DNA of 64,000 nucleotides from Pelotomaculum thermopropionicum SI (GTDB lineage: Bacteria > Bacillota > Desulfotomaculia > Desulfotomaculales > Pelotomaculaceae), in NCBI GenBank assembly GCA_000010565.1, contig AP009389.1:1240001-1304000 (forward strand), given 5' to 3'. Positions 1 to 64,000 of the stretch are shown here, one piece after another. The notes beneath the pieces are model-generated. The model was not told the DNA's origin. It saw only the letters and a list, made by a program, of their open reading frames with translations, and searched no databases. Both the position numbers and the translations under genes were made by a program. Position 1 is the first letter of the stretch. The number at the start of each line of letters is the position of its first letter.

Positions 1-624
1 TTTTACGATCCGGAAAAAATGATTTACGGGGCTTTAGGGCATGTCATAACGGATTTAAAAACAAACCAGCCCGTAGACCTGTCCGGCGGCAAAGTTACCG
101 GGGCCAGCGTGCAGAGCATTCACCGGGGAAAGCGCGGTCAGCCGGGGGAAAAAATAGGAATGTTTACGGGTGACACGGATATTAGCGGGACGATTGCGAA
201 AAATACGAAGATGGGCATTTTTGGCCGTCTTCAGAAGCCGCTGGAAAACCAGATTTTTCAAGAGCCTATACCGGTTGCCCCGGCCGTCCAGGTTCGCGAG
301 GGAGAGGCAGAAATTCTTACCGTCCTGAATGGTGAGAAGGTGGAAAGGTTTACCATTGAAATCGTAAAAGTTAACCTGCAGGCCAGGCAAAACGGAAAAG
401 GGCTGGTTATAAAAATTACCGATCCGCGGCTGCTTGAACAAACGGGCGGCATTATTCAGGGGATGAGCGGCAGCCCGATTATCCAGGACAACAGGTTGGT
501 AGGTGCCGTTACTCACGTTTTTGTAAATGATCCAACGAGAGGTTACGGGGTTCCTGCCGAGTGGATGCTCCAGGAGGCAGACATGCTGCCAGAAGCGTCG
601 GAAGGGCAAAGACTGGCAAGCTGA
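1..624 (+). CDS. spoIVB: SpoIVB, sporulation serine peptidase (C-terminal part)
   Basis: SpoIVB is secreted by the forespore and cleaves SpoIVFA, releasing SpoIVFB to activate sigma-K in the mother cell. The reading frame is open from base 1, so only the S55 peptidase domain is present and the PDZ part lies outside. The domain shows GALGH (candidate catalytic His), then TDPRLLEQTGG and GMSGSP. The Asp of TDP and the Ser of GMSGS are 15 residues apart, as expected for the family's catalytic Asp and Ser. It ends in TGA at 622. It is followed by a terminator and spo0A, the order known from Bacillus. Confidence 0.93.
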   Translation, partial: FYDPEKMIYGALGHVITDLKTNQPVDLSGGKVTGASVQSIHRGKRGQPGEKIGMFTGDTDISGTIAKNTKMGIFGRLQKPLENQIFQEPIPVAPAVQVREGEAEILTVLNGEKVERFTIEIVKVNLQARQNGKGLVIKITDPRLLEQTGGIIQGMSGSPIIQDNRLVGAVTHVFVNDPTRGYGVPAEWMLQEADMLPEASEGQRLAS

Positions 625-638
625 TATTAACAATATTG

Positions 639-679
639 TTACCAATTGGAATATTTAGTTTCAATTGGTAATTTTTTTT
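639..679 (+). terminator. Rho-independent terminator after spoIVB
   Basis: A perfect 10-bp stem (TTACCAATTG / CAATTGGTAA) with a 13-base loop is followed by eight T. It separates spoIVB from spo0A. Confidence 0.85.
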
Positions 680-783
680 ATATTAGACCGGAAATCAGGA
701 AGGACTTTTTAACAGCCCGTCGAATCTGTTAGGTATTAGAAATCAATCTAATTATTAGAAATATGTAGGAGGCGGGAAATTTC

Positions 784-1554
784 ATGGCAAAGAAGGGTGT
801 CAGGCTATTAATTGCAGATGATAACAGAGAATTCTGCGAATTGCTGAAAGAATTTATCAACCAGCAGGAGGATTTTAACCTTGTAGGCGTAGCCTATAAC
901 GGCCTGGAAGCTATTCAGATGATTAAAGACAATAACCCCGATGTGGTGGTTCTGGATATTATTATGCCCCACCTGGACGGAATAGGGGTTTTGGAAAAGC
1001 TCGTTACGGGCAACTCCGGCAGCAGGCCGAAAATCATCATGCTGACCGCCTTCGGTCAGGAAAGCGTAACGCAAAAAGCCGTTGAACTGGGTGCCGATTA
1101 TTACATATTAAAGCCCTTCGATTTTAATGTGCTGGCCACCAGGATCCGTCAGTTGGCAGAAGGGGTTAACGTGTCCCAGTACATCACCCCGGTCAAGCCG
1201 AAGAACCTTGACGTGGCCGTAACCAATATCATCCACGAAATGGGGGTACCCGCGCACATTAAAGGCTATCACTACTTGAGAGATGCCATATTAATGGTAA
1301 TTAACGAGGTTAACCTGCTTGGTGCGGTCACAAAAGAGCTTTATCCGATGATTGCCCAGAAGTTCCAGACCACCCCGAGCCGCGTGGAAAGGGCCATCAG
1401 GCATGCCATCGAGCTGGCCTGGGACCGCGGAAACGTGGAAATGATGACAAAGTTTTTCGGGTACACCATCAACCTGGAGCGGGGTAAACCCACCAACAGC
1501 GAATTCATAGCCATGGTTGCCGACAAGCTGAGGATTGAGGCCAAGGTAAGCTAA
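784..1554 (+). CDS. spo0A: Spo0A, master regulator of sporulation
   Basis: Spo0A is the response regulator at the end of the sporulation phosphorelay. Its phosphorylated form binds 0A boxes and controls entry into sporulation. The 256-aa protein has an N-terminal receiver domain (acidic pair in LIADDN, phospho-acceptor Asp in VVVLDIIMP, Lys in ILKPFD) and a C-terminal DNA-binding domain with [15 protein letters not shown], the Spo0A recognition region. The ATG start at 784 is preceded by AGGAGG at 767-772. A CGTCGAA sequence at 718-724 differs from the 0A-box core TGTCGAA by one base and might be an autoregulatory site; that is only a guess. Confidence 0.97.
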
Positions 1555-1571
1555 TAACGGATCGCTTTCGT

Positions 1572-1612
1572 CCACCGCCGTAAATTTACAAGAGAAGGCG
1601 GTGGTTATTTTT
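1572..1612 (+). terminator. Rho-independent terminator after spo0A
   Basis: The stem CCACCGCC / GGCGGTGG (8 bp) is followed by a T-rich run. It lies 18 bases after the spo0A stop codon. Confidence 0.85.
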
Positions 1613-1727
1613 TAAAACGGCCAAGAAAGAGAAAGCTAAAGGGATTTTATAGAAAGCGTCGAATAAGAGCACTTGAGTTTTTTCTTTAAATGATATTAGA
1701 GATAGAAATTGCGGGAGGGATGACTTT

Positions 1728-1946
1728 TTGGCCAAAATAACATTCCGGGAAGAGCGCTGCAAAGGATGCGGGCTTTGTACAGCGGCCTGTCCCAGAAACC
1801 TGGTCGTTATGGCCGGGCACATCAACGAAATGGGCTACCACCCGGCTGCTGTACCGGAACAGGAAAAATGCACGGGCTGCGCCCTGTGCGCGCTGGTTTG
1901 CCCCGACCTGGTCATTGAAGTGGAAAGGGAGGAGAAGGCGTTTTGA
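1728..1946 (+). CDS. korD: 2-oxoacid:ferredoxin oxidoreductase, delta (ferredoxin) subunit
   Basis: This is a 72-aa dicluster ferredoxin subunit that passes electrons from the TPP-bound 2-oxoacid to external ferredoxin. Two [4Fe-4S] motifs are visible: CKGCGLCTAACP and CTGCALCALVCP. The start is TTG at 1728 with GGGAGG about nine bases upstream. Its TGA overlaps the TTG start of korA, so the four genes are probably one transcript. The gene order delta-alpha-beta-gamma is typical of 2-oxoglutarate (KorDABC) enzymes in anaerobic Firmicutes, but the substrate cannot be fixed from sequence alone; branched-chain 2-oxoacids remain possible. Confidence 0.85.
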   Translation: MAKITFREERCKGCGLCTAACPRNLVVMAGHINEMGYHPAAVPEQEKCTGCALCALVCPDLVIEVEREEKAF

Positions 1947-3010
1947 GCAGGATGCTGATGAAGGGAAATGAAGCCATCGGCGAGGGCGCCATCCGCGCCG
2001 GGTGCCGCTATTTTTTTGGTTATCCTATTACACCTCAGAGTGAGCTTACCCACTACCTGGCCAGACGGCTGCCTGAGGTGGGGGGGCTGTACCTGCAGGC
2101 TGAAAGCGAGGTAGCTTCCATCAACATGGTTTACGGTGCCGCCGGCGCCGGAGCGAGGGTGATGACCTCTTCCTCGGGCCCCGGGATCAGCCTTATGCAG
2201 GAAGGACTGTCCTATCTGGCCGGGGCCGAACTGCCCTGCGTGGTTGTTAATATGATGCGGGGCGGGCCGGGCCTGGGTAACATAGCCCCTTCCCAGGCCG
2301 ATTACTTTCAGGCCACCAAAGGCGGCGGGCACGGCGACTACCATTTGATAGTCCTGGCGCCGAATTCGGTGCAGGAACTTTATGATATAGTGAAAAAGGC
2401 TTTTGAACTTGCCGACAGGTACCGCAACCCGGTAATGGTTATGGCCGACGGCATAATGGCTCAGATGATGGAACCGGTAGAGCTGGACGACCGGTATGAG
2501 GTTGAAATTCCGCCAAAACCCTGGGCTACTACCGGCAGGGCGTTTCACGAAGGCAAGAATCTTATTAACTCCTGCTACGTGGTTCCGGAGGAGATGGAAG
2601 AGTTAAATTTAAGGCTTCTCAAAAAGTACAACGAAATCCGCCAAAAAGAGCAGGCTTGTGATAGCTTCTTGCTGGAAGATGCAGAAATAGTCCTGGTTGC
2701 GTTCGGGACGGCCTCGCGAATCAGCCGGGCGGTGGTGGAGAAGGCCCGCGCCCTGGGCATTCCGGCCGGGCTGATCAGGCCGGTAACTTTGTGGCCCTTT
2801 CCGTCTGATTTTGTCAGCAGGGCGGCAGAAAGAGTCAAATGCTTCCTGACGGTGGAAATGAACATGGGCCAGATGGTGGAAGACGTAAGGCTTGCGGTGC
2901 AGGGAAGGGCTCCCGTTTTTCATTACGGGCGCCTGGGCGGAATGGTGCCCGTAGTCAGGGATGTCCTTGAAGAAGTAAAGAAATTGTACAGCGGGAGTGA
3001 GTCCAGTTGA
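1943..3010 (+). CDS. korA: 2-oxoacid:ferredoxin oxidoreductase, alpha subunit
   Basis: This is the alpha subunit (355 aa) of a CoA-acylating 2-oxoacid:ferredoxin oxidoreductase, probably for 2-oxoglutarate. The N-terminus MLMKGNEAIGEGAI and the GYPITPQSEL motif are typical of KorA-type pyrimidine-binding domains. A second, transketolase-C-like domain lies in the last 120 residues. The start is TTG at 1943, overlapping the korD stop by three bases. The stop in turn overlaps the TTG start of korB by four bases, so translational coupling is likely throughout. Confidence 0.9.
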   Translation: MSRMLMKGNEAIGEGAIRAGCRYFFGYPITPQSELTHYLARRLPEVGGLYLQAESEVASINMVYGAAGAGARVMTSSSGPGISLMQEGLSYLAGAELPCVVVNMMRGGPGLGNIAPSQADYFQATKGGGHGDYHLIVLAPNSVQELYDIVKKAFELADRYRNPVMVMADGIMAQMMEPVELDDRYEVEIPPKPWATTGRAFHEGKNLINSCYVVPEEMEELNLRLLKKYNEIRQKEQACDSFLLEDAEIVLVAFGTASRISRAVVEKARALGIPAGLIRPVTLWPFPSDFVSRAAERVKCFLTVEMNMGQMVEDVRLAVQGRAPVFHYGRLGGMVPVVRDVLEEVKKLYSGSESS

Positions 3011-3753
3011 AAAAAGTTTTTTCCAGGCCGAAATCTTTAAAAGACATGCCGTTTCATTACTGCCCGGGCTGCACTCACGGCATTGCCCACCGTCTGGTCT
3101 GCGAGGTCATTGACGAACTGGACATCCAGGGGGTGGCGGTTGGCGTCGGGTCGGTCGGCTGCTCGGTTTTTACCATGAATTACTTTGATATCGATATGCT
3201 TCAGGGGGCACACGGGCGGGCGCCTGCCGTGGCAACAGGAATAAAGAGGGTGCTGCCGGACCGGGTGGTGTTCACCTACCAGGGGGACGGCGATCTGGCC
3301 GCCATCGGCACCGGCGAATTCATCCACGCGGCTACCAGAGGGGAAAAAATAACCGTGATCTACATCAATAATGCCGTTTATGGCATGACCGGCGGGCAGA
3401 TGGCCCCCACCACTTTGATGGGGCAGCGCACCAAAACCACTCCCGGCGGCCGGGACAAAGATATCAACGGTTTTCCCATCAAGGTTTGCGAGATACTTGT
3501 GCCGCTTGAAGGCAGCGCTTATGTGGCCAGGGTCTCCCTGCATAATCCGAAGTCCATCATTCAGGCTAAAAAGGCCATTAAAAAAGCCTTTACGGTTCAA
3601 ATCAAAGGCCTGGGGTTTTCGCTGGTGGAGGTGCTGTCCACCTGCCCGACCAACTGGAGCCTTACCCCTCTGGAAGCGGTAAAGTGGCTGGAGGAGAATA
3701 TGATTCCGTATTATCCCCTGGGTGAATTCAAGACGCCTGCGGAGGTGGTTTAA
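3007..3753 (+). CDS. korB: 2-oxoacid:ferredoxin oxidoreductase, beta (TPP) subunit
   Basis: This 248-aa subunit binds thiamine pyrophosphate and a [4Fe-4S] cluster. Visible features are the N-terminal HYCPGCTHG motif, GVGSVGCS, the TPP/Mg motif GDGDLAAIG followed by NNAVYGMTGGQ, and a Cys in STCPTNW near the C-terminus. The start is TTG at 3007, overlapping the korA stop. It works as a heteromer with the flanking subunits, and the gamma subunit starts three bases downstream. Confidence 0.9.
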   Translation: MKKVFSRPKSLKDMPFHYCPGCTHGIAHRLVCEVIDELDIQGVAVGVGSVGCSVFTMNYFDIDMLQGAHGRAPAVATGIKRVLPDRVVFTYQGDGDLAAIGTGEFIHAATRGEKITVIYINNAVYGMTGGQMAPTTLMGQRTKTTPGGRDKDINGFPIKVCEILVPLEGSAYVARVSLHNPKSIIQAKKAIKKAFTVQIKGLGFSLVEVLSTCPTNWSLTPLEAVKWLEENMIPYYPLGEFKTPAEVV

Positions 3754-3755
3754 AG

Positions 3756-4316
3756 ATGCTGGAGGAAATTTATATTGCCGGTTTTGGCGGCCAGGGGGCC
3801 CTTTCTACCGGGCAATTGCTTGCCCACGCCGGTTTAAAGGAAGGAAGGAATGTTTCATACGTTCCTTTTTACGGAGTGGAAAAGCGCGGCGGGGTGGCCA
3901 ACTGCGGTGTAACCATTTCCGACCGGGAAATAAGCTGCCCGATTGTTACCGAGCCCACCGTTCTGATAGCCATGAACAGCCCCTCCCTGGAAAGATTTGA
4001 AAGTACAGTGGTCCCCGGCGGCCTGATCATTACCAACAGTTCTCTTGTTGATGTGCAGGTTAAAAGAGATGACGTCAGGGTGGTTCAGGTTAGAGCCAAT
4101 GAGGAGGCGGAAAGCCTGGGGGATGCCATGGTGGCCAATAACATAATTTTGGGCGTCCTGCTGGAACTGACCGGCGTCGTTTCCATAAAGGCGGTAGAGG
4201 AGTCTTTAAAAGAGGTGCTGCCGGCACGCCACCACGTTAAAATACCTTTAAACGTAAAGGCGCTGGAAAGAGGGGCGGAACTGGCCAGGGAGTATAAAAA
4301 GTCCGGCCTGGGATAA
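3756..4316 (+). CDS. korC: 2-oxoacid:ferredoxin oxidoreductase, gamma subunit
   Basis: This is the gamma subunit (186 aa) of the same enzyme; it probably shapes the CoA-binding site. It begins EIYIAGFGGQGALSTGQLLA, the conserved opening of the family, followed by the PFYGVEKRGGVANC segment. The ATG at 3756 is two bases after the korB stop. The next gene, a PepT-like peptidase, starts seven bases after the korC stop, so it may ride on the same transcript although its function is unrelated. Confidence 0.9.
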   Translation: MLEEIYIAGFGGQGALSTGQLLAHAGLKEGRNVSYVPFYGVEKRGGVANCGVTISDREISCPIVTEPTVLIAMNSPSLERFESTVVPGGLIITNSSLVDVQVKRDDVRVVQVRANEEAESLGDAMVANNIILGVLLELTGVVSIKAVEESLKEVLPARHHVKIPLNVKALERGAELAREYKKSGLG

Positions 4317-4323
4317 CCTCCTA

Positions 4324-5496
4324 ATGGCCGTTTTTACCGGTCAACAGGCTTATGACAGGGGTGATGCGGTTGTGGTCAATTCTGGCCGTATAGTGGAGGA
4401 ATTTCTGGAACTGGTACAGGTGGACAGTGTTTCCGGCAGGGAGCGGAAAATGGCGGACCTGCTAAAAGAAAAACTCGCCCGCCTTGGCCTGGAGGTAAGG
4501 GAGGACGCTGCAGGACAGGCGGTCGGCTCCGATACCGGGAACATCATCGGGCGCTTGCCCGGCTGCGGCAGAGGGCCGGCACTCCTGCTCTGCGCCCACA
4601 TGGACACCGTGGAGCCCGGCCTGGGAGTGAGGCCCAGGCTGGAGGACGGAGTTATCCGTTCTTCGGGCGATACCGTCCTGGGGGCGGACGACAAGGCCGG
4701 TATAGCGGCAATCCTGGAAGTTTTAAGGGTTGTCCGGGAGCAGCGTTTTGAGCACGGCGGTCTGGAAGTGGTTTTTACCATCTGGGAGGAAGGCGGCCTG
4801 TACGGTGCCAAAAATCTGGATTACAGCCTGATTACCGCTAAAACCGGCTTTGTGCTGGACAGCGACGGGCCGCCCGGTACGATTATAACCAGGGCTCCCT
4901 CCCAGGACAGGATTTTTGCCGTCATCCGGGGCAGGGCGGCTCATGCCGGCATAAACCCGGAGGACGGGATTAACGCCATCCAGGTAGCCTCGCACGCTAT
5001 TGCCCGGATGAAGCTCGGCCGCATTGACCGCGAAACTACCGCCAACATCGGAGTTATCTCAGGCGGCAAGGCATCGAATATTGTTCCCGATACCGCGGCC
5101 ATAGAAGGAGAGTCGAGAAGCCTCGACGCGGCAAAGCGGGAAGCCCAGACGGAGCACATGTGCCGTGCCATCAGGGAGGCGGCCGGAAATTTCGGTGCAC
5201 GTGCTGAAATTACAACCGAAACAGTCTACCATGAGTTCAGCCTGGCGGAAGAATCGCTGCCTGTAAGAATGGCCGTTGCGGCCGCCCGCAGGATCGGCCT
5301 CACGCCCAGGCTTGAAAAGACAGGCGGCGGCAGCGACGCGAATATTTTGAACAGCAAGGGCATTGCCGCGGCGGTTTTGGGCATAGGCATGAAAAAGGTG
5401 CACACCACCGGGGAGTACATAACGGTGGCCGACCTGGTTGAAAACGCGCGCTACCTTCTGGAAATAATCAGGACGGCGCAATTTGCAGGTTATTAG
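4324..5496 (+). CDS. M20 zinc peptidase, PepT-like
   Basis: This is a 390-aa co-catalytic metallopeptidase of the M20 family, PepT-like branch, which removes N-terminal residues from short peptides in the cytoplasm. Metal-ligand motifs appear in order: CAHMDTVEPG (His and following Asp), GADDKAGIAA (bridging Asp), WEEGGLYGAKNLD (catalytic Glu and ligand Glu), VLDSDGPPG (Asp) and the late GGGSDANI segment. The dimerisation domain sits between about residues 200 and 300. The exact substrate is not known. The gene is seven bases after korC. Confidence 0.88.
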   Translation: MAVFTGQQAYDRGDAVVVNSGRIVEEFLELVQVDSVSGRERKMADLLKEKLARLGLEVREDAAGQAVGSDTGNIIGRLPGCGRGPALLLCAHMDTVEPGLGVRPRLEDGVIRSSGDTVLGADDKAGIAAILEVLRVVREQRFEHGGLEVVFTIWEEGGLYGAKNLDYSLITAKTGFVLDSDGPPGTIITRAPSQDRIFAVIRGRAAHAGINPEDGINAIQVASHAIARMKLGRIDRETTANIGVISGGKASNIVPDTAAIEGESRSLDAAKREAQTEHMCRAIREAAGNFGARAEITTETVYHEFSLAEESLPVRMAVAAARRIGLTPRLEKTGGGSDANILNSKGIAAAVLGIGMKKVHTTGEYITVADLVENARYLLEIIRTAQFAGY

Positions 5497-5581
5497 AGCG
5501 AATATTTTCACTTTGCTGCCCCCCTCGAACACTTACATAAAAATTTATTAAAGCATAAGGAAAATTATGACCGGTGCGGCA

Positions 5582-5610
5582 GCATAAAAAAAGGGGCCGG
5601 CCCATACAAA
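5582..5610 (+). promoter_or_regulatory. Possible sigma-E-type promoter of spoIIM
   Basis: CATACAAA at 5603-5610 resembles the sigma-E -10 element (CATACANT), with an ATA-containing -35-like GCATAAAAA about 13 bases before it. In Bacillus spoIIM is under sigma-E, which makes this worth listing. The match is imperfect, and the predicted leader would be only about 20 bases. Confidence 0.3.
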
Positions 5611-5637
5611 TTAAGTTGACGGGAGACGGAAAAGAGG

Positions 5638-6276
5638 GTGAGGCAGGTGCTTAACCGGTTGCGCGGTTTTTTTGCCGCTTCCCTGCGGCAGAGCTGGCAT
5701 GTTTACCTTGCCGTCCTGACGGTTTTTGTTTCCGGCGTGGCCGCCGGCGTTTACGGTGTTGAGAAAATGGGGGCCGAGCAGATGCAAGAGCTCGGCGGAT
5801 ACGTCGCGCGCTTTTTGCAGCAGGCCGGCCTGATCGAGGTGGATTACCAGGCCGTTTTAAAAAGCGCGCTTTACAACGATCTGATCGTCATCCTGGCCGT
5901 CTATGCATTGGGCTTAACCGTCATCGGCATCCCGGTAATGCTGGGAATAATTTTCCTGCGCGGTTTTACGCTGGGCTTTGCCGTCAGCTTCCTGGCCGGG
6001 CAAAAAAACCTTCAGGGAATAATCCTTGTCTGTGCGGCCGTTTTACCGCAAAATCTTTTATTTGTCCCGGCCCTGCTTATGGGCGGGGTGGCCTCCCTGT
6101 CTTTTGCCATAATTCTGGCGCGGCGCTTTTTCAACTCCAGGGTGGCGGTATGGCCTGGCTTTGTTGCCTACAGCGGCCTGACCGTTCTCATAGCCGCCTG
6201 TTCCGCCTGTGCAGGTCTGGTTGAGGTTTATTTTACGCCGCTGGCGGTGAAACTGGCGGCAGGCTATTTCTTTTAA
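5638..6276 (+). CDS. spoIIM: SpoIIM, stage II sporulation membrane protein
   Basis: SpoIIM is part of the SpoIIDMP complex in the mother-cell membrane, which remodels septal peptidoglycan during engulfment. The 212-aa protein has an N-terminal helix (residues about 20-42) and further hydrophobic stretches around 80-105, 110-130, 140-162 and 175-210. The LGIIFLRGFTLGFAVSFLA segment is typical of the family. GTG at 5638 follows GGGAG at 5621. It sits next to xerD, near spo0A, as in other spore formers. Confidence 0.88.
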   Translation: MRQVLNRLRGFFAASLRQSWHVYLAVLTVFVSGVAAGVYGVEKMGAEQMQELGGYVARFLQQAGLIEVDYQAVLKSALYNDLIVILAVYALGLTVIGIPVMLGIIFLRGFTLGFAVSFLAGQKNLQGIILVCAAVLPQNLLFVPALLMGGVASLSFAIILARRFFNSRVAVWPGFVAYSGLTVLIAACSACAGLVEVYFTPLAVKLAAGYFF

Positions 6277-6392
6277 AACGGCATAGGGTAAATTCCGGTC
6301 TTTTTTCCAGGGCAAAAGGATTATACAGTTCGGTTGTGGAACTAGAGTCTTTAAGAAGGCTCATTTTTTATTCCTGCCGGTGGTCGAGTAAA

Positions 6393-7280
6393 ATGGAAAA
6401 ACTGCTGGAAGAGTTTATCTATCACCTTGCGGTTGAACGCGGTCTTTCCGAGAACACCCTGGTGTCCTACCGGGCCGATCTGGCCAAATTCATTTCTTTT
6501 TGCGCAAAAGCCGGCCTTAAATCCGTAGAGCAGGCCGGCAGGGATACGGTTATGGCCTACCTTTTTCAGCTTCAGTTGGACGGGCGTTCCACGGCCACAA
6601 TTTCCCGCCATCTGGCTTCAATCAGGGCGTTTTACCGTTTTGCGGTGGGAGAGGGCATCCTTCCGGCAGATCCTTCCTCGGATCTGGAGACACCGAAACC
6701 GGCCCAGAAGCTTCCCAGGGTTCTTTCGGTAGAAGAGGTGGATCTTTTAATGGGTCAGCCCGGGTCTGGTGAACCGGCGGGTTTAAGGGACAAAGCCATG
6801 CTTGAGCTCCTTTACGCCACCGGGATGAGAGTTTCAGAACTGGTCTCGCTGAACCTGGAGCATGTTAACCTTGAAAACGGCTTTGTCCGCTGCCTGGGCA
6901 AAGGCTCCAGGGAAAGAATCATTCCCGTGGGGGACGTGGCCGTCCGGTGGTTGAAGGAATATCTGGAACGGGCCAGGTATAAACTAAGCAAGCCGGGCAG
7001 AACCGACGCCTTGTTTGTCAACCAGCACGGGCGCAGGCTGACCAGGCAGGGGTTCTGGAAGATAATAAAAAAATACGCCCGCAAGGCAAAGATTAAAAAA
7101 GTAATTACTCCGCATACTTTAAGGCACTCCTTTGCCACCCACCTGCTGGAGAACGGGGCGGACCTGCGGTCGGTGCAGGAAATGCTCGGACATGCCGATA
7201 TAAGCACCACCCAGATTTATACTCACCTGACCAGAAACAGGCTGAGAGATGTCTACAACCGCACTCATCCGAGGGCCTGA
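6393..7280 (+). CDS. xerD: XerD tyrosine recombinase
   Basis: XerD works with XerC at dif to resolve chromosome dimers. This is one of two Xer recombinases in the window. An N-terminal SAM-like core-binding domain (LSENTLVSYRADLAKF) precedes the catalytic domain. The catalytic residues are visible: Arg in ATGMRVSEL, Lys in LGKGSRE, His and Arg in [10 protein letters not shown], the late His in LGHADIS, and the Tyr in TTQIYTH. An upstream GTG at 6336 would add 19 residues not typical of the family and lacks a ribosome site, so ATG 6393 (295 aa) is preferred. Confidence 0.92.
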   Translation: MEKLLEEFIYHLAVERGLSENTLVSYRADLAKFISFCAKAGLKSVEQAGRDTVMAYLFQLQLDGRSTATISRHLASIRAFYRFAVGEGILPADPSSDLETPKPAQKLPRVLSVEEVDLLMGQPGSGEPAGLRDKAMLELLYATGMRVSELVSLNLEHVNLENGFVRCLGKGSRERIIPVGDVAVRWLKEYLERARYKLSKPGRTDALFVNQHGRRLTRQGFWKIIKKYARKAKIKKVITPHTLRHSFATHLLENGADLRSVQEMLGHADISTTQIYTHLTRNRLRDVYNRTHPRA

Positions 7281-7350
7281 CCGGCGGCCTATTCTAATAA
7301 GGAGCGCCCATTTAAAACTGTTTCATCCCCGTTCCGGAAGGGGTTAAGCG

Positions 7351-7374
7351 CAGTTCACTTTACAGTTCACTTTA
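7351..7374 (+). repeat. Tandem 12-bp repeat upstream of deoB
   Basis: CAGTTCACTTTA occurs twice in direct succession, ending 21 bases before the deoB start. It might be an operator for a nucleoside-responsive regulator or chance; nothing else supports a function. Confidence 0.6.
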
Positions 7375-7395
7375 CTGCTGCGGGGGGATTTACCG

Positions 7396-8580
7396 GTGAA
7401 AGTAAAACGGGTTAATTTGTTTGTTCTGGACAGCGTAGGGGCGGGAGAACTGCCGGATGCCGACAAGTACGGGGACAGGGGCTGCAACACCCTGGGCAAC
7501 ACGGCCAGGGCCGTCGGCGGCCTGCGCCTGCCCAACCTGGCGAGGCTAGGCCTGGGCAACATTATCGAGATCGAAGGGGTACCGCCGGCAGAAAGCCCTG
7601 AAGCTTCATACGGGCGCATGGCCGAACGGTCCGCCGGCAAGGATACCACCACCGGCCACTGGGAACTGGCCGGGCTGATCCTGGAGCGCCCCTTTCCCGT
7701 TTATCCCGATGGCTTTCCTCCCGAGCTTATAAAATCATTCGAGGAAAGAATCGGCCGGCCGGTGCTGGGCAACAAGGCGGCATCGGGCACCGCCATCATC
7801 GAGGAACTGGGGGCCAGGCACATGGAAACGGGCTACCCCATTGTCTACACGTCGGCCGACAGCGTCTTCCAGGTGGCCGCTCATGAAGAAATAATCCCGG
7901 TCGAGGAGCTTTATGCCATCTGCCGTATTGCCAGGGAAATGCTGACCGGGGAGCACGCCGTGGGCCGGGTCATTGCCAGGCCCTTTACCGGCAGGCCCGG
8001 CAGCTTCCGCCGGACGGAGCGGCGGCATGATTTTTCTCTTAAGCCTCCCGGCCGTACGGTCCTGAATTTGCTGGCGGAGAACGGCGTGACGGTGACGGCG
8101 GTGGGGAAGGTGGAAGACATCTTTGCCGGGGAGGGCATAACCCGCTCGGTCCCCACCCGGGGCAATGCGGACGGCCTGGATCAGGCCTTAAAACTGATGC
8201 AGTCAGATACCGCAGGGCTCATTTTTACCAACCTGGTCGACTTTGACATGCTTTACGGCCACCGCAACAACGCCCGGGGCTACGCCGACGCCCTGGAGGA
8301 ACTGGACCGGAGGCTGCCGGAGCTTTTCCGGTTACTGCGGGAAGACGATGTGGCCATTTTTACCGCCGACCACGGCTGCGACCCCACCACGCCGGGGACC
8401 GACCACACCAGGGAGTACGTGCCCCTTCTGGTTTACGGCGCGCCGGTGCGGAGCGGAATTAATCTGGGGGTGAGGGAGACCTTTGCCGACGTGGCCGCCA
8501 CCGTGGCGGAAATTTTCGGCCTGGAATTTGCTGTGGGCAGAAGCTTCTGGCGCCAGGTGAGCAGGGTACAAGAGAAATGA
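7396..8580 (+). CDS. deoB: Phosphopentomutase
   Basis: DeoB interconverts ribose-1-phosphate (or the deoxy form) and the 5-phosphate in nucleoside salvage. The 394-aa protein belongs to the alkaline-phosphatase superfamily. Metal-site motifs include [13 protein letters not shown] at the N-terminus, the KDTTTGHWE segment with the phosphorylatable Thr, [13 protein letters not shown], and [10 protein letters not shown] with [11 protein letters not shown] near the C-terminus. The start is GTG at 7396 with a G-rich site at 7381-7387. It is followed by pdp, giving a nucleoside-degradation pair. Confidence 0.96.
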
Positions 8581-8659
8581 AAGAGGAAGAAAAAAAAAGA
8601 GAAAAAGATTAGGAGATAAAAGGCAAAATTGCCTGTTTAAACAAAGGGAGATGCGGTAA

Positions 8660-9973
8660 ATGCGCATGTACGATATTATCCTGAAAAAAAGGGACGGCCG
8701 GGAACTGACGGACGGCGAGATAAAATACTTCATTGAAGGTTATACCTCCGGCGACATTCCCGACTACCAGGCCGCCGCCCTGTTGATGGCCGTATTCTTT
8801 CAGGGGCTGAATGCCAGGGAGACCGCCGGCCTGACCATGGCCATGAGCCGTTCCGGGGACCGGGCCGACCTTTCGGCCATACCGGGGATCAAGGTGGACA
8901 AGCACAGCACCGGGGGCGTGGGGGACAAGACCACCCTGGTGCTGGTGCCGCTGGTGGCCGCGGCAGGTGTGCCGGTGGCAAAGATGTCGGGCCGGGGGCT
9001 GGGCCATACCGGCGGGACGGTGGACAAACTGGAGTCCATACCCGGCTTCAGGTCAATGCTGGAGCTGCCCGAATTGATCGACCAGGTGCGCCGGGTGGGA
9101 GCCGTCGTGGTGGCCCAGACAGGACACCTGGCCCCGGCCGATAAGAAGCTTTACGCCCTGCGGGACGTAACCGCCACCGTGGACAGCATCCCCCTCATTG
9201 CCAGCAGCGTCATGAGCAAGAAGATTGCCGCCGGGGCCGACGCCATCGTACTGGACGTCAAGGCGGGAAAAGGGGCCTTCATGCAAAGGCCGGAGGATGC
9301 CTTCGGGCTGGCCCGGACCATGGTGGAAATAGGAAATCAGGTGGGGCGGCGCACCGTTGCCCTGGTTACCGGGATGGACCAGCCCCTGGGCTACGCCGTG
9401 GGCAATGCCCTGGAGGTGAAGGAAGCCATAGCCGCCCTGAAAGGCAATGGCCCGGCAGACCTGCTGGAACTGTGCCTTTCCCTGGGGTCGGTAATGCTCC
9501 TGCTGGCCGGCCGGGCTGGGAATCTTGAAGAAGGGCGCAATATCCTGGCCGGTTTGCTGGAAAGCGGCAGGGCCCTGGATAAGTTTGAAGAATTTATTGC
9601 CGCCCAGGGCGGCGACCGGCGCATCACGGAAAATGAAAACCTTCTGCCGGCCGCCGGGATCGTGGAGAGCCTGCCGGCGCCGCGCCCCGGTTGCGTCCAG
9701 GCCGTCCACGCCGGAAGAATCGGGCGGGCCGCCATGCTGCTGGGGGCGGGCCGGGAGAATAAGGAGTCGCAGATTGACCTTTCGGTGGGTGTAGTTTTAA
9801 ACAAAAAAGCGGGCGACCGGGTGCAGGCCGGGGAACCTTTGGCGGTGCTGCACGCCAGCGATGCACGCCGCCTGGAGGCAGCGCGGGAAGTTGTCCTGCA
9901 GGCGTACACCATCGGGGAACAGAAGCCGGAACCGCAGCCTCTCGTTTACGGCATGGTTCCGGAAAAAATTTAA
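8660..9973 (+). CDS. pdp: Pyrimidine-nucleoside (thymidine) phosphorylase
   Basis: This enzyme splits uridine, deoxyuridine or thymidine with phosphate, releasing the pentose-1-phosphate used by DeoB. The 437-aa length is typical. The N-terminal helical domain has [13 protein letters not shown], then the family signature [13 protein letters not shown] and [16 protein letters not shown]. The C-terminal phosphorylase domain ends around [16 protein letters not shown] at 8660 follows GGGAG. In Bacillus the place after deoB is taken by punA, so here a pyrimidine enzyme replaces or supplements the purine one. The accessory island begins just after this gene. Confidence 0.95.
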
Positions 9974-10042
9974 AAATCTTTCCACAGCCAGCTCAGGCAT
10001 TTTTCCCCTGTAATCTGAAATTGCTGAAAATCGCAGGGGGTA

Positions 10043-10844
10043 TTGACGGGCATTATGGAAGAGCTGAATACACCGTCCGGCAGGCCCCGGATCATTTCCG
10101 CCAGCCGGCGCACCGACATACCTGCATTTTACGGGGAATGGTTCATGCGGCGCATCAGGGAAGGGTGGGCCGTCAGCTTTAATCCGTTCAGCCGCCGGCC
10201 GTTCCGGGTGTCGCTTTTACACTCCGACGTAGCCGCCATCGTTTTCTGGTCAAAAAATTTTGGCCCGTTTTTGCCTCATTTGGCCGTGCTGGCCGGCCAG
10301 GGCTACAACATGGTTTTTTTATATACCATTACCGGGCTTCCCCGGCTGTTTAAGGCCGGGGTGCCGGATGCGGAACAGGCATTGCCGTTTTTAAGGCAAT
10401 TTCCCGGATGTTTTCGAGCAGGCATGTTCAGTGGCGCTATGATCCGATCCTGCTGACGAATATCACCGAGAGTATCATCTCTGGCGGTTTCGAATCCTGT
10501 GCCAGCACCTGGAGGGTTATACGGACAGGTGTTACACCAGTTTTGCTTGCCTCTACCCGAAGGTTCGGAGGCGGCTGGGGGCGCTGGAGCGGAAAGGGGT
10601 AATAATGTTAGACGTTCCGGAGGCGGAGCGGCTTGAACGAAATAGCCGCCGGTCACGGCATTGCGCTTTATAGCTGCTGTAACGACGACCTGGTGGGCGG
10701 TCTGGTAAAAAAGGCCAGTTGCGTGGACCGGGAATTCCTGGCCGGCCTGTTCGGCCTCAATCCGGGGCTTTACCGGCAAAATCCCACCCGGAGCCATGCG
10801 GGTGCTGTGAAAGCACAGTGAGTATTGTTGTCTTGCCAATATAA
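10043..10844 (+). pseudogene. DUF1848 protein, broken by several frameshifts
   Basis: The opening frame reads ISASRRTDIPAFYGEWFM and AAIVFWSKNFGPFLPHL, typical of DUF1848 proteins (function unclear; intact ones end in a Cys-rich segment). The homology then jumps frames: WRYDPILLTNITE near 10430, EGYTDRCYTSFACLYPKVRRRLGALE in another frame from about 10490, EIAAGHGIALYSCCNDDLVGGLVKKA from 10636, and a CGCCES remnant near 10800. At least three or four indels are needed and the usual C-terminus is missing, so it is not functional. It marks the start of the accessory island. Confidence 0.82.
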
Positions 10845-11003
10845 TCTCAACGCTTGACTTTATCGGAATTTAGAATAGCTATCCAGTCTAATTAGGGGTT
10901 AAAAGAAAAAACTAAAATGATTTATTTACTTTTAGGGCATCATCGCATCAAATGAAAAAGGTGTTTTTGCTTTCCAGCGCAGGTTCTTCCTGAAAATCCC
11001 AGG

Positions 11004-11010
11004 TAACTTA
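11004..11010. repeat. Target-site duplication, left copy
   Basis: TAACTTA lies directly before the left inverted repeat of the IS. The same seven bases follow the right end at 12652-12658. One or two bases at the junction could belong to either the repeat or the IS end. Confidence 0.8.
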
Positions 11011-11049
11011 GGGCTTGCTGAACAAGTTTTCCAATTTCACAAACTGCTC

Positions 11050-12531
11050 TTAGATAACCGCATACACAGTGTAATTTTGGTCCTTATAAGTCTTCAAGAT
11101 GGCGCATATAAAATGGCAAAAAAGAAGCCGGAGCCGGTGTTCCAAGTTCATTACCAGGAACTGCAGCGCAATGACGCTCTCTGCTGTCTCTTTGAGGCGT
11201 GCCATGATCCTGGCCAAGCCGTATCTGCGCTTGCATACGCCAAAGCCGCCTTCAACAGCGTTGCGTTCCCTCATGTCCTGGTGTGCGAATTGCTTCTCCC
11301 GTCTGCTATCAAGTGGCGGACGGCCCAGCGGCGGCCCGCTCAGCCTGATGCCATGTTTTCTGCAGAAAGAGAGGTTTTCTCTGGTGCGATATAACTGGTC
11401 GGCCAGGACTGCTTCCGGATAGTGACCGTACCGTTTCTTGTAATCTTCGACCGCCTGTTTTAAGCCAAGACTTTCGTTGAAGGAATCCCAGCTGAGGTGA
11501 TCGATGAAGGCGTATCCATCAACCATGCTAATGGCCACTTTAGCCCCAAACTCGGTCTCCGCCCTGGCCTTGCCCCTTACTATGGGACGCACGTGGGGCT
11601 GAGAGATGCTGACTATGCAATCATCGATACGGTGTGTCCTTGTCTGGTACATCTCCCGCTGCTGGGCGTAGAGAATACGAATGGTTTCCAGTTCTCTAGA
11701 CTGCCGGGCGCTCAAATTGCCATGGCCATCACACTTTAGAAGAAAATCGATTGTGCCCAGGTTTCTGCGAAGGTACCCCAGTTGTTTACCGATAGCCTTA
11801 CGAATAGCCTTCACATGCGGTTTTCTCTGCCTGGCGAACTTCAGGTAGTCTTTTCTCGCCCGCTTGCGGTAGGTACGGGGTTTCCTGGCCAGTCCGAGTT
11901 CCTGATTGTACAGGGTGTCGATCATCTTTTCCGTTTTTTCCCTGGCCTCATTGAGAAGGGAGAGGTCAGTGGGATACCGGATGTCTGCCGGGGCGCAGGT
12001 AGCGTCAAGCAACAGCTTGCCCTTGTTCACTTCCGGCTTCCATACTTCAAAATTACCGGAGCCTGATGGATTGCCTGGGTCTTTGTCTTTTGGGTCTTTG
12101 TCTTTTGGGTCTTTGTCTTTTTGTTCCTTGTGTTTTTCGCTCTGGCAGATCAACTCGTTAATTTTCTTTATGATCTTTTGATCCAACCGTTTCCGGAAAT
12201 GGACCATTAACGAGGGATCGAAGGGCGGTTCTATCTGGTATTTCTCCAGCCCGATGAAATACTGGAGATAGGGGTTTTCGGTGATCTGCTCCACCGTCTC
12301 CCTGTCGGTGAAACCGCATCGTTCTTTTATAATCAAGGCGCCCAGGGCCATACGCAAGGGCTTTGCCACTGTACCGGTATTGGACGGGAAAAGATCGGCA
12401 TATTCATTTTCGATCTGCTCCCAGGGTATTATCTTGGCCAGTTTCACCCAGCGGTTGTTGGCATCAAGTTTTCCTTCGAAGGGAAGTAGAAAGTCTTCAA
12501 TAACCATCTGACCAGTGGGACGCCGGTACAT
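11050..12531 (-). CDS. IS5-family DDE transposase
   Basis: This is a 493-aa transposase filling most of the IS. The N-terminal DUF772-like region includes PLRMALGALIIKERCGFTDR and the PPFDPSLMVHFRKRL segment. An Asp/Lys/Pro-rich linker (residues about 138-155) is encoded by three 15-bp tandem repeats. The catalytic core follows, with LLLDATCAPADIRYPTDL (candidate first Asp), EAVLADQLYRTRENL (second Asp) and ERNAVEGGFGVCKRRYGL (Glu). It is intact from start to stop. ATG lies about 109 bases inside the IS. Confidence 0.88.
   Translation of the reverse strand: MYRRPTGQMVIEDFLLPFEGKLDANNRWVKLAKIIPWEQIENEYADLFPSNTGTVAKPLRMALGALIIKERCGFTDRETVEQITENPYLQYFIGLEKYQIEPPFDPSLMVHFRKRLDQKIIKKINELICQSEKHKEQKDKDPKDKDPKDKDPGNPSGSGNFEVWKPEVNKGKLLLDATCAPADIRYPTDLSLLNEAREKTEKMIDTLYNQELGLARKPRTYRKRARKDYLKFARQRKPHVKAIRKAIGKQLGYLRRNLGTIDFLLKCDGHGNLSARQSRELETIRILYAQQREMYQTRTHRIDDCIVSISQPHVRPIVRGKARAETEFGAKVAISMVDGYAFIDHLSWDSFNESLGLKQAVEDYKKRYGHYPEAVLADQLYRTRENLSFCRKHGIRLSGPPLGRPPLDSRREKQFAHQDMRERNAVEGGFGVCKRRYGLARIMARLKETAESVIALQFLVMNLEHRLRLLFCHFICAILKTYKDQNYTVYAVI
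12077..12121 (-). repeat. Three 15-bp tandem repeats in the transposase gene
   Basis: GGGTCTTTGTCTTTT (+ strand) is repeated three times perfectly, encoding the KDKDP-type linker of the transposase. As a 15-bp unit it changes length without shifting frame, so copy number may vary between IS copies. Confidence 0.9.
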
Positions 12532-12651
12532 TTTTCCGCCTCCAAGTGCAAGCTTTTTACATGATTTAGCTCGTTTTCCTTGGAGAATAATTCGACAAAA
12601 AGGCCCTTAATCCTTTGGTACTACTGGAATTTATGGCTATTCAGCAAGCCC

Positions 12652-12658
12652 TAACTTA
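12652..12658. repeat. Target-site duplication, right copy
   Basis: TAACTTA directly follows the right inverted repeat of the IS and matches 11004-11010. Confidence 0.8.
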
Positions 12659-12749
12659 CCGGCTGATCTGAGAAAGGAAAGGAACTAGCGCTGGATGTGA
12701 CCGTAGTATAAGTGCTTCAACCATATATGAAAATTTCACTGTGGCTTGT

Positions 12750-12776
12750 TAAAGAAAAATGGTTAGTTGTACTAAC
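12750..12776 (-). terminator. Possible terminator of the acylation operon
   Basis: On the - strand, GTTAGT-ACA-ACTAAC is followed by CATTTTTCTTT. The 6-bp stem is short, but it sits directly at the stop codon of the last small gene of the operon. Confidence 0.45.
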
Positions 12777-12889
12777 TAAAAACCTCTATAAATAAAGTCT
12801 GAAAAATCTCCTATAGAGAACAGAATTATGGACAGAATTATAAAAAGCCAAATTATAGCCCGTAGTATATCTAAAAAAAGCCCCTTCAT
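12776..12889 (-). CDS. 37-aa DltX-like membrane microprotein
   Basis: This short ORF was found by reading past the end of the MBOAT gene. ATG at 12889 (reading down) is preceded by GGAGGG five bases upstream, and the frame runs to TAG at 12776-12778. The peptide begins MKGLFLDILRA, has one hydrophobic helix (about residues 8-27) and ends DFSDFIYRGF. Its last six residues fit FxYxxF, the C-terminal pattern of DltX. There the tyrosine is reported to carry the D-alanyl group between the MBOAT protein DltB and the SGNH protein DltD. Here the neighbours are exactly an MBOAT and an SGNH protein. The function (acyl carrier for envelope modification) is inferred from motif and context; the chemistry is unproven. 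Confidence 0.78.
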   Translation of the reverse strand: MKGLFLDILRAIIWLFIILSIILFSIGDFSDFIYRGF

Positions 12890-12903
12890 TTTTTCCCTCC
12901 AAT

Positions 12904-14100
12904 TCAATTCAAATGAAAAACTACCCTCATAATATGTATACTCTGATGAACACTTGTTTCAAAGAATATCCATCCAAAAGCTGTAAAGTTAAAAGTAAGG
13001 GCAATACTGATGACTGTTGCTATTCTAGAATTCTTAAAACTATCACTCAAGTGTATAGCTATAAAAAGGTTGTATAGACGGAGGATAATTAATCCGACAG
13101 CATGGTATAGTCCCCAGACAATAAAGTGAAAGGCCGCGCCGTGCCATATACCTGTAGCTATCATAACAATTAATGTATTAATTATTGTTCTGCCCAAAGT
13201 TCCTCTGCTTCCACCCAGGGGGATAAACAAGTAATCCCTGAACCAACTGGTCAGCGACATATGCCAACTCTTCCAGAAAAGAGATATGTTACGTTTTAGA
13301 TAAGGGGCATTAAAATTTTCCATTATACGATATCCAAAGAGCCGTGCTGTACCAATGGCTATATCGGAATATCCGGAGAAATCAAAGTAGATTTTAAAAG
13401 TAAAAGCATAAATAGCAATAAGGTAACTTAAACCATCCAGCTCTGGGTTATTCAATCCTCTAGCGAAGAGTGCGAGAGAGTCAGCAATAACAACCTTTTT
13501 AAAAAGACCTAACATTATTCTTGAAATACCATAATTTAAGTATTTCCACTTAAAGCCATTTATGTTTTGATGCTGTTGTTCAAAGCGATCATAACGTTCA
13601 ATAGGGCCAGCTACAACGATAGGGAAAAAAAAGGTATAAGTAAGAAATTCCAAATAGCCTCTATGCTTAATATTTCCTCTTTTGACCTCAATCAAATAAT
13701 GAATAAAACGAAAAGTAAAAAAAGAAAGTCCAATTGGGATTTTTTGCACAGGATTCTCAAAAACAAAATGAATATTTATTGACAAATTAACATATTTAAT
13801 TACCTGAATAAAAAAAAGAAGGTATTTATAGTACACTAAAAATCCTAGTGTGCCTAGAATTGTTAAAACAAAAATAGTATTTCTGCATATTGGTTTTGCC
13901 GATATAATAAGCTCCCCGGCAAAATAGACCACGCTTGATATTATGAGGATCAGCATTGTATGGGTAGGAAAAAGATAAAGAAGTAATCCAAAGCTAAAAA
14001 TTAAAAAAAGCCTGCTTCGGATATGAGTTGGAACAATAAACCAATATATAATAAATAGTATAGTAACAAGTAAAAAATAGGGAAAGGCATTCAAAAGCAT
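12904..14100 (-). CDS. MBOAT O-acyltransferase (AlgI/DltB type)
   Basis: This 398-aa polytopic membrane protein of the MBOAT family probably moves an acyl group from the cytoplasm across the membrane for transfer to an envelope polymer. Family features in order: FFFPIVVAGPIERYDRF (residues about 155-172), FYFDFSGYSDIAIG, FWKSWHMSLTSWFRDYLFIP, and IATGIWHGAAFHFIVWGLYH with the conserved active-site His in WHGA. ATG at 14100 is five bases after the SGNH gene stop, with GAGG upstream. The small FIYRGF peptide follows after 14 bases. The region is AT-rich compared with its surroundings, suggesting transfer. It could be an alginate-acetylase-type or DltB-type enzyme; the donor is unknown. Confidence 0.9.
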   Translation of the reverse strand: MLLNAFPYFLLVTILFIIYWFIVPTHIRSRLFLIFSFGLLLYLFPTHTMLILIISSVVYFAGELIISAKPICRNTIFVLTILGTLGFLVYYKYLLFFIQVIKYVNLSINIHFVFENPVQKIPIGLSFFTFRFIHYLIEVKRGNIKHRGYLEFLTYTFFFPIVVAGPIERYDRFEQQHQNINGFKWKYLNYGISRIMLGLFKKVVIADSLALFARGLNNPELDGLSYLIAIYAFTFKIYFDFSGYSDIAIGTARLFGYRIMENFNAPYLKRNISLFWKSWHMSLTSWFRDYLFIPLGGSRGTLGRTIINTLIVMIATGIWHGAAFHFIVWGLYHAVGLIILRLYNLFIAIHLSDSFKNSRIATVISIALTFNFTAFGWIFFETSVHQSIHIMRVVFHLN

Positions 14101-14105
14101 TGATG

Positions 14106-15221
14106 TTACCTCTTTATATACCCTTTTTCAATTAAATCATGTGATATACTTGAAGCAAGAATCTTGTTTCCCTCAGGAAGCAGGTGCACTGTATCAGAAA
14201 AATAGTCAAAAGGAATTGCACTATCATAATTTAATACTGGAATAGTCTTATTTTTAGCTTCATTTATAATTATTGATAGGTTGTTTATGTAATTTGGCTT
14301 GTCAATCATATCGTAACATTCAAGTAATTCATGATTTCTTGGTGTGATAAAGAACACTGCTTGAATTTCCTTATCTTTTATATAGTCTAGAAGCATCTTG
14401 TAAAATAACCATTGCTTATTACTATTATTTAAGTAAAAAGAACCAACTCTTCCTTTTGTTGGGTCAAGCTTTCCTTCCCATTTTTTTTCTTTCCAGGGAG
14501 CCCTCATTTCAAGGATTTCTGGCAATTTATTCTCTGAAAAGGGAAGTAATAAACTAGGATCTCTTTTGGCATCTTGAAGTTTCTCACGTAGAGGTTTTCC
14601 AAAAAGCCAATAATTAAGCAATATCCTTTGGTCATATACCTTCCAATGATTTAAAATGTTTCTAGAAAGCCATTTTTCTATAGGAGAAATGGTTGATACT
14701 AATGGATCGAGTCCCAATAAATGTAATTGTTCACTACTTAAATTGTTATTAAATTCTAATAGTGATAGATGCTCTAAAGGCTTTGTTCTGCTAAACCATC
14801 CTAGGTTAATATCATATATAAAAAGGTCTACATGAATACTTTCAAGGGCGTTTAATATGAAATATACTTCCGCAGGTGCTGCTCCCGCTATCCCAATGTT
14901 GAAAACCCTTATATTTTTATCAGGAAGAAGTTCATTCAATTCCTTAGATATATATGCCGGAAGCGTATCGCAAGTGTATTTTACTGCGTCACCGTGGACT
15001 ACTGAATCACCTAAAACCACGATTTTATAGCCATTACTTTTTTCGATCTGATTAATCCATAATTTCAAAGTTGAGTAATCATAAGAAGGAAGTCGTTGAC
15101 ATTCTGGATGATTAAATTTATTTGAAACAATAATACAAAATAAAATATCAACTAAACAAAGACCTAAAATTATAAAAACCATAACTCTTCTATTTACTGT
15201 AAAAATATCTTTTGATTTCAT
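14106..15221 (-). CDS. Membrane-anchored SGNH hydrolase-like protein (DltD/AlgX-like)
   Basis: This 371-aa protein has one N-terminal helix (residues about 13-31) and an extracytoplasmic SGNH domain. The nucleophile motif is VVLGDSVVHGD, an AGAAPAEVY block may include the oxyanion Asn/Gly region, and DTVHLLPEGNKIL near the C-terminus carries the Asp-x-x-His pair. Such proteins act with an MBOAT partner and complete acyl transfer to a glycan or teichoic acid. ATG at 15221 has AAGGAGA nine bases upstream. It is the first gene of a three-gene operon. A closer family cannot be assigned by eye. Confidence 0.8.
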   Translation of the reverse strand: MKSKDIFTVNRRVMVFIILGLCLVDILFCIIVSNKFNHPECQRLPSYDYSTLKLWINQIEKSNGYKIVVLGDSVVHGDAVKYTCDTLPAYISKELNELLPDKNIRVFNIGIAGAAPAEVYFILNALESIHVDLFIYDINLGWFSRTKPLEHLSLLEFNNNLSSEQLHLLGLDPLVSTISPIEKWLSRNILNHWKVYDQRILLNYWLFGKPLREKLQDAKRDPSLLLPFSENKLPEILEMRAPWKEKKWEGKLDPTKGRVGSFYLNNSNKQWLFYKMLLDYIKDKEIQAVFFITPRNHELLECYDMIDKPNYINNLSIIINEAKNKTIPVLNYDSAIPFDYFSDTVHLLPEGNKILASSISHDLIEKGYIKR

Positions 15222-15401
15222 GTGCTCTCCTTGCAGTGAACTTGTTAAGAGTTAATAATATAAAAATTTACCATTATTACTTAAATTTACTATATCCTTT
15301 GGAAAAACTAGTGCTTATACTTTAACATTTTATCAAAAATTCCTGCTCAAAACTGGTGTTAAAAATTAGAATAAGGATGACTAATTAGAAATATTTTCCA
15401 C

Positions 15402-15825
15402 AGCTATTTCCCTCCACCCGTCAAAGCGGTGTAAATTCCCAAGAAAAAACGAAGGGAAACGCATACTCGGAGTGTCTACTGTGGCGGACCGGGTGGCGCA
15501 GATGGTCGTTAAAATCTACTTTGAGCCGCAAGTGGAACCACACTTTCACCCGGATTCCTACGGATACCGGCTGGAAAAGTCGGCCACCGATACACTTACC
15601 GTTACCCGGCAGTGCTGCTGGAGGTACGACTGGGTATTGGAATTCGATATCAAGGGGCTGTTTGATAACATCGATCACGAACTGTTGATGAAGGCGGTCC
15701 GTAAAAACACCGACAGTCCATGAGTCATTCTCTACATCCAGAGATGTCTCAAGGCACCTTTCAGATGCCGGATGGTACTGTAAAAGAGCGGACGAAAGGT
15801 ACCCCGCAGGGAGGCTTATGCTAAG
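15402..15825 (+). pseudogene. Group II intron reverse transcriptase fragment
   Basis: This is a remnant of an LtrA-type reverse transcriptase/maturase. Recognisable blocks are PPPVKAV (15412 onward), TVADRVAQMVVKIYFEP and HPDSYGYR, FDIKGLFDNIDHELLMKAV, then VILYIQRCLKAPF and, in another frame, QMPDGTVKERTKGTPQGG. An in-frame stop, an indel near 15450-15465, a stop at 15721 and another indel near 15760 break it. The N-terminus, the YADD block and the maturase domain are missing. It ends where a recombinase-type element begins. Confidence 0.85.
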
Positions 15826-15923
15826 CTTTGCATAACCCTCCTTATGCAAAGAAAGTAGTTATGCAAAGTAAATGCTTGAACTGCCGATGTTTATGTAGTT
15901 TTTTATGGATTTACTTTGCATAA
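15816..15923. repeat. Four copies of TTATGCAAAG at an element end
   Basis: CTTTGCATAA (15826-15835, 15914-15923) and TTATGCAAAG (15842-15851, 15859-15868) form two facing pairs. The second pair extends to 13-15 bp (ATGCAAAGTAAAT at 15861-15873 against ATTTACTTTGCAT at 15909-15921). They lie between the broken reverse transcriptase and the recombinase fragment, so they are probably the binding array at one end of the tyrosine-recombinase element. Confidence 0.75.
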
Positions 15924-15977
15924 TCTCCCAAGATGATATCAGGGCTTGAGCCCAAATATCATTTGGGGGGAACGATC

Positions 15978-16301
15978 ATGCAGAGCAAACCATTAACAAA
16001 ACTCCTGGAAGAACTAGAACAGGAACTGATGCGACTCGGCTATACAGAAGGTTCTCTTAAGTTTTACCGTCGCCGTTGGAAGATGCTTCTGGATTTTGCC
16101 AAGTCTCGGGGAGAAAACTACTTCAGCGAACAACTGGGTATCGACTTTGTTGAAAAGCACTTTAACATTCTGGAAAAAGATTTTGACAAAACTCTTTCTC
16201 AAAAGGATACTCAGGAGCTACGTGTAATCAGGATGGTAGGTGACTTTCAGCTTCACCACTCTGTACTGCGGCGCTATTACAAGTGTCTCTACCCGCTTTA
16301 A
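15978..16301 (+). pseudogene. Tyrosine recombinase, N-terminal fragment
   Basis: The fragment begins MQSKPLTKLLEELEQELMRL and contains YTEGSLKFYRRRWKMLLDFA, a SAM-like core-binding domain of phage-type integrases. The homology ends after HHSVLRRYYK, and five unrelated residues follow before TAA. The catalytic domain with its Arg-His-Arg-Tyr residues is absent. ATG 15978 has a G-rich run upstream. The break coincides with TGTCTCTACC at 16284, the likely left end of the next element, so truncation by that insertion is the best explanation. Confidence 0.75.
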
Positions 16302-16384
16302 TTGTCACATAACTGCTCATATTGCACGACCGTTTACGGAAGTGTTAAAATTTCCCCAAGGCACTTTCCGGAGGGAAAATAAAA

Positions 16385-16438
16385 GAGGCTTTGAGTTGCC
16401 CGTTAAATGTCCCCAGCATTTAACAACTCAAAAGCCTC
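16385..16438. other. Long hairpin near the left end of the DDE element
   Basis: GAGGCTTTGAGTTG pairs with CAACTCAAAAGCCTC (one bulge), and the inner GTTAAATG pairs with CATTTAAC. The structure ends just before the DUF6431 gene and may limit read-through transcription into the element or be part of the transposase binding region. Confidence 0.65.
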
Positions 16439-16451
16439 CACACCAAGCATA

Positions 16452-17018
16452 ATGATCATAGCATATTTAGGCCGAAACGTTAAGGACTATCGCGAAAATT
16501 TTTTGAGATATTTGGAAGAACTGGACTTAACATACCCCTATTGCAGCGGCAGGACCAATTTACATGCCAGTTATGAACGTCGCGTACGCATAGAAGAAAT
16601 AGTCGAATGGCTTACCATCCAGCGAATAATCTACAGAGAATGCAGGAGCACACATGCCGTAATACCCGACTTCATAAGGCCGTACAAACACTATTCCACA
16701 TGCGATTCCGAAGCAGCACTGCGTGACATAGAAGACGGAATACCCATCGAACAGGTAGAAACAGCGGCAAGCACTTCAACCCTGCGGAGGTGGGCGGCGG
16801 AGTTTCAAGAAAAGAGCCGTCAGGCTGCCGGGGCGTTAAAAGCCATACTTTTCAGGCTTTATGGAAAGGTGGTTAATGAGCTTTTTTTATTTGGATTGAA
16901 ACAATTCGGGGTGCTGGAAAAAATACTCGAGAAATTTCCGGAGATTAAAAGCAACAACCTTACAGTCGGCGACACAAACATATGGTTGGCCAGCCATGCA
17001 GCCGGCCTGTACCTATAG
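16452..17018 (+). CDS. DUF6431-type protein of the transposon
   Basis: This protein of about 188 aa opens MIIAYLGRNVKDYRENF and has THAVIPDFIRPYKHY and CDSEAALRDIEDGIP, features of a family found beside DDE transposase and ExeA-like ATPase genes. The middle resembles a zinc ribbon, but each knuckle shows only one Cys (YPYCSG, YRECRSTH), so metal binding is doubtful. A helix-turn-helix-like stretch (QVETAASTSTLRRWAAEF) may bind DNA. An upstream ATG at 16407 would start inside the hairpin; ATG 16452 fits the family opening. It is the only unbroken gene in this element. Its role is unknown. Confidence 0.6.
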   Translation: MIIAYLGRNVKDYRENFLRYLEELDLTYPYCSGRTNLHASYERRVRIEEIVEWLTIQRIIYRECRSTHAVIPDFIRPYKHYSTCDSEAALRDIEDGIPIEQVETAASTSTLRRWAAEFQEKSRQAAGALKAILFRLYGKVVNELFLFGLKQFGVLEKILEKFPEIKSNNLTVGDTNIWLASHAAGLYL

Positions 17019-17097
17019 ACAAATACCCACATAGTTTGCATTGTTGGCCGGTAATCCCCTCTGCTAGGCTAAAAACAAAAAACGAAGGGGATGCAAG

Positions 17098-18435
17098 ATG
17101 AGCAAAGACCCGGCAAACGATACGGCACTAAAGCGGCATGAAATAATAGCGCCGCTTCTTGTGCCGGGACTGGAAGAAGCCGAAAAACGCCGCATCAGGC
17201 GGGAGATACTTGAGCGGGAAGGCATATCCGAAAGGACGCTGAGAAGATACCTTGCCGCCTACCGGGAATACGGGTATGAAGGACTCAAGCCCAGAACCCG
17301 CAGCGACAACGGCAGGCTGAAAACGATCTCCGGGGAAATTCTGGAGCGGGCGGCAGAGCTGAAGCAGGAACTGCCCGAACGGTCCATCCGCAGGATCATC
17401 CGGATACTTGAAGGCGAAGGGACAATAAAAAAAGGAGAAATATCCCGGAGCACCCTTTCCAGGCATTTACTTAAGATGGGGTTGGGCGCTGCCGACCTTA
17501 AGAACATAAAAACCGCCGGGACAGCAGCACGCCGGTTTATGAAAAGCAGCAGGAACGCCCTGTGGCAGGCCGACATCAAGTACGGGCCGTACATACCGGC
17601 CGCAAACGGCAGCAAAAAGAGGACGTACCTGATTGCCCTGATCGACGATGCCACCCGCTATATCTGCCATGCGCAATTCTACGACAACCAGCGGCTGCCC
17701 ATCCTGGAAGATTGCTTCAGGAAAGCAGTCTTAAAGTGCGGAAAACCAGACGCGGTATATGTGGACAACGGGAAAATCTTTGTGTCCCGCTGGTTCCGGA
17801 TAGCCTGAGCCAAACTAGGGATACGGCACCTGAACACAAAAGCCTACTCGCCGCAAAGCAAGGGAAAGATCGAGAGGTTTAACGCCACCGTAGAGGAATT
17901 CCTGCAAGAGATATCCCTGGAAAAGCCCAAGGATCTTAAATGAGTTAAATCATAAGTTCCGGATATGGTGGATGAGGGGTACAACAACCGGCCGCACAGC
18001 GGCTTAAAAGGCGATACGCCGATGCATGCGTACGCGAAAGACCCCAGGAAAATACGGTTTGCCACGCCGGAAGAATGCCGCGATGCCTTTTTGTGGGAAG
18101 ATATCAGGAAGGTGGACCGCACCGGTTGCTTCAAGCTCAACGGTATTGAGTACGAAGCCGGCCTTGAGTATACAGGCAAAAAAGTGGACGTAAGATACGA
18201 CCCCTTTGACATGAGCCTGGTTGAAATATGGCACGGTGGGGAACGCAAGAAAGCCGTACCACCGCTTAAAATTGGAGAATTCTGCGGCGGGGCGACCGGA
18301 AAGGCGCAGGAGACCGCCAAAGCCACCCACTCAAGGCTTCTAAAGGTGTACGAGGCCGAAAACGCAAAACGGCAGAAAAAGAAAACCGGTGCCCTGTCTT
18401 TTAGAAGCATGAAAGGCGGTGGCGGAAATGTTTGA
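17098..18435 (+). pseudogene. DDE transposase (rve fold), interrupted
   Basis: N-terminal helix-turn-helix domains (ISERTLRRYLAAYREYGYEGL) precede an integrase-type core. The catalytic residues are Asp in WQADIKYGP, Asp in VYVDNGK and Glu in SKGKIERFN. Exactly 35 codons separate the last two when the in-frame TGA at 17806 is counted as one. A T inserted near 17941 creates a stop in this frame, and a G lost near 17970 restores the frame. In the shifted frame the expected ELNHKFR reads through. C-terminal homology continues to TGA at 18433. The gene is probably inactive. Confidence 0.85.
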
Positions 18436-19232
18436 GCAGTATTTTAATTTCCTGCGAACACCGTTTGCCAGGGATATACCAGAAAAAGAACTCCTACTGC
18501 CATCCCGGACTGGAAGAACTCTGCAGCAGGCTTGAATACGTGGCCAGGAACAGGCTGTTCGCTGTTGTGACGGGGGATGTGGGGACGGGTAAGACCACGG
18601 GAATCAGGAGACTGGTGGCCTCCCTCGACATTAACCGGTACAAGGTCATGTATATAAGCGATTCGGCGCTGACGCCGCGGAACTTCTACTGGGATGTACT
18701 GAACCAGCTCGGTTGTGAGGCAAGTTTCTACCGGAGCGACGCCAAGCGGCAGCTCACCAGGGAGATAACCAACCTGATTGAAATTCAGAAACGAATCCCG
18801 GTGATCATTACTGACGAAGCCCACCTGCTGTCACGGGAGATGCTCGAGGAAGTACGGTTTTTGTTGAACTTCAGGATGGACTCATACAACCCGATGAGCC
18901 TGATCCTGGTAGGGCAGAGCGAACTTAAGGATATCCTCAAGAAGCAGCTTTACGAAGCGATACGCCAGCGGATAGACCTGCGGTATCATTTAAACCCGTA
19001 CGACCGGCAGCAGACCGGCGAATATATTAAAAAGCACCTGGAATACGCCGGAGAAACCCGGGATATATTCACCGAGAAGGCAATAACCGAGATCTACGAG
19101 TATTCACACGGTATAGCCCGAATGATAAACAAGGTATGCACGGCATGTCTGATGCATGCGGCGCAGCGGCAAACAAAGCTGATTGACGACCATATGGTAC
19201 GGCTGATTATTGAGGAAGAGTTTGACTGGTAG
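18428..19232 (+). pseudogene. ExeA-like AAA+ ATPase, frameshifted
   Basis: This is a transposition helper ATPase of the ExeA/TniB/IstB kind, which selects targets and activates the transposase. The expected N-terminus starts at ATG 18428 (MFEQYFNFLRTPFARDIPEK), but near 18510 the frame shifts and ends early. The rest continues in the other frame with EELCSRLEYVARNRLFAV, Walker A GDVGTGKTT, Walker B VIITDEAH and sensor region LILVGQSEL. An extra G in the ACTGGAAGAA stretch would explain it. A downstream start could still give a protein lacking the first 30 or so residues. Confidence 0.8.
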
Positions 19233-19235
19233 TAA

Positions 19236-19270
19236 TCAACCCTGTCCGGCAAGTAGCCGGACAGGGTTGA
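19236..19270 (+). terminator. Hairpin after the ATPase gene
   Basis: A perfect 15-bp stem (TCAACCCTGTCCGGC and its complement, loop AAGTA) starts four bases after the ATPase stop. No T-run follows, so it may be a terminator of weak type or a protective structure near the element end. Confidence 0.6.
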
Positions 19271-19384
19271 TGGGCAAAACCAACGGCCATGAAAAGTGGG
19301 TAAATTGTGGACAGACAGGCCGAGTAGCGATAATACAATGTCGGTATTATACATTACTTCTATGAGAAGTGACTGAGGTTTATC

Positions 19385-19425
19385 AGGAGCCGTATATGAG
19401 GCCCGTATGTTTCTGTGAGAGGGAT
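19385..19425 (+). other. Group II intron domain V-like remnant
   Basis: GGAGCCGTAT (19386-19395) ... CCCGTATG (19402-19409) ... TTCTGTGAGAGGG (19411-19423) matches the layout of domain V and the 3' end of bacterial group II introns (GAGCCGTATG stem, GTACGGTTCTGTGAGAGGG). The tip is shortened and the stem imperfect. Together with the reverse transcriptase remnant at 15402 it marks the two sides of one intron split by later insertions. Confidence 0.55.
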
Positions 19426-19504
19426 AACGCCGCAGAAAATTACTGCGGCATTACCCTATTCGCTTTAGGAAGCTATCACTGAGTTTACTTTTTGAAAAAA
19501 GTGT

Positions 19505-20614
19505 TTAATTAGGCAATACAACTAGATGTAACGGAGCCATTTCGAAAGCCGGAAGGGAAGTCTTAACGGTTATTGTTTGTCCTGCCGAGCCGGTTGTTAT
19601 TACCCATCCTGTATTGGAGCTTAACGTTTTCCTAAGATTGCCACGGTTAGAAACGTAAGTAGCTAAATAATGTGTTGTGTTTCCACCATTATTGTCAGCA
19701 GGTAAAGATGGATCTAACACCAATGCCGAATTTGCACTTAACTGCACGGTTATATTAAGATCCTGTCCATAGTTACCATAGTTGTACTGGTAATTATTAT
19801 CTGTCTCACTATAACCCCTATCTAAGTCGTTAGTTGGAGTAGGCCAGTTATTTCCTCCCGGCTTAGAAGTAAAAGTAATTTGCGAGTTAGTTGCTGCACT
19901 GCTCCAGTTAAGATATTTAGACGCATGGTCGAATCTGGCTCTAGTATGGCTTAGACCATCACGTGGCAATGCGGTATTGTCCCAGATGCTACTCGGATCT
20001 CCCCCAGAAGCCCATGTGATATAAGTTCTAAGCTGAATTCCATTTGGGCGCAAATTTCCATAACTATCTTTAATTACTACATCGTACATGCCTGTACATG
20101 CTTGACCATGAGAGGTTAAAAAGCTTACCCAGGTGTATTGACCAGGGTTTAATGTGGCATAAAGATATTCTGAACTGCTTGATTGTAACCAATCATAAAA
20201 AACTTGCTGTCCTAATGATGCACTTATAGAGCCGATACCATAAGCACGTTTTTTAAAATAAACCTTTGCAGTTGTAGTACCAGTGTTTTTGAGTCCAAAT
20301 CCTATATAACCATTTCCCCCGGTATTGTTTATGTGTGTCCAAAAAACTCGGAACATACCTGTACCATTTATTTCACTGTCTTTAGCAAGAATGCCATATT
20401 GATTTGTTGCTTCAGGGTCATTACTGACAAATAACTTGCTATCATAATTGGGATCAGTGTATGTCCATGTTTTGCTACTTGAAACATTATTTGATGGGTT
20501 AGGAGCAGGAGTAATTGTCTGATCATTATAATAGGCAAAAGAAGCTGTGGCAAGCATAAACGTGCTTAAAATGACCAAAATACTGACCAAGGAAATTCTA
20601 GTCTTAAATCTCAT
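19505..20614 (-). CDS. Secreted protein of unknown function
   Basis: I do not recognise a family. The 369-aa protein starts with a clear signal peptide (RFKTR, hydrophobic core, cleavage likely after ATASFA at about residue 27). The mature part is rich in Asn, Ser, Thr, Gly and Tyr, has a single Cys, and looks like a beta-rich extracellular protein (GNGYIGFGLKNTGTTTAKVYF; LNITVQLSANSALVLD). ATG at 20614 has GAGGAGG upstream. The gene stands alone, is AT-richer than the backbone and ends near the mobile-element wreckage, so it was probably acquired. A surface or spore-matrix role is possible but not shown. Confidence 0.75.
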   Translation of the reverse strand: MRFKTRISLVSILVILSTFMLATASFAYYNDQTITPAPNPSNNVSSSKTWTYTDPNYDSKLFVSNDPEATNQYGILAKDSEINGTGMFRVFWTHINNTGGNGYIGFGLKNTGTTTAKVYFKKRAYGIGSISASLGQQVFYDWLQSSSSEYLYATLNPGQYTWVSFLTSHGQACTGMYDVVIKDSYGNLRPNGIQLRTYITWASGGDPSSIWDNTALPRDGLSHTRARFDHASKYLNWSSAATNSQITFTSKPGGNNWPTPTNDLDRGYSETDNNYQYNYGNYGQDLNITVQLSANSALVLDPSLPADNNGGNTTHYLATYVSNRGNLRKTLSSNTGWVITTGSAGQTITVKTSLPAFEMAPLHLVVLPN

Positions 20615-20992
20615 GACATTGTCTCCTCCTCGTTATAATTTAAAATTTGTGAAAAATACCAATATTAATCATGAACAACTGCATTTCTAAAAATAAATAC
20701 CATCTTATCCCCCCTTTGATTCAAATTATTTTGTATAAGTTACATCCATCTTAAATTGCTTGGAGTAAAAACAAAAAACCGGCAGCAAGGGATCTGTTAA
20801 AACCCTATCACTGCCGGCATTGCCTTTTTGCTTAGCCGTCTATATTTAATTTTAGAATTTTTTTACCAAGTTACTTCGAAATCAACTTTGTTTATAAAAT
20901 GTAGTATATAGCTAATTAAATTAATACCAATATTCTTATGTATTATTTCGAATACATGACTTTGTCGATTCCTGAAATTTCTGCTAAGAACC
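20615..20992. other. AT-rich non-coding stretch
   Basis: It holds the upstream region of the secreted-protein gene and one strong - strand terminator. No convincing ORF with a start and ribosome site was seen on either strand. Confidence 0.6.
20771..20818 (-). terminator. Terminator (- strand), probably of the YezD-like gene
   Basis: On the - strand, CCGGCAG ... CTGCCGG with an inner AGGG/CCCT pairing is followed by TTTTTTG. The nearest upstream - strand gene ends at 20993. Confidence 0.8.
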
Positions 20993-21157
20993 TTACCCTA
21001 TACGCTCTCTTTCATATCTGTCTACCCAAATAATTTTACCACCCTGTACCTTTATCACTACTTCACCATATTTTAGACTATCTATCGCTTTAATAATTTT
21101 ATTTATTATTTGCTTAGATTTAATTTCTTTTAATTGTTCATCTGTAGAAGACAACAA
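20993..21157 (-). CDS. YezD/DUF2292-like small protein
   Basis: This is a 54-aa ORF too short for ordinary gene tracks. TTG at 21157 (or the adjacent TTG at 21154) follows AAAAGGAG, and the frame ends in TAA at 20993-20995. The sequence INKIIKAIDSLKYGEVVIKV followed by GGKIIWVDRYERERIG matches the YezD (DUF2292) pattern of a short helix and a beta hairpin. Members of this family are often near sulfur or anion uptake genes, but none is next to it here. Its function is unknown. Confidence 0.72.
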   Translation of the reverse strand: MLSSTDEQLKEIKSKQIINKIIKAIDSLKYGEVVIKVQGGKIIWVDRYERERIG

Positions 21158-21501
21158 ATTCCACTCCTTTTAACTATATCGGAGGTCGTCTAATTCCATT
21201 GTTGTGATCTTGACATTCAAAAAGAGCAACATAGCTTATAACATTATTCCCTAATAAATGGATTCGTAAATTTTCAACAATGACCAATGACCTCGATAAA
21301 ATTGTTGGTTTTTTTCAATTAATATTTATTTTTAATAAATAATAACAATATGATAAATAAATGTCAATAGTGGTTATTTGTAGTATTTTGTCATAAATAG
21401 TCAATTTATTAGAGAATACCCTGAATTAAAAACTTATTCCTGTTTCCGCTAGGAGAACTTTGTTTTACCCGCCAGTGAATTAATTCACTAAAGACATAGT
21501 A

Positions 21502-21579
21502 GAGATTCTCCATGTAGCCCATGCATGAGGTAAGAGAATCTCAAACTTAGCCTTTTGGTAGAACAAGATTAGTTCTACC
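21502..21579. repeat. Two hairpins beyond the abfD terminator
   Basis: GAGATTCTC (21502-21510) pairs with GAGAATCTC (21534-21542), and GGTAGAAC (21557-21564) pairs with GTTCTACC (21572-21579). Neither has a clear T-run. Confidence 0.7.
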
Positions 21580-21591
21580 GGTATAATTTAG

Positions 21592-21619
21592 ATAAGGCAG
21601 CTTTAGATTGCTGCCTTAT
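21592..21619 (-). terminator. Probable terminator of the AbfD-like gene
   Basis: ATAAGGCAGC / GCTGCCTTAT is a perfect 10-bp stem with an 8-base loop, 50 bases past the stop codon. The T-run is weak on both strands. Confidence 0.65.
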
Positions 21620-21668
21620 TCTCCAGATTTTACCGAAAGAACTCTTTTATGATACTGTTTGGGATAAA

Positions 21669-23111
21669 CTAATCATCCTTAAGCCCGGCCAGGTTTCTGG
21701 CCAGGGCCTTTTTCTTTTCCAGGTCAGCAAGGGCGTACAGGGCCATTTTCTGCGCCATGGGGGAGCCTGCCCCGTGCCAGGTGCCCGCTCCGTGCAGGCC
21801 GGCGCACCAGTTCTGGATAAACTTGGCCACCCTGAGCCTCTTTTCGGCAGGAGCCGAAGCTTTCATGAATTTGCGGACGTAGCCGGAAGTGGCCGGGTTC
21901 TCCAGCTCCAGCTCGGAGGGCATGGTCACCGCCATCCCGCCGCCGATGTCGCCAACCCACTTCATGATTTCCCAGAACCCGTCGGCAATGGTCAGCTTGG
22001 CCGCGTTCCCGAAGATGTCGTCGGGCTGGAAAAAGCCAGAGCCTGCCGGCTCTTCCCGCCCTTTTAATGCCGCCGCTATGGTGCAGGCCCGCGCTGTTTC
22101 GCTGATCCGGATCATCTCTGTTATTTTGTCAATGATGTGCGGGGCTTTTTGGACGCCTGAATACTCGGCAGCGAGCTGGGCCGCCCCGATGATCAGGTCG
22201 GCAAAGCCCACCTTGCAGGCGCCGCCGCAGTTCATGCGGTGGGTTTTGGCAAAGCGGGCGATTAACCGCCCGGCGTACTGAACCTCGCCGCACATGAAGA
22301 CGTGCTCCCAGGGGATAAAAACGTTGTCGAAGACCATAACGCAGGTCTCGCGCTGACCGTAGAGGGGGTTGCCCAGGTATTTCACGTCCGGCGCCAGTTC
22401 CCTTTCGGCGGTGAAGGGCGTGTACTGGCAGATGTAGGTAAGGCCTTCGGCCCCGTTGGGCACTGCAAAGGCCAGGGCGAAGTTTTCCTCGCCCTCCCGC
22501 AGGCCCATGGTGGGGATGACGATGGTTTCGTGGGCGGCAAAGGCGCCGCTCTGGCTGACCTTGGCGCCCCGAACGACAATTCCGTCTGGCTTTTTCTCAA
22601 CCACGTGCACGTAAACGTCCCGGTCTTCCTGCTGGGCCGGGCGCTTGCTGCGGTCTCCCTTGGCGTCGGTCACCGCTCCGCTAACCGCCAGGTCGTTTTC
22701 CTGAAGGTATTTTAGGTGCTTGAGAAACCGGGTGTGGTATTCCGTGCCCAGTTCGCGGTTCATTTCCCAGGTGACCCCGGCCAGGGCGTTAATTACGTCG
22801 GCCCCCACGCAGCGGTAGTTGCAGGTTCCCAGCATCTGGCTGGTCAGGGTGGCCATCTCTGCCCTTTTTTCCAGGTCGGCGGTGCTGGCGGCCAGGTGCA
22901 GGTTGCGGCTCACCTTTTGGCCCGTGTAAGGCGACACGGCCGTCATAATGTCCGCGTAGTCCGGCTCTTGAGACAGTTCGTAGACCCTGGCGTTGGCGCG
23001 CAAAACCGTCAGGGTGGTGGGGTTTTCGTGCAGGTTTACCTGCCTGCCGCCCAGGAAAATCCTGGGGTTGTATGCCTTCATGCTCTCAAGGTATTCGGCC
23101 GCCGTTTTCAA
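21669..23111 (-). CDS. abfD: 4-hydroxybutyryl-CoA dehydratase / vinylacetyl-CoA isomerase-like
   Basis: AbfD is a radical flavoenzyme with a [4Fe-4S] cluster that dehydrates 4-hydroxybutyryl-CoA to crotonyl-CoA in aminobutyrate and succinate fermentation. The 480-aa length fits. The cluster-type motif TCNYRCVGAD (Cys-x3-Cys, residues about 99-103) and the later THRMNCGGACKVGF segment, with His and Cys in the region of the other ligands, distinguish it from flavin monooxygenase relatives. The start is TTG at 23111 with AAGGAGG upstream. It is a single gene with no 4-hydroxybutyrate pathway partner nearby, so the natural substrate may differ. Confidence 0.85.
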   Translation of the reverse strand: MKTAAEYLESMKAYNPRIFLGGRQVNLHENPTTLTVLRANARVYELSQEPDYADIMTAVSPYTGQKVSRNLHLAASTADLEKRAEMATLTSQMLGTCNYRCVGADVINALAGVTWEMNRELGTEYHTRFLKHLKYLQENDLAVSGAVTDAKGDRSKRPAQQEDRDVYVHVVEKKPDGIVVRGAKVSQSGAFAAHETIVIPTMGLREGEENFALAFAVPNGAEGLTYICQYTPFTAERELAPDVKYLGNPLYGQRETCVMVFDNVFIPWEHVFMCGEVQYAGRLIARFAKTHRMNCGGACKVGFADLIIGAAQLAAEYSGVQKAPHIIDKITEMIRISETARACTIAAALKGREEPAGSGFFQPDDIFGNAAKLTIADGFWEIMKWVGDIGGGMAVTMPSELELENPATSGYVRKFMKASAPAEKRLRVAKFIQNWCAGLHGAGTWHGAGSPMAQKMALYALADLEKKKALARNLAGLKDD

Positions 23112-23382
23112 TGAAAAAACCTCCTTAATTATTTAATTTGCAGTTTTTTTTATTTGGCAAGAGAATCCATAATATTCTAAAAACTCGATGTTTTTAAAAA
23201 CCGCCCTAAAGCGGCCGTGCATAACTTTAAATGTGCAAAAACATAATAAAAAAGCGGCGGGAAGCTGCAAAAATGCTTGCTGGCTCCTGTATTGATTGTC
23301 TCAAATGAGGTGCCGGCTTGGCAAGAAAATGTTTTGTCTTTACCTGGTAATGATATGAATGCTGTTAAGGAGGGAATTTTCT

Positions 23383-24561
23383 GTGCTTTGCAAGAGGAAA
23401 GTGGTCGGTGTGCTGGTATTTTTCGCAATTGTTATTTGTTCGGCGGGCCGGGCGGCGTGGGCTGCCCAGGAGGCGGCCAGGTCACCTAAGGGAAATGTCC
23501 CGGCCGCGCTGGAAACCACAGCAGAGTCGGCCATACTTTTAGAGCCGGCAACCGGCAAGATTATTTACGAAAAGGAGCCGCACAAGCGGCTTCCCATGGC
23601 GAGCGTGACCAAGCTGATGACCCTTTTGCTTGCCGTGGAGGCGGTGGACGAAGGAAAATTCAAACTGACCGACAGGGTTGTGGCCAGCGAAAATGCCTGG
23701 GAAATGGGCGGTTCTCAGATTTATCTCGAGCCGGGCGAGGAAATGAGCCTGTGGGATCTCCTTTTGGCCATCGGCTTGCAGTCAGCAAATGATGCCAGCG
23801 TTGCGGTGGCCGAGCATATTGCGGGCAGCGAGGAGGCTTTTGTCCAGGCCATGAACGAAAAGGCCAGGTCGCTGGGACTTAACAATACAAATTTTGTTAA
23901 CTGCCACGGCCTCACTGCGGACAACCATTACACAAGCGCGCACGACATGGCCATGATCCTGAAGGAGGGGCTGAAAAGCCCGCTTTTCAGAAAAATATCG
24001 GCCATGAAAGAATACGAGCTGCGCGGAGGGGCTTTCAAGCTGTGGAATACGAACAAGCTGCTGTGGTGGTATGACGGGGCCGACGCCGGAAAAACCGGCT
24101 GGACCGAGGCAGCCAAATACTGCCTGGCATCGTCGGCGGAAAGGGACGGTTTAAGGCTAATCTGCGTAGTTCTTGGAACGCCTGAGCCGCAAAGCCACTT
24201 CAGGGAGTCGACGAAACTGTTTGACTACGGTTTTGCCAGATATAAAGCGGTTAACCTGGCTCCTGCCGGGGAGGTTGCCGGGACCGTCAGGGTGGGCAAA
24301 GGCAAGGCTGGCAGCGTTAAGGCGCTGACTGCCGAAAAGGTTGCCGTTGTAGTTCCCAAAGGAGAGGATAAGGGGTTTGAATCGAGGGTGGAGCTGCCGG
24401 GCTACATAGAAGCGCCGGTGCAAAAAGGGCAGGAGATCGGTTCTTACGTGGTGACTAAGAAAGGAGAGGAAGTTTTAAGGGTAAAACTGGTAGCCGGGGA
24501 GGACGTTCCGAAAGCATCGGCAATTGAGCAGATTAGAAAAGTAATTGACAGCGTTTATTAA
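23383..24561 (+). CDS. dacF: D-alanyl-D-alanine carboxypeptidase (DacF type)
   Basis: This is a serine carboxypeptidase (penicillin-binding protein 5 family) that trims stem-peptide D-Ala in peptidoglycan. In Bacillus the dacF copy, at this same position before spoIIA, acts in the forespore to set cortex cross-linking. Motifs: SVTK (active Ser and Lys), SAN, and KTG in AGKTGWTEAAKYC. A signal peptide (VVGVLVFFAIVICSAG) leads, and a C-terminal PBP5-C beta domain follows. GTG 23383 is nine bases after AAGGAGG. An ATG at 23359 would place that site inside the gene. Confidence 0.92.
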   Translation: MLCKRKVVGVLVFFAIVICSAGRAAWAAQEAARSPKGNVPAALETTAESAILLEPATGKIIYEKEPHKRLPMASVTKLMTLLLAVEAVDEGKFKLTDRVVASENAWEMGGSQIYLEPGEEMSLWDLLLAIGLQSANDASVAVAEHIAGSEEAFVQAMNEKARSLGLNNTNFVNCHGLTADNHYTSAHDMAMILKEGLKSPLFRKISAMKEYELRGGAFKLWNTNKLLWWYDGADAGKTGWTEAAKYCLASSAERDGLRLICVVLGTPEPQSHFRESTKLFDYGFARYKAVNLAPAGEVAGTVRVGKGKAGSVKALTAEKVAVVVPKGEDKGFESRVELPGYIEAPVQKGQEIGSYVVTKKGEEVLRVKLVAGEDVPKASAIEQIRKVIDSVY

Positions 24562-24573
24562 CGGATGATCGAG

Positions 24574-24597
24574 CGGGCCGGCCGGGCCCGTTTTCTA
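24574..24597 (+). terminator. Rho-independent terminator after dacF
   Basis: CGGGCC-GGCCG-GGCCCG is followed by TTTTCTATT. It separates dacF from the spoIIA operon. Confidence 0.75.
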
Positions 24598-24677
24598 TTG
24601 CTTGCCTTTTTAAAAAATTTTTGGTAAGATTTAGCAGGAGATATAAATAATTAACTAAGGGGACAAGGAGGGCGCCT

Positions 24678-25025
24678 GTGCTCTTGGATATGGAGATGAA
24701 AAAAAATACGCTGGTGGTCCGGCCCAGCGGCGACCTGGATCTGGGTGTTGCCGACACTTTCCGGAGCGCCCTGGAGGAGGCCCTTAACCGGGAACAGGCC
24801 AGGAACCTGGTTTTTAATTTTTCAAAAGTGTCTTTTGTGGACAGTTCTGTTCTGGGTGTAATGCTGGGGCGCTACAAGCGGATTTCCAGAAGTGGGGGAA
24901 AGGTTTTCATTGTCTCCCCGCAGCCTCAGGTGCGCAGGGTCTTTGAACTGTCGGGGCTTTTGCGGATTATGGAAGAACATTCCAGCGAAGACGGGGCGCT
25001 GGAAAAAATCGGACAGGGGGAATAA
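24678..25025 (+). CDS. spoIIAA: SpoIIAA, anti-anti-sigma-F factor
   Basis: SpoIIAA is a STAS-domain protein. When unphosphorylated it frees sigma-F from SpoIIAB in the forespore. The 115-aa sequence has [12 protein letters not shown] and the phosphorylation-site segment [17 protein letters not shown] with the conserved Ser. GTG 24678 has AAGGAGGG upstream. It is the first gene of the spoIIAA-spoIIAB-sigF operon (two-base gap to the next gene). Confidence 0.96.
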
Positions 25026-25027
25026 AA

Positions 25028-25477
25028 GTGCGCTATATTAATCAGATGAAGCTGGAATTTTTAAGCATACCTGCCAATGTAGCTTTTGCCAGGGTTACGG
25101 TGGCCGCTTTTGCCTCCCAGCTCGACTTTACCCTGTCCGACCTGGAAGAGATAAAGGTGGCAGTATCGGAAGCGGTGGGAAATTCCATCATCCACGGCTA
25201 TGAGAACGCCCCTGACAAGATTGTCAAAGTATATGCGGCACTGACAGGCGATACCCTGGAGGTAAAAGTCGAGGACAGCGGTAAAGGTATTGAGGATGTT
25301 AATCTGGCCCTTCAGCCCGCCTATTCCACCGATCCAGAACGCCTGGGACTGGGTTTTGTGTTCATGCAGTCGTTTATGGACAGCCTTCAGGTCGAATCAA
25401 CCCCCGGCCGCGGCACCCTGATTAAGATGAGCAAGAGGGTTGGCGCCAGGCCGGCCCGGGCCGGTGCAGAATGCTAG
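25028..25477 (+). CDS. spoIIAB: SpoIIAB, anti-sigma-F factor and SpoIIAA kinase
   Basis: SpoIIAB is a GHKL-type serine kinase that binds sigma-F and phosphorylates SpoIIAA. The 149-aa protein shows the N box ([11 protein letters not shown]), G1 ([10 protein letters not shown]) and G2 ([11 protein letters not shown]). The start is GTG at 25028, with a G-rich site inside the end of spoIIAA. A 16-base gap separates it from sigF. Confidence 0.96.
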
Positions 25478-25493
25478 GCGAGGGATGAAAATA

Positions 25494-26273
25494 ATGAGCA
25501 GCAGGCTGGCTGACATGAACCTGCCCCGCTTTCCGCTCTTGAAGGACCGTGAAATGAGGGAACTGCTTCAAAAGGCCAAGGCTGGCGACAGTTACGCCAG
25601 GGACAAACTGGTTAACTGCAACCTGAAACTGGTCTTTAACCTGGTAAAGCGCTTTCAAAACAGGGGCTATGAACTGGAGGACCTCTTTCAGATCGGCTGT
25701 ATCGGCCTGATGAAGGCCATTGACAAGTTTGACGTAAGTTACGACGTGAAGTTTTCAACCTATGCGGTCCCTATGATTGTGGGCGAGATCAGGAGGTTTT
25801 TGAGGGACGACAACCCCATCAAGGTCAGCCGCTCCTTAAAGGAAAAGGCGTACAGGGTGCAGCAGGCCAGGGACCTGCTCACTGCCAGGCTGGGCCGGGA
25901 GCCCACCGTCGGCGAGGTTTCTGCCGAACTGGGCCTGTCCAGGGAGGAAGTGGTTAACGCCCTTGAGGCGGCTCAGGTCCCTGCCTCCATTTACGAAACC
26001 CTCCACCAGGACGATGGGGACCCGATTTACCTTCTTGACCAGATTAAGGGCAGCGAGGAGGGCGATGTGCCCTGGCTGGAAAAAATCACGGTGAAGGAGC
26101 TTTTAAACAAATTGCCGGAACGCGACAGGCAAATTTTAGCCTGGCGGTTCTTCGAAGACCGGACCCAGTCCGATATTGCGAAGAGGCTTGGGCTTTCCCA
26201 GGTTCAGGTTTCGCGGCTGGAAAGACAGGCCTTAAAAAAGCTCAAGGAACTGATGGGAAACAGCAGCGCTTGA
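25494..26273 (+). CDS. sigF: RNA polymerase sigma-F factor
   Basis: Sigma-F is the first forespore-specific sigma factor. The 259-aa protein has region 2 (LFQIGCIGLMKAIDKFD, FSTYAVPMIVGEIRRF), region 3 and region 4 with the helix-turn-helix TQSDIAKRLGLSQVQVSRLE. The N-terminus (MSSRLADMNLPRFPLL) is typical for spore sigma factors. ATG 25494 lies nine bases after GCGAGGG. ATG 25485 would leave no spacing, and the longer upstream frame overlaps spoIIAB. Confidence 0.95.
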   Translation: MSSRLADMNLPRFPLLKDREMRELLQKAKAGDSYARDKLVNCNLKLVFNLVKRFQNRGYELEDLFQIGCIGLMKAIDKFDVSYDVKFSTYAVPMIVGEIRRFLRDDNPIKVSRSLKEKAYRVQQARDLLTARLGREPTVGEVSAELGLSREEVVNALEAAQVPASIYETLHQDDGDPIYLLDQIKGSEEGDVPWLEKITVKELLNKLPERDRQILAWRFFEDRTQSDIAKRLGLSQVQVSRLERQALKKLKELMGNSSA

Positions 26274-26311
26274 AAAAAAGCGGTTTGGCAAAATGCAAAT
26301 AATGCGGCGCC

Positions 26312-26348
26312 AGGCCTGCGCAGAAATCCGGCACGGGCCTTTCTTTTT
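26312..26348 (+). terminator. Rho-independent terminator after sigF
   Basis: AGGCCTGCGC pairs with GCACGGGCCT (one wobble, one mismatch) and is followed by TTCTTTTT. Confidence 0.75.
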
Positions 26349-26445
26349 CCATTTTTCAACAAAAGGCAGGGATGCCCTGCATAAAAAATGTCTCAAAACG
26401 TATAATACCAATTGTCGATAATCTTAACTCAAGGAGGTCGTGAAG

Positions 26446-26640
26446 GTGCACGTAAAGATTTCAGAATTGGTAGGGGAGTCGCCGGATAGCTGGAAGGGCG
26501 CGGTACAGTCGGCAATTGCCGAGGCTTCAAAAACAATAAAAAATATTGTGGCCGTGGAAGTGGTTAATTTTACCGCCAATGTTGAAAACGGCCGCCTGGT
26601 CGAGTACAAGGCCAACCTTAAAGTGGCCCATACTGATTAG
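26446..26640 (+). CDS. Dodecin family flavin-binding protein
   Basis: Dodecins form hollow 12-mers that store or buffer flavins. The 64-aa protein reads VKISELVGESPDSWKGAVQSA and later VVNFTANVENGRLVEYKA, matching the family; the Trp of DSWKGA is the one that stacks on the isoalloxazine ring. GTG 26446 sits eight bases after AAGGAGG; GTG 26440 is only two bases from it. TATAAT at 26401-26406 could be its -10 element, though the -35 is weak. It sits alone between sigF and spoVAC. Confidence 0.85.
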   Translation: MHVKISELVGESPDSWKGAVQSAIAEASKTIKNIVAVEVVNFTANVENGRLVEYKANLKVAHTD

Positions 26641-26770
26641 GCCCGGGGGGACACCGGCAGGTGTCCTTATTAATTTTGAAGTGCTCTTTATGGCTGTGTT
26701 TTGACCTGCCGGGGAGTTTCTGAATAAGGCGGGACCGGAGGGGAAAAATACGAAACGGAGGTGATCGACA

Positions 26771-27226
26771 GTGGCGGCAATTGCCTCTTCAGAAAAGGAA
26801 AAAAAAGAGTATGATGAGGCGGTCCGGTTAATCAAGCCGAGGCCGAGGATCTGGCGGAACATTTTTTGGGCGTTTGTGGTGGGAGGACTTATCTGTATGG
26901 TGGGCCAGTTTTTTCTGAATTTTTTCCTGGCCAGAGGGCTGAGTGCCGCTCAAGCCGGGGCGGCCGCTTCGGCCACCCTGGTCTTTATCTCGGCCTTGCT
27001 GACCGGCATCGGCGTGTATGACGAGGTCAGCTGGTTTGGAGGGGCCGGCGGCATCGTGCCCATAACCGGCTTTGCCAACTCCATGGTTTCACCGGCCCTG
27101 GAATATCGCGCCGAGGGACTGGTTTTCGGGGTTGGTTCACGGCTCTTTACGGTAGCCGGCCCGGTGCTGGTATGGGGCATTGTTACCGCCTGGGCGGCCG
27201 GCATTCTGCATTACTTGTTTAAATAA
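26771..27226 (+). CDS. spoVAC: SpoVAC, spore DPA channel subunit
   Basis: SpoVAC belongs to the SpoVA system, which moves dipicolinic acid into the forespore and lets it out at germination; SpoVAC itself acts as a mechanosensitive channel. The 151-aa protein has hydrophobic segments around 33-55, 62-85, 95-110 and 123-148, with the conserved GGLICMVGQ and GGIVPITGFANSM blocks. GTG 26771 has GGAGG upstream. First gene of spoVAC-D-E-F. Confidence 0.94.
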   Translation: MAAIASSEKEKKEYDEAVRLIKPRPRIWRNIFWAFVVGGLICMVGQFFLNFFLARGLSAAQAGAAASATLVFISALLTGIGVYDEVSWFGGAGGIVPITGFANSMVSPALEYRAEGLVFGVGSRLFTVAGPVLVWGIVTAWAAGILHYLFK

Positions 27227-27238
27227 GGAGGAGGGAAA

Positions 27239-28252
27239 TTGGCGGCACAAAAAAAGAACGGCTTGCAGACCGTCTGGTTTCAAAGCCCGCCCGTCATAAT
27301 TTCCGCGGCGTCCGTTGTGGGCTTCAGGGAGGGCGAGGGCCCTTTGGGAAAGACCTTCGACAAGGTGGTTTACGACAGCTACTACGGTGAAAAAACGTGG
27401 GAAAAGGCCGAGCAGCGGATGATGCTGGATGCAATGAAAAAGGCGCTGCAAAAGGCCGGCCTGCAGGAGAAGGATGTAGACTTTATTCTGGCAGGGGATT
27501 TATTGAACCAGATCATCTCCGCCAATTTTACCGCCAGTTCCATGTCTGTCCCATTTTTGGGGCTGTACGGCGCCTGTTCCACCATGTACGAAGGTATGGC
27601 GCTGGGCGCCATGCTTATTGACGGGGGGTTTGCCGACCGGGTTTTGGTGGCCACATCGAGCCACTACAGTACAGCCGAGCGGCAGTACCGCTTCCCGACC
27701 GAACTGGGAATACAGCGCCCGCTGACCGCCCAGTGGACGGTTACCGGAGCCGGGGCAATGCTTTTGGCCAGGGAAGGAACCGGGCCGGTCATAACCCACG
27801 CGACAATAGGCAGGGCAATCGATATGGGGCAGGGCGATCCGATGGATATGGGCGCGGCCATGGCGCCCGCGGCGGCGGATACGATTATGCAGCATTTCGT
27901 GGACACAGGGCGGCGGCCGGATTATTACGATCTCATCATCACCGGAGATCTGGGCGCATACGGAAAAAAACTGGCGGAGCAAATTCTGGCTAAAAACGGC
28001 TACGATATCGCCGACCGGTTTACCGATTGCGGAATTTTAATTTACAGCGGTTCCCAGGATGTTCATGCAGGGGGCAGCGGCTGCGGCTGCTCGGCGGTTG
28101 TAACCTGCGGCTACCTGATGGAGCAGTTGAAAAGCGGCAGATACAAGCGGTTTATGGGCGTGGGCACGGGAGCTTTAATGAGCCCCTGCAGCGTCCAGCA
28201 GGGCGAAACAATTCCTGGAATAGGCCATGCTGTTGTAATAGAAGCCAGATAA
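27239..28252 (+). CDS. spoVAD: SpoVAD, DPA-binding protein
   Basis: SpoVAD has a thiolase-like fold without activity and binds dipicolinic acid at the inner membrane of the spore. The 337-aa protein has SAASVVGFREGEGPLG, LYGACSTMYEGMALGAM and SGCGCSAVVTCGY, all typical. The start is TTG at 27239 after AAGGAGGAGGG. Twelve bases separate it from spoVAC and 18 from spoVAE. Confidence 0.96.
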   Translation: MAAQKKNGLQTVWFQSPPVIISAASVVGFREGEGPLGKTFDKVVYDSYYGEKTWEKAEQRMMLDAMKKALQKAGLQEKDVDFILAGDLLNQIISANFTASSMSVPFLGLYGACSTMYEGMALGAMLIDGGFADRVLVATSSHYSTAERQYRFPTELGIQRPLTAQWTVTGAGAMLLAREGTGPVITHATIGRAIDMGQGDPMDMGAAMAPAAADTIMQHFVDTGRRPDYYDLIITGDLGAYGKKLAEQILAKNGYDIADRFTDCGILIYSGSQDVHAGGSGCGCSAVVTCGYLMEQLKSGRYKRFMGVGTGALMSPCSVQQGETIPGIGHAVVIEAR

Positions 28253-28270
28253 AGGAGGAAAAGGCGTTCT

Positions 28271-28627
28271 ATGGAATATTTTTGGGCATTTGTAGTAGGC
28301 GGTGCCATTTGCGTGATCGGCCAGCTTTTGATGGACCTGACCAGTTACAAGTTCACCCCGGCCCACGTGCTGGTTACTTTCGTCAGCGCCGGAGCCGTAA
28401 TCAGCGCCCTGGGACTGTACCAACCGCTGGTTGATCTGGCCGGAGCGGGGGCAACGGTGCCGCTGACAGGATTCGGCCATTTGCTGGCCCAGGGATCGAT
28501 TAAGGGGGCAAATCAGCACGGCATCCTGGGGGCTTTCAGCGGGGGGGTTGCGGCAGCGGCTACCGGCATTGCGGCGGCTGTAGTCTTCAGTTACCTGGCA
28601 GCGCTGACCTTCAGGCCAAGGGGGTAA
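28271..28627 (+). CDS. spoVAE: SpoVAE, SpoVA membrane subunit
   Basis: This is a small membrane protein (118 aa, the SpoVAEB type) with three to four hydrophobic segments. It is related in sequence to SpoVAC (WAFVVGGAICVIGQLLMDL, GATVPLTGFGHLL), pointing to an old duplication. It belongs to the SpoVA channel. ATG 28271 follows AAAGGAGG at 28251-28258, about 12 bases away. Confidence 0.93.
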   Translation: MEYFWAFVVGGAICVIGQLLMDLTSYKFTPAHVLVTFVSAGAVISALGLYQPLVDLAGAGATVPLTGFGHLLAQGSIKGANQHGILGAFSGGVAAAATGIAAAVVFSYLAALTFRPRG

Positions 28628-28632
28628 AAAAG

Positions 28633-30141
28633 GTGGAAACGGAAGGCAAAACCAGGATCAGCAAGGACCTGGAGGAAAATCTGCGGCAGCTTGACGCCGC
28701 CATGGGTATTAAGAAGAACTTTGACGTCCTTACCAGGGAAATGGTTATTGGAGGGAAAAAGACGGTCCTTCTGTTTGTTGACGGGCTTACCAACGATCAG
28801 ACGGTTACCCTGGTCCTGCAGAACCTGGTGGCGCTGGAGCGCGCCGAGATGTGTCCGGACAGCCTGAAGAAGCTGTTCAGGGAGCATATAGGGTACACTG
28901 AAGTGAACGAGGTGGAGTACCTCGAGGATATTGTTGACAAGGTGCTGGGCGGCCCCATGGCCATCCTGCTGGACGGGTCGGAAAAGGCCCTGATTCTGGA
29001 TGCCCGGATCTATCCCGTCCGCAGCCCTGAGGAACCGGACCTGGAGAGGGTTATCCGGGGCTCCCGGGACGGCTTTGTTGAAACGCTGATTTTCAACACG
29101 GCCTTAATCCGCCGGAGGATAAGAGACCCCAAGCTGCGCATGGAATATTTCCAGGTGGGAACGCGTTCAAAGTCAGATATCGTCGTATGTTACATTGAGG
29201 ACATAGCCAATCCGGAGCTGGTACAAAGCATAAAAGAGAAAATCGAATACATAAAGATAGACGGTATCCCGATGGGCGAAAAATCGGTGGAGGAACTGAT
29301 AACCCCAGGCAGTTTCTGGAACCCTTTCCCCAAGGTGCGCTACACCGAGCGGCCTGACGTGGCTGCCATGCACCTGCTGGAGGGACACGTGCTGGTTCTG
29401 GTGGATACCTCGCCCAGCGTGATTATAGCCCCGGCCACTTATTTCCATCACCTCCAGCACGCCGAAGAGTACCGCCAGAACCCCACCGTCGGCGTCTACC
29501 TGCGCTGGGTGCGGTTTATCGGTGTGGCGGTTTCTCTGTTTCTTCTGCCGCTGTGGTTTCTCCTGGCCAGCAATCCCGAACTGCGTCCTTCATGGCTGGC
29601 ATTTGTTGGCGTTGAAAAGCCGACCGAAATACCGTTGATATTTCAGTTCATCCTGGCCGAAATTTTCATCGACATGATCAGGCTGGCAACGATTCACACC
29701 CCGGCCGCTCTGGCCACGGCCACGGGCATTATTGCGGCAGTACTGATCGGCGAACTGGCAACCAGGGTGAAGCTTTTTTCCGAAGAGGTTGTATTATATA
29801 CGGCTGTGGTGGCAATCGGAACCTTTTTAACCCCCAGCATCGAAATGGCCAATGCCAACAAGCTGGTGCGCCTGGGCCTGCTCATCCTGACGGCATTGTT
29901 CGGCCTGCCCGGTTTTGTTTTTGGTGTACTGGTAATATTTGTAGCCCTGGCCCTGAACAAATCTTTCGGCATACCTTACCTGTGGCCGCTTATACCGCTG
30001 AACTTGAAGGCGCTGGGCGGAGTGCTGGTGCGGACACCGGTGCCGGTGCTGAATACCAGGCCCAGCATCTTAAAGCCGGTTGACCAGGACCGCCAGGTTG
30101 TGGCTGCCCCGGTGCGCAAGCGCATGGGCAGGAACAAATAG
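28633..30141 (+). CDS. spoVAF: SpoVAF, GerA-family spore membrane protein
   Basis: SpoVAF is similar to germinant receptor A subunits and assists germination. The 502-aa protein has a soluble N-terminal GerA domain with FIETLIFN-like EGFVETLIFN region, the STSV-type block PRTSPS (VDTSPSVIIAPATYFHHLQ) and about five transmembrane segments from residue 295 on, with WLAFVGVEKPTEIPL between them. GTG 28633 follows spoVAE after five bases. No dedicated germinant receptor operon is in the window. Confidence 0.92.
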   Translation: METEGKTRISKDLEENLRQLDAAMGIKKNFDVLTREMVIGGKKTVLLFVDGLTNDQTVTLVLQNLVALERAEMCPDSLKKLFREHIGYTEVNEVEYLEDIVDKVLGGPMAILLDGSEKALILDARIYPVRSPEEPDLERVIRGSRDGFVETLIFNTALIRRRIRDPKLRMEYFQVGTRSKSDIVVCYIEDIANPELVQSIKEKIEYIKIDGIPMGEKSVEELITPGSFWNPFPKVRYTERPDVAAMHLLEGHVLVLVDTSPSVIIAPATYFHHLQHAEEYRQNPTVGVYLRWVRFIGVAVSLFLLPLWFLLASNPELRPSWLAFVGVEKPTEIPLIFQFILAEIFIDMIRLATIHTPAALATATGIIAAVLIGELATRVKLFSEEVVLYTAVVAIGTFLTPSIEMANANKLVRLGLLILTALFGLPGFVFGVLVIFVALALNKSFGIPYLWPLIPLNLKALGGVLVRTPVPVLNTRPSILKPVDQDRQVVAAPVRKRMGRNK

Positions 30142-30222
30142 GAGGAAGGAGGCCCGCCGGGCATAACCTTTAACTTTTTTGTCCATAATGAAAGTAGTTG
30201 CAAATAAGAGGAGGGAGAGAAT

Positions 30223-31206
30223 ATACCGCATAAAGTAGGCATACCCAGAGCCCTTCTGTATTACTATTACTACCCGATGTGGCGTACCTTCTTCGAGGAA
30301 CTGGGCGCAAAAGTGGTCATTTCCTCCCCTTCAACCAAGGGTATTCTGAACAAGGGCTTGAAACACGCCGTCGACGAGGTCTGCCTGCCGATCAAGATGG
30401 CTTTCGGTCACATCATCGATCTGGCAGGCAGGGTGGATTACATCTTCCTGCCGAGAATGGTCAGCGTGGCCAGGCGGGAATACATTTGCCCCAAGTTTTT
30501 AGGGCTTCCCGACATGATCAGGCGCCTGGACGGCCTTCCGCCGCTAATCGATGTGAACATCGATCTTTACCGTAATAAAAAAGATATTTTCGGGCCGGTA
30601 AAAGAGGCGGGGAGGCTTTTTACAGAAAGCTCCGTTAAAATTTTCCTGGCCTTCCGGCGGTCGTTAAAAGTTCAAAAAGAATACTTAAGGCTGTTGCAGC
30701 TTGGTTTAATGCCGGCGGAGGCCCTGGCAATCCTGGAAGACAGGGTGAAAGAGCCCCCCCCGCCTTGCCGGGACGACCTGACGGTGGCGCTAATCGGGCA
30801 CCCGTACAACCTGTACGACAGTTATGTAAGCATGAACATGATCGAGCGCCTCCGCAGCATGGGCGCAAAGGTGGTAACGGCTGAGCTGCTGCCGGAAAAA
30901 ACGGTCAGGGAAAAGGCATCCTGCCTGCCCAAGAAGCTTTTCTGGACGCTCGGCCAGAAGATGATCGGGGCCGCCTTTCATTACCTTGAAGAAGCCGGCG
31001 TGAGCGGCATGATTCATGTGGCCGCCTTTGGCTGCGGACCGGATTCCATGACCGGCGAACTGATTGAGCGCCGGGCGCGCGGCCTGGGAATGCCCTTTCT
31101 CAACATTACTCTGGACGAACATACCGGTGAAGCCGGGGTTGTGACCAGGCTGGAGGCATTTCTGGACATGGTACGCTGGAAAAAGGCCGAAACGGCCGGT
31201 ATATGA
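30223..31206 (+). CDS. Acyl-CoA dehydratase activase-related protein (DUF2229/COG3580 type)
   Basis: This protein of about 327 aa is related to the activase partner proteins of 2-hydroxyacyl-CoA dehydratases. It shows the family opening VGIPRALLYY, then DEVCLPIKMAFGHI, VALIGHPYNLYD and the C-terminal FGCGPDSM and LDEHTGEAGVVTRLEAFLD. The conserved N-terminus lies upstream of the first ATG (30277). In that frame there is a stop at 30205 and no ATG, GTG or TTG before 30277. ATA at 30223 sits eight bases after AGGAGG, so a non-standard start is proposed. First of three related genes. Confidence 0.8.
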   Translation: MPHKVGIPRALLYYYYYPMWRTFFEELGAKVVISSPSTKGILNKGLKHAVDEVCLPIKMAFGHIIDLAGRVDYIFLPRMVSVARREYICPKFLGLPDMIRRLDGLPPLIDVNIDLYRNKKDIFGPVKEAGRLFTESSVKIFLAFRRSLKVQKEYLRLLQLGLMPAEALAILEDRVKEPPPPCRDDLTVALIGHPYNLYDSYVSMNMIERLRSMGAKVVTAELLPEKTVREKASCLPKKLFWTLGQKMIGAAFHYLEEAGVSGMIHVAAFGCGPDSMTGELIERRARGLGMPFLNITLDEHTGEAGVVTRLEAFLDMVRWKKAETAGI

Positions 31207-31234
31207 CCCGGTCTATGACGATGAGGAGAAAAAC

Positions 31235-32335
31235 ATGCGCGTTACCTTTCCCCACATGGGAAACCTTCACATTTCCCTGAAAGCAATGTTTCATTACCTG
31301 GGCGTAGAGGTGGTTTTGCCGCCCCCGTCGAGCAAAAGGACGCTGACTATAGGGGTTAAATACGGTCCGGAGTTTGCCTGTATGCCTTTAAAGCTCAATT
31401 TAGGCAATTTTATTGAGGCCTGCGAAATGGGGGCCGACACCATAGTGATGGCCGGAGGGTGCGGCCCGTGCCGTTTTGGTTATTATGCCCAGATCGAGCA
31501 CGCTATCCTAAAGGGCCTTGGTTACGACATGCAGTTAATCGTTCTCGAACCGCCGGAAAGGCACATTTCCGAGTTGCTGGTCAAGATCAGGCGTATTACC
31601 GGAAACCGGTCCTGGTGGCGGGTAATCCAGGCCATACGATTTGGCTTCCAAAAAGCCAGGGCAGTGGACGAAATTGAAATGGCCGCCTTTAAGATCCGCC
31701 CCAGGGAACTGAGGGCAGGCTCTGCCGACGAAGCCTACAATCGGGCGCTTGAATTGATCGACCGTGCCTCGTCAATGGACGAACTGCTCGCGAACAGGAA
31801 AAAGGCCATGGAAATAATGAACGGGGTGGCGGTGGACCAGAACCGCAGGGTGCTTAGAGTAGGCATAATAGGTGAAATTTACACATTGCTGGAGCCTTTT
31901 GCCAATCATGCCCTGGAACGGCAGCTTGGCCGCCTTGGTGCCGAGGTGGACCGCTCGATTTACCTTAGCGAGTGGGTAAACGACCATTTGTTCCTGGGCC
32001 TGGTTAAAGGGTTGCGCTCCAGAAAGGCGGCCTGCGGGGCGGCATTTCCGTACCTGCGGCACTTTGTCGGGGGGCACGGCCAGGAGACCGTGGGCAGCGC
32101 GGTAAATTACGCCCGGGCCGGGTACGACGGCCTGGTGCAGGTTTTTCCGTTTACCTGCATGCCCGAAATAGTGGCCGAAAGCATACTGCCGGGGGTAAGC
32201 GGGGATTTCAATATCCCGGTTCTGACCCTGATTATGGACGAGCATACCGGCGAAGCAGGACTGGTTACACGCCTGGAGGCCTTTGTCGACCTGCTGGAAC
32301 GGAAAAAGGAGTTTAAGGAGGCTTTTGTGCAGTGA
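31235..32335 (+). CDS. Acyl-CoA dehydratase-related protein (COG3581 type)
   Basis: This 366-aa protein pairs with the previous gene's family. Cysteines are visible in YGPEFACMPLKLNLGNF, GGCGPCRFGYYAQIE and FTCMPEIVAES, likely iron-sulfur ligands, and the C-terminus has LIMDEHTGEAGLVTRLEAF, echoing the previous protein. It may form an Fe-S complex that accepts electrons from the ATPase encoded next. No true HgdA/HgdB catalytic pair is nearby, so the reaction is unknown. ATG 31235; the stop overlaps the next start by four bases. Confidence 0.8.
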   Translation: MRVTFPHMGNLHISLKAMFHYLGVEVVLPPPSSKRTLTIGVKYGPEFACMPLKLNLGNFIEACEMGADTIVMAGGCGPCRFGYYAQIEHAILKGLGYDMQLIVLEPPERHISELLVKIRRITGNRSWWRVIQAIRFGFQKARAVDEIEMAAFKIRPRELRAGSADEAYNRALELIDRASSMDELLANRKKAMEIMNGVAVDQNRRVLRVGIIGEIYTLLEPFANHALERQLGRLGAEVDRSIYLSEWVNDHLFLGLVKGLRSRKAACGAAFPYLRHFVGGHGQETVGSAVNYARAGYDGLVQVFPFTCMPEIVAESILPGVSGDFNIPVLTLIMDEHTGEAGLVTRLEAFVDLLERKKEFKEAFVQ

Positions 32336-33306
32336 AGGGCTACCTGGGACTGGATGTTGGATCGGTAACAACCAAAATAGTTTTTATGGATGAGGGCGGC
32401 ATTATCCGCGAGGCAATATACATGAGGACGCAGGGCCGGCCCATTGCCACGGTGCAAAAGGGTTTAAAGGAGCTATGCAGCCGCCTGCCGGCAGGTGTAA
32501 AGGTGAAGGGTGTGGGCACGACGGGCAGCGGCAGGTATCTGGCCGGCGTTATAGTCGGAGCGGATACGGTGAAAAACGAGATTACAGCTCACGCCGTAGC
32601 ATCTTCCCTGCTGGTGCCGGGAGTCCAGACCATTCTGGAGATAGGCGGGCAGGACTCGAAAATCATCATCCTGCGCAACGGTGTCGTGTCGGATTTTGCC
32701 ATGAACACAGTCTGTGCGGCAGGCACCGGGTCTTTTTTGGACCAGCAGGCTGCCCGCCTGAACATACCGGTCGAAAAGTTTGGTGAAATAGCCCTGCAGT
32801 CCACCTCCCCGGTCCGCATTGCCGGGCGCTGCGCCGTGTTTGCCGAGTCCGACATGATCCACAAGCAGCAGATGGGCTGCAGCCTGCCGGACATCCTGGC
32901 GGGGCTCTGTGAGGCACTGGTAAGAAACTATTTGAGCAACGTGGGCAAGGGCAAGGAAATCCTCCCCCCGGTGGTTTTCCAGGGCGGAGTGGCGGCAAAT
33001 CTCGGAATGGTCAGGGCTTTTGAAAAAGAACTGGGGGTGCCGGTGCAGGTACCGCCGTATTTCGACGTGATGGGGGCGGTTGGGGCGGCCCTGCTGGCGC
33101 GCGAAGCGGTGGCCAGGAAGGGGATCAGCCGTTTTAAAGGGTTCGGGCTGGCCGATCTTGAATTCAAGACCCGCAGCTTCGAATGCTCAGGCTGCACCAA
33201 CCAGTGCGAAGTGGTGGAAATAGACGAAAACGGCGCAATCATTGCCCGCTGGGGAGACCGCTGCGGAAGGTGGAGCAGTGCCGGGCGGGAGGCAAAAATA
33301 AGCTAA
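32332..33306 (+). CDS. BadF/HgdC-type ATPase, CoA-dehydratase activase
   Basis: This 324-aa ASKHA-fold ATPase resembles HgdC/FldI, which use ATP to push an electron into a dehydratase cluster. Features: GLDVGSVTTKIVFMD (phosphate 1), GTTGSGR, IGGQDSKII (phosphate 2 region), NTVCAAGTGSFLDQQA with the cluster Cys, and GRCAVFAESDM with the second Cys. A C-terminal extension adds CSGCTNQC and GDRCGRW, four more Cys beyond simple HgdC. GTG 32332 overlaps the upstream stop. The trio is inserted between spoVAF and lysA. Confidence 0.88.
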   Translation: MKGYLGLDVGSVTTKIVFMDEGGIIREAIYMRTQGRPIATVQKGLKELCSRLPAGVKVKGVGTTGSGRYLAGVIVGADTVKNEITAHAVASSLLVPGVQTILEIGGQDSKIIILRNGVVSDFAMNTVCAAGTGSFLDQQAARLNIPVEKFGEIALQSTSPVRIAGRCAVFAESDMIHKQQMGCSLPDILAGLCEALVRNYLSNVGKGKEILPPVVFQGGVAANLGMVRAFEKELGVPVQVPPYFDVMGAVGAALLAREAVARKGISRFKGFGLADLEFKTRSFECSGCTNQCEVVEIDENGAIIARWGDRCGRWSSAGREAKIS

Positions 33307-33377
33307 AACGCATCCGGGGTTGCCTGACAGGTTTGCTTGAATCCTCATCTCACCCGTATGCCGGCACCGCCCCGTGG

Positions 33378-33406
33378 TTGACTGGTTACCCGGACCGTGC
33401 TAAAAT
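33378..33406 (+). promoter_or_regulatory. Sigma-A-type promoter of lysA
   Basis: TTGACT (33378-33383), a 17-base spacer and TAAAAT (33401-33406). The expected transcript starts near 33413, leaving a leader of about 115 bases before lysA. Confidence 0.65.
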
Positions 33407-33449
33407 TATGACAAATTTCATATTCCGGGAGGAAATAAAGTTCTTTTAT

Positions 33450-33487
33450 AAGCGGCCTTCCGGCTTTAACCAGGGCCGCTTTCTATT
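33450..33487 (+). terminator. Terminator-like hairpin in the lysA leader
   Basis: AAGCGGCC... pairs with GGCCGCTT (8 bp, 16-base loop), followed by TCTATTT. It lies between the promoter and lysA, so it could act as an attenuator. Lysine-riboswitch conserved segments were not seen. Confidence 0.55.
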
Positions 33488-33527
33488 TGCTTACGCGCTT
33501 GGTATTTTTTGGATAAGGAGGCCGGAT

Positions 33528-34850
33528 ATGAAGTTAAACGGTACTATGCAGGTTAATGAAAAGGGACACCTTGAAATAGGTGGTTGCGATACAGTAGAAC
33601 TGGCCCGTACCTTTGGGACGCCGCTCTATGTGCTGGATGAGGCCCTTTTCAGACAAAATTGCCGGGACTACTACACCCATTTCACGGTCAGGTACGGTGC
33701 GGAGGCCGTCTACGCCGGAAAGGCGCTTTTAAATCTGGCCGTTTGCCGCATTGTAGAGGAAGAGGGCCTGGGGCTGGACGTTGTTTCCGGCGGGGAGCTG
33801 TACACCGCCCTCAAGGCTAATTTTCCGGCAGAAAAGATTTTTTTCCACGGCAACAACAAGTCCTCCGCCGAACTTGCTATGGCCCTTGAAACCGGAGTGG
33901 GGCGCATAGTGGTCGACAACATGTTTGAGCTGGAGCTGCTAAACAGGATGGCCGGGGAGGTCGGCAAAAAGGCGGCGGTGATTCTCCGCCTTACTCCCGG
34001 AATTGAGGCGCACACCCACGAGTATATAAAAACGGGGCAAATTGACTCTAAGTTCGGCCTGGTCATAGAGAACGGCCAGGCCATGGCAGGCGTAAGGCGT
34101 GCCCTGGAAATGGACGGCATCGAGCTGAAGGGTGTGCACTGCCATATTGGCTCGCAGATTTTTGAACTTGATTCCTATTCCCAGGCGGCAAAGATTATGA
34201 TGTCTTTTGTTTATCTGGTTTACAGGGAAACAGGCTGTCTTTTGGGCGAACTGGACATGGGAGGCGGCCTGGGAGTCTATTACGCCGAAGGGGATAAGCC
34301 CCGCCCGATTCAGGAGTATGCCGACGTCCTGATGAAGGCGGTGATGGAGAAGGCGTCCGAATACGGAATACCAGTGCCCAAGGTTATTGTCGAACCGGGG
34401 CGATCCATTTGCGGACCGGCGGGCACCACCCTTTATACGGTAGGCGCGATTAAAAACATACCCGGCATTCGCAAGTATGTTGCCGTGGACGGGGGCATGG
34501 GGGACAATCCCCGGCCGGCATTATATCAGGCCCGCTACGAGGCCTGCCTGGCCAACAAGGCAGGCCGGCAGCCTGAAGAAGTGGTTTCCGTTGCCGGAAA
34601 ATGCTGCGAGTCGGGCGACATGCTAATCTGGGACATCAGCCTCCCCGCGGCAGAGCCGGGCGATATCCTGGCGGTTTCATGCACCGGCGCCTATAACTAT
34701 ACAATGTCGATGAACTACAACCGCCTGCCCCGGCCGGCAATGGTGCTTGTGGGCAACGGCCGGGCCGAATTGATAAACCGCCGGGAAACTTACGAAGATT
34801 TGATCAGGACCGATCTCCTGCCGGAAAGGCTTTTGAACGGATCCCGCTAA
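33528..34850 (+). CDS. lysA: Diaminopimelate decarboxylase
   Basis: LysA makes L-lysine from meso-diaminopimelate with pyridoxal phosphate. The 440-aa protein has the PLP Lys in AVYAGKALLN, the HCHIGSQI motif, GGGLGVYY, EPGRSICGPAG, and the substrate-specific CCESGDML with the active-site Cys from the partner subunit. ATG 33528 is preceded by AAGGAGG; the frame is open further upstream but without homology. Its place after spoVAF matches Bacillus. Confidence 0.96.
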   Translation: MKLNGTMQVNEKGHLEIGGCDTVELARTFGTPLYVLDEALFRQNCRDYYTHFTVRYGAEAVYAGKALLNLAVCRIVEEEGLGLDVVSGGELYTALKANFPAEKIFFHGNNKSSAELAMALETGVGRIVVDNMFELELLNRMAGEVGKKAAVILRLTPGIEAHTHEYIKTGQIDSKFGLVIENGQAMAGVRRALEMDGIELKGVHCHIGSQIFELDSYSQAAKIMMSFVYLVYRETGCLLGELDMGGGLGVYYAEGDKPRPIQEYADVLMKAVMEKASEYGIPVPKVIVEPGRSICGPAGTTLYTVGAIKNIPGIRKYVAVDGGMGDNPRPALYQARYEACLANKAGRQPEEVVSVAGKCCESGDMLIWDISLPAAEPGDILAVSCTGAYNYTMSMNYNRLPRPAMVLVGNGRAELINRRETYEDLIRTDLLPERLLNGSR

Positions 34851-34887
34851 ATTTATGAAGGGGCGGGAATTTTGCCCTGTTAATGAC

Positions 34888-34913
34888 AAAGCGCCTGAAA
34901 GGGCGCTTTTTTT
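34888..34913 (+). terminator. Rho-independent terminator after lysA
   Basis: AAAGCGCC-TGAAAG-GGCGCTTT is followed by further T residues. Confidence 0.88.
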
Positions 34914-34977
34914 GGGAAAACTAATATGATATAATAAAATTCATGCTTTAAAGGCTTAAAATTTTGTGAGGCGGGTT

Positions 34978-37599
34978 ATGGAAATAATTACTACCCACAC
35001 CAACGCCGATATGGATGCCATGGCCTCCATGGTAGCAGCGCAAAAGCTATACCCTGGCGCGGTGATGGTGTTCCCTGGGGCTCTTTTAAAAAACGTCGAG
35101 GAGTTTATGGCCCTGCACAAGGACACCCTGAATGTCAGGACGGTCAGGGACATTGTGCCCGATCTGGTTGAAAGGGTCATACTGGTGGATACGAAGTCGC
35201 CCGTCCGCCTGGACAAACTGGCCAGGGTGGTCGAAAAGCCCGGCGTCGAGATACATATTTACGACCACCATCCCCGGGGCGAGGGCGATATCCGCGGCCA
35301 GGTGGAAGTAGTTGAAATGGTCGGGGCCACCACCACCCTGCTGGTCGAAAAGATAAAGGAGCGGGGCCTTAAAATAACGCCGATGGAGGCTACAATGCTT
35401 TCCCTGGGCATTTACGAGGATACCGGTTCTCTAATCTTTTCCGGCACCACGGCCAGAGATGCCGAAGCTGTTGCCTACCTGCTTGCCCAGGGGGCCAATC
35501 TTGCCGTTGTGGCCGACTTTCTGGAAAGGCCGCTCACCGAGGAGCAGAGGGCTCTTTTGAAAACGCTCCTGATGTCTGCCGAAAGGTTTGAAATAAACGG
35601 AATAAAGTTTCTTGTGGCAAAGGGGAATGTGGACGAGTATGTGGGAGGTCTGGACCTCCTGACCCACAAGCTGGCCGGTTTTGCCCACCTTGATGCCGTC
35701 TTCACGGTGGTGGAGATGGATGACCGCGTTCATATAGTAGCGCGGAGCAGCGTGCCTGAAGTCAGCGTAAAGGAGATTCTGGCCGTTTTTGGAGGCGGCG
35801 GGCACCCGGCGGCAGCATCCGCCGTCGTGAAAAAGGCCGACGCGGGACAGGTGACGGAGCAGCTTCTGAAGGCAATCCGTTCAAAGGCAAGGCCGCCCGC
35901 AACTGCGGCGGAGATCATGTCCTGCCCGGTGAAAACAATTACACCCGAAACAGTTATCGAAGAGGCCGGGATGGTCATGCTGCGTTACGGCCATACCGGG
36001 CTTCCGGTGGTAAAGGGGGAGCAGGTGCTGGGCGTGATTTCCCGGCGCGACGTGGAAAAAGCCCTCCACCACGGCCTGGGGCACGCTCCGGTCAAAGGGT
36101 TTATGAGCACCAACCTGATTACTGCCGAACCGGACACTCCCGTGTCGGCGGTGCGCGAACTGATGGTCAGGCACGACATAGGCCGCCTTCCCGTTTTAAA
36201 AGAGGGGAAGCTGGTGGGGATTGTGTCCCGCACCGACCTGCTCCGCACCCTCCACGGGGACGTGCAAAGCAGGCATCAAAAGGTTTATAGCGCCCGCGGC
36301 GGTGAAATGTACGGGAATATCCGGGACTTGATGCGCCGCGGCTTGCCTCCGGAATACATTAGTCTGCTTGAGCATGCCGGAGAAATAGCGTTTAATATGG
36401 GGTACAGAGTTTATGCCGCGGGCGGTATCGTGCGCGACCTGCTGCTCGGGATGGAGTGCCTGGACATCGACCTGGTGGTGGAAGGAGACGGCATTGAGCT
36501 GGCCCGGGCCCTGGGGCAGGATTACGGGGCCAGGGTCAGGGTCCATCAGAAATTCAAAACGGCCACTGTTCTGCTCCCGGGCGAATGGCAGGTTGACGTG
36601 GCCACGGCCAGGATGGAATTCTATCAGTACCCTGCTGCCATGCCCCAGATCGAGGCCTCTTCCCTGCACCAGGACCTCTACCGGCGCGATTTTACCATCA
36701 ACGCCATGGCGGTTTCCTTAAATCGTGACGATTTCGGCGAAGTGGTGGACTTTTTCGGGGGGCGGGAGGACCTGCAGCGCGGCCTGATCCGGGTGCTGCA
36801 CAACCTGAGCTTTGTGGAGGACCCGACCCGCCTTTTAAGAGGGATAAGGTTTGAAAAGCGTTATAATATGTCCCTGGAGCCGCAGACCCTGAAACTGGCC
36901 CAGGAGGCAATCCGCAGCAAGATGCTGGCCAGGGTTTCCAGGGAGCGAATCTGGGAGGAGCTAAAGTGCATTTTGCTGGAACCCCGTCCCGGCCCGGCGC
37001 TTGCCCGGCTGGCCGAACTGAAGTTGTGGGACTTCCTTTTCCCGGCGGTGGACTATTCGAAGATTGCTCCCGTTATTGATGAACTGCCGCGTTCGATCAA
37101 CTTCTTGCGTTCGTGCAATGTGCCGGGAATTGGCGAAACCTGGCTGATCTACTTTCTGGCCGTGCTGCACCAGATGGACCGGCAATCTGCTGACGAGATT
37201 TTAAGCCTTTACCGCCTCGGCAGGCGGCAGGCGGAAAAAATTGATGCCGCGCTGGGCGGCTGGCGGGACGTTGTGGAGGGGCTGCGCTGCCATATTGCCA
37301 CCAGCGGGCTTGCCAGGCGGCTGATATCCGTCCCCACAGAAACTTACCCGCTGATCCTGGCTTACCTGGAAACCAACGAGCTTAGAAGGCGCTTTTGCGA
37401 TGTGCTTACCGCCGTGAGTTGCGAAAAGCCGGCCATAAGCGGGAAAGACCTGCGCCACATGGGCTACAGGCCGGGGCCCGCTTTCAAGAAAGCTCTGGAT
37501 GCGGTGTGGCAGGCCCGCCTGGACGGGATCGTCAGTACCAGGCAGGAAGAGCTGGAATACGCGAAGGAATTCCTTTCAAAGTACGGAGGGGAGAGATAA
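34978..37599 (+). CDS. DHH-CBS-nucleotidyltransferase fusion (tRNA CCA/A-adding type)
   Basis: This large protein (873 aa) has three modules. Residues about 1-300: DHH/DHHA1 phosphoesterase (HTNADMDAM, VDTKSP, YDHHP, GGGGHPAAAS). Residues about 310-430: two CBS domains (MSCPVKTITPE; MSTNLITAEPDTPVSA). Residues about 455-870: class II polyA polymerase head with GGIVRDLLLG and the DIDLVVEGDG metal site, then RRDFTINAMAVSL and LRGIRFEKRY. Fusions of this design are A-adding or CCA-adding enzymes that mature tRNA 3' ends. ATG 34978 (after GAGGCGGG) is preferred over GTG 34966. A TATAAT at 34930-34935 may be its -10 box. Confidence 0.88.
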   Translation: MEIITTHTNADMDAMASMVAAQKLYPGAVMVFPGALLKNVEEFMALHKDTLNVRTVRDIVPDLVERVILVDTKSPVRLDKLARVVEKPGVEIHIYDHHPRGEGDIRGQVEVVEMVGATTTLLVEKIKERGLKITPMEATMLSLGIYEDTGSLIFSGTTARDAEAVAYLLAQGANLAVVADFLERPLTEEQRALLKTLLMSAERFEINGIKFLVAKGNVDEYVGGLDLLTHKLAGFAHLDAVFTVVEMDDRVHIVARSSVPEVSVKEILAVFGGGGHPAAASAVVKKADAGQVTEQLLKAIRSKARPPATAAEIMSCPVKTITPETVIEEAGMVMLRYGHTGLPVVKGEQVLGVISRRDVEKALHHGLGHAPVKGFMSTNLITAEPDTPVSAVRELMVRHDIGRLPVLKEGKLVGIVSRTDLLRTLHGDVQSRHQKVYSARGGEMYGNIRDLMRRGLPPEYISLLEHAGEIAFNMGYRVYAAGGIVRDLLLGMECLDIDLVVEGDGIELARALGQDYGARVRVHQKFKTATVLLPGEWQVDVATARMEFYQYPAAMPQIEASSLHQDLYRRDFTINAMAVSLNRDDFGEVVDFFGGREDLQRGLIRVLHNLSFVEDPTRLLRGIRFEKRYNMSLEPQTLKLAQEAIRSKMLARVSRERIWEELKCILLEPRPGPALARLAELKLWDFLFPAVDYSKIAPVIDELPRSINFLRSCNVPGIGETWLIYFLAVLHQMDRQSADEILSLYRLGRRQAEKIDAALGGWRDVVEGLRCHIATSGLARRLISVPTETYPLILAYLETNELRRRFCDVLTAVSCEKPAISGKDLRHMGYRPGPAFKKALDAVWQARLDGIVSTRQEELEYAKEFLSKYGGER

Positions 37600-37600
37600 G

Positions 37601-38227
37601 GTGTTTAACCTGCCTGACCTGCACAGCATAGCCCTGATGCTGCCGGCCGTAATTCTGGGTCTGACCTTTCATGAGCTGGCCCACGGCTGGACGGCGGACC
37701 GGCTGGGCGACCATACCGCCCGCCACATGGGGCGGCTGACGATCAACCCGCTTGCCCACATTGATCCGGTAGGGCTGATCCTGCTGTTTCTGGCCGGCTT
37801 CGGCTGGGCCAGGCCGGTGCCGGTTAACCCGTACAACCTTAAGGGGGACATAGGCCGGGGCATGCTTTTAGTTTCGCTGGCCGGGCCGGCTGCAAACATG
37901 CTTTTGGCCGTGCTTTCGGCGGTGGTTCTGGGGGCTTTTCATGACTTGCAGCTTCCCTATTTCGAGCAGATAATGTTTTATATGGTCCACATCAACGTGG
38001 TGCTTTGCTTTTTTAACCTGATTCCGGTGCCCCCGCTCGACGGCTCGAAAATTTTGGCCGGCATCTTGCCCGGCCGTCAGAACTGGCTCCTCCAGCTCGA
38101 AGCCTACGGGGCAATCCTGCTGATTATACTGATCTTTACGGGGATTATAGGCCTTATTTTCAACATTTTCGTCCACCCTGTTGTAAATATGCTGTTTGAT
38201 CTTGCCAGGTACATATCCAGACTGTAA
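37601..38227 (+). CDS. Site-2-protease-like M50 membrane metalloprotease
   Basis: This 208-aa integral membrane zinc protease has HELAHG (zinc His pair and catalytic Glu) in the first helix, NPLAHIDPVG, and the third ligand motif NLIPVPPLDGSKIL. It resembles the compact YwhC-like branch, lacking PDZ or CBS domains. The substrate is unknown; it is distinct from RseP at 60612. GTG 37601 lies one base after the previous stop, with GGAGGGGAG upstream. Confidence 0.88.
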   Translation: MFNLPDLHSIALMLPAVILGLTFHELAHGWTADRLGDHTARHMGRLTINPLAHIDPVGLILLFLAGFGWARPVPVNPYNLKGDIGRGMLLVSLAGPAANMLLAVLSAVVLGAFHDLQLPYFEQIMFYMVHINVVLCFFNLIPVPPLDGSKILAGILPGRQNWLLQLEAYGAILLIILIFTGIIGLIFNIFVHPVVNMLFDLARYISRL

Positions 38228-38273
38228 ACCATAAATTTGCGGTTTAAAGCGGTAAATAGAAAGGGGAGTTGTC

Positions 38274-39248
38274 ATGCGCGTTCTTTCCGGGATTCAGCCT
38301 TCGGGCTCTTTGCACCTGGGCAATTACTTCGGAATGATGAAAAGAATGGTGGAGTACCAGGAAAACAACGAGCTGTTCTGCTTTCTGGTAAACTATCATG
38401 CCCTGACCTCAGTATTTGACGCAGAGTTGCTGCGCCGGCAGACTTTTGAGGCGGCCTGTGACTTTCTTGCGCTGGGCCTGGATCCGGAAAAGTCGGTGTT
38501 CTGGGTTCAGTCCGATGTGCAGGAGGTAACGGAACTGACCTGGCTGCTCTCAAACGTTACCGGGATGGGCCTGCTGGAGCGCAGCCATTCCTATAAGGAC
38601 AAGACCGCCAAGGGAATTCCGGCCAGCCACGGCCTGTTTGCCTACCCGGTGCTCATGGCGGCGGATATACTTCTTTACGGGGCGGAAAAGGTCCCGGTGG
38701 GAAAGGACCAGAAACAGCACCTGGAGATAGCCAGGGACATTGCCATCCGCTTCAACAATACTTATGGAGAGACTTTTGTGGTGCCGGAGCCCGACATAGA
38801 GGAGTCGGTGGCTACCGTACCGGGTATTGACGGCCAGAAGATGTCCAAGTCCTACGGAAACGCCATTGAAATATTTGCCGGCGAAAAGGAAATGCGGGAA
38901 AAAGTGATGAAGATAAAGACCGACTCCACCCCCGTCGATCAGCCCAAGCCTGTTGAGGGAAATGTGCTTTACGAGCTGTATTCGCTCTTTTTAGATGAAA
39001 AAGAAAGGGAAAAGCTCAAAGAAAGGTTTCTTACCCCCGGCTTGAAGTACGGGGAGGTTAAAAAAGAGCTTTTCGGCGTGATCTGGGAATACTTTGCGCC
39101 GTACCGGAAGGAGCGGGAAAGGCTGGTGAAAGACAGGCAGTATGTGGTGGACACCCTGCGGGAAGGGGCGCGCAAGGCCCGCCAGGTTGCAGCGGTCTAC
39201 CTTGAGCGGGCCCGGCGGAACGTGGGGCTGGACTATTGGAACGAATAG
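38274..39248 (+). CDS. trpS: Tryptophanyl-tRNA synthetase
   Basis: TrpS charges tRNA-Trp. The 324-aa class I enzyme has GIQPSGSLHLGNYFG (HIGH-type motif), the ATP/Trp pocket VLMAADILLYGAEKVPVG, and KMSKSYGN. It begins at ATG 38274 after AAAGGGGAG. There is no room for a T-box in the 46-base gap before it. It ends before a terminator. Confidence 0.97.
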   Translation: MRVLSGIQPSGSLHLGNYFGMMKRMVEYQENNELFCFLVNYHALTSVFDAELLRRQTFEAACDFLALGLDPEKSVFWVQSDVQEVTELTWLLSNVTGMGLLERSHSYKDKTAKGIPASHGLFAYPVLMAADILLYGAEKVPVGKDQKQHLEIARDIAIRFNNTYGETFVVPEPDIEESVATVPGIDGQKMSKSYGNAIEIFAGEKEMREKVMKIKTDSTPVDQPKPVEGNVLYELYSLFLDEKEREKLKERFLTPGLKYGEVKKELFGVIWEYFAPYRKERERLVKDRQYVVDTLREGARKARQVAAVYLERARRNVGLDYWNE

Positions 39249-39277
39249 CCTGGCAAGTTGAAAATTTAATATTTAGG

Positions 39278-39304
39278 AGGCCTTCTTTCCAGGAAGCCTT
39301 TTTG
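39278..39304 (+). terminator. Probable terminator after trpS
   Basis: AGGCCTTC pairs with GAAGCCT with one bulged C, followed by TTTTTG. Confidence 0.65.
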
Positions 39305-39337
39305 TTTGCTTTTATTCCGGCCTTATAAAAAATCTAA

Positions 39338-40102
39338 TTACTCATTTTCCGGCCTGAGCAGTTTGGGAGCAGGGGTTTTCAGGTACTTTATCCCCGTCCA
39401 GACCAGCACGGCGGCAAAGATGACGCGCAAATTCCCTTCGGAAATGAAGTGGGCCAGGTTGCTGCCCAGGAATGTGCCGATGAGAATGCCGGAAATCAAG
39501 CCGGGCAGAATGGCCGCATTGACGTTTCCCAGGCGCCAGTGGGTAAGTGCGCCTGCCCCGCCGGCAGGAATCATGGCCAGGAGCGAGCTGCCCTGGGCGG
39601 TGTGCTGGGTAAAACCGGTAAGGAGAACCATCGAGGGAACCATTATGGTGCCCCCGCCCACTCCCATCATTCCGGAAAGGAAACCGGTGAAAACGCCGGT
39701 TACCAGCAGTGCTGCAATTTTTAACCAGCCGGTAAACGGGTTGGCAATTTGCGAGAGGGAGGGTTTCAGCAGGAGCAGGACGGTGACCAGGATCATGAAG
39801 GCGCCGAAGGATTTTTTCAGCTTCCATTCGGGCAGGGCATTGGCGTAGCGCGCTCCGGCCCGGGCGGTAAATACGGCGGTGGACGCCAGCAGCGCGGCGG
39901 CCAAAATGTCCACGGAACCCCTCAAGGCGTATGTGGCGGCGCCGGCTATGCCGGTAAAGACGAGGGCGATCAGGCTTGTGCCGTGGGCCTTGTGTTGACC
40001 GGTTTTGAGCAAGGCTACCATGAGCGGTACCATAATTATGCCGCCGCCGAGGCCGACAAGGCCTCCGAAAGTTCCCGCCACTAATCCAATAATAAAACTC
40101 AT
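39338..40102 (-). CDS. TauE/SafE family anion exporter
   Basis: This 254-aa membrane protein of the TauE/SafE family (sulfite, sulfonate or related anion transport) has about eight helices in two repeats. Each repeat carries the Gly-rich signature (GTFGGLVGLGGGIIMVPLM; GMMGVGGGTIMVPSM). The start at ATG 40102 gives the usual MSFIIGLVAG opening; a longer frame to 40141 adds residues without support. It is the only larger - strand gene in this part. A 26-codon ORF and hairpin lie just upstream of it. Confidence 0.88.
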   Translation of the reverse strand: MSFIIGLVAGTFGGLVGLGGGIIMVPLMVALLKTGQHKAHGTSLIALVFTGIAGAATYALRGSVDILAAALLASTAVFTARAGARYANALPEWKLKKSFGAFMILVTVLLLLKPSLSQIANPFTGWLKIAALLVTGVFTGFLSGMMGVGGGTIMVPSMVLLTGFTQHTAQGSSLLAMIPAGGAGALTHWRLGNVNAAILPGLISGILIGTFLGSNLAHFISEGNLRVIFAAVLVWTGIKYLKTPAPKLLRPENE

Positions 40103-40182
40103 CTCATGCAGCCCCTTTTTCCAGAAACAAAAAATTTCCAAAAATAAAAATACTGTTTTTGCAAATGCGCTTGATTAAAATA

Positions 40183-40263
40183 TTACCACAGATTAATCGG
40201 TGTTGCCACCGCCCGGGTGACGAAAAGAAGGACTGCACCCACTATTTGGCGAATGTTTAGCAT
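40183..40263 (-). CDS. Possible 26-aa leader peptide upstream of tauE
   Basis: ATG at 40263 reads MLNIRQIVGAVLLFVTRAVA and ends in TPINLW before TAA at 40183. AAGGAG lies 11 bases upstream and GAGGT closer, both inside a strong hairpin that also covers the ATG. The hydrophobic middle suggests a membrane or leader peptide. It is not recognised as any family; it may be chance. Confidence 0.35.
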   Translation of the reverse strand: MLNIRQIVGAVLLFVTRAVATPINLW

Positions 40264-40318
40264 GAGACCTCACACTCCTTTTTGGGGTGTTTTGATGCGC
40301 GAGGTCTCATTTCTTTTT
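40262..40318 (+). terminator. Strong hairpin with T-run on + strand
   Basis: ATGAGACCTC pairs with GAGGTCTCAT, and the inner ACACTCC pairs with GGGGTGT, followed by TTCTTTTT. On the + strand it looks like a terminator but has no + strand gene upstream. On the - strand it covers the ribosome site and ATG of the 26-codon ORF. Confidence 0.6.
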
Positions 40319-40466
40319 CAGGGGACTGATCCCCTTCTGGTACCTACAGAAATTTTATACGGCCCTTGTTAAGCCGCCGTTAATTTGTAAAGCGCGGCGG
40401 GCAATTTTGCCGGGCAAGAATAGATAAGCGCGCACAAGGAAAAATAAAACAAAGGGAGGGGACTGG

Positions 40467-41153
40467 GTGACCGGTGTTTATATAGCGGCTGTTTTAACGG
40501 TCTTTTTCCTCACCGGCCTTTTTATGACCGTTGTCAGGCTTTGTTTGCATTACGAAAGGCGGGGCAGGGACGATGAAATGGCTTTGGAGCTTTCGGTATG
40601 GCGTGGCCTGCTCAGCTACAGGCTGAAAATCCCGGTGGCCGAAGTGAAAAAGCCGGAAATACGGCCGGTTACCCGGTTTGGGCCGCTGCTACGGGCCGTG
40701 CCGAGGCCTGTTTTTAAAATTATGGCCGAACTGAGCGGAAGGAGCGGCCGGCCTCTGGCCAAAGAAAAAAGAACTGTGGCCGTGCCCGGCCCGGCAAAAA
40801 TAATAACCAGCCTTTGTCAAAACCTTTCGCTCTTAAAAAGATACGGCCCGGCAATAAAATACCTACTGAAACGGGTGCGCCTGCGCCGTTTCCGGTGGCT
40901 CACGGAGATAGGCGCCAGGGATCCGGCCCGGTCCGGTGTTATAACAGGCCTGGCCTGGGCCGCAAAGGGTTATTTGTTGCCCCTCATTTGCCGGCTGTTT
41001 TCTCCGGGCGGAGCCAGGCCGCAGTTTGCCGTAAGGCCGAGTTTTGAAAAGCCCTGCTTTAACAGCGTGCTCGACTGCATATTTGAGGTTAGAATTGGCC
41101 ATATTATCTTTGCGGGTTTTAAAGCCCTGGCAATCAAGATGAAACAGCAATAA
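40467..41153 (+). CDS. DUF2953 protein (YtfI-like)
   Basis: This 228-aa protein has one N-terminal membrane helix (residues about 4-25) and a basic, Arg-rich middle region. DUF2953 proteins (Bacillus YtfI) are found directly before ytfJ, as here. The LRRFRWLTEIGARDPARSGVITGLAWA segment is the recognisable family part. It is likely a sporulation membrane protein; its molecular role is unknown. GTG 40467 follows GGGAGGGGA. Confidence 0.78.
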   Translation: MTGVYIAAVLTVFFLTGLFMTVVRLCLHYERRGRDDEMALELSVWRGLLSYRLKIPVAEVKKPEIRPVTRFGPLLRAVPRPVFKIMAELSGRSGRPLAKEKRTVAVPGPAKIITSLCQNLSLLKRYGPAIKYLLKRVRLRRFRWLTEIGARDPARSGVITGLAWAAKGYLLPLICRLFSPGGARPQFAVRPSFEKPCFNSVLDCIFEVRIGHIIFAGFKALAIKMKQQ

Positions 41154-41179
41154 AGCTAAAAGCAAAGGGGTGAATCAAC

Positions 41180-41644
41180 ATGCCGGAGCAGCATCACCCT
41201 ATTGAAGGGCTAATGAAAACTGCAATGGAAAGCATAAAAGAAATGGTTGACGTGAACACGGTAGTGGGAGATCCGGTGGAAACTCCGGACGGCACCGTGA
41301 TCATACCGGTGTCCCGTGTTACCTGCGGATTTGCGGCCGGCGGGGGCGAGTTTGAAGCGTGCGGGGAGCGCAGGGAAGGCGAAGGGGAATTTCAAATGCC
41401 GGCTTTTGGAGGAGGAAGCGGCGCCGGCGTATCGGTAAGGCCAATCGGCTTTCTGGTGGTCGGCAACGGGCAGGTCCGGCTTCTCTCTGTTGACGGGAAC
41501 GCGGTAGTAGACCGCTTGATTGACATAGCGCCTCAGGTGCTCAGTCAAATTCAGGCCATGCTAACGCGGGGCGGCAGCCGGCAGGGACCGGGGGGGCAGT
41601 CCGGCGTCCAGGCAAATGCAGTTCAGCCGCCCGCCGGAACATAG
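41180..41644 (+). CDS. ytfJ: YtfJ/GerW sporulation protein
   Basis: This 154-aa protein has the YtfJ pattern: MESIKEMVDVNTVVGDPVET, IIPVSRVTCGFAAGGGEF, a Gly-rich stretch and VRPIGFLVVGNGQVRLLSV. GerW is needed for germination with some germinants in Bacillus. ATG 41180 has AAAGGGG upstream. The DUF2953 gene is 26 bases before it, and a terminator follows. Confidence 0.9.
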   Translation: MPEQHHPIEGLMKTAMESIKEMVDVNTVVGDPVETPDGTVIIPVSRVTCGFAAGGGEFEACGERREGEGEFQMPAFGGGSGAGVSVRPIGFLVVGNGQVRLLSVDGNAVVDRLIDIAPQVLSQIQAMLTRGGSRQGPGGQSGVQANAVQPPAGT

Positions 41645-41656
41645 ATAAGTGGTGTA

Positions 41657-41695
41657 AAGGCCCGGAGGCGGGAAGGCTCCGGGCCTTAACTTTTC
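41657..41695 (+). terminator. Rho-independent terminator after ytfJ
   Basis: AAGGCCCGGAG pairs with CTCCGGGCCTT (11 bp), followed by AACTTTT. Confidence 0.8.
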
Positions 41696-41788
41696 CGGCC
41701 GGTGCGGGCTAATGCCGCCTGATATTGCCTGCATCGGCCTTGTTTCAGCGGGGATAATAACTTTTAAAAAGAACCGGGGTGGTGGGCA

Positions 41789-42649
41789 ATGCGCCCGTTA
41801 TGGAAGGGAGCCGTCAGCTTCGGGCTGGTGTATGTGCCCGTTAAACTTTATCCGGCTACCAGGAGCAGGGACGTGAAATTTAACTACCTTCATGAAAAAT
41901 GCAAAACTCCTGTGCAGTACAGGCGTTACTGTCCTTACTGCGGCTCCGAGGTGCCCCTGGATGAAATTGTGCGCGGGTATGAATATGAAAAAGGCAGGTA
42001 CGTTGTGCTCACCGAAGCCGACTTTGAAAACCTGGCGGGAGAGGACGGCAAGAGGAGTGTTGAAATTCTGGACTTTGTCGACCTGGCCGAGATCGACCCG
42101 CTTTATTACGAAAAAGCATACTACCTGGCGCCGGGGGACGGGGGGGCCAAGGTGTACGAACTGCTGAAAAGGGCCATGAGCGAGACCGGAAAGGCGGCGG
42201 TGGCCAGGGTTGCCATCAGAAGCCGCCAGTCCCTGGCGGCAATCCGGGTGAGCGGCAACGCCCTGGTGATGAACTTGATGCACTATCCCGACGAGATTCA
42301 GAAGGCAGATGCGATTCCGGAAATGCAATACGAAGTAAGCCTGCATCAAAACGAGCTGAAAATGGCGGTAAGCCTTATCAGCAGCCTTTCCGCCGGGTTC
42401 CGCCCGGAGAAATATACCGACACGTACAGGCAGGAGCTGATGGACTTGATTCAGGCCAAAATCAGCGGAGAGGCGGTTGAAGTTCCGGCCAGGCCGGACA
42501 CCGGGAAGGTTGTCGACCTGATGGAAGCGCTTAAGGCCAGCATAGAGCTGGCCAGAGAAGAACGGGGTGGCAAGGCGGCGGCAGAAGAAGCGGGCTTTAC
42601 CGGCGGCGCAGGTCCTGGGAAAAAAGCCGCACGGCGCAAAACGTCTTAA
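41789..42649 (+). CDS. ku: Ku DNA end-binding protein
   Basis: Ku binds broken DNA ends and recruits LigD in bacterial non-homologous end joining. The 286-aa protein opens MRPLWKGAVSFGLVYVPVKLY and has the Ku core (LHEKCKTPVQYRRYCPYCG, EILDFVDLAEIDPLYYEKAYYL) and a basic tail (GKKAARRKTS), typical of single-strand bacterial Ku. It is followed by separate ligase and polymerase genes, so the whole pathway is in one + strand cluster. Confidence 0.96.
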   Translation: MRPLWKGAVSFGLVYVPVKLYPATRSRDVKFNYLHEKCKTPVQYRRYCPYCGSEVPLDEIVRGYEYEKGRYVVLTEADFENLAGEDGKRSVEILDFVDLAEIDPLYYEKAYYLAPGDGGAKVYELLKRAMSETGKAAVARVAIRSRQSLAAIRVSGNALVMNLMHYPDEIQKADAIPEMQYEVSLHQNELKMAVSLISSLSAGFRPEKYTDTYRQELMDLIQAKISGEAVEVPARPDTGKVVDLMEALKASIELAREERGGKAAAEEAGFTGGAGPGKKAARRKTS

Positions 42650-42689
42650 AGAAAATGCGGCATAACAGCAACGTTCCGGGAGTGATCTT

Positions 42690-43664
42690 ATGTCCGACGG
42701 ATCCTTGCCTCTCCTCCGGCCTATGCTGGCAGTCAGCTCAAGGCCTTTTGACAGCGCGGAATACATTTACGAGGTAAAATGGGACGGCTATCGCGGACTG
42801 TGCTACCTGGACGGCAATACCGTGATCCGGTCCCGCAACCTGGCCGATTTGACCGGGAAGTTTCCGGAACTGGCCGGAATGCACCGGAAAGTAAGCCGGA
42901 AGCCGGCTATTCTGGACGGGGAAATAGTGCTTTTTGAAAAGGGAAAACCGTCTTTTGCCGGGCTCCAGTCGCGGGGCAAAATAAGCGAGTTGAAGAGTAT
43001 TAGCCGGGCCTCCGCGGAGCGCCCGGTTATTTTTATCGCCTTTGATGTGCTGTACTGCGGCGGAAAAAGTGTGATGGGGCTGTCTCTGATTGAGCGCAAA
43101 AGGCTGCTGGAAGAAATGGTCGGAACGGGGGAGGAACTGGTGCTGTCCCGGTACATCTGCGGGGAGGGCCGGAAGTTTTTCGAGGCGTGCGTGAAAGAGG
43201 GCCTGGAAGGCGCTGTGGCAAAAAAGCTGAACAGCGTTTATCTGCCCGGCCGGCGCTCGGCGTACTGGCTGAAATTCCGCCATACCAAAGAGGCCGACCT
43301 GGTGATTTGCGGCTACCAGTACGGGCCCGGGGGAAAGAATTTAGGTTGCCTGGTTCTGGGAGGCTATCATAACGGCAGGCTGGTTTACCAGGGCAAGGTA
43401 GGAACAGGTTTCAGCAGCGAGGAGGCTAATGCACTGCTGGAAGGGCTTCGCAGGCTGGAAGTCGCAGGGGAAACTTTACAGGTTCCCAGGGCCGAGAAAA
43501 GCAGGACCAGGTGGGTGCGTCCCCTTCTTGTCTGCGCCGTGGAATATCTTGAAGCAACCGCAGGTGGATGCCTGCGGCACCCGGTGTACAGGGGGCTGCG
43601 CCGGGACAAGACGCCGGCCGAATGCCCGGCGGTAGCAATTAAAGTATGGCTGGACGGCACGTAA
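42690..43664 (+). CDS. ligD: ATP-dependent DNA ligase (LigD ligase module)
   Basis: This 324-aa enzyme corresponds to the ligase domain of LigD. The adenylation Lys is in YEVKWDGYRG (motif I KxDG), followed by ILDGEIVLF (motif III), FIAFDVLYCGG, EGAVAKKLNSVY (motif IV) and WLKFRHTKEADLVICGY (motif V). An OB domain forms the rest. Polymerase and nuclease domains are not fused to it. ATG 42690 is 40 bases after ku. Confidence 0.93.
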   Translation: MSDGSLPLLRPMLAVSSRPFDSAEYIYEVKWDGYRGLCYLDGNTVIRSRNLADLTGKFPELAGMHRKVSRKPAILDGEIVLFEKGKPSFAGLQSRGKISELKSISRASAERPVIFIAFDVLYCGGKSVMGLSLIERKRLLEEMVGTGEELVLSRYICGEGRKFFEACVKEGLEGAVAKKLNSVYLPGRRSAYWLKFRHTKEADLVICGYQYGPGGKNLGCLVLGGYHNGRLVYQGKVGTGFSSEEANALLEGLRRLEVAGETLQVPRAEKSRTRWVRPLLVCAVEYLEATAGGCLRHPVYRGLRRDKTPAECPAVAIKVWLDGT

Positions 43665-43682
43665 CAAAGAAGGTATTATTTT

Positions 43683-44654
43683 ATGGAAAGACAGTCCTTA
43701 AAAGATCTTGACGTTACGGTGGACGGCCGCAGGCTGAGGCTGACCAACCTGAACAAGCTGATGTGGCCGGAAGGCCTGACCAAGGCCGACCTGATCAAGT
43801 ATTATTCGGCCGTGGCGCCGTACATTCTGCTTTATCTGGCCAACCGGCCTCTTGTTATGAAGCGCTATCCGGACGGCCTGGCAGGCGGGGCGTTCTACCA
43901 GAAGGAATGTCCTGCCTATGCTCCTTTGTGGATTAAAAGGCAGCCGGTGAGGCATGGCGGAAAAGTTGTAAATTACATAGTCTGCAACGACAGCGCAACC
44001 CTGATCTGGCTGGCCAACCAGGCCTGCATTGAAATGCACGCCTGGCCTGCCCGGGCGGAAAATCTGGAGAGCCCGGACCTGGCCGTAATGGATTTGGACC
44101 CGGCCGAGGGTGCCACCTTTACCGACGTGCTGGATATAGCCCTTATGGTCAGAACGGTGCTGGATGAATTTGGCCTGAAAAGCTTTCCCAAGACTTCCGG
44201 GGCCGGCGGAATACACCTGTTTATCCCCGTCAGGCCTTGTTATACCTGGCAGCAGGTTGCCGCGGCGATGAAGTGCGTTGCCGGAATAGTGGAAGGTGCC
44301 TGCCCGGGCAGGGCAACAACAGAAAGAAAAGTCGAAAAAAGAAAAGGCAAGGTGTACCTTGATTACCTGCAGAACGCAAAGGGAAAGACAATGGCCTTCC
44401 AATACAGCCTGCGGCCCTTGCCCGGTGCTCCCGTGTCCGCCCCGCTGCTCTGGCAGGAGGTTGAAAAAAGGGAGGTCAGGCCTTGGCAGTTTAACATTGA
44501 TACCATTTTCCAGCGCCTTGCCGACCGGGGCGACCTTTATAACGGCATGCAAGGGCTGGACCAGTCGCTGGATGAACTTATAAAAATATCCACAAAGAAA
44601 ATTTTCCCAGCCGGAAGGAAGATTTCCCCTCAACCCCGAAAAGAAGGGGATTAA
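43683..44654 (+). CDS. LigD-type polymerase/primase
   Basis: This 323-aa archaeo-eukaryotic primase-like polymerase adds ribonucleotides at broken ends in end joining. Family features: LTNLNKLMWPEGLTKADLI, ANRPLVMKRYPDG, the metal motif VMDLDPAEG (Asp-x-Asp), KTSGAGGIHLFIPV with the binding His, and KVYLDYLQNAKGKTMAFQYS with the third Asp. It starts 18 bases after the ligase gene. The phosphoesterase domain of full LigD was not found in this cluster. Confidence 0.93.
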   Translation: MERQSLKDLDVTVDGRRLRLTNLNKLMWPEGLTKADLIKYYSAVAPYILLYLANRPLVMKRYPDGLAGGAFYQKECPAYAPLWIKRQPVRHGGKVVNYIVCNDSATLIWLANQACIEMHAWPARAENLESPDLAVMDLDPAEGATFTDVLDIALMVRTVLDEFGLKSFPKTSGAGGIHLFIPVRPCYTWQQVAAAMKCVAGIVEGACPGRATTERKVEKRKGKVYLDYLQNAKGKTMAFQYSLRPLPGAPVSAPLLWQEVEKREVRPWQFNIDTIFQRLADRGDLYNGMQGLDQSLDELIKISTKKIFPAGRKISPQPRKEGD

Positions 44655-44678
44655 AGAAAAGCTTAGGGGAGAAACTTA

Positions 44679-45782
44679 TTGGATGATAGAATATACTGGT
44701 TAGGATGGCAGCTTCTCATGCCGGGAGCCGGTAAAAGGCTCTGGCATTTGGTAGAGCATTTCGGCTCGCCCCGGGCGGCCTGGGAGGCCGGCGTTAAAGA
44801 ACTGGCAGAAGCGCCGGGGATAGGGGAGGAAGGCCCCGGCGGGCTGGCGCGGCGCAAGGCCGCCCTGGACCCGGTTAGAGAAGCCGGCCGGCTGGAGTCA
44901 ATGGGGATAACGTTTGTATGTCACACCGATCCCTGTTATCCCGAAAACCTTTTGGCCATTTACGACCCGCCGCCGGTGATATTTGTGCGAGGAAGCCTTA
45001 AATCCTCTGATAAGCTTTCGGTAGCAGTAGTCGGTTCGCGCAGGCCGTCCCCTTACGGGCAGCTTGTAGCCGGAAAGCTGGCCAGGGATCTGGCTGCTAC
45101 GGGCATAACCGTTGTGAGCGGAATGGCCAGGGGCATAGATTCGGCGGCGCACCGCGGGGCGCTGGAAGGGGGAGGCAGGACGCTGGCCGTTCTCGGATGC
45201 GGGCCAGACGTGGTTTACCCCAGGGAAAACCGCAGGCTGATGGAAAAGATTATAAATAACGGTGCGGTTATCAGCGAATACCCGCCGGGAACCCCTCCGG
45301 AACCGTGGCGTTTTCCCGTCCGCAACCGCATTATCAGCGGGCTGGCCAGGGGGACGGTGGTGGTGGAGGCTGCCGAAAAAAGCGGCGCCCTGATTACAGC
45401 CGATTTTGCCCTTGATCAAGGCCGCGATGTGATGGCCGTACCCGGGAACGTCACCAGCCCGTTGAGCCGCGGGCCGCACCGGCTGATTAAACAGGGCGCC
45501 AGGCTGGTGGAGGGGGCGGGCGATGTTTTGGACGAAATCGGACTGGAAAATCTTTTTCCTGTTAAGAAAGATGAACCGGGGGAAGCGGTTAAAATGAGCA
45601 GGGAAGAGGAGGCAGTTTACAGCCTGCTGTCGGTAGATCCGGTGCCTTTAGACGAGATTATCGGCAGGTCCGGACTCACTCCCCAGAAAGCAATGGCTGC
45701 TTTAATGTATCTGGAACTTAAAGGCTTGGCCAGACAGATGCCCGGCAAGTTTTACACCCGCACGGAGCGGAACGTGTTCTAA
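44679..45782 (+). CDS. dprA: DprA/Smf DNA-processing protein
   Basis: DprA loads RecA on incoming single-stranded DNA during transformation. The 367-aa protein has an N-terminal SAM/HhH-like region, the Rossmann-like DprA core (VAVVGSRRPSPYGQLVA, VSGMARGIDSAAHRGAL, VLGCGPDVVYPREN, FPVRNRIISGLA, GALITADFALDQGRDVMAVPG) and a C-terminal winged helix. The start is TTG at 44679 with AGGGGAGA upstream. It precedes topA, as in Bacillus. Confidence 0.95.
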   Translation: MDDRIYWLGWQLLMPGAGKRLWHLVEHFGSPRAAWEAGVKELAEAPGIGEEGPGGLARRKAALDPVREAGRLESMGITFVCHTDPCYPENLLAIYDPPPVIFVRGSLKSSDKLSVAVVGSRRPSPYGQLVAGKLARDLAATGITVVSGMARGIDSAAHRGALEGGGRTLAVLGCGPDVVYPRENRRLMEKIINNGAVISEYPPGTPPEPWRFPVRNRIISGLARGTVVVEAAEKSGALITADFALDQGRDVMAVPGNVTSPLSRGPHRLIKQGARLVEGAGDVLDEIGLENLFPVKKDEPGEAVKMSREEEAVYSLLSVDPVPLDEIIGRSGLTPQKAMAALMYLELKGLARQMPGKFYTRTERNVF

Positions 45783-45863
45783 AGGAAAGCTTAGCGGATA
45801 GAATTTAAAAAAAGATTTATAATACGCAGATATAGAACCAGGCGTAAAGATGAGGTGTACAAC

Positions 45864-48008
45864 TTGTCTAAGACCCTTGTAATTGTGGAATCTCCTGCCA
45901 AGGCGAAAACCATAAGCAAGTTTTTGGGGAAGAAATTTACCGTAAAAGCTTCCATGGGGCACGTCAGGGATCTTCCCAAGAGCCAGTTCGGTGTGGATGT
46001 GAAAAACGGGTTTAAGCCCAAGTACATTACCATTCGCGGCAAGGGAGACATTATCAAGGACCTGCGGGCGGCGGTTAAAAAAGCCGATCAGGTGCTGATC
46101 GCCTCGGACCCCGACCGGGAAGGGGAGGCCATTGCCTGGCATCTTCAAAACCTTTTGGAAATTGATGAGAACGAATCCTGCCGGATCGAGTTTAACGAGA
46201 TAACGAAACAGGCAATACAAAAGGCGCTGCAGCACCCCAGACCGATTGACCGAAACCGTGTCAATGCCCAACAGGCCCGGCGCATTCTTGACCGGCTGGT
46301 GGGGTACAACCTGAGCCCGCTTTTGTGGCGCAAGATTAAAAAAGGGTTGAGCGCCGGCAGGGTGCAGTCGGTTGCCGTTCGCCTGATCTGCGACAGAGAG
46401 GAAGAAATTCAGTCCTTTGTACCGGAGGAATACTGGACGCTGGTTGCCAGCTTTGTCAAAACGGGGGAGGCGCCTTTTGAAGGCAGGCTGATTAAGTTCA
46501 GGGATGAAAAAATCGATATCCCTTCTAAGGAAAAAATGCAGGAGGTGCTGGAAAACCTCAAAGGAGCGCGCTACACCGTAGAAAAGGTTACCAGAAAGGA
46601 GAAGTCCCGCAAGCCGCCCCTGCCCTTTATAACCAGCACCCTGCAGCAGGAAGCCTACCGTAAGCTAAACTTTACCGCCCGCAAGACGATGATGGTAGCC
46701 CAGCAGCTTTATGAAGGGCTCGACCTGGGCAGGGAGGGAACTTCCGGCCTTATAACCTATATCAGGACCGATTCCACCAGGGTTTCGGCATCTGCCAGGG
46801 AAGAGGCCCAGAAGTATATCGTTGAGCGTTTTGGCGCCCGGTATGCGGGCAGGGAAACACCGCCGGTGGGGCCTGCGGGGAGAAAGGGTAAAATTCAGGA
46901 TGCCCATGAGGCCATCCGGCCCACTTCGGTCCAGAGGGAGCCTGAACAGGTAAAGGAATATTTGACAGGCGACCAGTATAAGCTCTACAAGCTGATCTGG
47001 TCACGCTTTCTGGCCAGCCAGATGAAACCGGCCGTTTTTGATACGACCAACATTGACATAAAAGCGGGGGAATACCTGTTCCGGGCCAACGGTTCGGTGA
47101 TGAAATTTCCCGGCTTTATGAAGGTATACACTGAAAGCAGGGATGACGAGGAAAAGGAGGAGGAAAAGCTGCTGCCGGAGTTGAAGGAAGGGGAAGAAAT
47201 AGAGGCCCGCTCCCTCACGCCCAGGCAGCACTTCACCCAGCCGCCGCCCCGTTATACCGATGCCTCTCTGGTTAGGGCCCTTGAAGAAAAAGGCATAGGC
47301 CGGCCGAGCACCTATGCCCCGATTGTCGAAACCATTCTGAAAAGAGGCTATGTGGTAAGGGAAAACAAGCAGTTTTTCCCTACGGAGCTGGGTATGATAG
47401 TTGTGGATCTGTTAAAAAAGCACTTCAAAGAAATAATTGATATAGATTTTACCGCCGGCATGGAAGAGAGCCTGGACAGCATAGAGGAGGGCGAACTGGA
47501 CTGGATTAAGGTTCTGGAAAGTTTTTACGGCCCCTTTAAAAACACGCTGGAAAAGGCTGAGAATGAAATCGGCCACGTTCAGGTGGCAGAGGAAGTTACG
47601 GAAGAAAAATGTGACCGGTGCGGCCGTAGCATGGTCGTTAAGGTTGGCCGTTACGGAAAGTTTCTGGCCTGTCCCGGTTTTCCGGAATGTCGCAGCACCA
47701 AGCCCCTGCTGGAGCCTGTGGGGGCGAAGTGCCCCCGCTGTGAAGGGGAACTGGTGGTGCGCCGCACCAAAAAGGGCAGAAAGTTTTTGGGCTGCAGCAA
47801 CTTTCCGGAGTGCGAATTTGTAACTTGGGATCAGCCTTCAGGTACCAAGTGCCCCGAGTGCGGGGGCCTGATGGTGGAGAAGAAAAACGCCGGCAAAAAG
47901 GGCTTCCTGCAGTGTGTCAGCGAAGACTGCGGTTATAAGAAGACGGCCGGGGAAAAGAAGGCAGGAAAGAAGAACGCGGATACCGAAAGCATGAGCGCTG
48001 AGACCTGA
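45864..48008 (+). CDS. topA: DNA topoisomerase I
   Basis: TopA relaxes negative supercoils. The protein (714 aa) has the TOPRIM domain ([27 protein letters not shown]), the active Tyr in [14 protein letters not shown], and three C-terminal zinc motifs (CDRCGRSM...[15 protein letters not shown]...[15 protein letters not shown]...CVSEDC). TTG 45864 is chosen because AGGTG lies six bases upstream and the product begins [12 protein letters not shown] 45855 would overlap that site. A TATAAT is at 45818-45823. Confidence 0.95.
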
Positions 48009-48070
48009 ATTCCGGGCGGGCGGTCACGTTTTTGACGGCCGGCCGCCCCAATTACCTGGAAGGAGCAATG

Positions 48071-49384
48071 ATGACTGGACGGACAGTAACCGTTGTCGGT
48101 GCAGGTCTGGCAGGCGCAGAAGCGGCCTGGCAGGCGGCCAGAAGAGGAATAAAAGTTAAACTCTATGAAATGCGGCCCGAAAAGCTTACGCCAGCCCACC
48201 GGAGCGGATATTTTGCCGAACTGGTTTGCAGCAACTCTTTGCGGGCTGCCGCCTTGGAAAATGCGGTCGGGCTTTTAAAAGAAGAAATGAGGCATCTGGA
48301 TTCCCTGGTTATGGCCTGCGCCGATGTGACGTCGGTGCCGGCGGGCGGTGCCCTGGCGGTTGACAGGGACCTTTTTGCCCGCTGTGTGACGGAAAGAATT
48401 GCCGGAAACCCTTTAATAGAGATTTGCCGGGAAGAGGTAACCGCCATACCCGAAGGCGAAGCCGTTATTATTGCCACCGGGCCGCTTACCTCGGATGCCC
48501 TGGCTTCAGACATCAGCCGGTTTACCGGAGAAAACTGCCTCTTTTTTTACGATGCCGTGGCCCCTATAGTGGCGGCCGAGTCAATTAACATGGGCAAAGT
48601 TTTCCGCTCTTCGCGCTATGGCAAAGGCGAGGCTGCATACCTGAACTGCCCGTTGAGCAGGGAAGAGTACGAGGTTTTTTGGGAAGCCCTGGTTAAAGCA
48701 GAAAAGGCTCCCCGCAAGGAGTTTGAAAAGGAATTGCACTTCGAGGGCTGCATGCCGGTTGAAGTCCTGGCGGCAAGAGGAAAAGAGACGCTGCTTTACG
48801 GACCGATGAAACCCGTTGGATTGATTGACCCGCGTACAGGCCGGAGGCCCTACGCGGTGGTCCAGTTAAGGCAGGAAAATGCCGCAGCCACCCTGTTTAA
48901 CATGGTCGGTTTCCAGACCGGTTTGAAGTGGGATGAGCAAAAGCGCGTCTTCCGCCTTATTCCCGGTTTGGAAGAGGCCGAATTTGTCCGGTTCGGGGTA
49001 ATGCACAGAAACACTTTCATAAATTCGCCCGTTCTGCTGCATCCCACATTTCAGACCAGAAAAAACCCGGCCCTGTTTTTTGCCGGCCAGATAACCGGCG
49101 TGGAGGGCTACGTTGAGTCGGCAGCTTCGGGGCTGATGGCAGGTATCAATGCTGCCCGCCTGCTGGCAGGGAAAGAGCCTCTGGTTTTCCCCAGAAACAC
49201 CGCCCACGGTTCCCTTGCCCACTATATAACCGCGGCCGACCCCGCTCATTTTCAGCCGATGAACATAAATTTCGGCCTTTTTCCGCCGTTTGAGGCAAGA
49301 ATTCGCGATAAAAAAGAGCGGTACAGGACGGTAGCTAAAAAGGCCCTGGAATCAATCGACAGGTTCAAGGAGACGCTTCTGTAA
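48071..49384 (+). CDS. trmFO: TrmFO, folate-dependent tRNA U54 methyltransferase
   Basis: TrmFO uses methylene-tetrahydrofolate and FAD to make ribothymidine at position 54 of tRNA. The 437-aa protein starts [20 protein letters not shown] (FAD GxGxxG), then [47 protein letters not shown] and the C-terminal FAD part [22 protein letters not shown] 48071 lies five bases after AAGGAG; ATG 48068 is possible. It is in the topA-trmFO-xerC order. Confidence 0.96.
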
Positions 49385-49429
49385 CAATTGCCATGAGCGT
49401 ATACCATAATTATAGAAAAGAGGATAAGC

Positions 49430-50350
49430 GTGTACGTTCACATTGATAATTTCCTGGTATATCTCAGGGTAGAAAAAAATGCTTCCCCCAGGACGACGGA
49501 GAGCTACCAGAAGGACCTTTTCCACGGCCTGGACTACTTTGCGTCCAGGCTGGGAAAAGAAGACCACGCCATCGTTCCATCGGATATAGATCACAGGATA
49601 TTCCGCCATTACCTGGCGCATATGCAAAAACAGGGTCTTGCCCGGGCAACCATGGCAAGGCGGCTAGCGGCCTGGCGCTCTTTTTACCGCTACCTTTACA
49701 GGGAAAAAATAATTGACGGCAACCCTCTGTTGAGGGTTGCCAGCCCAAAACTGGAGAAGAGGCTGCCGCGATTTTTATATGAAGACGAGGCCAAAGAACT
49801 TGTTGAGGCCCCGGATACGAAGCAACCGCTGGGTATGCGCGACCGGGCCCTGCTAGAAACACTGTACGCCGGGGGCTTGAGGATAAGCGAGCTGGTTTTG
49901 CTCGATTTGGGCGATCTGGATATATCCTCAGGTTATATCCGGGTAACGGGCAAGCGGGCCAGGGAAAGACTGGTTCCGTTGGGCTCAATGGCGGTTGAGG
50001 CTTTACAGGCTTACCTTGCCAAGGCCAGGCCGAGGCTTATGGCAAACTCTGTTGCAAAAAAAATAAACAATGCCCTTTTCCTGAACTGCCGCGGTGAAAG
50101 GCTGTCGGCGCGGGGTATCCGTAAAATATTGGACAAATATGTGGAAAAGGTCAGCCTGGAAAGAAAAATCAGCCCGCATACGCTGCGCCACTCTTTCGCC
50201 ACGCATCTTTTGAACGCCGGCGCCGATTTGCGGTCGGTGCAGGAACTGATGGGCCATGTTCGCCTTTCCAGCACCCAGGTGTACACCCATGTAACCGGTG
50301 AAAGGCTGAAAAAGGTATACCGTAAGTCTCACCCCCGGGCGAAGGGGTAG
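49430..50350 (+). CDS. xerC: XerC tyrosine recombinase
   Basis: Partner of XerD at dif (CodV position in Bacillus). The 306-aa protein has [19 protein letters not shown] at the N-terminus and the catalytic residues Arg in AGGLRISEL, Lys in VTGKRARE, His/Arg in [10 protein letters not shown], His in LMGHVRLS and Tyr in STQVYTH. GTG 49430 has AGAGGATAA upstream. About 90 bases lie before hslV, with two TATAAT copies at 50376-50381 and 50387-50392. Confidence 0.93.
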
Positions 50351-50441
50351 GAAAGCAGCCGTATGCGGATGGTGTTATAATAATGTTATAATAAAGGCAA
50401 GACATAAAGCGGTTTTCATGCCGGTCAAAAGGGGAGAAGAG

Positions 50442-50972
50442 ATGTTTCACGCTACAACCATAGTTGCGGTCAGGAAAGGTGGTAAGGTTGCCGTTGCCGG
50501 TGACGGGCAGGTTACCTTCGGCCAGAACACCATTATCAAGAAAGGGGCCAGAAAGATCAGGCGCCTTTACAAGGACAGCGTACTGGCCGGTTTTGCCGGT
50601 TCGGTGGCCGATGCCATCACCTTGTTTGAAAAATTCGAGGGCAAACTGGAGGAGTACCACGGGAACCTGCAAAGGGCGGCGGTAGAGCTGGCCAAAGACT
50701 GGCGTACCGACAGGATTTTAAGGCGGCTGGAGGCATTGCTGATAGTGGCCGATAAAGAAAACCTCCTAATCATATCCGGCAGCGGCGAGGTGATCGAACC
50801 GGATGACGGCGTGGCGGCCATCGGCTCGGGAGGACCTTATGCTCTTGCTGCTGCCCGCGCTCTGGTCAGGCATACCTCCATGGAAGCCGAGGATATTGCC
50901 AGGGAGGCGCTTGCCGTTGCAGCCGAAATTTGCGTTTACACCAATGATAATATTATAGTTGAAAGATTATAA
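50442..50972 (+). CDS. hslV: HslV/ClpQ protease subunit
   Basis: This is the proteasome-like peptidase that works with HslU. The 176-aa protein begins [27 protein letters not shown]; the catalytic Thr of TTIV would be exposed by removal of MFHA. Other features are GARKIRRL and [17 protein letters not shown] 50442 follows GGGGAGAAGAG. It is 24 bases upstream of hslU. Confidence 0.95.
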
Positions 50973-50996
50973 AAATAACCGTTGTGGAGGCATAAT

Positions 50997-52394
50997 ATGG
51001 AAGAGCTGACGCCACGGCGCATTGTTGAAGAGCTTGATAAGTACATTGTAGGCCAGAAAAATGCCAAGAAGGCTGTGGCTATTGCATTGCGAAACCGCTA
51101 CCGCCGGAAGAAGCTGCCGGAGGATTTCAAAGACGAGGTAATGCCGAAAAACATTCTGATGATCGGCCCCACAGGGGTGGGCAAGACCGAAATAGCCAGG
51201 CGCCTTGCCAGACTGGTCAAGGCGCCGTTTGTGAAAGTGGAGGCCACCAAATTTACAGAAGTGGGATATGTGGGCAGGGACGTAGAGGGCATGGTGCGCG
51301 ATCTGGTTGAAACGTCAATCAGAATGGTCAAGCAGGAAAAAATGGCCATGGTTGAGGACCGGGCCCAAAAAATGGCCGAAGAAAAAATAATCGAACTGCT
51401 GGCACCGTACCCGGTTCAGCAAACTGCAGCGCGAAACCCTCTGGAACTGCTCTTCGGCGCTGCCAGGCAGGCCGAGCAGACGGATAAAAACCAGGAGCAG
51501 AGAATAAAAAGAATTGATTTTGAGAGGGAGATGCTGAGGGAAAAACTGGCCAGAGGAGAACTGGAAAACGAATATCTTGAAATAGAAGTAGAGGACAGCA
51601 AGCCGCCGATGCTCGAAATCTTTACAGCGTCCGGCGGCATGGAAGAAATGGGCGTAAACCTGCAGGATATGCTGGGCGGGCTTTTTCCCAAAAAGAAGCA
51701 CAAACGCCGGGTGACGGTAAGGGAAGCCCGCAAAATTCTGACCCAGCAGGAGGCCCAAAAACTAATCGATATGGACGAGGTGACCGCTGCGGCCATCAAG
51801 CGGGCTGAGGAAGACGGGATTATTTTCCTCGATGAAATAGATAAAATTGCCGGGCGGGAAGGTTACGGCCCCGACGTATCCAGAGGGGGAGTGCAGCGCG
51901 ACATCCTTCCGATTGTTGAAGGGTCGACCGTAATGACCAAGTACGGCCCGGTAAAAACCGATCATATCCTTTTTATCGCGGCAGGAGCCTTTCACATCTC
52001 TAAGCCGTCCGATCTGATCCCGGAACTGCAGGGACGCTTCCCGATCCGTGTAGAACTGGAAAGCTTGACCTGCGAGGATTTTCAACAAATTTTGACAGAG
52101 CCGAGAAACGCCTTAATCAAGCAATATACTGAACTGCTGGCCACTGAAGGCGTAAAGGTCAAATTTACGGAAAATTCTCTTGTAGAAATTGCAAAAATCG
52201 CTTATACTGTTAATGAGCAAACGGAGAACATAGGCGCGCGAAGGCTGCACACCATTTTAGAAAAGCTTCTTGAAGATATTTCATTTGAAGCGCCGGAACT
52301 TACCGGGAAGGAAATTGTAATAGACCGGGAAATTGTTCTGGAAAAACTGGGTGAACTGGCTAAAAATAAAGATTTAAGCCGTTATATTTTGTAA
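50997..52394 (+). CDS. hslU: HslU/ClpY ATPase subunit
   Basis: This is the unfoldase partner of HslV. The 465-aa AAA+ protein has [17 protein letters not shown], Walker [10 protein letters not shown], the GYVGRD pore loop, an inserted I domain, Walker [12 protein letters not shown], and [13 protein letters not shown] with the arginine finger region. ATG 50997 lies eight bases after GGAGG; the TTG at 50982 would precede that site. Confidence 0.96.
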
Positions 52395-52413
52395 AGTGTA
52401 AGGAAGGGTTAGG

Positions 52414-53196
52414 ATGAGGGCATTACTGGACAAAACCCGCGCCATTAACAGGCTTTTACAGAAATCGGCGGGGCACATTGTAGATTTTAACGAAGTGGCA
52501 AATGTACTAAGTGAAAACATCGGAGCCAGCATTTATATCCTCGACCGGCGCGGAAAAGTCCTGGGGCACGCTTATTTAAAAGGCTGGACCTGCGATGTGA
52601 TGAAGGACATTGTTGAAGGTTGCGGCGGTTTTCCGGAAGAGTATAACGAGTACTTAATGAAGATTAACGAAACATTTGCAAATTTTTGTCAGACCGCCAA
52701 TGCCTGCCTGTTTGAAGAAAAACGCTGCCGCTTCGACAACAAAATTACCACCATCGTACCCATAGTCGGTGCGGGGACGCGTCTTGGCACTCTGATTCTG
52801 GCCAAGTTTGACAACCATTTCACCGAGGAGGACCTGATCCTCGGGGAGTACGGCGCAACCGTCGTGGGAATGGAAATACTGAGGGCCAGAGCAGAAAAGA
52901 TGGAAGAAGAGGCGCGGAAACGGGCGGCGGTGCAGGTGGCCATCGGTACCCTTTCGTATTCCGAGCTTGATGCGGTGCAGCACATTTTTGAGCAGCTGGA
53001 GGGCGAGGAAGGGCTTCTGGTGGCCAGTAAAATAGCCGACCGTGTCGGAATAACAAGGTCGGTTATAGTCAATGCCCTGCGCAAATTTGAAAGTGCCGGC
53101 GTTATTGAATCGAAATCTCTCGGCATGAAGGGCACATATATCCGCGTGCTGAACGACTGCCTGCTAGAAGAACTTGGAAGATTAAAGCAGCATTGA
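52414..53196 (+). CDS. codY: CodY, GTP and branched-chain amino acid sensing repressor
   Basis: CodY links nutrient state to gene expression. The 260-aa protein has an N-terminal GAF domain ([20 protein letters not shown]-like [28 protein letters not shown]) and a C-terminal winged helix with [20 protein letters not shown] and [13 protein letters not shown], both highly conserved. It follows hslU by 19 bases, as in the Bacillus codV-clpQ-clpY-codY operon. A terminator follows. Confidence 0.96.
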
Positions 53197-53254
53197 GAAA
53201 TTATTAAGAAATTAAGGAAAAAGAAGCAAAAGGAAAATGCTGCCGTATTTTTAG

Positions 53255-53283
53255 AGCCCTGCCTTGCGCCAGGGCTTTCTTTA
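53255..53283 (+). terminator. Rho-independent terminator after codY
   Basis: AGCCCTG-CCTTGCGC-CAGGGCT is followed by TTCTTTA. It overlaps the -35 side of the rpsB promoter. Confidence 0.8.
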
Positions 53284-53292
53284 TGGTAAAAT
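53264..53292 (+). promoter_or_regulatory. Probable sigma-A promoter of rpsB
   Basis: TTGCGC (53264-53269), 17-base spacer, TAAAAT (53287-53292). It predicts a leader of about 110 bases before rpsB. Confidence 0.55.
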
Positions 53293-53300
53293 ACAGCTTG

Positions 53301-53374
53301 GTGTGAATTACACACGTTGCTTGATTCCTGCAAGGGTGCCTGCACAGCGGGCCTTGCCGGAGATGAGGGCAACG
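53301..53374 (+). ncRNA. Structured leader of rpsB mRNA
   Basis: Nested pairings are visible: CGTTGC (53315-53320) with GCAACG (53369-53374), GCAAGG (53330-53335) with CCTTGC (53352-53357), and a small GTGT/ACAC hairpin at 53301-53313. The position fits an autoregulatory S2 leader. Family membership is not checked. Confidence 0.5.
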
Positions 53375-53408
53375 GAGGTATAAAACCACAAGGGGGGGAG
53401 GTGTGAAA

Positions 53409-54107
53409 ATGGCTGTTATTTCAATGAAGCAGCTTCTGGAAGCAGGAGTGCACTTCGGTCATCAGACCCGCCGCTGGAATCCCAAGATGGCCCCCTACAT
53501 TTTTACCGACCGCAACGGCATTTACATTATAGATTTGCAAAAAACGGTTAAAAAGGTCGAGGAGGCTTATAATTTTATCAAGCAACTGGCCGCAGAAGGA
53601 GAAACCGTTCTTTTCGTGGGCACCAAAAAGCAGGCGCAAGAAGCCGTGCAGGAAGAAGCTGAGCGCTGCGGGATGTTTTACGTGAACCAGCGCTGGCTGG
53701 GCGGCATGCTCACCAATTTCCAGACCATCAGGCGCCGGATCGACCGGTTGCAAGAACTGGAGAAAATGGAGGAGAACGGCAGCCTGGAGGTTTTGCCCAA
53801 AAAAGAAGTTGCGGAACTGATGCACGAGAAAGAAAAACTGCAGAAATTTTTGGGCGGCATTAAAGAAATGCGGCGCCTGCCGGGTGCTCTGTTTGTTATA
53901 GATCCCCGTAAGGAACGCATTGCTGTAGCCGAAGCGCGCAAACTGGGGATACCCATTGTGGCCATCGTAGATACAAACTGCGACCCGGATGAAGTGGACT
54001 ACGTCATACCAGGCAACGATGATGCCATTAGGGCAGTTCGCCTTTTAACGGCGAAGATGGCTGACGCTGTTCTTGAGGGCAAACAGGGAGAACAGCTTGC
54101 GGAGTAA
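53409..54107 (+). CDS. rpsB: Ribosomal protein S2
   Basis: Small-subunit ribosomal protein (232 aa). It reads [51 protein letters not shown] and [20 protein letters not shown], all standard S2 blocks. ATG 53409 is eight bases after GGAGG; the GTG six bases earlier is less likely. It heads rpsB-tsf-pyrH-frr. Confidence 0.98.
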
Positions 54108-54115
54108 GGTTTTTG

Positions 54116-54157
54116 AAGGCGGGGAACTGTTTTGAGCGGTTAACCCTGGCCTTTTTT
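54116..54157 (+). terminator. Possible terminator or attenuator between rpsB and tsf
   Basis: An imperfect stem (AAGG.. with ..CCTT, plus GGG/CCC and AAC/GTT inside) ends in TTTTTT. It may lower read-through from rpsB to tsf. Confidence 0.45.
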
Positions 54158-54195
54158 ATATTAGATCGCTGACGTCCCGTAAAATTAAAAAAGGG

Positions 54196-54222
54196 TTGAT
54201 TCTGGAGGAATTTGGATATAAT
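54196..54222 (+). promoter_or_regulatory. Possible promoter of tsf
   Basis: TTGATT (54196-54201) and TATAAT (54217-54222) with a slightly short 15-base spacer. Confidence 0.45.
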
Positions 54223-54261
54223 ATAGCATGCAGGTAAATAATGGTTTTGGGAGGTTTTTTA

Positions 54262-54921
54262 ATGTCTATATCTGCCAGTTTGGTAAAAGAGCTTCGCGAG
54301 CGCACCGGCGCCGGAATGATGGACTGTAAAAAGGCGCTTGCCGAGACCGGCGGCGATCTGGAGAAAGCAGTCGATTATCTGAGGGAAAAGGGACTTGCTG
54401 CTGCCGCCAAGAAGGCGGGCAGAATAGCCGCAGAAGGGCTGGTCGAGTCATATATCCACGGCGGGGGACGGATTGGTGTTCTGGTTGAAGTGAACTGCGA
54501 AACTGACTTTGTAGCCAAGACCGAAGAGTTCAGGGCTTTCGTTAAAGACATTGCCATGCAAATTGCCGCTTCCAGGCCGGAGTACGTAAGACGGGAAGAG
54601 GTGCCGGAAAGCGTTATTGAGAAAGAAAAGGAGATCTTAAGGGCACAGGCGCTGAACGAGGGTAAACCGGAAAAGATTGTCGATAGGATGGTTCAGGGGC
54701 GAATTGAGAAGTATTTTAAAGAAGTTTGCCTGCTGGAGCAGCCGTTTATTAAAAACCCCGACATTACCGTTCAGGAACTGTTGACGGAACAGATAGCAAG
54801 GATTGGTGAAAATATAAACATAAGGCGATTTGTCCGTTACGAACTGGGCGAAGGCATTCAAAAAAAACAGGCCGATCTGGCCGCAGAAGTTGAGGCAGCC
54901 GCCCGAAATGCCTGCAAATAA
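54262..54921 (+). CDS. tsf: Elongation factor Ts
   Basis: EF-Ts recycles EF-Tu from the GDP form. The 219-aa protein has the N-terminal UBA-like domain with [18 protein letters not shown], then [16 protein letters not shown] and the C-terminal domain [18 protein letters not shown] 54262 follows GGGAGG; the upstream ATG 54241 lies before that site. Confidence 0.98.
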
Positions 54922-54953
54922 ATTTTTTTAAAGGAGTTTCCGGTGTAGTGTAG

Positions 54954-56262
<1,309 letters not shown>

Positions 56263-56265
56263 AAA

Positions 56266-56475
56266 ATGCAAGAAGCGCCTGACGTAATCGGGTTTCCGCT
56301 CTACGAAGCCCTGGAAAAGTGTAGCAGTTCCGGCTTCAGTGTTGAAATAGTGTTCACCATGCCTGTTGAAACGCTGCCTGCGGGAGAACCAAGGGTTGTC
56401 CGTTTTAACAAGGTTTCAAATAACAAAATGGTGTTAACTGTGGTCTTTGAAAACAGAGAGAGAGGAGGTGGATAA
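56266..56475 (+). CDS. Small PASTA-like protein of unknown function
   Basis: This 69-aa protein starts three bases after frr. It reads APDVIGFPLYEALEKCSSSG then FSVEIVFTMPVETLP and ends VSNNKMVLTVVFENRERGGG. The first half looks like a single PASTA-type unit (P-D-V-x-G, Glu-Ala-Leu helix, Gly-Phe-x-Val strand), the second like a closing strand pair. It has no signal peptide, unlike kinase or PBP PASTA domains. Translation is probably coupled to frr and the ferredoxin. Its role is unknown. Confidence 0.65.
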   Translation: MQEAPDVIGFPLYEALEKCSSSGFSVEIVFTMPVETLPAGEPRVVRFNKVSNNKMVLTVVFENRERGGG

Positions 56476-56476
56476 A

Positions 56477-56644
56477 GTGGCATACAAAATTTCCGATGAG
56501 TGCCTGGCATGCGGTTCCTGCATGGAAGCCTGCCCCAACGATGCGATTTCTGAGGGTGATATTTATAAAATTGATCCAGATAAGTGTGCGGAATGCGGTG
56601 CCTGTGTTGATGCATGCCCCACGGGAGCTATTATTGAAGAATAG
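56477..56644 (+). CDS. 2[4Fe-4S] ferredoxin
   Basis: This is a 55-aa clostridial-type ferredoxin with two motifs, CLACGSCMEACP and CAECGACVDACP, giving eight Cys. It is a low-potential electron carrier for enzymes such as KorDABC. GTG 56477 is preceded by AGAGGAGGTG; an in-frame ATG at 56447 lies inside the previous gene and before that site. A hairpin follows. Confidence 0.95.
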   Translation: MAYKISDECLACGSCMEACPNDAISEGDIYKIDPDKCAECGACVDACPTGAIIEE

Positions 56645-56653
56645 CTATATTGG

Positions 56654-56678
56654 ACCCCCTCAAAGCGAGGGGGTTGTT
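56654..56678 (+). terminator. Possible terminator after the ferredoxin gene
   Basis: ACCCCCTC-AAAGC-GAGGGGGT (8 bp) is followed by TGTTTAT, ten bases past the stop. Confidence 0.65.
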
Positions 56679-56702
56679 TATATAAATCAGGGTGGGTTCT
56701 GG

Positions 56703-57503
56703 ATGTTTGGTAAGATACTGGGTTTTTGGCGCCGGGAGGAAAGCGGCGATCAGCACGGTGCCGAGGCAAAAAGGCTTTTAAAAAAGCTGGATAGAAGCAG
56801 GCTGCCTAAACATATTGCCATCATCATGGACGGTAACGGCCGGTGGGCCCAGCGGCGTGGATTCCCACGCGCCTACGGTCACCGGGCCGGTGTAGAATCC
56901 TTAAGAGATATTGTAAAAGCCTGTTCGGAATTGCAAATACCGATTTTAACCGTATACGCATTCTCCACGGAGAACTGGAAAAGGCCGCAGGAGGAAGTGG
57001 ACATTCTGATGGACCTCCTGGTAGAGTATTTGAATAAGGAAATTGATGAACTCTGCCGGAGCGGTGTGCGGATAAACCCCATCGGCAGACTTGGCGATCT
57101 GCCGCGGCAAGCTCAGGATGCCTTAAAAATGGCAACTGATTGCAGCCGCAACAATAAGGGACTGATCCTAAATCTGGCCTTAAATTACGGGGGACGCACC
57201 GAGATTGTCGACGCGGTTCGGTCTATTGCTGCAGACGTTGAAAAAGGCCTGTTAAGGCCAGGAGAAATAGATGATAAAGTTATCTCGGAGCGCCTTTATA
57301 CGGCCGGTCAGCCCGACCCCGATCTGTTAATACGCCCAGCCGGCGACTTCAGGATAAGCAACTTTTTGCTGTGGCAACTGGCCTACACCGAGTTCTGGCT
57401 TACCCCCGTCATGTGGCCAGATTTCCGGCGTGTTCACCTGCTGCGCGCTATTGACGATTTCCAGCGGCGTGAACGCCGTTTCGGCGGACTGATAAAAAAA
57501 TAG
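56703..57503 (+). CDS. uppS: Isoprenyl (undecaprenyl) diphosphate synthase
   Basis: UppS makes the C55 lipid carrier for cell-wall synthesis. The 266-aa cis-prenyltransferase has HIAIIMDGNGRWAQRRG, GHRAGVESLRDIV, YAFSTENWKRP and DLLIRPAGDFRISNFLLWQ. An N-terminal stretch of about 35 residues precedes the core. ATG 56703 is the plausible start; the frame runs back into the ferredoxin gene without homology. It is followed by cdsA after 25 bases. Confidence 0.95.
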   Translation: MFGKILGFWRREESGDQHGAEAKRLLKKLDRSRLPKHIAIIMDGNGRWAQRRGFPRAYGHRAGVESLRDIVKACSELQIPILTVYAFSTENWKRPQEEVDILMDLLVEYLNKEIDELCRSGVRINPIGRLGDLPRQAQDALKMATDCSRNNKGLILNLALNYGGRTEIVDAVRSIAADVEKGLLRPGEIDDKVISERLYTAGQPDPDLLIRPAGDFRISNFLLWQLAYTEFWLTPVMWPDFRRVHLLRAIDDFQRRERRFGGLIKK

Positions 57504-57528
57504 CGATGCCCGACAGGTTGGTGAAAAA

Positions 57529-58317
57529 GTGCTCTGGCAGAGAGTTATAAGTGCGCTGGCAGGAATTCCGCTGATAATCCTGGCGGTCTGGCATGGGGGC
57601 ATCCCCCTGCTCCTGCTGACAGGACTTATTGTCCTGCTGGGATTGCGGGAAATGATGGAGGTAATGGCCCGGCTGGGCCTGAAACCCTCTTTATTGCTGG
57701 CAGCAGCAGGGGGCGTAATACTGCTTGCCGGCGCATATCTTTATAACGACGGTTATCCCGGTCCTACCATAACCATCATACTGTTTTTACACCTGATTGC
57801 CGCCGTAGCCTTTTACCCTCGTTATACCCTGCTTGACGGTGCGGGGACCCTGATGGGCACCCTGTACGTCGGACTGCTAAGTTATTTGTACCTGCTGAGA
57901 ACATTGCCTGACGGCTGGATCTGGCTGGTTTTTATGCTTGCCGGAACCTGGGCGAGCGATACGGCTGCCTATTTTACCGGAATGGCATTTGGTAAAAGAA
58001 GGATTGCCCCGGTTTTAAGCCCTAAAAAAACTCTTGAAGGAGCAATCGGGGGATTGCTGGGAAGCTTTCTGGCAGGGTGTTTATTTGTATCTGTTTACCC
58101 GTTTTTACCGCCGGCAAAGATACTTTTGCTGTCGCTTATGGTTGGTATGGCGGCGGAAGTGGGCGACCTGCTCGAGTCGGCCTTTAAAAGGCAGGCCGGG
58201 ATAAAAGATTCCAGCAAGCTTATACCGGGGCACGGAGGCATCCTGGACCGGTTTGACAGTGCCCTGTTTACCGCCCCGCTGGTATATTACTATGTAATGC
58301 TGTTTATAATAAATTGA
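57529..58317 (+). CDS. cdsA: Phosphatidate cytidylyltransferase
   Basis: CdsA makes CDP-diacylglycerol for phospholipid synthesis. The 262-aa membrane protein has about seven helices and the signature near the C-terminus: SDTAAYFTGMAFGKRRIAP, LSPKKTLEGAIGG, GDLLESAFKRQAGIKDSS and HGGILDRFDS. GTG 57529. It sits in the usual uppS-cdsA-dxr-rseP order, with ytvI inserted. Confidence 0.95.
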   Translation: MLWQRVISALAGIPLIILAVWHGGIPLLLLTGLIVLLGLREMMEVMARLGLKPSLLLAAAGGVILLAGAYLYNDGYPGPTITIILFLHLIAAVAFYPRYTLLDGAGTLMGTLYVGLLSYLYLLRTLPDGWIWLVFMLAGTWASDTAAYFTGMAFGKRRIAPVLSPKKTLEGAIGGLLGSFLAGCLFVSVYPFLPPAKILLLSLMVGMAAEVGDLLESAFKRQAGIKDSSKLIPGHGGILDRFDSALFTAPLVYYYVMLFIIN

Positions 58318-58331
58318 GGTGACTGTAAAAA

Positions 58332-59387
58332 TTGCCCAGACCATTACTGGTATTGATTTATATTGCCGTAACGGTTATTTCGGCAGTTGTCGTAATAATT
58401 GCCTTTAATTACATACTGCCGATTCTCGTTCCGTTTCTTATAGCTTTTGTCTTCAGCGTTTTGATGGAGCCAATAATCAGGGTGCTGGAACAAAAGGCAA
58501 GGTTTTCCCGCGGGCCGGCGACAATGGCTGCAATGGTCTTATTTTTCGGCGGGATAGCCGTTGTTTTTTCGGTTCTGGTCCTGCAACTGGTGGCGGAACT
58601 GATCCAGTTGTCACTTTCCCTGCCCGCTGCAGCAGCGGAATTCAGAAACTATTACCAGGTTTTCATTGAAAAAATAACGGCCTTTTATATTTCCCTGCCG
58701 CCGGGAGTTATCTCGTCTATTGAACAAAACATTTCTACCCTTACCGACAGTTTGCAGGGATTGGTCAGCAGAATGGCCAACTCCCTTATGATGTTCGTTT
58801 CGCTGGTGCCCGGAACCCTCACGGTGCTGGTGGTGAGTATCATTGCCACTTACTTTTTGGCGCGTGACCGTTATCTTATCATAAAGTTTTTAATGCGCGT
58901 GTTCCCCTCTCCCTGGGGCGAAAAGGCGGTGGCGGTTATCCAGGACATGTCCGCAGCCTTTATTGGATATTTAAGGGCCCAGGCGGTTCTGGTGCTTATT
59001 ACCACCGTGCTGAGCGTCACCGGCCTTTATCTGATCGGGGCAAAATATGCCCTGACCATCGGTCTCTTAGTCGGTTTCTTTGATCTGATTCCGGTTCTCG
59101 GTCCTGCCACCGTTTACATCCCGTGGGTGATCTGGTCCTTTGTTACCGGAGCAACTGCCTTTGGCGTAAAGATTGCCGTTTTGTACCTGATTGTCCTTTT
59201 AACCAGGCAATTTCTTGAAACAAAGATCGTTTCGGCAAATCTCGGCCTTCACCCCCTGGCAACTCTTATTGCCATGTATGCCGGTTTAAAGACAATGGGA
59301 ATTTCCGGCTTGATTATGGGCCCGGTTTTGCTGATCGCCCTGCAGTCCATCGTGAAAACCGTGTTCTTTACTTCAAAGGGAAAATAA
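58332..59387 (+). CDS. YtvI-like AI-2E family membrane protein
   Basis: This 351-aa protein has about eight helices and a large extracytoplasmic loop (residues about 95-150). The C-terminal family block includes GLLVGFFDLIPVLGPATVYIPW and LETKIVSANLGLHPLATLIA. The YtvI branch is called a sporulation membrane protein in Firmicutes; transport activity is unknown. The start is TTG at 58332 with GAGGTGA overlapping the end of cdsA. It sits between cdsA and dxr, where it is not present in Bacillus. Confidence 0.82.
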   Translation: MPRPLLVLIYIAVTVISAVVVIIAFNYILPILVPFLIAFVFSVLMEPIIRVLEQKARFSRGPATMAAMVLFFGGIAVVFSVLVLQLVAELIQLSLSLPAAAAEFRNYYQVFIEKITAFYISLPPGVISSIEQNISTLTDSLQGLVSRMANSLMMFVSLVPGTLTVLVVSIIATYFLARDRYLIIKFLMRVFPSPWGEKAVAVIQDMSAAFIGYLRAQAVLVLITTVLSVTGLYLIGAKYALTIGLLVGFFDLIPVLGPATVYIPWVIWSFVTGATAFGVKIAVLYLIVLLTRQFLETKIVSANLGLHPLATLIAMYAGLKTMGISGLIMGPVLLIALQSIVKTVFFTSKGK

Positions 59388-59429
59388 CAGCTTGAATCTG
59401 TTTACCTTATGGCTTGCCGGTGATATAAA

Positions 59430-60593
59430 ATGAAAAATATAGTATTAATTGGCAGTACAGGTTCTATCGGGCGGCAGACCCTGGAAGTGATCGGGAGCCT
59501 GCCGGACAGATTTAAGGTAGTAGGTCTGGGGTCGGGGAAGAACTGGCGCCTTATGGCCGAACAAATCAGGGTATTTCGCCCTTCGGCGGTCGCAATGGCC
59601 GGTGAAAGGGAAATCATGAACTTGAAAGAGCTGCTGGCCGGAAGTTACTGCCCCGAACTGGGCTGGGGCAGGACCGGCATGGAAAGTCTGGCCTCGATGC
59701 CTGAGGCCGATCTGGTGGTCGTGGCGGTAACCGGCTTTGCCGGCATATACCCGACAATTGCGGCAATCCAAGCCGGAAAAGATGTTGCCCTGGCCAATAA
59801 AGAGACCCTGGTTGCTGCCGGACACCTGGTAATGAAAATGGCCGAACGGCATAGGGCAGCCATTCTGCCCGTTGACAGCGAGCACTCGGCGGTATGGCAG
59901 TGCCTGTGCGGCCGCAATTCCGGCGAAGTGGAGAAGATAATCCTGACTGCTTCAGGCGGCCCTTTTCGTGAAATGTGTCTAGAAAAACTGGAAAAGGTAA
60001 CTGTGGATATGGCCTTAAAGCACCCCAACTGGAATATGGGCAGCAAAATTACAATAGATTCGGCCACGCTAATGAACAAGGGGCTGGAGGTTATTGAAGC
60101 AAAATGGCTGTTTGGATTAAACTATTCCCAGATAGAGGTGGTAATCCACCCTCAGAGCATCGTCCATTCGGCGGTTGAGTTTCTTGACGGATCGGTTATT
60201 GCCCAGATGGGATTGCCCGACATGCGCCTTCCCATTCAATATGCCCTGACTTACCCAGAGCGCCTGCCCGGCTCGTTTCCAAAGCTTAAGCTGGCCAGCC
60301 TGCAGGGGCTGACTTTTGAGGAGCCTGATACCAGGAGATTTCCGTGTTTGAGCCTGGCTTTCGAGGCAGGTCTGGCAGGCGGTACGATGCCCGCAGTGCT
60401 CAATGCGGCCAATGAGGTGGCGGTGGAGTTTTTCTTAAAGGGGTTGTTGCCTTTTTTGGGCATACCATCAGTTGTAAGGTCGGTCATGGAAAAGCACGAG
60501 ATGGCAAGCGATCCCGGACTGGAGGAAATTATCGAGGCGGACCGCTGGGCCAGAAACATGGGAGTGAAAGTCATCAGGGATCTGTTTAATTGA
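59430..60593 (+). CDS. dxr: 1-deoxy-D-xylulose-5-phosphate reductoisomerase
   Basis: Dxr is the second step of the MEP isoprenoid pathway. The 387-aa protein has LIGSTGSIGRQTLEVI (NADPH binding), ALANKETLVAAG, VDSEHSAVWQCL (metal and substrate), HPNWNMGSKITIDSATLMNKG and HPQSIVHSAVEF. ATG 59430. IspG of the same pathway is two genes downstream and uppS upstream, so lipid-carrier supply is clustered. Confidence 0.97.
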   Translation: MKNIVLIGSTGSIGRQTLEVIGSLPDRFKVVGLGSGKNWRLMAEQIRVFRPSAVAMAGEREIMNLKELLAGSYCPELGWGRTGMESLASMPEADLVVVAVTGFAGIYPTIAAIQAGKDVALANKETLVAAGHLVMKMAERHRAAILPVDSEHSAVWQCLCGRNSGEVEKIILTASGGPFREMCLEKLEKVTVDMALKHPNWNMGSKITIDSATLMNKGLEVIEAKWLFGLNYSQIEVVIHPQSIVHSAVEFLDGSVIAQMGLPDMRLPIQYALTYPERLPGSFPKLKLASLQGLTFEEPDTRRFPCLSLAFEAGLAGGTMPAVLNAANEVAVEFFLKGLLPFLGIPSVVRSVMEKHEMASDPGLEEIIEADRWARNMGVKVIRDLFN

Positions 60594-60611
60594 TAGATTG
60601 AGGTGGACATG

Positions 60612-61667
60612 ATGTTAACCTTTATGGCTTCAATATTTGTTTTCGGCATGCTGATCTTTTTCCATGAGCTCGGTCATTTTATGCTGGCCAAGCTGGTCGG
60701 GATAAAAGTGCGGGAATTCAGCCTGGGCTTTGGCCCGAAAATATTTGGTATGCACCGGGGGGAAACTGCCTACAACCTGCGGGCCCTGCCGCTGGGAGGG
60801 TTTGTCCGCATGGCCGGGATGGATCCCAACGAGGAAGAGGAAGACGTTGATGAAGAGCGCGGCTTCAACAGGAAAACCATAGGGCAGCGGGCGGCGGTCA
60901 TCTTTGCCGGTCCTTTGATGAACTTTTTGCTGGCCGTGCTTCTTCTGGCGGTGATTTTTATTTTTCAAGGCCTGCCGGTGCCGTCGAACAGCACCCGGGT
61001 CGGCGAGGTTATTCCCGGCTTTCCTGCCGAAAAAGCCGGCATTGTTGCCAACGACAGGATTGTGGCGGTCAATGGGCAGCGGGTTGAGACATGGGAAGAA
61101 ATGGTCGGGATTATTAACGGAATGCCCGAGCAAAAAATTTTAATTGACTTTGAAAGAGAGGGAACTCTGCGGCAGGTCGAACTGGTGACCGCACGGGATG
61201 AAAACGGCCTGGGTAAAATAGGCGTATACCAGGCCAACGATTTCGTCAGGGTGGGCCCTCTCCGGTCCCTGGCCCTGGGAGCCGAATGGACCGGCAGGGT
61301 TACCGTAATGATCCTTGACTTTATTTCAAAAATGCTCTTCGGCCAGGTGCCGGCCGATCTGGGCGGCCCGGTGCGGGTGGTCAGCGAAATAGGCAAGGCG
61401 GCACAGGTAGGCTTTTTCTTCCTGCTGCAGCTTTCTGCCTTCTTAAGCATAAATCTTGGCCTGTTCAATCTTTTTCCAATACCCGCCCTGGACGGGAGCA
61501 GGATCCTGTTCCTGGCCTGGGAGAAAATCAGGGGCCGTCCGGTGGATCCAGTCAAGGAAAATTTTATCCACCTGGTCGGTTTCGGTTTGCTTCTGCTCTT
61601 GATGGTGGTAATTACTTACAACGACATCCTGCAAATCTATATTCTTGATAAGATTCCGGAGCAGTAA
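60612..61667 (+). CDS. rseP: RseP/RasP site-2 protease
   Basis: This intramembrane zinc protease cleaves anti-sigma factors and leftover signal peptides. The 351-aa protein has FFHELGHFMLAKL (HExxH), a PDZ domain around residues 120-200 (GFPAEKAGIVANDRIVAVNG) and NLFPIPALDGSRIL with the third metal ligand. ATG 60612 is eight bases after GAGG; ATG 60609 or GTG 60603 cannot be excluded. It follows dxr, the common order. Confidence 0.94.
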   Translation: MLTFMASIFVFGMLIFFHELGHFMLAKLVGIKVREFSLGFGPKIFGMHRGETAYNLRALPLGGFVRMAGMDPNEEEEDVDEERGFNRKTIGQRAAVIFAGPLMNFLLAVLLLAVIFIFQGLPVPSNSTRVGEVIPGFPAEKAGIVANDRIVAVNGQRVETWEEMVGIINGMPEQKILIDFEREGTLRQVELVTARDENGLGKIGVYQANDFVRVGPLRSLALGAEWTGRVTVMILDFISKMLFGQVPADLGGPVRVVSEIGKAAQVGFFFLLQLSAFLSINLGLFNLFPIPALDGSRILFLAWEKIRGRPVDPVKENFIHLVGFGLLLLLMVVITYNDILQIYILDKIPEQ

Positions 61668-61672
61668 AATAT

Positions 61673-61697
61673 TATATTGCAGTAAGGTTGCAATATA
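61673..61697. repeat. Inverted repeat between rseP and ispG
   Basis: TATATTGCA and TGCAATATA with a 7-base loop, starting five bases after rseP. No T-run follows, so it may be an operator or weak terminator. Confidence 0.5.
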
Positions 61698-61762
61698 GTT
61701 GAACTTATTTCTCCTGATTTAGGCGTTGCAGTGCATTAGCTGTATAAAAGGGTGTGTGCGAC

Positions 61763-62812
61763 ATGCACAGAAGGAAGACACGGCCGGTTTTTGTGGGTAA
61801 GGTGCAGGTGGGAGGCGGGGCGCCCGTAAGCGTTCAGTCCATGACCAATACCGATACCAGGGATGCCGCCGCTACAATAAAGCAAATCAACGAACTTGCC
61901 GCCGAAGGGTGCGAAATAGTACGCGTGGCCGTGCCCGATTGGGAGGCCGCCGGCGCGCTGCCGGTTATTGTGAAAAACATCAGCATTCCCCTTGTTGCCG
62001 ACATTCATTTTGACTACCGCCTGGCGCTGGAGGCCATTAAGGCGGGAGTGGACGGGCTGCGGATCAACCCGGGCAACATTGGCGGCCGGAACCGGGTTGA
62101 GGCAGTTGCGGCGGCCGCGCGGGAACGCGGCATTCCCATCCGCATCGGGGTAAACGCCGGCTCACTTGAGAAAAGGCTTCTTGAAAAGTACGGCGGCGTT
62201 ACTCCTCTTGCCATGGTCGAGAGCGCCTTGAACCATATTAAGATTTTAGAGGACCTTAATTTCGATAATATTAAAGTATCACTGAAAGCATCAAATTTAC
62301 GTTTAATGATCGAAGCCTACCGTTTATTGTCGGAAAAGGTGGATTATCCGCTGCATGTCGGTGTCACCGAGGCCGGCACACTATGCTACGGAACTGTCAA
62401 ATCCGCCCTGGGAATAGGCATTCTTTTAAATGAAGGGATTGGGGATACCATCAGGGTTTCCCTTACCGGGCACCCTCGCCACGAGGTAAGGGTGGGCTAT
62501 GACATCTTAAAGGCCCTTGGATTGCGCCGCAGGGGGGTGGAGGTAATTTCCTGCCCTACCTGCGGCCGCACCCAGATCGACCTGATCAGGATAGCCGAAG
62601 AGGTTGAAGAAAGGCTTCGGCGGCTGGATAAGCCGCTGAAGGTGGCCGTAATGGGATGTGCCGTCAATGGTCCCGGGGAGGCCAGGGAGGCTGATGTGGG
62701 AATAGCCGGGGGAAAAGGGGAAGGCCTTCTTTTCCGCAAGGGCAGGGTAATCCGGAAGGTGCCGCAGGACAGGCTGGTAGACGAGCTTATAAAGGAAATC
62801 CAAACATTTTGA
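61763..62812 (+). CDS. ispG: 4-hydroxy-3-methylbut-2-enyl diphosphate synthase
   Basis: IspG (GcpE) is an iron-sulfur enzyme of the MEP pathway. The 349-aa bacterial form has [38 protein letters not shown], and the cluster ligands in [12 protein letters not shown] and [17 protein letters not shown] 61763 is preferred; GTG 61754 or 61752 would extend it by three or so residues. It precedes proS by 33 bases. Confidence 0.96.
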
Positions 62813-62845
62813 AATATTTATTTTTCATTAACTGGGAGGAGTTTC

Positions 62846-64000
62846 ATGCGAGCTTCAGAATTGTTTTCTCCTACATTAAGAGAGGTGCCTGCCGAAGCGG
62901 AGGTGGTAAGCCACCAGCTTTTGCTGCGGGCCGGTTTCATCAGGCGGGCGGCGGCGGGGGTTTACACTTACCTGCCTCTGGCAATGCGCGTAATAAAAAA
63001 GATCGAGCAGATCGTCAGGGAGGAAATGGACCGGCAGGGCGGCCAGGAACTGCTGATGCCGATAATTCAGCCGGCGGAAATATGGCAGGAGTCAGGCCGC
63101 TGGGACGTGTACGGCCCGGAGCTCTTCCGCCTGAAGGACAGGCACGATCGCGATTTTGCCCTTGGTCCTACCCACGAAGAGATCATCACGGTCCTGGTGC
63201 GGGGCGAGGTCAGTTCGTACAAACAACTGCCCCTGTTGCTTTACCAGATCCAGAACAAGTACCGCGATGAGCGGCGCCCCCGGTTCGGGCTAATGCGCGG
63301 CCGGGAGTTTATCATGAAGGATCTGTATTCTTTCGACCGGGACGAAGAAGGTTTGAATGTCAGCTACATGAAAATGTACGAGGCCTACACCAGGGTCTTT
63401 CAGCGCTGTGGTCTGCACTTCAGGCCTGTGGAAGCCGATTCAGGGGCCATAGGCGGCAGTGATACCCATGAGTTTATGGTCCTAGCCGAATCGGGCGAGG
63501 CTACGGTGCTTTATTGCGATGGAAACGGCTGTGATTATGCCGCCAACGTGGAAAAGGCCGCCCTGCCTTTTAAAGAACGCAGGACGGAGGAGGAGATGAG
63601 GCCGGTTGCTGCCAGGGAGACGCCGGGATGCCGCTCTGTGGAAGAGGTTTGTGGGTTTTTGGGAGTGCCGGCCAGGAAAATTATCAAGACGCTCATTTAC
63701 AGGACGGAAAAAGAGGTGCTGGCAGCCCTGGTCAGGGGAGACAGGGACGTAAACGAGGTTAAGCTGCTGAACGCATCCGGTGCCCTTCGCCTGGAGCTGG
63801 CCGGGGCAGACACCGTAAAGAGCATTACCGGCGCCTCCGTCGGGTATGCCGGCCCGGTAGGTTTAAAAGGTGTAAGGATCATAGCCGATCCGGAGGCAGC
63901 GGCCGCGGTTAACGCGGTAACGGGGGCGAACAGGGATGATACCCACCTTATAAACGTCAATCCGGGCAGGGACTTTAAAATCGATCTTGTTGCCGACATA
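62846..64000 (+). CDS. proS: Prolyl-tRNA synthetase (N-terminal part)
   Basis: ProS charges tRNA-Pro. The frame is open to the last base, so 385 residues are visible. It reads [20 protein letters not shown], the class II motif 2 region [41 protein letters not shown], and the start of the YbaK-like editing insertion (residues about 225-385, [24 protein letters not shown]). ATG 62846 follows GGGAGGA. It is the long, editing bacterial type. Confidence 0.96.

Follow-up and report, generated by a model that had tools for sequence, protein, structure and literature searches.

What is the 37-codon reading frame that follows an MBOAT gene in this DNA: an acyl-carrying microprotein of the DltX kind, and if so, a member of the Dlt system or of another? 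The window, meaning the whole stretch of 64,000 nucleotides analysed here, is part of a single-contig genome of 3,025,375 bases. Current knowledge assigns a microprotein to Dlt alone, the other MBOAT/SGNH pathways having neither carrier nor microprotein and bearing a fused hexapeptide (PMC12148441, 2025). An acyl-tyrosine mechanism is shown for PatA/PatB and reviewed for Dlt in the same paper.

A conserved microprotein gene

The genes follow one another on the minus strand in the order SGNH (15221..14106), MBOAT (14100..12904), microprotein. The features of the microprotein gene are the following.

12776..12889, minus strand: gene of the 37-aa microprotein, with a hydrophobic helix at about residues 8-26 and C-terminal FIYRGF (translation, conservation, Ka/Ks)
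12779..12796, minus strand: codons of the terminal hexapeptide F32-I33-Y34-R35-G36-F37
12788-12790, minus strand: codon of Tyr34, the proposed acyl acceptor
12895..12900, minus strand: Shine-Dalgarno sequence GGAGGG, 5 nt 5' of the microprotein ATG (sequence)

The translation, MKGLFLDILRAIIWLFIILSIILFSIGDFSDFIYRGF, is read from 12889 to 12776 and comprises 37 codons followed by TAG. The preliminary description had proposed a 37-codon frame preceded by GGAGGG five bases before its ATG and lying 14 bases past the MBOAT gene in the same direction; coordinates bear this out, the MBOAT stop ending at 12904 and the ATG starting at 12889, and add the minus strand, which had not been given. The single hydrophobic helix, the fit of the last six residues to FxYxxF and the position of the tiny frame beside an MBOAT/SGNH pair (12904-14100 and 14106-15221, on its own strand) were also correctly described. 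The frame differs from that of the MBOAT. A plus-strand reading of 12776-12889 was rejected, as it is interrupted by stops throughout, and a promoter and terminator scan of the three-gene operon returned no more signals than shuffled sequences.

Only one of the 801 window reading frames of at least 20 aa, the microprotein itself, ends in FxYxxF, against 0.08 expected from tail residue frequencies. This rarity is weak evidence alone; conservation at about 30 loci and purifying selection establish the reading frame as real. MBOAT relatives were fetched from genome collections, and the microprotein profile was then searched alone, which yielded 18 strong loci in 398 genomes of the same phylum and nine in 399 genomes of the class of genome G027. 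At all 27 loci (797 genomes, two large groups) an MBOAT and an SGNH gene adjoin the microprotein, and the MBOATs are short. The order is mostly SGNH-MBOAT-microprotein, and MBOAT-microprotein-SGNH in three loci. FIYxxF stands exactly at the end of all 30 distinct microproteins, with F, I, Y and the last F invariant, and Ka/Ks is about 0-0.3 in 16 of 17 gene pairs, where synonymous changes dominate. The microprotein is thus a real gene under selection, probably missed in annotation, and the expectation that the frame and its terminal motif would be conserved beside orthologous MBOAT/SGNH pairs is confirmed.

Several matches were discarded. Among the phylum matches, those weaker than about E 0.001 and with large open frames proved to be ordinary membrane helices or tails of fused MBOATs, those in genomes G067 and G684 are chance matches with no MBOAT adjoining, and a PDB search with the microprotein profile returned only chance matches to cytochrome b.

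The MBOAT and SGNH partners

The features of the two partner genes are the following.

12904..14100, minus strand: MBOAT, 398 aa, ending FHLN, without fused hexapeptide (PF03062, 82 bits)
13261..13263, minus strand: codon of His280, equivalent to DltB His289 and invariant across all MBOAT groups
13141..13143, minus strand: codon of His320 (WHG), equivalent to catalytic DltB His336, invariant
13210..13215, minus strand: codons of Gly296-Gly297 (PLGG), at the DltC-contact residues Val305/Ile306 of DltB (alignment)
14106..15221, minus strand: SGNH transferase, 371 aa, with an N-terminal membrane helix, Ser73 (GDS), Asp343 and His346

The histidine pair of DltB (His289/His336) is thus present in the MBOAT as His280/His320. 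An AF2 model of the protein (pLDDT 89) has DltB as its closest solved structure (Z 33.8), and its score against the DltB profile TIGR04091 is 183 bits, below the curated cut-off of 375. The SGNH protein, whose Ser73, Asp343 and His346 are invariant, has the DltD fold with its serine and Asp-x-x-His: DltD structures match its AF2 model (pLDDT 86) best (Z 17.0, Foldseek ranks 1-11). Its own score against DltD PF04914 is 17.5 bits, below the gathering score of 22.7, and the orthologues at L006 and L063 pass this profile with 26-32 bits.

The 31 microprotein-bearing MBOATs form one clade in the MBOAT tree (96/94) and the fused MBOATs another (100/98), the two joining at 95/95; DltB lies far apart (100/100), and an earlier version of the tree agrees on the separate placement. 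When the microprotein-bearing MBOATs were held with Dlt, the AU test gave a borderline p of 0.05, so that the sister relation of the first two clades is itself borderline and the shuttle may have been split off or fused in either order.

DltC docks on DltB through Met302, Val305, Ile306, Met309, Lys312 and Arg317 (PMC11035591). Aligned with the solved DltB, the window MBOAT has I293, G296 and G297 at the sites of Met302, Val305 and Ile306. The Gly-Gly pair is invariant in the microprotein class, which therefore does not have the hydrophobic docking residues of DltB at these sites; PLGG is common to this class and nearly all fused MBOATs.

Separate and fused forms of the motif

Length and architecture go together in these enzymes. 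Beside short MBOATs (mostly 380-430 aa, up to 451) lies a reading frame of 34-44 aa that ends FIYxxF, and long ones (at least 458 aa) carry FxYxxF at their own C terminus, where the window MBOAT has FHLN instead of a hexapeptide. None of the 14 MBOATs with a fused FxYxxF has a separate peptide, and those without it have one, with a single carrier-type exception at L011. The microprotein profile aligns over its full length with the C-terminal helix and hexapeptide of the fused MBOATs (34 columns, 97%, E 6e-11). Control windows over the rest of the fused MBOATs reach about 2% or less, and one overlapping the tail 22%; against DltX the profile aligns over 14 columns only (40%). The invariant FIYxxF, selection, partnership and the complementarity of fused and separate forms together support well a DltX-like shuttle role.

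The genome of the window holds a second MBOAT with a fused hexapeptide, ending SEFLYFQF (G000:C1:1118527-1119648, L002), which places both architectures in one cell. At the exceptional locus (L011:492-5426, Omnitrophota), a separate acyl carrier protein comes after the MBOAT, an SGNH-TPR protein lies upstream, and a 53-aa DUF5989 peptide ends FIYAGI. DUF5989 may be another family of acyl-shuttle microproteins; one microprotein of the window class touches it at E 0.03.

Three Bacteroidota loci (L013:953-4955, L014:950-4981, L152:4326-8308) encode an AMP-ligase, an SGNH-like protein, a short MBOAT and a microprotein of 45-46 aa with the tail F.Y.GW. In two of them, L013 and L014, the AMP-ligase has a C-terminal carrier domain, with weak scores. 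These loci appear to be a carrier system resembling Dlt, present in Gram-negatives and equipped with its own shuttle.

Relation to Dlt and the acyl donor

As a short membrane protein with one helix and a C-terminal FxYxxF, the microprotein has the outward form of DltX; true DltX proteins, fetched as a yardstick, end FIYN[DEQ]F or YIYNEF. The operon might accordingly be a diverged Dlt-type system, in which the MBOAT would use a phosphopantetheine carrier, a housekeeping ACP, to transfer an aminoacyl or acyl group, and the microprotein would be DltX by descent. The nearest solved structures of both partners, DltB and DltD, agree with this, as do the five of 13 microproteins that match PF12459 (DltX) below cut-off (best E 0.002) and the four of 16 genomes in which the microproteins are the top matches of that profile. 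The carrier genes tell against it: DltA exceeds its cut-off in none of the 16 genomes, and DltC in one of 38 holding the microprotein or Bacteroidota system (the 16 and 22 more, with three yardstick genomes left out), positive controls being detected. In the single positive genome, G524, the true DltC lies about 2 Mb from the microprotein operon. The loss of the DltC-contact residues, the separation of the MBOAT clade from DltB and the shortness of the DltX profile alignment point the same way, and we regard a diverged Dlt-type system as unlikely.

Identity of the microprotein with true DltX was rejected on the missing DltA and DltC, the unreached cut-offs, the MBOAT tree and the lost docking residues. 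The window microprotein has no match to PF12459 at E 1 (gathering score 25 bits), and no protein in the 16 genomes passes the cut-off of this profile. The proposal of a DltX-like acyl carrier in the preliminary description is supported as to the role, which conservation makes probable. Identity as DltX is contradicted by an MBOAT outside the DltB clade, by the missing DltA and DltC, and by a peptide that is closer to the C-terminal helix of fused PatA-type MBOATs than to DltX.

The microprotein could instead help to assemble or regulate the MBOAT-SGNH complex, as a subunit that itself carries no acyl group. A bridging role is conceivable, since DltX is described as binding both DltB and DltD (PMC12148441); yet the strict retention of F-I-Y-x-x-F at the C terminus in 30 of 30 microproteins and the mutual exclusion of separate peptide and fused hexapeptide make a subunit of this kind highly improbable. 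That the frame is the broken-off C-terminal piece of a once-fused MBOAT, a recent split or pseudogene, can be dismissed: it is out of frame with the MBOAT and adjoined by an IS element, but the split arrangement, its own start and purifying selection recur across two large genome groups, and the MBOATs form an old, monophyletic clade.

Proposed mechanism

Very probably, then, the three genes encode a machine of the acyl-CoA type that acylates a cell-envelope polymer, with the separate microprotein as its acyl-tyrosine shuttle. PatA uses acetyl-CoA (PMC12148441); together with the missing carrier genes, the lost docking residues and the PLGG shared with fused MBOATs, this makes acyl-CoA the better candidate for the donor. 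In the scheme below, we infer the acylation of the tyrosine, the acyl-CoA donor, the topology and the identity of the polymer.

The MBOAT would accept an acyl group from a donor in the cytoplasm; the group is probably acetyl and the donor most likely acyl-CoA, as no dedicated carrier is encoded. Its His320 and His280 would transfer the group to Tyr34 in the FIYRGF of the microprotein, whose tail would face the outside. The microproteins have one helix; their N-terminal parts are neutral or carry a slight positive charge and most of their tails are neutral or acidic, a pattern that by the positive-inside rule suggests an N-in, C-out orientation. The acylated tail would then swing to the SGNH protein and hand the group to Ser73 of that protein, which would esterify an outer polymer. 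The microprotein may be the detached C-terminal shuttle helix of PatA/AlgI-type MBOATs, or may represent the unfused state ancestral to the fused form.

Genomic surroundings and the polymer

The operon has 32% GC against 52% for the window, of which it is the lowest stretch, and is flanked by mobile elements.

11002-12660: IS5-family element directly downstream of the microprotein; its 21-nt terminal inverted repeats lie at 11002-11022 and 12640-12660
15424-15723: reverse-transcriptase remnant just upstream of the operon (PF00078, 43 bits), likely a decayed group II intron or retroelement

The low GC content and these flanks suggest that the operon was probably acquired, and its composition means that expression in this host is not assured. 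Nearby, a DUF1848 reading frame (10043-10456) of 137 aa stops at half the length of its 262-position profile and is possibly a frameshifted gene.

Neighbouring genes hint at the polymer in relatives only, the window locus having no neighbour of the csaB or tagA type. In seven loci (L149, L150, L154, L156, L157, L158, L159) csaB (polysaccharide pyruvyl transferase, PF04230) lies no more than a few kb from the microprotein operon, and most of these also have tagA (PF03808). In Bacillus anthracis, CsaB pyruvylates the secondary cell-wall polysaccharide and PatA/PatB pairs O-acetylate it (PMC7759979). By analogy, the polymer of the csaB-bearing relatives may reasonably be guessed to be a pyruvylated secondary cell-wall polysaccharide.

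Comparison with known systems

A microprotein without a carrier makes the clade a clear counter-example to the statement that Dlt alone has a microprotein. The microprotein of this clade would work like DltX yet lies outside the DltX family as defined, its novelty being judged against the open-access literature. It probably constitutes a third architecture, an acyl-CoA-dependent MBOAT-SGNH system with a stand-alone microprotein shuttle, in a clade apart from Dlt and sometimes in the same genome as Dlt. Shuttle and carrier protein thereby become separable, independent traits. The clade would also supply PatA-type chemistry in two natural pieces, so that the shuttle could be mutated or added as a peptide, and it contributes 30 or more small genes of the sort that annotation readily overlooks.

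With DltX, DltB and DltD of teichoic-acid D-alanylation the system has in common a short membrane protein that has a single helix and the ending FxYxxF, and whose gene accompanies those of a DltB-fold MBOAT and a DltD-fold SGNH protein. It differs in gene order, SGNH-MBOAT-microprotein against the dltX-A-B-C-D found in most of the true Dlt operons fetched as a yardstick, in having no DltA or DltC, in not reaching the PF12459 and TIGR04091 cut-offs, in the lost docking residues and in its separate MBOAT clade. The Bacteroidota loci likewise combine a short MBOAT with a separate microprotein, there with an F.Y..W tail, but have a neighbouring AMP-ligase and an MBOAT in another clade. From the PatA/PatB type, with its hexapeptide fused to the MBOAT (PMC12148441), the system departs in carrying the hexapeptide on a separate protein of 34-44 aa, in its shorter MBOAT (mostly 380-430 aa against at least 458) and in an SGNH fold nearest to DltD. 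It agrees with that type in being carrier-free, in PLGG and other positions common with fused MBOATs and not with DltB, in a microprotein that resembles the fused C-terminal helix over its full length, and in the sister position of the MBOAT clades.
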